Shown here: positions 1-13,261 of the stretch, piece by piece
Numbering within the stretch: position 1 is the first letter of the stretch
Layout: each line of letters begins with the position of its first letter
Source: Hydrogenophaga sp.
Lineage (GTDB): Bacteria; Pseudomonadota; Gammaproteobacteria; Burkholderiales; Burkholderiaceae_C
DNA: 13,261 bases
Assembly: GCA_030684755.1 (NCBI GenBank)
Contig: JAUXXN010000026.1
Span: forward strand, 1-13,261
Direction of reading: 5' to 3'
Program-made: the position numbers and the translations under genes
The notes under the pieces: generated by a model
What the model was told of the DNA's origin: nothing
Databases searched by the model: none
Seen by the model: only the letters and a program-made list of their open reading frames with translations

Positions 1-503
1 TCATCACCGTGCGCACCACCGGCTTTGATCCGGCCGCTGCCACCGGTGGCAGCGCCACCGTGGAAACCCAGGCCGCACTGGCCGACAGCGGCAAGAGCAC
101 GTTCATGGGCAGCGAAATCGCCAAGAGCGACCGCCCCGAACTGACCGCCGCCAAGATCATCGTCAGCGGTGGCCGGGCGCTGGGCAGCGCCGAGAAGTTC
201 AACGAGGTCATGACGCCGCTGGCCGACAAGCTGGGCGCTGCATTGGGCGCCAGCCGCGCGGCGGTGGACGCGGGCTACGCCCCGAACGACTGGCAAGTGG
301 GCCAGACCGGCAAGATCGTGGCGCCGCAGCTGTACGTGGCCTGCGGCATCTCGGGCGCGATCCAGCACCTGGCCGGCATGAAGGACAGCAAGGTGATCGT
401 GGCGATCAACAAGGACCCCGAGGCCCCGATCTTCTCGGTGGCCGACTACGGGTTGGAGGCCGATCTGTTCACGGCTGTGCCACAGTTGATGGAACGCCTG
501 TAA
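1..503 (+). CDS. etfA: Electron transfer flavoprotein alpha subunit, C-terminal part (5' end outside window)
   Basis: EtfA pairs with EtfB as the soluble FAD carrier that takes electrons from acyl-CoA and related dehydrogenases and passes them to ETF:quinone oxidoreductase. The reading frame is open from base 3, and only the last 167 or so residues are present. The FAD domain of the family is plain: an SGGRALGS segment, then [20 protein letters not shown] and [20 protein letters not shown], then a [20 protein letters not shown] end. The length of this domain is normal and the stop is in the expected place, so the gene is not broken within the window. Only 33 bp separate the stop from the target duplication of an IS5 element, so whatever originally followed etfA is displaced or lost. 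Confidence 0.97.
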
Positions 504-536
504 GGAAGTTGCCCCTTCGAAAATCTGGCAAATCAC

Positions 537-540
537 TTAA
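537..540. repeat. Left target-site duplication of the IS5 element (TTAA)
   Basis: TTAA lies directly outside the left inverted repeat and is repeated directly outside the right one at 1712-1715. It fits the 4-bp YTAR target typical of the IS5 group. Restoring a single copy gives a CTTAAG palindrome as the target. Confidence 0.85.
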
Positions 541-558
541 GGCAACGCTGAACAAGCC
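541..558 (+). repeat. IS5 element left terminal inverted repeat
   Basis: Starts GGCAACGCTGAACAAG. It matches the reverse complement of 1694-1711 at 15 of 18 positions. Confidence 0.88.
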
Positions 559-676
559 ATCGAATTGAGTGATGGACCTTGCCAGGCGGGACCAACGCCA
601 GGAAGTTGGGCATTTTCTCGGCGAACCGCAGCCTTTGCGAGCCGGGATGCGCACTTGAGGTGCGCTGCGGGCGCAC

Positions 677-1639
677 TCATGCCATGAGGCGCTGTCGCGC
701 CAGGTAGATGTTGGCCAAACCCAGCACCACGAACGAGCGCGTGGCGTTCTTGGCCAGCCCTCGGTAGCGCACCTTGGCAAAGCCCCACAGTCGCTTGACC
801 ACGGCGAAGACATGCTCGACCCGCGCGCGGACCTTGGACTTGTTGTGGTTCTTCGAACGCTCAGCCTCGTCGATCTCGCCGCCCCTGCGAACGCGCTGGT
901 TGGTGAAGTCCCGGGCCTTGGGCGCCTTGGACGCGATCAGCGCCTTCTGACTGGCGTAGGCGCTGTCGCCGTACACACGCTGCTCATTGCCGTGCAGCAG
1001 ATCGGGCAGCGGGTGCTTGTCGTGCACGTTGGCTGCCGTCACCACGGCGCTGTGCGCCAGTCCTGTGCGGCTGTCCACGCCGATGTGCAGCTTCATGCCG
1101 AAGTACCACTGCTGGCCCTTGCGCGTCTGGTGCATCTCGGGGTCGCGCTGCTTGTCGGCGTTCTTGGTCGAACTGGGCGCGCCGATGATGGTGGCGTCCA
1201 CGATGGTGCCCGTGCCCAGCTTCAGGCCTTGCGCCTGAAGGACTTCTCCCACCTTGGCAAACAGCGCATCACCCAGCTGGTGCTTCTCCAGCAGACGGCG
1301 GAACCTCAGCAGCGTGGTGCCGTCGGGCACGCGTTCTCGTCCCAGGTCGATGCTCACGAAGCGACGCAGTGCCGTGCTGTCGAGCAGCGCATCCTCACAG
1401 GCCTCATCGGCCAGGTTGAACCAGTGCTGCACGAAGTACATCCGCAGCATGCGTTCCAGCCCGATCGGTGGGCGCCCGTTGCCGGTCTTGGGGTAGTGGG
1501 GTTCGATAACCGAGCACAGCTCCTGCCACGGCACGATCTGCTCCATCGTCGCCAGGAACGCATCACGCTTGGTCGGCCTGCGGTACTGCTCGTAGCCATC
1601 GCCTTGATCGGCCGCCATGGCCAGGGTCTGTTGCTTCAT
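677..1639 (-). CDS. IS5-family DDE transposase, 320 aa
   Basis: Catalyses cut-and-paste movement of the surrounding element. Residues 25-125 are the N-terminal InsH/DUF772-type domain (GNGRPPIGLERMLRMYF, then VSIDLGRERVPDGTTLLRFR). The catalytic DDE core follows: D148 in GTIVDATIIGAPSS, D225 in VYGDSAYAS, and E275 in RARVEHVFAVVKRLWGF, with the Y/R-containing stretch after it that marks IS4/IS5 enzymes. The start at 1639 (MKQQTL) is chosen over an ATG eleven codons upstream because it has AGGTGAAG just before it and matches the usual N-terminus. All catalytic residues are present and no frameshift is seen, so the enzyme is probably functional. The gene points back toward etfA. Confidence 0.95.
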   Translation of the reverse strand: MKQQTLAMAADQGDGYEQYRRPTKRDAFLATMEQIVPWQELCSVIEPHYPKTGNGRPPIGLERMLRMYFVQHWFNLADEACEDALLDSTALRRFVSIDLGRERVPDGTTLLRFRRLLEKHQLGDALFAKVGEVLQAQGLKLGTGTIVDATIIGAPSSTKNADKQRDPEMHQTRKGQQWYFGMKLHIGVDSRTGLAHSAVVTAANVHDKHPLPDLLHGNEQRVYGDSAYASQKALIASKAPKARDFTNQRVRRGGEIDEAERSKNHNKSKVRARVEHVFAVVKRLWGFAKVRYRGLAKNATRSFVVLGLANIYLARQRLMA

Positions 1640-1693
1640 CTTCACCTTCGTGTCTCTGGTGCCTCGATGCATGCAAACCTCGCGCCACCTCTC

Positions 1694-1711
1694 GACTTAT
1701 TCAGCGTAGCC
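1694..1711 (-). repeat. IS5 element right terminal inverted repeat
   Basis: Reads GGCTACGCTGAATAAGTC on the minus strand and pairs with 541-558. Confidence 0.88.
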
Positions 1712-1715
1712 TTAA
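1712..1715. repeat. Right target-site duplication of the IS5 element (TTAA)
   Basis: Second copy of the 4-bp TTAA found at 537-540, directly outside the right inverted repeat. Confidence 0.85.
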
Positions 1716-2062
1716 GCTTTCGAGGCTTTGGCTTGAGGACCGCTCAGGGTCGGACCAACAGTCCAGATGATGGGGACACGATCGGTGGCGCGGCGCCAAC
1801 CGGGTCCCGGAAGCCGTATGACCGAAGTACCTCGTACAGCCGCCATTCGGGCCGTTGCTTGTCGCTCTGCACATCGACTGCTTGGTGCCAGTCAGCGGGA
1901 GTACACCCGCCGCCGGCGACCGGCTCCAACCGCTGCACTGTCGCCGTCCAGGTCAAGAGTATGAACGTCAACAACTGGTCGACAGCTCCAGTTAGACTGA
2001 TCGGACTGCGGGCGTACTGATCGCGTCGGCCGGTTTGGCAAGCGCACATGGCCCGGATACGC
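1716..2062. other. About 350 bp between two insertion sequences with no recognised gene
   Basis: This GC-rich stretch lies between the IS5 and the IS1595 elements. Open frames exist on both strands, including 106 codons on minus at 1744-2064 and the tail of a long plus frame that starts antisense to the IS5 transposase. None has a good ribosome site or a protein pattern I recognise. It is probably the remnant of what stood between etfA and the convergent umuDC operon before the insertions. I see no tRNA, repeat or clear terminator in it. Confidence 0.5.
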
Positions 2063-2070
2063 AAAGAAAA
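2063..2070. repeat. Left target-site duplication of the IS1595 element (AAAGAAAA)
   Basis: Eight bases directly outside the left inverted repeat, repeated exactly at 4583-4590. An 8-bp AT-rich duplication is the known signature of the IS1595 family. Confidence 0.95.
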
Positions 2071-2095
2071 GTGAAGTATGTACTTAAAAAACCCT
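2071..2095 (+). repeat. IS1595 element left terminal inverted repeat (25 bp)
   Basis: Begins GTGAAGTATGTACTT and ends AAACCCT. It pairs with 4558-4582 with two mismatches. A small CCCTGA-AAG-TCAGGG hairpin (2092-2106) starts inside its inner edge. Confidence 0.94.
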
Positions 2096-2110
2096 GAAAG
2101 TCAGGGCATG

Positions 2111-2141
2111 AAAAAACCGGCTCAAGGGCCGGTTTTCTTTT
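2111..2141. terminator. Hairpin terminator, likely bidirectional, at the left edge of the passenger region
   Basis: The stem AAAACCGGC / GCCGGTTTT (2113-2121 with 2128-2136) encloses a 6-nt loop. On the minus strand the hairpin ends in TTTTTT, so it terminates the 45-aa gene, whose TGA stop lies in the loop. On the plus strand it ends in TTTTCTTTT, so it could also block transcription entering the element from the left. Confidence 0.8.
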
Positions 2142-2259
2142 GAGGTGGCGGTACTGGAGCCTTGGGCTTGTTCGGCTTCGGCGGTGTGCTCAGCATCCGT
2201 CTGAGAACGTCATCCGGTTTTGCTGCGTGGTCTTGCTGTTGTTGCTTATCTCGGTTCAT
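2122..2259 (-). CDS. Pro/Lys/Gln-rich 45-aa micro-protein, IS1595 passenger
   Basis: The frame runs MNRDKQQQQDHAAKPDD, then VLRRMLSTPPKPNKPKAP, then VPPPQKKTGP. The core V-L-R-R-M-L-x-T-P-P-K-P-x-K-P-K resembles a short motif I recall from many small uncharacterised proteobacterial proteins. That resemblance is the main reason to believe this frame rather than the overlapping 70-codon plus-strand frame at 2162-2374. The stop codon lies in the loop of a terminator hairpin whose T-run follows in the same direction, which is further support. There is no signal peptide or membrane segment; a KQQQQD run and a basic, proline-rich tail suggest a disordered protein. The ribosome site is weak (ACGAAG before the ATG). 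It is transcribed divergently from the 161-aa gene. Function unknown. Confidence 0.6.
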   Translation of the reverse strand: MNRDKQQQQDHAAKPDDVLRRMLSTPPKPNKPKAPVPPPQKKTGP

Positions 2260-2388
2260 GACTTCGTTTTTGAGTGTTGATGAAACCAGGCGATCAAACC
2301 AGAAGACAGTACATGTGTCCAGTGCTGTTGAAAAACCTAGTCAAGTGGCGAATTCAAGCAAAAAGAAAATTTAGTTTTGGCTTTTGCT

Positions 2389-2416
2389 TTGACTTTCAAT
2401 TGGTTTCTGGCACAAT
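2389..2416 (+). promoter_or_regulatory. Sigma70-type promoter of the 161-aa passenger gene
   Basis: TTGACT at 2389-2394, a 16-bp spacer, then CACAAT at 2411-2416 match the -35 (5/6) and -10 (4/6) boxes. The expected transcription start falls at about 2423, the A of the ATG, which would give a leaderless mRNA. No Shine-Dalgarno sequence is present upstream of the ATG, which fits. Confidence 0.55.
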
Positions 2417-2422
2417 CCATTT

Positions 2423-2908
2423 ATGTCGAAAATTTCAGAGTTCATCGAAGCCACTTTGCTAGAGAAGCGCGAAGCGCTCTTGGTGGAGCGAAACAAAGCG
2501 TGTGCGCCTTGGGATACCAAGATAGCAGAGATTGACGCTTTCTTGCGTCAGTCAAGGATGGGCGCAGATCTTGATCACAACAAGCCGAAGACGGAGCTTG
2601 GGAAAACGACTCTGGTGGAGAACATACTAACTGCGCGCAAGGCCAACAGGATGGCCTTGGAGGCGGCAGAGCTGGTTCTCAAAGAATATAGCCAGATGAA
2701 GACAGGGGAGTTGTGGCAGCTCGTTCAAGAACGAGGTGTGCAACTAATTGCAGCCAACCAAGAGGAGCGCTTTGGGCAGCTTCTTTCTGGTGCAAAAGAC
2801 ATTTTTCAAAGTGACCGCAGGTTGGGCTGGTCACTAAAGAGTGAAGCCCCACTAGGTGCTACCAACACCGATGGGGCTTCGAGTGCAACAGAGTCTGACG
2901 GCTCATAA
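2423..2908 (+). CDS. 161-aa protein: N-terminal coiled coil plus winged-helix-like C-terminal domain, IS1595 passenger
   Basis: I do not recognise a named family. Residues 1-45 are strongly helical and charged (FIEATLLEKREALLVERNKA, then KIAEIDAFLRQ) and probably form a coiled coil. Residues 65-90 are another helical, Lys/Arg/Glu-rich part. Residues 90-140 (KTGELWQLVQERGVQLI, then FGQLLSGAKDIFQSDRRLGW) have the helix-helix-wing spacing of HARE/HB1-type winged-helix domains, with L-S-x-x-K-D-I-F before a Gly-Trp turn. A Ser/Thr/Gly tail ends the protein. A DNA-associated or partner-binding role is therefore possible, but it is an inference from pattern. The start is fixed by a promoter that places transcription on the ATG itself; there is no Shine-Dalgarno. 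Codon use is visibly less GC-rich than in host genes. It converges with the 73-aa gene across strong hairpins. Confidence 0.82.
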   Translation: MSKISEFIEATLLEKREALLVERNKACAPWDTKIAEIDAFLRQSRMGADLDHNKPKTELGKTTLVENILTARKANRMALEAAELVLKEYSQMKTGELWQLVQERGVQLIAANQEERFGQLLSGAKDIFQSDRRLGWSLKSEAPLGATNTDGASSATESDGS

Positions 2909-2924
2909 CTTGAAAGGAACCAAA

Positions 2925-3014
2925 GTGAAGACACTTTGGATGCTGCCCGTAGGTAAAGCCCTGCGGAGAGCCTTTAGCAGTCTAGCGTTGCGAACTAGAC
3001 TGCCAGGATTTTAG
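2925..3014 (+). CDS. Possible 29-aa micro-ORF with GTG start
   Basis: An AAAGGA site lies 7 nt before a GTG that opens 29 codons, reading (V/M)KTLWMLPVGKALRRAF and ending RLPGF. It begins 16 bp after the 161-aa stop, so it could be translated from the same mRNA. The product would be basic with an amphipathic middle. Against it, the second half lies inside the perfect hairpin at 2977-3003, and I know no homologue. It may equally be a structured untranslated region. Confidence 0.2.
   Translation: MKTLWMLPVGKALRRAFSSLALRTRLPGF
2977..3003. repeat. Perfect 9-bp inverted repeat (hairpin)
   Basis: GCAGTCTAG (2977-2985) and CTAGACTGC (2995-3003) flank a 9-nt loop. No T-run follows on either strand, so it is not a standard terminator. 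It sits between two convergent passenger genes just before a larger hairpin. Confidence 0.75.
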
Positions 3015-3059
3015 CACCATGGGCATAGCTTTGGCTATGCCCATTTTGGTAGCTGCTAA
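3011..3059. terminator. Long hairpin between convergent passenger genes, terminator on plus strand
   Basis: ATGGGCATAGC (3019-3029) pairs perfectly with GCTATGCCCAT (3034-3044) around a TTTG loop and is followed by TTTT on the plus strand. Outside it, TTAGCA (3011-3016) can pair with TGCTAA (3054-3059) and CC with GG, which extends the structure. It would end transcripts of the 161-aa gene and could slow transcripts of the 73-aa gene from the other side. Confidence 0.65.
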
Positions 3060-3082
3060 GCATCGCCGCCAAACAGAGGCGG

Positions 3083-3304
3083 TTATTTGCTCTTGCTTGG
3101 GATGATTGAGATCAGGAATCTGAGGAGCGGCGACAAGAGCGCCGTCATGCCCCGGCTTACCGGTATCTTTGCAACCAGCTCGCCGTCAAAGGTGGCGTGC
3201 TGGAGCCGAGCAACACGCTTTCGAGCGTCATCAGATGAGTCAGCACGAATCTCAAAAACGCATTCAGCGCCTTGATGGTTGTAGCTGAACAGGTAGGTTT
3301 TCAT
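3083..3304 (-). CDS. 73-aa hypothetical protein, IS1595 passenger
   Basis: The start MKTYLFSYNHQG at 3304 has GGAG seven bases upstream, which rules out the longer frame beginning at 3325. The protein opens with a beta-strand-like stretch (KTYLFSYNHQGAECVFEIRA). A helix with SSDDARKRVARL follows, a common layout of small proteins that rework arginine- and aspartate-rich helices. It ends with a hydrophobic segment (MTALLSPLLRFLISIIP) and a basic tail, which may touch the membrane. I know similar small hypothetical proteins but no function. A small hairpin CCGCC-N7-GGCGG follows the stop. It is divergent from the DUF1508 gene with only 23 bp between start codons. Confidence 0.7.
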   Translation of the reverse strand: MKTYLFSYNHQGAECVFEIRADSSDDARKRVARLQHATFDGELVAKIPVSRGMTALLSPLLRFLISIIPSKSK

Positions 3305-3311
3305 ATCAATT

Positions 3312-3321
3312 CTCCAAGGAG
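3312..3321. promoter_or_regulatory. Back-to-back ribosome binding sites for two divergent genes
   Basis: CTCCAAGGAG contains AAGGAG for the plus gene (6 nt before its TTG) and, on the other strand, TTGGAG for the minus gene (7 nt before its ATG). There is no room for promoters between the two starts. Each promoter must lie inside the other gene, so the two mRNAs would overlap antisense at their 5' ends. Confidence 0.75.
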
Positions 3322-3327
3322 CCAAAA

Positions 3328-3498
3328 TTGGCTTACTACGTTTACAAAGATGCGCTCGGCCAGTGGCGGTGGTATCTGCTCGCCGCTAACAACCGGAAGA
3401 TCGCCAACTCCGGCGAGGGTTACCACAACAAGCAGGACTGCCTCCATGCAATTTCTCTGGTGAGCACCAGTGGTAATTGCAAGGTCTACATGGCCTAG
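3328..3498 (+). CDS. DUF1508 (YegP/UPF0339-type) single-domain protein, 56 aa, TTG start, IS1595 passenger
   Basis: Too short for a routine ORF cut-off and missed by ATG scanning because it begins with TTG. The frame reads LAYYVYKDALGQWRWYLLAA, then NNRKIANSGEGYHNKQDCLH, then AISLVSTSGN. This is the DUF1508 pattern: F/Y-x-V/I-Y-K-D, Q-W-R-W-x-L-x-A-x-N-x-x-x-I-A-x-S-G-E-x-Y-x-N-K-x-D-C-x-x-A-I. One copy is present, whereas YegP itself carries two. The ribosome site AAGGAG lies 6 nt before the TTG, and a textbook terminator follows 16 bp after the stop. The family's biochemical role is not established to my knowledge. A pentapeptide AISLV and a short tail take the place of the second repeat. 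Confidence 0.85.
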   Translation: MAYYVYKDALGQWRWYLLAANNRKIANSGEGYHNKQDCLHAISLVSTSGNCKVYMA

Positions 3499-3514
3499 TT
3501 CTAGACCAGTCTTC

Positions 3515-3552
3515 AGGCCCCTGCGCGTAAGCTCAGGGGCCTTTTTGTTTTT
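3515..3552 (+). terminator. Rho-independent terminator of the DUF1508 gene
   Basis: AGGCCCCTG (3515-3523) and CAGGGGCCT (3534-3542) form a perfect 9-bp stem, with an inner GC-GTAA-GC mini-loop, followed by TTTTTGTTTTT. There is no T-run on the minus side, so it acts for the plus strand only. Confidence 0.92.
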
Positions 3553-3575
3553 GTAGCAGACGCACAAGTAAATCG

Positions 3576-4520
3576 TCAAACGTTGAACGGCGCTTGCTGC
3601 TCACCAATCCGCCGATAGGTCAGGCGCTTGCCGGTGATGCCCTTGAGCGCTTCGGTGGCGCGGTCTGTGTCGCTGTAGCCTTGCGACTGGCGGGTGTTCC
3701 AGCGGAAGTCAAACTCGGCGCAGTAGCGCTGCAGATGCTTCTCGCTCACGCTGTGGAACGTGCCATTCAAGCCGCGCTTGAGGATGGCGAACGATGATTC
3801 GACCGTGTTGGTGTTGATGTCTCCGCGAGCGTATTCCTTGGCTCCGTGCTTCACCACGCCGTGCCCCGAGAACTCGCGGCCGACCTTTGTATACACGGCA
3901 GCCTCATCCGTCATCAAGCGGGCCTTGGCATCGATTTGAGACTTGAGGATCGGGCGCACGGTTGCAGCCGTCACGTTCGCAACATGGTAGGTGCGCTTTT
4001 CTCCGTCGCGCTCGACCAAGGACACGATCTTCATCTTGTGGTCATAGCCGCGAGCGCCGTTGCGTTGCTTTCCAGTGTTGCCCCAATACGTCTCATCTGC
4101 TTCAACGATGCCAGATGAGCCGGGGCCACCGAGCGGCGATGCGCTCTCGCTTGTCATCGCTTCGCGGATGCGGTGGGACATGAACCATGCGGTCTTGTAG
4201 GAGACGCCAAGCAGGCGTTCCAGTTGCTTGGCAGAAATTCCCTTCTTGCTGGCGCACATCAGATGCACGGCTTGGAGCCAAACATTCAGGGCAATCTTGG
4301 ATCGCTCGAACACGGTGCCCACAGTGACGGTGAACTGTTCATAGCAGTCGTTGCACTTGAACAGGCCAGGACGGTATGACTTGCCTTCCAGCTTCAAGGG
4401 CTTACGCACCGATCCGCAGTGAGGGCACACAGGACCATGCGGCCAGCGCAGTGCTTCAAGGTGCTCACGGGCCTTGTCTGCGTCTTGGAAGTGCGGTTGG
4501 TTCAGGATTGCTTCAGCCAT
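3576..4520 (-). CDS. IS1595-family (ISXO2-like) transposase, 314 aa
   Basis: Mobilises the 2.5-kb element. The N-terminus carries a zinc ribbon (CPHCG with C32/C35, and CNDC with C56/C59), then a helix-turn-helix-like part (GISAKQLERLLGVSYKTAWF, 95-113). The DDE core shows D142 in VEADETYWG, D205 in LMTDEAAVY, and E241 in NTNTVESSFAILKRG, followed by the family hallmark GTFHSVSEKHLQRYCAEFDF and RWNTR. Length and motif order are normal and no frame break is seen. The ATG at 4520 has GGAGAA six bases upstream. Its promoter is in the right inverted repeat, and its start codon sits in a hairpin arm (separate entries). It converges with the DUF1508 gene. The terminator between them acts only on the other strand. 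Confidence 0.96.
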   Translation of the reverse strand: MAEAILNQPHFQDADKAREHLEALRWPHGPVCPHCGSVRKPLKLEGKSYRPGLFKCNDCYEQFTVTVGTVFERSKIALNVWLQAVHLMCASKKGISAKQLERLLGVSYKTAWFMSHRIREAMTSESASPLGGPGSSGIVEADETYWGNTGKQRNGARGYDHKMKIVSLVERDGEKRTYHVANVTAATVRPILKSQIDAKARLMTDEAAVYTKVGREFSGHGVVKHGAKEYARGDINTNTVESSFAILKRGLNGTFHSVSEKHLQRYCAEFDFRWNTRQSQGYSDTDRATEALKGITGKRLTYRRIGEQQAPFNV

Positions 4521-4541
4521 GCCATTCTCCGATGGCTGAAG
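4511..4541 (-). promoter_or_regulatory. Hairpin over the transposase start codon (fold-back control)
   Basis: In the mRNA sense, CTTCAGCCAT (4541-4532) pairs perfectly with ATGGCTGAAG (4520-4511), the first ten bases of the gene. The GGAG ribosome site is in the 11-nt loop. A transcript beginning at the element's own promoter (about 4533) lacks nearly all of the upstream arm and would be translated freely. A read-through transcript from outside would form the hairpin and hide the AUG. Confidence 0.75.
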
Positions 4542-4569
4542 TATCGCTCTACGTGTTAGGGTTTGTCAA
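4540..4569 (-). promoter_or_regulatory. Transposase promoter, -35 inside the right inverted repeat
   Basis: TTGACA (4569-4564) is a perfect -35 box within the 25-bp terminal repeat. An 18-bp spacer leads to GATACT (4545-4540), 4/6 to the -10 consensus. The predicted start near 4533 leaves a 13-nt leader containing GGAGAA. Confidence 0.65.
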
Positions 4570-4582
4570 GTACATACTTCAC
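4558..4582 (-). repeat. IS1595 element right terminal inverted repeat (25 bp)
   Basis: On the minus strand it begins GTGAAGTATGTACTTG and ends AAACCCT. It pairs with 2071-2095 and contains the -35 box of the transposase promoter. Confidence 0.94.
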
Positions 4583-4590
4583 AAAGAAAA
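4583..4590. repeat. Right target-site duplication of the IS1595 element (AAAGAAAA)
   Basis: Exact second copy of 2063-2070. On the minus strand it is the distal part of the T-tract of the umuDC terminator. Confidence 0.95.
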
Positions 4591-4610
4591 ACCCGGCACG
4601 AAGACCGGGC
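4583..4610 (-). terminator. Rho-independent terminator downstream of umuDC
   Basis: On the minus strand, CCCGG and CCGGG flank an 8-nt loop containing TTCG and are followed by TTTTTCTTT. It lies about 140 bp after the umuC stop. The IS1595 element inserted at the end of the T-tract; because of the duplication, the tract kept its sequence. Confidence 0.8.
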
Positions 4611-4752
4611 AAAAAGAAACGCGCTGAGGCGGTTTCTCAGGGAGTGGACTGGCAGATGAGGCCAGCCCATCGATATTCTCTGCCACCCGAGTCCCTGCTG
4701 GCAAATACCCGAGTGTCATCTCCTGCCCCGAGTGAGCTCCTTCGGAGGTCTG

Positions 4753-6063
4753 TCATGCACGGATCACGGGCATGTCTTCCCACCGGGTCGTGTACTGCGG
4801 GGTGCGCCGTTCCTGCTTCATGGCCCAACGCCGGCGGTCCCCTGCAAGCCCGGTGCTGGCGAGCAACACGGTGCCGCGGCCGTAGCGCCGGTTGATCTGA
4901 TCGAGTGTCCCCATCAACCCCCCCAGGTCCTTGTCCTGCTCAGGTTCCAGGTCCAGCTCATCCTGCTGAACTGAGTCCGGTTGCAGTTCGAGAAGCATCA
5001 CACCCGCCTTGGCGTACAGAAACCCGGGCTTGAAAATCTGAGTCAAGCCGGCCAGTGCGGCTTCCGCAATCAGGGTCGAGTCGGCCGTCGCGCGTCGCAT
5101 AGGAACGACGATGGACCCGCTGTATTGGGGGTCAGGTCGGAACGGGCTGGTCCTCACGAACGCATGAACCAGTTTGGCCAATCCATGCTGGCGACGCAGC
5201 TTCTCCCCTGCCCTGCTGGCGAACTCACTGATCGCCTCTTGCAGGTCAGCAAGCTCAGTCACTGGACGACCGAACGAGCGCGTGCACGCGATCTCCTGTT
5301 TGTCTGGGGCCACATCTTCCAGATCCACACATGACTGCCCCTGCAGCTCTCGCACCGTGCGCTCCAACACCACCGACCATCGGTTGCGCACGGTGGCCAG
5401 GTCCATCCGTGACAGCTGCAGAACGGTTTCAATCCCGGCTTGCTTGAGCTGGAATGAAATCCTCTTCCCCACGCCCCAGACCTCGTCCACCGCTGTGTTG
5501 GCCAGCACAGCCTCCAAGGCAGCACGGTCCAGACTGGCCAGGTTGCAGACCTGGGCCATCTCGGCGGGGTAACTGCCCGGCTTGCGTTCGGCGGTCTTGG
5601 CAATGTGGTTGGCCAGCTTGGCCAGGGTTTTTGTGGGCCCCAGTCCGATGCAGCAGGGAATACCCACCCACCGCAGCACACGCTCACGGATCGTTCGGCA
5701 ACGCTTGATCAGGTCCCCTCGAATGCCGCTCATGTCAACGAAGGACTCGTCGATGGAATAGATCTCCTGGCGGTGGCCCAGGCCGGCAACCAAGCTCATC
5801 ATCCGGTCACTGAGATCGCCGTACAGACAAAAATTCGCCGACAGTGCGACCAGTCCGTGTGTCTCCTGCAGGTGTTTGATCTTGAACCACGGAGCGCCCA
5901 TGGCGATACCCAGGGCCTTGGCTTCGTTGGAGCGCGCAATGGCACAGCCATCGTTGTTGGACAGCACGATGACGGGTTGACCGTTCAGGCTCGGTCTGAA
6001 CACCCTTTCGCACGACACATAGAAGTTGTTGCCATCCACGAGGGCATAGAGCGAAGTGACCAT
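4753..6063 (-). CDS. umuC: DNA polymerase V catalytic subunit UmuC (Y-family), 436 aa
   Basis: Carries out error-prone translesion synthesis with cleaved UmuD' during the SOS response. The palm-domain metal ligands are D10 in LYALVDGNNFYVSCERVF and D105/E106 in IYSIDESFVDMSG. The SNNDGCAIARSNEAKALGI motif (35-53), GIPCCIGLGPTKTLAKLANH and the helix-hairpin-helix part VDEVWGVGKRI follow. The little finger includes RSFGRPVTELADLQEAIS. Near the C-terminus, QQDELDLEP occupies the place of the beta-clamp motif (QLNLF in E. coli) but lacks the final Phe, so clamp binding may be weak. The ATG at 6063 is preferred over a TTG two codons earlier because AGGG lies 8 nt before it. It begins 9 bp after umuD, so the two are one operon. 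Confidence 0.97.
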   Translation of the reverse strand: MVTSLYALVDGNNFYVSCERVFRPSLNGQPVIVLSNNDGCAIARSNEAKALGIAMGAPWFKIKHLQETHGLVALSANFCLYGDLSDRMMSLVAGLGHRQEIYSIDESFVDMSGIRGDLIKRCRTIRERVLRWVGIPCCIGLGPTKTLAKLANHIAKTAERKPGSYPAEMAQVCNLASLDRAALEAVLANTAVDEVWGVGKRISFQLKQAGIETVLQLSRMDLATVRNRWSVVLERTVRELQGQSCVDLEDVAPDKQEIACTRSFGRPVTELADLQEAISEFASRAGEKLRRQHGLAKLVHAFVRTSPFRPDPQYSGSIVVPMRRATADSTLIAEAALAGLTQIFKPGFLYAKAGVMLLELQPDSVQQDELDLEPEQDKDLGGLMGTLDQINRRYGRGTVLLASTGLAGDRRRWAMKQERRTPQYTTRWEDMPVIRA

Positions 6064-6072
6064 GCGCAATCC

Positions 6073-6567
6073 CTACTCCCGCGCAAACGCACAGCACTTG
6101 AACTGCTTGAACGAAGCGAACACGACTCCCCAGACCTCCACCGTTTGCCCCTCGGTGGGGACGATGTCGGCAAAGGTGGGGTTGGCCGCCTTCAGCTTGA
6201 GACGGCCACCACGCATCCAGAGCTGCTTGCATGTGAACTCGTTGTCCACCACGGCGACCACGATGTGTCCGTGGACTGGCCTGACCGCCCGGTCCACCAG
6301 GACGACATCGCCATCAAAGATCCTCACGCCTTCCATGGAGTGCCCCCGGATGACCATGCTGTAGGTGGCCTGGGGATGGGTGACCAGGCGTTCGAGGATG
6401 TCGATGCGTTTGGCCTGGAAGTCCTCGGCCGGCGATGGAAACCCTGCATGCACAGGCGTCTCTAATGCCAACACCGAGATCGGAAACTGGCCCAGAGGAA
6501 TGGGTACCTCCCCAGCGAAAGGTCGCCCTCTTCCCTGCGCTTCTGCAAAATCGACAACACTGTTCAT
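6073..6567 (-). CDS. umuD: UmuD, self-cleaving SOS mutagenesis protein, 164 aa
   Basis: RecA-stimulated self-cleavage gives UmuD', the accessory subunit of polymerase V. The cleavage site is A41-G42 in HAGFPSPAED. The catalytic Ser is S77 in IRGHSMEG, and the Lys is K114 in EFTCKQL; their 37-residue spacing equals that of E. coli S60/K97. The N-terminal arm before the cut is about 17 residues longer than in E. coli, with a RGRGRP-like stretch. If a GTG at codon 32 were the start, the arm would be only about ten residues. The ATG at 6567 lies inside the LexA box, and the promoter predicts transcription starting on it, so the mRNA may be leaderless. umuC follows after 9 bp. Confidence 0.95.
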   Translation of the reverse strand: MNSVVDFAEAQGRGRPFAGEVPIPLGQFPISVLALETPVHAGFPSPAEDFQAKRIDILERLVTHPQATYSMVIRGHSMEGVRIFDGDVVLVDRAVRPVHGHIVVAVVDNEFTCKQLWMRGGRLKLKAANPTFADIVPTEGQTVEVWGVVFASFKQFKCCAFARE

Positions 6568-6577
6568 TCATCCAGTA
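6558..6577 (-). promoter_or_regulatory. LexA (SOS) box overlapping the umuD start codon
   Basis: The minus strand reads TACTGGATGAATGAACAGTG. It matches the enterobacterial consensus TACTGT-N8-ACAGTA in both outer arms (TACTG and ACAGT) with the correct 8-bp centre. It covers the end of the -10 box, the predicted transcription start and the ATG, so bound LexA would block the promoter directly. Confidence 0.88.
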
Positions 6578-6602
6578 TATTCTCGGTGTCGCGTTCTGCG
6601 AA
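6574..6602 (-). promoter_or_regulatory. umuDC promoter
   Basis: TTCGCA (6602-6597, 4/6 to -35), a 17-bp spacer and TATACT (6579-6574, 5/6 to -10). The -10 box is overlapped by the LexA box. The predicted +1 is about 6567, the A of the umuD ATG. Confidence 0.65.
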
Positions 6603-6696
6603 GAATCTTCGACCGCGCTGAGTGGCGGCAAGGGGCATGCGTGCAACGCCGCCCCTGAGGCAAACTGGTGATGAATCCACAACCTCGGAGGTCGTG

Positions 6697-7659
6697 ATGT
6701 GCTACTCGGCTCAGGTCTGGGCGGACTACAGGCGGTACGTGCGCGAATGGGGCGCCGACATTTCCATCAAGGAGTTCTTTGACCTGTTTTTCCGGCGTGC
6801 GGGTGGTGAGCGGGTGATCATTCCCCGCGCCATGGAAGCTTCTTTTGAAGACACCACAGGACCGGATGGTGAGCGCATTCGAGACCTCATCGAACAACAC
6901 CGCAACCAGCAGCGGCAACAGCTGCGCGATGACCTGGAAAAGCAGCAGCTTCGCCTTGCATCTGCAGAAAAGTCGCTGACCGTGAAAAGCACCAAGGTCG
7001 CCACTGAAAGCAAGCGCATCGCCGGCTCAAAAATCGCTGCAATCCAGAGGCGGTTGGATCAGTTGGACAACCCGGAACTTTTGCCCAGCGACTCGCGGAT
7101 TTTTCCGGGTAGCTACGCCCTGGTCATGGTTTCCATCGACGGGCATCGGCTGGTCCTACCCATGCGCTACCAGTGCCGTCCGGCCGGTAAGCCCGCTTCG
7201 TATGACATCCGTTTCCCGGGCACCTACAACGCGCGCAGAGACAACCTCGACGGGTTCTGGAGAGAGCAATTCGGGCATACCCACGGGGTACTGGTGGCAA
7301 ATGCGTTCTACGAAAACGTGCTGCTGCACCATGCCGAAGGACGTGATCTCAGGCCCGGAGAAGATCCGCGAATGGTGGTGGTGGAGTTCATGAGCGAACC
7401 ACCCCAAGAGTTGCTGTTGGCGTGCTTGTGGTCGCGGTGGACGGCACCAGGCGAGCCCGACCTGTTGTCGTTTGCACTCATCACGGACGACCCACCGCCC
7501 GAAGTAGCGGCCGCTGGTCATGATCGGTGTGTGATTGCATTGCGCCCAGAGAATCTGCACCTATGGCTCAACCCCGAGGAACAGGACACGGGTAGCCTGC
7601 TCGCGCTGCTGGATGATCGACCGCCACATCTGCACTTTGTGCATTCACGGGCGACCTGA
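6697..7659 (+). CDS. SRAP-domain protein (YedK/HMCES family), long form with central coiled coil, 320 aa
   Basis: SRAP proteins form a covalent thiazolidine link to abasic sites in single-stranded DNA through Cys2, which shields them during replication. Cys2 is exposed in MCYSAQ once Met is removed. The other active-site residues fit YedK N75, E105 and H160: N178 in PGTYNARRDN, E206 in NAFYENV, and H275 in AAGHDRCVIAL. At 320 aa it is about 100 residues longer than YedK. The extra part, around residues 55-125, is Gln/Glu/Lys-rich (IEQHRNQQRQQLRDDLEKQQ onward) and looks like a coiled coil. The start at 6697 is set by GGAGG 8 nt upstream and by the need for Cys2; the frame opens 25 codons earlier. 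It diverges from umuDC, which fits a damage-response role. I see no second LexA box. Confidence 0.93.
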   Translation: MCYSAQVWADYRRYVREWGADISIKEFFDLFFRRAGGERVIIPRAMEASFEDTTGPDGERIRDLIEQHRNQQRQQLRDDLEKQQLRLASAEKSLTVKSTKVATESKRIAGSKIAAIQRRLDQLDNPELLPSDSRIFPGSYALVMVSIDGHRLVLPMRYQCRPAGKPASYDIRFPGTYNARRDNLDGFWREQFGHTHGVLVANAFYENVLLHHAEGRDLRPGEDPRMVVVEFMSEPPQELLLACLWSRWTAPGEPDLLSFALITDDPPPEVAAAGHDRCVIALRPENLHLWLNPEEQDTGSLLALLDDRPPHLHFVHSRAT

Positions 7660-7762
7660 AGTCGTCAAATCATTCCGTTTGCACCACCACTCGCCACCAC
7701 CTTGGGCAAACCAGTTCAAGCATACGATCAGTTCATCTCACTACTGCGCAAAACAACTTCGC

Positions 7763-8182
7763 ATGCCCACACTCGAAAAAGCTCTGGAACTCGCTGCCAC
7801 GCACCACGCGGGCCAACTCGACAAGGCGGGAGAACCGTACATCCTGCATGTGCTGCGCGTGATGCACACCGTGGAAGGCATCAAGGCGAAGACTGTGGCT
7901 GCAATGCACGACTTGCTTGAGGACACCAAGGTGACCGAGCAGGATCTGCGTGACGCGGGCTTCGATGCGGAAATTGTTGATGCCGTACTGGCGCTGACCA
8001 AGGGGCCGAAAGAAACGCGCATTGAAGCCGCCAAGCGAGCCAAGATCAATTCGCTGGCACGGGAGGTCAAGCTGGCAGATAACGCCGACAACATGGACCT
8101 CACGCGCTTGGTGGACCCGACAGAGAAGGACATGCTACGCATGCACGAGTACGTCCTGGTGCGAAAGCTTTTGCTCAGCTGA
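7763..8182 (+). CDS. Small HD-domain phosphohydrolase, RelA/SpoT-hydrolase (Mesh1-like) type, 139 aa
   Basis: The layout is that of the metal-dependent ppGpp 3'-pyrophosphohydrolase domain: HHAGQLDKAGEPYILHVLRV (14-33), HDLLED (49-54, the HDxxED motif) and KLADNADNMDL (103-113, the KxxDxxDN motif). There is no synthetase, TGS or ACT domain, so it could only degrade an alarmone or a related nucleotide. Small stand-alone members can also act on other substrates such as NADPH, so the substrate is open. The frame runs upstream into the SRAP gene, but the domain begins at the ATG at 7763. No clear Shine-Dalgarno is visible. It follows the SRAP gene by 103 bp on the same strand and may be co-transcribed with it. 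Confidence 0.85.
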   Translation: MPTLEKALELAATHHAGQLDKAGEPYILHVLRVMHTVEGIKAKTVAAMHDLLEDTKVTEQDLRDAGFDAEIVDAVLALTKGPKETRIEAAKRAKINSLAREVKLADNADNMDLTRLVDPTEKDMLRMHEYVLVRKLLLS

Positions 8183-8697
8183 AGCCGCTCTTCTGGCCCG
8201 CATTTTCCGGCCGCTCCGCCCTACTACACCCAAACGCTATCACTCGTCAACGACGGCAGTGCAGCGATTGGCGACGGTCGCGGCCGGGAACTGATTTGCC
8301 GGCGCATGGCACGAAGCTGTCATCGGCTTACTCGGCTGTGCGGCAGCATCTATGACCGGTATCGAGGGGGCTGCAGCCATCCAGCTTGGTAGGCCGCAGG
8401 TTACCCCGCCAAATCGCTGTCGAACGTCAGCCGCTCGCAGGCCAAAATCACGCTGTCGACTCCTTGCTGGCGCTCAAGCTCAGCAAGACTGGCCATTCGT
8501 GGTCAGTCATTGCCGGCCATTGTGGAGGCGTCGCCGTCAACATCCGGCGTGAGATCGGCTGCCATTTGTTCAACCTGAGTCCGCAGGACTGCACGTCGGA
8601 CATGAAAAGGTGCGCCGCGCACCAACTGCTGCGACCCATGCCAACTTTGACAGACCTAATACCGTATCTAGGTGGCGCCTTCGAGAAAGGCGTTGGA
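8183..8697. other. 515-bp gap without a recognisable intact gene
   Basis: The gap lies between convergent genes. Open frames on both strands are short and have no credible ribosome site. On the minus strand, a 31-residue frame from 8496 to 8401 (ASLAELERQQGVDSVILACE and on) faintly resembles the C-terminal part of Asp/Glu-racemase-like proteins. A piece in another frame nearby (SIPVIDAAAQ) could continue it, so a decayed gene is conceivable but not shown. A short GCCTT-N5-AAGGC hairpin just after the dadA stop lacks a T-run. Confidence 0.4.
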
Positions 8698-9957
8698 TTA
8701 ACTCAGAGCGGTCACTGGAAGGGCAATCGCCGCGCGTACTTTTCGTGCTTCCAGCACCTGCTCGGCCACCATATCGGCGGTGACCGCCGACAGCGTCCAC
8801 CCCAGATGCCCGTGCCCGGTGTTGTAGAACACGTTGGTGTGACGACCAGCGCCTACGCGGGGCATCATGTTGGGCAGCATGGGGCGCAGGCCGGCCCAAG
8901 GCACCACTTGGCGGGTGTTGATGCCAGGGAAGCACTGGTTCACCCAAGCGGTCAGCGGGCGAATGCGGTCGGCGCGAATGTCGCGGTTGGCGCCATTGAA
9001 CTCGGCGGTGCCGGCGATGCGGAAACGGTCCAGACCCAAGCGGCTGGTGACGAGTTTGGTTTCATCGTCGAGCAGGCTCACAGTGGGCGCCGATTGCTGG
9101 CTCTGCTCATCGGGCAGGTTGACCGTGATGGAATAGCCTTTGACCGGATAGACGTTGACCCGATCGCCTAGCTGGGCGGCGAAGTCGCGGCTGCCCACAC
9201 CGGCGCAGACCACCAAGCCATCAAAGGTCCGCGAGTGTGCTCCTTCGACATCGTGGGCGGTGACAATGGCCTGAGTGCCATCGCTGTGCAAGTTCGTCAC
9301 ATCTTGACCGTAGAGGCATTTCACTCCCAGTCGCTCAGCTGCGGCTGCGAGGCCCACAGTGAACTTGTGGATATCGCCGGTAGCATCGCTTTCGGTGTAA
9401 AAACCGCCGTAATAGGTGCCGGCCAATGTGGGCTCGATGGCGCGCATTTCTTCGGGCGTGACCGCGCGGCGGGGGAGACCGCCGAGGGCCAACATCTTGG
9501 AAACTTCAGCCGCGTGGTTGAAACCCTTTTTGTCGCGGTAGATGTGCAGGATGCCCTGTCGTTTCAAGTCGAAGTCCACGCCTTCGGCTTCGGCCCAGGC
9601 AAACAAGTGGTCGCGCGCGGCGATGGCCAGCTTCGTGGTTGCGATCGTGTTTTCGCGGTAGTTCGGGATGTTGGCGATGAACTCGGCGAACCACGAAATC
9701 TTGTGCCAGCTGGGTTTGGGGTTCACCAGCAAGGGAGCGTCGTTTTTCAGCATCCACTTCAGGCCCTTGAGGATGGTGGAGGTGTGGTTCCAGACCTCGG
9801 CGTTGGAGGCTGAGAGCTGGCCGCCGTTGGCGAACGAAGTCTCCATCGCAGCGTAGCGATGCTGCTCGAACAGGGTGACGGCAAAGCCGCGCTTGGCCAG
9901 CGCGTAGGCGGTGGTGACACCGGTAATGCCACCACCGATGACGGCGATTGATTTCAT
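8698..9957 (-). CDS. dadA: DadA-like FAD-dependent D-amino-acid dehydrogenase, 419 aa
   Basis: Oxidises D-amino acids (in some relatives also glycine) to the 2-oxo acid and ammonia, passing electrons to the respiratory chain. The N-terminus is a Rossmann FAD site (IAVIGGGITGVTTAYALAKR), with an acidic residue ending strand 2 (LFEQHRYAAMETSFANGGQL). The SFANGGQLSAS stretch, the VYPVKGYSITV segment and the C-terminal GLRPMLPNMMPRVG followed by NVFYNTGHGHLGWTLS are hallmarks of DadA. Where DadA often has EPWA, this protein has AEVWNH, so substrate range may differ. The ATG at 9957 has GGAGC 8 nt upstream, and its GG can be paired by the riboswitch platform. It lies downstream of a TRAP operon on the same strand and is preceded by a tandem glycine riboswitch, so glycine is a likely inducer and perhaps a substrate. 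Confidence 0.93.
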   Translation of the reverse strand: MKSIAVIGGGITGVTTAYALAKRGFAVTLFEQHRYAAMETSFANGGQLSASNAEVWNHTSTILKGLKWMLKNDAPLLVNPKPSWHKISWFAEFIANIPNYRENTIATTKLAIAARDHLFAWAEAEGVDFDLKRQGILHIYRDKKGFNHAAEVSKMLALGGLPRRAVTPEEMRAIEPTLAGTYYGGFYTESDATGDIHKFTVGLAAAAERLGVKCLYGQDVTNLHSDGTQAIVTAHDVEGAHSRTFDGLVVCAGVGSRDFAAQLGDRVNVYPVKGYSITVNLPDEQSQQSAPTVSLLDDETKLVTSRLGLDRFRIAGTAEFNGANRDIRADRIRPLTAWVNQCFPGINTRQVVPWAGLRPMLPNMMPRVGAGRHTNVFYNTGHGHLGWTLSAVTADMVAEQVLEARKVRAAIALPVTALS

Positions 9958-9964
9958 GTGGGAA

Positions 9965-10029
9965 GCTCCAAACGTCAGAGGTGTTGGGTGCACCGCGCAA
10001 TATGCGTGACACACGCCCCCTCTGTTTGG
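9965..10029 (-). promoter_or_regulatory. Expression platform of the glycine riboswitch (SD-masking stem)
   Basis: In the mRNA, CCAAACAGAGG (10029-10019) at the 3' side of aptamer 2 can pair with CCTCT-GAC-GTTTGG (9981-9968), whose last GG belongs to the dadA ribosome site GGAGC. The same CAGAG can instead close aptamer 2 with CTCTG upstream. Glycine binding should favour the second pairing and free the ribosome site, an ON switch acting on translation. No T-run is present, so termination is unlikely. Confidence 0.6.
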
Positions 10030-10210
10030 AACCTGAGAGATTCACCACCCCGCGGGGGGAATGGCTTGCTCCTGCGGTGGGCCAGGAGACGAATCCTGGC
10101 CGCTCTTCAGAGTTGTGATGCATTGTAGATCGGTCCTTTTGCCTGAGAGTTTCCGGGGCGGTTGCTCCTTCGGCGCTGGCCTGCGTGGCAGGTCAGTCTC
10201 TCCCGATCGA
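10019..10210 (-). ncRNA. Tandem glycine riboswitch
   Basis: Both aptamers are recognisable on the minus strand. Aptamer 1 (about 10208-10131) has CGGGAGAGAC, GCCGAAGGAGCAACC, AAACTCTCAGGCAAAAGGAC. Aptamer 2 (about 10113-10020) has CTCTGAAGAGCGG, an extra stem GGCCAGGA/TCCTGGCC, CCGCAGGAGCAAGCC and GAATCTCTCAGGTTCC. A short linker joins them, as in classical cooperative glycine switches. It begins about 20 bp after the dctM stop and ends about 60 nt before the dadA ATG. I find no convincing promoter in the 20 bp, so the RNA either begins inside dctM or is part of the TRAP transcript. Confidence 0.95.
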
Positions 10211-10230
10211 CTGCGTGATTGTCGCTTAAC

Positions 10231-11523
10231 TTACCGCATCCATTGCACCAAAACCAGGCTGATGGAAGGGAATGCCACCAGGACCGCCAGGCGCAGCACG
10301 TCGACACCCACAAAGGGGAGCAGGCCGCGGAAGATGGTGCCCACCGGCACCTTGGGCAGGTTGGCTTTGAGCACAAACACATTCATGCCCACGGGCGGTG
10401 TGATGAGCCCGATTTCGGTGAGCACGACCACGATGATGCCGAACCAGATCAGGTCATAGCCCTGGGCCACCAGCGTGGGCAGGAACAGCGGTACAAAAAT
10501 CAGGATGATGGCCATCGCGTCCATGACGCAGCCCAGCAGCAAAAACACCGCCAGGATGGCCAGCAGAATGCCCAGCTTGGAGAGGCCCGAGTCGTTGATG
10601 AGGGACAGCAGTTCGTCGGCCAAGCCCGAGAAGCTGATGAACTGCGCAAACATCATGGCGCCGAACAGCACCACATAGAGCATGACCGAGGTCATGGCGG
10701 TTTCCTTCATCACCTCCATGAAGCGGCTCCAGCCCATGCGCCGCTGTGCCAGCGCAATCAGCAGCGCCATGCCGGCACCGATGCCGCCGGCTTCGGTGGC
10801 GGTGAACCAGCCTATGTACAGGCCGCCGATGATGAGCAGAAACAGCGCCACGAAGGGCCACACGCCAGCCAGCGACGCCCAGCGCTCGGCTGCCGAGACG
10901 CGTGCACCGCGCGGTGCGTGCTCGGGTTTGATCACGGCGATGGCGTAGATCACGCCCATGTACATGGCCAGGCCCAGCAAGCCCGGCAGCACGCCGGCGA
11001 TGAACAGCTCGCCGATGTTTTGCTGGGTCAGGATGCCGTAGATCATCAGGATGATCGAGGGTGGAATCAGGATGCCCAGCGTGCCCCCGGCCGCAATGGT
11101 GGCGGTGGCCAGCCGGTCCGAGTAGCCGTATTTCTGCATGCTCGGGTACGCCACCTTGGACATGGTGGCGGCGGTGGCAAAGCTCGATCCGCAAACCGCG
11201 CTGAAGCCCGCGCAGGTGACCATGGTGGCCAGCGCCAGGCCGCCGCGCACACTGCCCAAAAAGGCGTTGGCGGCGCGGAACAAATCCGCCGAAATACCGG
11301 TGCGCGACAACACGTTGCCCATCAGGATGAACAGCGGCACCACGGCCAGTTCATACGAGAAAGCGGCTTCGCTCAGCGTCATCGGCAACAGGGTGGCGGC
11401 CACGCCGAAGCTGTTGATGGCAGTGATGCCACCGATGGACACGGTCAGCAGCGCAATGCCCAGCGGCACGCGCAGGAAAGCCAGTAGCAGCACCAGGCCG
11501 AGACAGATCAGTCCGATGGTCAT
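10231..11523 (-). CDS. dctM: TRAP transporter large permease subunit (DctM type), 430 aa
   Basis: Forms the transport channel of a tripartite ATP-independent periplasmic transporter, driven by an ion gradient. The protein is almost entirely membrane segments (about 11-12), with family signatures LRVPLGIALL near the N-terminus, ELAVVPLFILMGNVLSRTGI, the GFSAVCGSSFATAATMSKVA loop, and GGTLGILIPPSIILMIYGIL. The C-terminal half has GCVMDAMAIILIFVPLFLPT and the TEIGLITPPVGMNVFVLKA motif. The ATG at 11523 has GAGGAA eight bases upstream and overlaps the dctQ stop by four bases (ATGA), which indicates translational coupling. Length is normal. A glycine riboswitch for dadA starts directly after its stop. 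Confidence 0.95.
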   Translation of the reverse strand: MTIGLICLGLVLLLAFLRVPLGIALLTVSIGGITAINSFGVAATLLPMTLSEAAFSYELAVVPLFILMGNVLSRTGISADLFRAANAFLGSVRGGLALATMVTCAGFSAVCGSSFATAATMSKVAYPSMQKYGYSDRLATATIAAGGTLGILIPPSIILMIYGILTQQNIGELFIAGVLPGLLGLAMYMGVIYAIAVIKPEHAPRGARVSAAERWASLAGVWPFVALFLLIIGGLYIGWFTATEAGGIGAGMALLIALAQRRMGWSRFMEVMKETAMTSVMLYVVLFGAMMFAQFISFSGLADELLSLINDSGLSKLGILLAILAVFLLLGCVMDAMAIILIFVPLFLPTLVAQGYDLIWFGIIVVVLTEIGLITPPVGMNVFVLKANLPKVPVGTIFRGLLPFVGVDVLRLAVLVAFPSISLVLVQWMR

Positions 11524-12008
11524 GATGGAAGTTCCTCGGTGTGGGATTCGGCGTGCGGTGCTGCTGTAAACAGCGCCAGCAGGGAAGCCAGTGCGGTGGT
11601 GATGGCGATGAAGGTGTACATCCAGGCGCGCGGGATCATCAGCGCCGGGCTGATCTCGTTGATCTGCCGCGCCTCTTCGATGGCCAGGTAGTACTCCCAG
11701 GCAATCAAGCCCAGCACGGCGGCGATCAGCAGGTCCACCGCCTTGTGCCACAGGCGCCAGCGCGGCTGCAGCAACCAGTGGTCAAACAGGTCGATGCTCA
11801 GGTGGCCGCGGCGGGCCGTGAGCAGTGGCAGACCCGCAAAAATGATGACGGCCATGAGGTGCTCGGTGATGTCGTTGGCGCCAAACACCGGGGTGTTGAA
11901 GAGGCGCCGCCCCACCACGTCGGTGAAGGTCAGCGCCACCATGGCCGACAGCATGAGCACCAGCAACAGGCTCACCGCCCGCTGGATGCCTTGTTCAAAG
12001 GGTTTCAT
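11520..12008 (-). CDS. dctQ: TRAP transporter small permease subunit (DctQ type), 162 aa
   Basis: The small membrane partner of DctM. Four membrane segments are visible at about residues 10-32, 48-66, 88-108 and 127-147. They are separated by the family's FTDVVGRRLFNTPVFGANDI loop and the conserved RRGHLSIDLFDHWL stretch. The start at 12008 is preceded by GGAGAA about 8 nt upstream. The stop overlaps the dctM start by 4 bp, and dctP ends 26 bp upstream, so dctP-dctQ-dctM form one operon in the usual order. Confidence 0.93.
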   Translation of the reverse strand: MKPFEQGIQRAVSLLLVLMLSAMVALTFTDVVGRRLFNTPVFGANDITEHLMAVIIFAGLPLLTARRGHLSIDLFDHWLLQPRWRLWHKAVDLLIAAVLGLIAWEYYLAIEEARQINEISPALMIPRAWMYTFIAITTALASLLALFTAAPHAESHTEELPS

Positions 12009-12034
12009 GGCCGTGTTCTCCGTTCAGTCGCGGC

Positions 12035-13069
12035 TTACTTGGCCAGCGTTTTGTATTGCTGCTCGTAGAAGGCGACCATGGCGTTGTGGTCCTTCACACC
12101 AAAGCTGGCGCCGTCTTTCTGCAGCTCGCTGAGCATGGCGGTGCGCACCTTGCGAATGTTGTCCAGCAGCGCGGGGCTGGGCTGGGCGAACTTGTGGCCG
12201 TTGGCACGCAGCGTGGTTTCGGCCGACTTGTTTTGCTTGTCGAATTCCTGGCCCCAGCGGCGCGACAGGGCCTCGCCAGACACCTTCAGGATCGCCTGCT
12301 GGTCAGCAGCGGACAGGCTCTTGAACTTGCCTTCGTTGATGCCGATGAAGAAGGAAGCTTCGTACAGACCACCAGGGATGATGGTGTGGTTCTTCAGCTT
12401 GCCGTCCAGACGGAAATTGACCACCGATTCCAGCGCGTGCAGCGACGCGTCGATCACGCCGCCTTCGAGCAGTTCGTAGGCCTTGGTGCCGGGGCCGGCC
12501 ACCGGAATGGCGCCCAGGTCTTCCAGCAGGCGTTTCTGAATCGGGCCGCCCATGCGCACCTTCTGGCCCTTGAGGTCATCGGGCGTGTCGATCACTTTGG
12601 AGGGGTGGTGAAACTGACCGCCACCCAGCATGCCGGTGCCCAGCAGGGTCACGCCCTTGAAGGCTTCGTTGCTGGCCAGGAACTGGGTGTAGGTGCGCCA
12701 CAGCGCCACCGAAGAAGCTTCGCTGCTGGCGCCCATCATGGGCAGCTCGGAGAACCACACATGCTTGAAGCGCTCGGGCTCGTAGGTGAAGTTGCCCCAG
12801 GTGATGTCGGCCACGCCTTTGCGTGCCAGTTCCCAGTGCTGGGCGGGTGCGCCCACGGCCTTGGGCAGCAGGTTGATCTTCACGCGGCCTTCGGTGGCTT
12901 TCTCCACGTCGGCCATCCAGGGCTGCAGGATGTCCTTGACCACGTAGTGCGTGGGAGGCACCCAGCTCGACATGGTGAGCGTGGTCTGGGCCTGGGCGGT
13001 GGCGGCGCTGCCCAGCGTGAGCAGGGCAGCGCTGGCGATCAGGGCGTGAATGCGTTGGCGGTTTTTCAT
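12035..13069 (-). CDS. dctP: TRAP transporter periplasmic substrate-binding protein (DctP type), 344 aa
   Basis: Captures the ligand in the periplasm and hands it to DctQM. A Sec signal peptide covers residues 1-27 (basic MKNRQR, hydrophobic IASAALLTLGSAATA, cut after AQA). The mature part begins QTTLTMSSWVPPTHYVV. Family motifs follow: LARKGVADITWGNFTYEPER, the central DDLKGQKVRMGGP with the Arg that usually binds a carboxylate, GTKAYELLEGGVIDAS, and the C-terminal helix-rich end. The conserved Arg points to a carboxylate ligand. Neighbouring M20 amidohydrolase and DadA genes suggest an N-acyl amino acid, amino acid or related acid, but that is inference. GGAG precedes the ATG at 13069. Confidence 0.95.
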   Translation of the reverse strand: MKNRQRIHALIASAALLTLGSAATAQAQTTLTMSSWVPPTHYVVKDILQPWMADVEKATEGRVKINLLPKAVGAPAQHWELARKGVADITWGNFTYEPERFKHVWFSELPMMGASSEASSVALWRTYTQFLASNEAFKGVTLLGTGMLGGGQFHHPSKVIDTPDDLKGQKVRMGGPIQKRLLEDLGAIPVAGPGTKAYELLEGGVIDASLHALESVVNFRLDGKLKNHTIIPGGLYEASFFIGINEGKFKSLSAADQQAILKVSGEALSRRWGQEFDKQNKSAETTLRANGHKFAQPSPALLDNIRKVRTAMLSELQKDGASFGVKDHNAMVAFYEQQYKTLAK

Positions 13070-13122
13070 GGTGTGTCTCCTCGGGTGAAAGTGAGGTGGT
13101 GGTGGGGGGAAGCAATGAAGGC

Positions 13123-13142
13123 AGGCGTTTGAGAAAACGCCT
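13123..13142. repeat. Perfect 8-bp hairpin at the end of the amidohydrolase gene
   Basis: AGGCGTTT (13123-13130) and AAACGCCT (13135-13142) flank a 4-nt loop. In transcript direction it begins on the last base of the stop codon and is not followed by a T-run. It may stabilise or attenuate the mRNA between the amidohydrolase and dctP rather than end it. Confidence 0.7.
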
Positions 13143-13261
13143 CAGGGGGCAGGGGAAAGCAGCTCTTGCACCAGCGCGATCCAGTAGCTCGCGCCGGGGC
13201 CGATGTTGTTGTCGTTGAAGTCGTAGGCCGGGTTGTGCACCATGCAGGCGCCGGGTTCGCC
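13142..13261 (-). CDS. M20-family amidohydrolase/peptidase, C-terminal 39 residues (5' end outside window)
   Basis: The frame is open to the right edge and reads GEPGACMVHNPAYDFNDNNI, then GPGASYWIALVQELL, ending SPAP. The pattern G-x-C-M-V-H-N-P-x-Y-D-F-N-D, followed by a final helix with G-A-S-Y-W, is the C-terminus of M20D amidohydrolases (hippurate hydrolase, AbgB and N-acyl-amino-acid hydrolase types). These are zinc enzymes that split N-acyl or peptide-like bonds. The His of MVHN is close to a family metal or substrate residue, but the catalytic core is off the window. It is 72 bp upstream of dctP on the same strand, so it probably heads or belongs to the TRAP operon. Confidence 0.85.
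   Translation of the reverse strand, partial: GEPGACMVHNPAYDFNDNNIGPGASYWIALVQELLSPAP

Follow-up and report, generated by a model that had tools for sequence, protein, structure and literature searches.

Small cargo genes and a candidate structured RNA in an IS1595-family transposon from Hydrogenophaga

A 13,261-nucleotide stretch of a Hydrogenophaga sp. contig (JAUXXN010000026.1; hereafter the window) includes an IS1595-family element in which four small genes accompany the transposase (Table 1), raising the question of whether these genes travel together and what they might do for the element or its host. The original prediction, made from the letters of the DNA, regarded them as a single module; the observations below indicate that this reading is only partly right.

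Table 1. Features of the IS1595-family element and its cargo (window coordinates)
Feature	Position	Strand	Basis or remark
Left target duplication, 8 bp, AAAGAAAA	2063..2070		Equals right copy
Left inverted repeat, 25 bp, 23/25 match to right arm	2071..2095	+	Repeat and IR/TSD scan
45-aa accessory protein (DDVLRRMLSTPPKP...)	2122..2259	-	ORF and profile; family recurs in transposon group
161-aa protein	2423..2908	+	ORF, family members; tail overlaps RNA hairpin
Strongly folding stretch, proposed structured RNA	2838..3055	+	Overlaps 3' end of 161-aa gene
First hairpin, stem 2843-2850/2873-2880	2843..2880	+	Fold; appears to covary in 161-aa protein family
Last hairpin of stretch, stem then TTTT, possible terminator	3012..3055	+	Fold; absent from terminator scan
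73-aa protein, phrog_2920-like	3083..3304	-	ORF, homologues, PHROGs; head to head with DUF1508 gene
56-aa DUF1508/UPF0339 protein, TTG start	3328..3498	+	Pfam, PDB, PHROGs
Hairpin then T run, after DUF1508 gene	3515..3542		Fold (3508-3552); absent from terminator scan
IS1595-family transposase, 314 aa	3576..4520	-	Pfam, NCBIfam, alignment
Right inverted repeat	4558..4582	-	Repeat and IR/TSD scan
Right target duplication, 8 bp, AAAGAAAA	4583..4590		Equals left copy

The element and its transposon group

The anatomy originally described is borne out: the inverted repeats, the exact target duplications, and ORFs of 45, 161, 73, and 56 aa are all present, delimiting an element of 2512 bp (2071-4582). 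From base composition, about 1e-8 such pairs of inverted repeats (IR) and target duplications (TSD) would be expected in the window by chance. The predicted complete ISXO2-like transposase is likewise confirmed, with matches to DDE_Tnp_IS1595 (PF12762; 1.4e-34), Zn_ribbon_IS1595 (PF12760; 8.5e-14), and NF033547 (5.6e-61; 206.1 bits against a cut-off of 75); D142, D205, N238, and E241, the putative catalytic residues, are invariant in all six aligned transposases. An ISXO2-like DDE domain with a zinc ribbon, terminal inverted repeats, and an 8-bp target duplication together characterize IS1595 elements. The transposase would act on the 25-bp ends, moving the whole 2.5 kb and leaving the 8-bp duplication; the ends and duplications are directly observed, and the movement is presumed.

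Scanning 94 loci for bounded elements (IR of at least 16/22 and TSD of at least 7/8, with sizes allowed from 900 bp) recovered 51, a set that includes the window and retains near-identical contigs; L035 was excluded as spurious, and L067 was not among the scanned loci. Fifty of the 51, again including the window, have perfect 8/8 duplications. Sizes range from 1869 to 5055 bp, so that even the smallest lies well above the 900-bp search minimum, and each element carries at least 906 bases beyond its transposase match. These data suggest that an "insertion sequence" of this group is usually a carrier. The cargo itself differs widely in ORF content. Among 127 ORFs picked mechanically from the other 50 elements (one L033 frame was left out), at least 83 have no Pfam match at 1e-3. 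Named families, each present in one to five of the 127, include PIN (in five), PemK, PIN_10, CopG, BrnA, and SocA, as well as DNA methylases, HsdM/HsdS/HsdR domains, Mrr (two), and GmrSD; judged by these profile matches, the nameable sister cargo is mostly toxin-antitoxin- or restriction-like.

Leucine-type tRNAs whose anticodons match stop codons occur in three of the 51 elements; they cluster together and apart from host tRNAs. They score as ordinary tRNAs and are leucine-like, and the tRNA model (R2) has a cloverleaf written by hand; ARAGORN and Rfam found no tRNA in the window itself. The idea that such suppressors serve readthrough of the transposase stop is unsupported: the stops of the three transposases are TAG, TAG, and TAA, yet TAG or TAA is the stop in 37 of the 51 overall, and readthrough would add 26, 31, and 48 codons. 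Suppressor tRNAs as cargo in sister elements raise the question of whether a transposon would gain if its host read through stops.

An accessory gene and separable cargo units

The gene for the 45-aa protein seems to be an accessory of this transposon group: the protein's profile matches 34 of the 51 elements at E ≤1e-3, as compared with one match (E 6.6e-5) in 397 kb of element flanks. The small LRRMLxTPPKPH protein offers a recognizable hallmark for finding more such elements. Its membership in the group also argues against a fixed four-gene module, as do the combinations found elsewhere. Another IS1595 element (L139) encodes 45-aa-like, 73-aa-like, and DUF1508 proteins but not the 161-aa one; a 161-like gene is present in L048, where the 73-aa/DUF1508 pair is missing; and in phage (IMG/VR contigs L050 and L051) the pair occurs without the other cargo genes nearby. 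Nor was a further DNA copy carrying all four genes found: one copy of the element was seen in its own genome (82.6% complete), and in 399 genomes of the family the cargo side was matched only over short stretches.

The claim that the genes travel as a unit does retain some merit, in that parts of the set recur. Genes for 161-like and 73-like proteins occur together on three further contigs: P0008 and P0020 have neighboring locus tags (V4627_18645/18640), and P0003/P0015 (2629 bp) and P0005/P0019 (16783 bp) each share a source and an equal contig size, from which we infer that each pair lies on one contig. The 73-aa and DUF1508 genes keep their head-to-head arrangement in the window, L050, and L139, and the 73-aa frame, which starts at an ATG within an 80-aa TTG frame, is conserved at 51-96% identity. 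All three observations argue against the view that the IS ends have trapped unrelated fragments at random, with no common function, a view that we consider unlikely even though ORF content varies so widely among the 51 elements, the gene combinations in L139, L048, and phage differ, and 73-like and 161-like genes are each missing from 49 of the 51 by profile. The cargo would rather comprise two separable units, namely the 161-aa protein with the 3' RNA at 2838-3055 and the divergent 73-aa/DUF1508 pair.

The predicted DUF1508 identity of the 56-aa protein holds (1.9e-11; 44.1 bits against a gathering score of 22), and the protein matches both PF07411 and PDB 3bid. It and the 73-aa protein each match PHROGs of unknown function, and in L050 and L051 the pair adjoins a gene that resembles, by eye, a large terminase. 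Both points are consistent with the pair being a small phage-derived unit (e.g., for anti-defense or growth control) that shares only a vehicle with the 161-aa gene as passenger regulator. We regard this as a real possibility, though not the preferred one; the three contigs that join 73-like with 161-like genes (two by inference) count against it.

For the 161-aa protein, the predicted winged-helix-like fold is a weak candidate. One of 16 family members has a HARE-HTH match (0.0072), whereas the window's own protein has none in Pfam or NCBIfam up to E 1, and solved structures offered nothing convincing (the best, at E 0.033, being a designed helical bundle); the protein is possibly a winged-helix protein. 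A widened profile matched five proteins in 398 genomes of the phylum (that of its own genome and four distant ones), and peptide patterns hit 38 stretches in genome contigs, none of them a relative. Weak partial matches inside longer frames (L049, L053, L054) were left out.

The folding stretch at the end of the 161-aa gene

Within the window, folding is strongest at 2838-3055, a stretch that the original prediction missed and that overlaps roughly the last 25 codons of the 161-aa gene. Its fold has a z score of -6.62, with none of 200 shuffles equally stable, and against 110 tiled windows (mean -0.58, sd 1.35) it scores -5.64 on the plus and -6.2 on the minus strand. The original prediction had hairpins insulating the genes from one another. 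Stretches 2092-2145, 3012-3056, and 3508-3552 do fold, but a consensus terminator scan, which returned four sites against 2.9 in shuffles, lists neither of the latter two.

The first stem appears to covary across the 161-aa family, as read from proteins, with few independent events and a single DNA sequence bearing the tail. Its paired residues take the forms EAP/GAS, ESP/GLS, ENP/GFS, and EAS/EAS; when these four are compared in all combinations with Watson-Crick pairs only, pairing at 8/8 is possible solely in the combinations observed, and 23 of 400 random residue pairs would be compatible with the middle position. Of the 13 proteins that bear the tail, P0005 and P0007 pair at only 7/8. When G-U pairs are allowed, the unobserved ESP/GFS and EAS/GAS also reach 8.

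We propose that a structured RNA derives from the final part of the 161-aa gene (2838-3055). It would be a new candidate RNA whose tail also encodes protein. A somewhat doubtful alternative is that conservation of the tail reflects its protein sequence or a DNA site, the fold being only an ordinary 3' untranslated end with terminator-like hairpins. Genes commonly end in G+C-rich hairpins, the last hairpin here runs into TTTT, folding is no weaker on the minus strand than on the plus (the fold may also be a DNA cruciform), and the gene end of the L048 homolog has a plain hairpin without excess structure (z -0.42, by the simpler mononucleotide shuffle). However, paired residues change together as a stem demands, and the structure spans some 200 nt, with several hairpins ahead of the last. 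Elsewhere, the gene end of a distant relative (L046) also folds strongly (z -5.39), and those of the four distant proteins (L056-L059) gave z scores of -2.73, -0.72, -0.03, and -0.12 by mononucleotide shuffles.

Rfam 15 gave no match in 2071-4582 at gathering score, and the seven sub-threshold matches in the element up to E 5 all lie outside the stretch. No DNA relatives of it were found in plasmids or phages, and across the 398 phylum genomes the sole matches were the genome of origin and 38 bases in G416. A back-translated tail pattern matched three genome contigs and no viral contigs; the three matches were taken as chance because no 161-like protein was among the listed frames around them.

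Possible role and comparison with known systems

A stabilizing or defense role for the cargo is favored, if unproven, because the nameable sister cargo is mostly toxin-antitoxin- or restriction-like; the cargo would then persist by stabilizing the element or protecting the host. PADLOC matched no model to the four small proteins. Overall, we consider it fairly probable that this is a cargo IS1595 transposon with a group accessory gene, two cargo units, one of them including the 3' RNA, and a stabilizing or defense role. It is conceivable, though speculative, that the 161-aa protein is a DNA-binding regulator that works in partnership with the 3' RNA. Equally tentative is the broader suggestion that IS1595 elements with the LRRMLxTPPKPH protein shuttle small survival modules, some RNA-based: in the window a new module of regulator and structured RNA, addiction- or defense-like, and in the sisters a nonsense-suppressor tRNA lineage of their own.

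The 56-aa protein shares its Pfam and PDB matches with the YegP-like DUF1508/UPF0339 family, for which our search of the literature on DUF1508 leaves us knowing of no function, and is distinguished by its head-to-head 73-aa partner. The arrangement of a small protein gene adjoining a structured RNA resembles type III toxin-antitoxin systems, whose antitoxin is an RNA with tandem repeats ahead of a ToxN-like toxin gene. In the window, the RNA instead starts within the protein gene and runs on beyond it; no tandem array was detected in 2071-4582 at score 30 (the element's only two-copy 20-nt repeat has copies 549 nt apart), and neither the 161- nor the 73-aa protein matches a toxin in Pfam, NCBIfam, or PADLOC. 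The element may belong to the ISNwi1 subgroup, whose members span about 1.75-4.75 kb with passengers, a range that its size fits.

ISNwi3 is given as a member of the listed subgroup ISNwi1 (PMC9670130). IS1595 elements with passengers, or tIS (MTnSag1/tISSag10, tISCpe8), are described as mobilizable elements (PMC5704250), and a reference title in that paper has tISCpe8 carrying lincomycin resistance. The window's element resembles them, as they are presented there, in its IS1595 transposase, typical ends, and extra genes between; it differs in that its small ORFs match only DUF1508 in Pfam and in its accessory small protein and structured stretch. It is a cargo-carrying transposon of known IS1595 kind, of which the RNA and the sister-element tRNAs are the novel parts. 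As for the latter, the 2017 system described in PMC7609411 likewise places tRNA-like genes near transposon genes, as that account has it, whereas the tRNAs of the sister elements score as ordinary, leucine-like tRNAs and bear stop anticodons.

The IS1595-type element and its relatives

The window contains a complete IS1595-type element, bordered by AAAGAAAA at each end, with inverted repeat arms identical at 23 of 25 positions and an intact transposase that exceeds the curated IS1595 cut-offs. It occurs as one copy in its own genome (3.62 Mb, 689 contigs, 82.6% complete).

Coordinates of features in the window and in related loci (L-numbers: viral, plasmid or genome DNA)
Feature	Location	Observation
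IS5-family transposase	window 677-1672	left of element
Complete IS1595-type element	window 2071-4582
Inverted repeat arms	window 2071-2095 / 4558-4582
Stem at 161-aa tail	window 2842-2851 with 2872-2881	10 bp
BjrC68 sRNA (Rfam), sub-threshold	window 3495-3550 (+)	over hairpin 3' of DUF1508 gene; 27.9 bits vs 39, E 0.00016
IS1595 transposase	window 3576-4520 (-)
UmuC-polymerase-like gene	window 4753-6069	right of element; named by eye
Frame, oxidoreductase by eye	window 8698-10014 (-)	directly downstream of the tandem aptamers
Two tandem glycine riboswitch aptamers	window 10012-10215 (-)	67.7 and 45.4 bits
Leucine-type tRNA, anticodon UUA	L032 7365-7449	53.7 bits
Leucine-type tRNA, anticodon CUA	L033 6503-6584	56 bits
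Leucine-type tRNA, anticodon UUA	L048 1283-1366	60.1 bits; adjoins tRNA-Ala
DUF1508/73-aa-like pair	L050 5802-6210	adjoins terminase-like gene (by eye)
Weak tRNA-like match	L139 6686-6754	19.7 bits (gathering score 29); element with 73-aa/DUF1508 pair

Relatives were drawn from 399 genomes of the family (26 with any match, the element's own genome counted, many matches being pieces of <50 bases), from one genome of a different family in the same order (G990), from plasmids (8 records taken of 210 matching), and from viral contigs (the best 80 of 209). Inverted repeats and an 8-bp target duplication were sought around the transposase at 94 loci (the window plus 80 from viral contigs, 7 from plasmids and 6 from genomes), with ends accepted at ≥16/22 repeat and ≥7/8 duplication positions. 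This yielded 51 elements (40 from viral contigs, 5 each from plasmids and genomes, and the window's); acceptable ends were not found in the other 43 scanned loci. The duplication is 8/8 in 50 of the 51, and the repeat match is at least 18 in 50. The elements measure 1869-5055 bp (median 2570), with 906-4140 bases outside the transposase match in each. The search admitted sizes from 900 bp, and therefore the lack of bare insertion sequences is not a search artefact, although the loci were picked by similarity to the window transposase and 43 of the 94 had no acceptable ends.

The 45-aa protein of the window element is one of a family that shares the core L-x-R-M-L-x-T-P-P-K-P-H, with a basic tail rich in lysine after it; by profile the family is detected in 34 of 51 elements at E ≤1e-3 and 36 at 0.05, and strand and location of the gene vary between elements. 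Both seed and refinement of this profile came from these elements, so that its independent part is the flank control, which gave a single match (E 6.6e-5) in 397 kb. L048, the 1962-bp element from G990, has a comparable 61-aa gene that is recognized by motif only and is not detected by the profile. These data suggest that the family is an accessory hallmark protein of the element group.

Recurrence of the small genes and a probable structured RNA

The original prediction held that at least four small passenger genes travel as one module, and its proposed check was whether the same four recur between the same ends at other loci. The outcome is mixed: the genes do recur, but the complete four-gene set was not found twice as DNA. 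Profiles identify the 73-aa and DUF1508 families each in two of the 51 elements (the window's and L139) and the 161-aa family in two (the window's and L048, where the gene end is different). In three cases relatives of the 161- and 73-aa proteins can be paired: the locus tags of P0008 and P0020 are neighbours (V4627_18645 and V4627_18640); P0003/P0015 have a common source and contig size (2629 bp, roughly the window element's size), and so do P0005/P0019 (16783 bp). Each of the latter two pairs presumably lies on one contig, given the same source and contig size.

The 73-aa protein has 13 relatives among 14 candidates, and its gene stands head to head with the DUF1508 gene, start codons 23 bp apart. 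The pair also appears in viral contigs L050 and L051 (one phage region, counted once) and, with an accessory gene, in L139, a separate IS1595 element (repeat 22/22, duplication 8/8). The two proteins each hit PHROGs whose function is unknown.

Relatives of the 161-aa protein are rare: four in a first search (112 candidates) and, including the query itself, 14 when a profile was scored against 8000 candidates. GWSLK is invariant in all 14. P0004 is 51% identical to the query across 57% of its length, yet after GWSLK its tail almost matches that of the window's protein. The window DNA at this tail forms a stem which, read as codons, requires the middle residues of E-x-P and G-x-S to covary. The observed tail pairs (EAP/GAS, ESP/GLS, ENP/GFS, EAS/EAS) each permit 8/8 Watson-Crick pairs, and in a 4x4 comparison under Watson-Crick pairing only, unobserved combinations never do; by chance, 23/400 residue pairs fit the middle position and 35/400 the outer. 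Against covariation, P0005 and P0007 (EAP with EAS; 2 of 13 tail-bearing proteins) permit only 7/8; ESP/GFS and EAS/GAS also reach 8/8 once G-U pairs are admitted; and P0014, L046, and L048 are without this tail. The region 2838-3055 folds strongly (-96.6 kcal/mol, z -6.62), and the two lowest of 110 windows tiled over both strands (mean z -0.58, sd 1.35) overlap it. The minus strand folds equally well (z -6.2, as compared with -5.64 for plus), and the strand is therefore taken from the 161-aa gene. The gene end of a distant relative in L046 (3320-3550), a prophage-like contig, also folds strongly (z -5.39); no strong fold was found at the end of the 161-like gene in L048. We consider 2838-3055 a probable new structured RNA.

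Stop-anticodon tRNAs in sister elements

Three of the 51 elements, all from genomes (3/5, as compared with 0/40 viral and 0/5 plasmid), contain tRNAs of the leucine type that have stop anticodons, as identified by ARAGORN and Rfam (see table); neither tool found one in the window. A model built from these three returned no other within-element match above 18.1 bits across 96 loci, its weak matches falling in L091, L118, and L139. In the three host genomes it gave 28 further matches, and all nine of those read are leucine tRNAs with encoded CCA, which the element-borne tRNAs are without. The latter are 73-80% identical among themselves and at most 74% identical to the nine host leucine tRNAs compared, apart from which they form one clade (local support 0.995). 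No published account of stop-anticodon tRNAs in such elements was found among the titles and abstract openings listed by literature searches.

Cargo of the group and its possible role

Among 127 mechanically chosen ORFs from the other 50 elements, Pfam matched 33 families, and at least 83 ORFs were without a match at 1e-3. Among the 25 Pfam families listed, nameable cargo is mostly of toxin-antitoxin and restriction/methylation kinds: PIN (5), PemK, PIN_10, DUF433, CopG, SocA, D12 (3) and N6_N4 (2) methylases, N6_Mtase, Methylase_S, HSDR_N, Mrr_cat (2), GmrSD_N. BrnA belongs here as well. DUF1828, DUF3800, Rap1a, P63C, and a transposase remnant are of unknown or other kinds. A PIN/VapC-type gene accompanies a 266-288-aa neighbour in three IS1595 elements from three sources (L034, L062, L063). 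PADLOC adds further methylases and PD-Lambda-5 matches (2 members); none of its models matches the window's own small proteins. Because of this company in sister elements, we favour a role in stabilisation or defence, which the cargo may serve. The window element is a real member of the known family IS1595, and its cargo combination is new.
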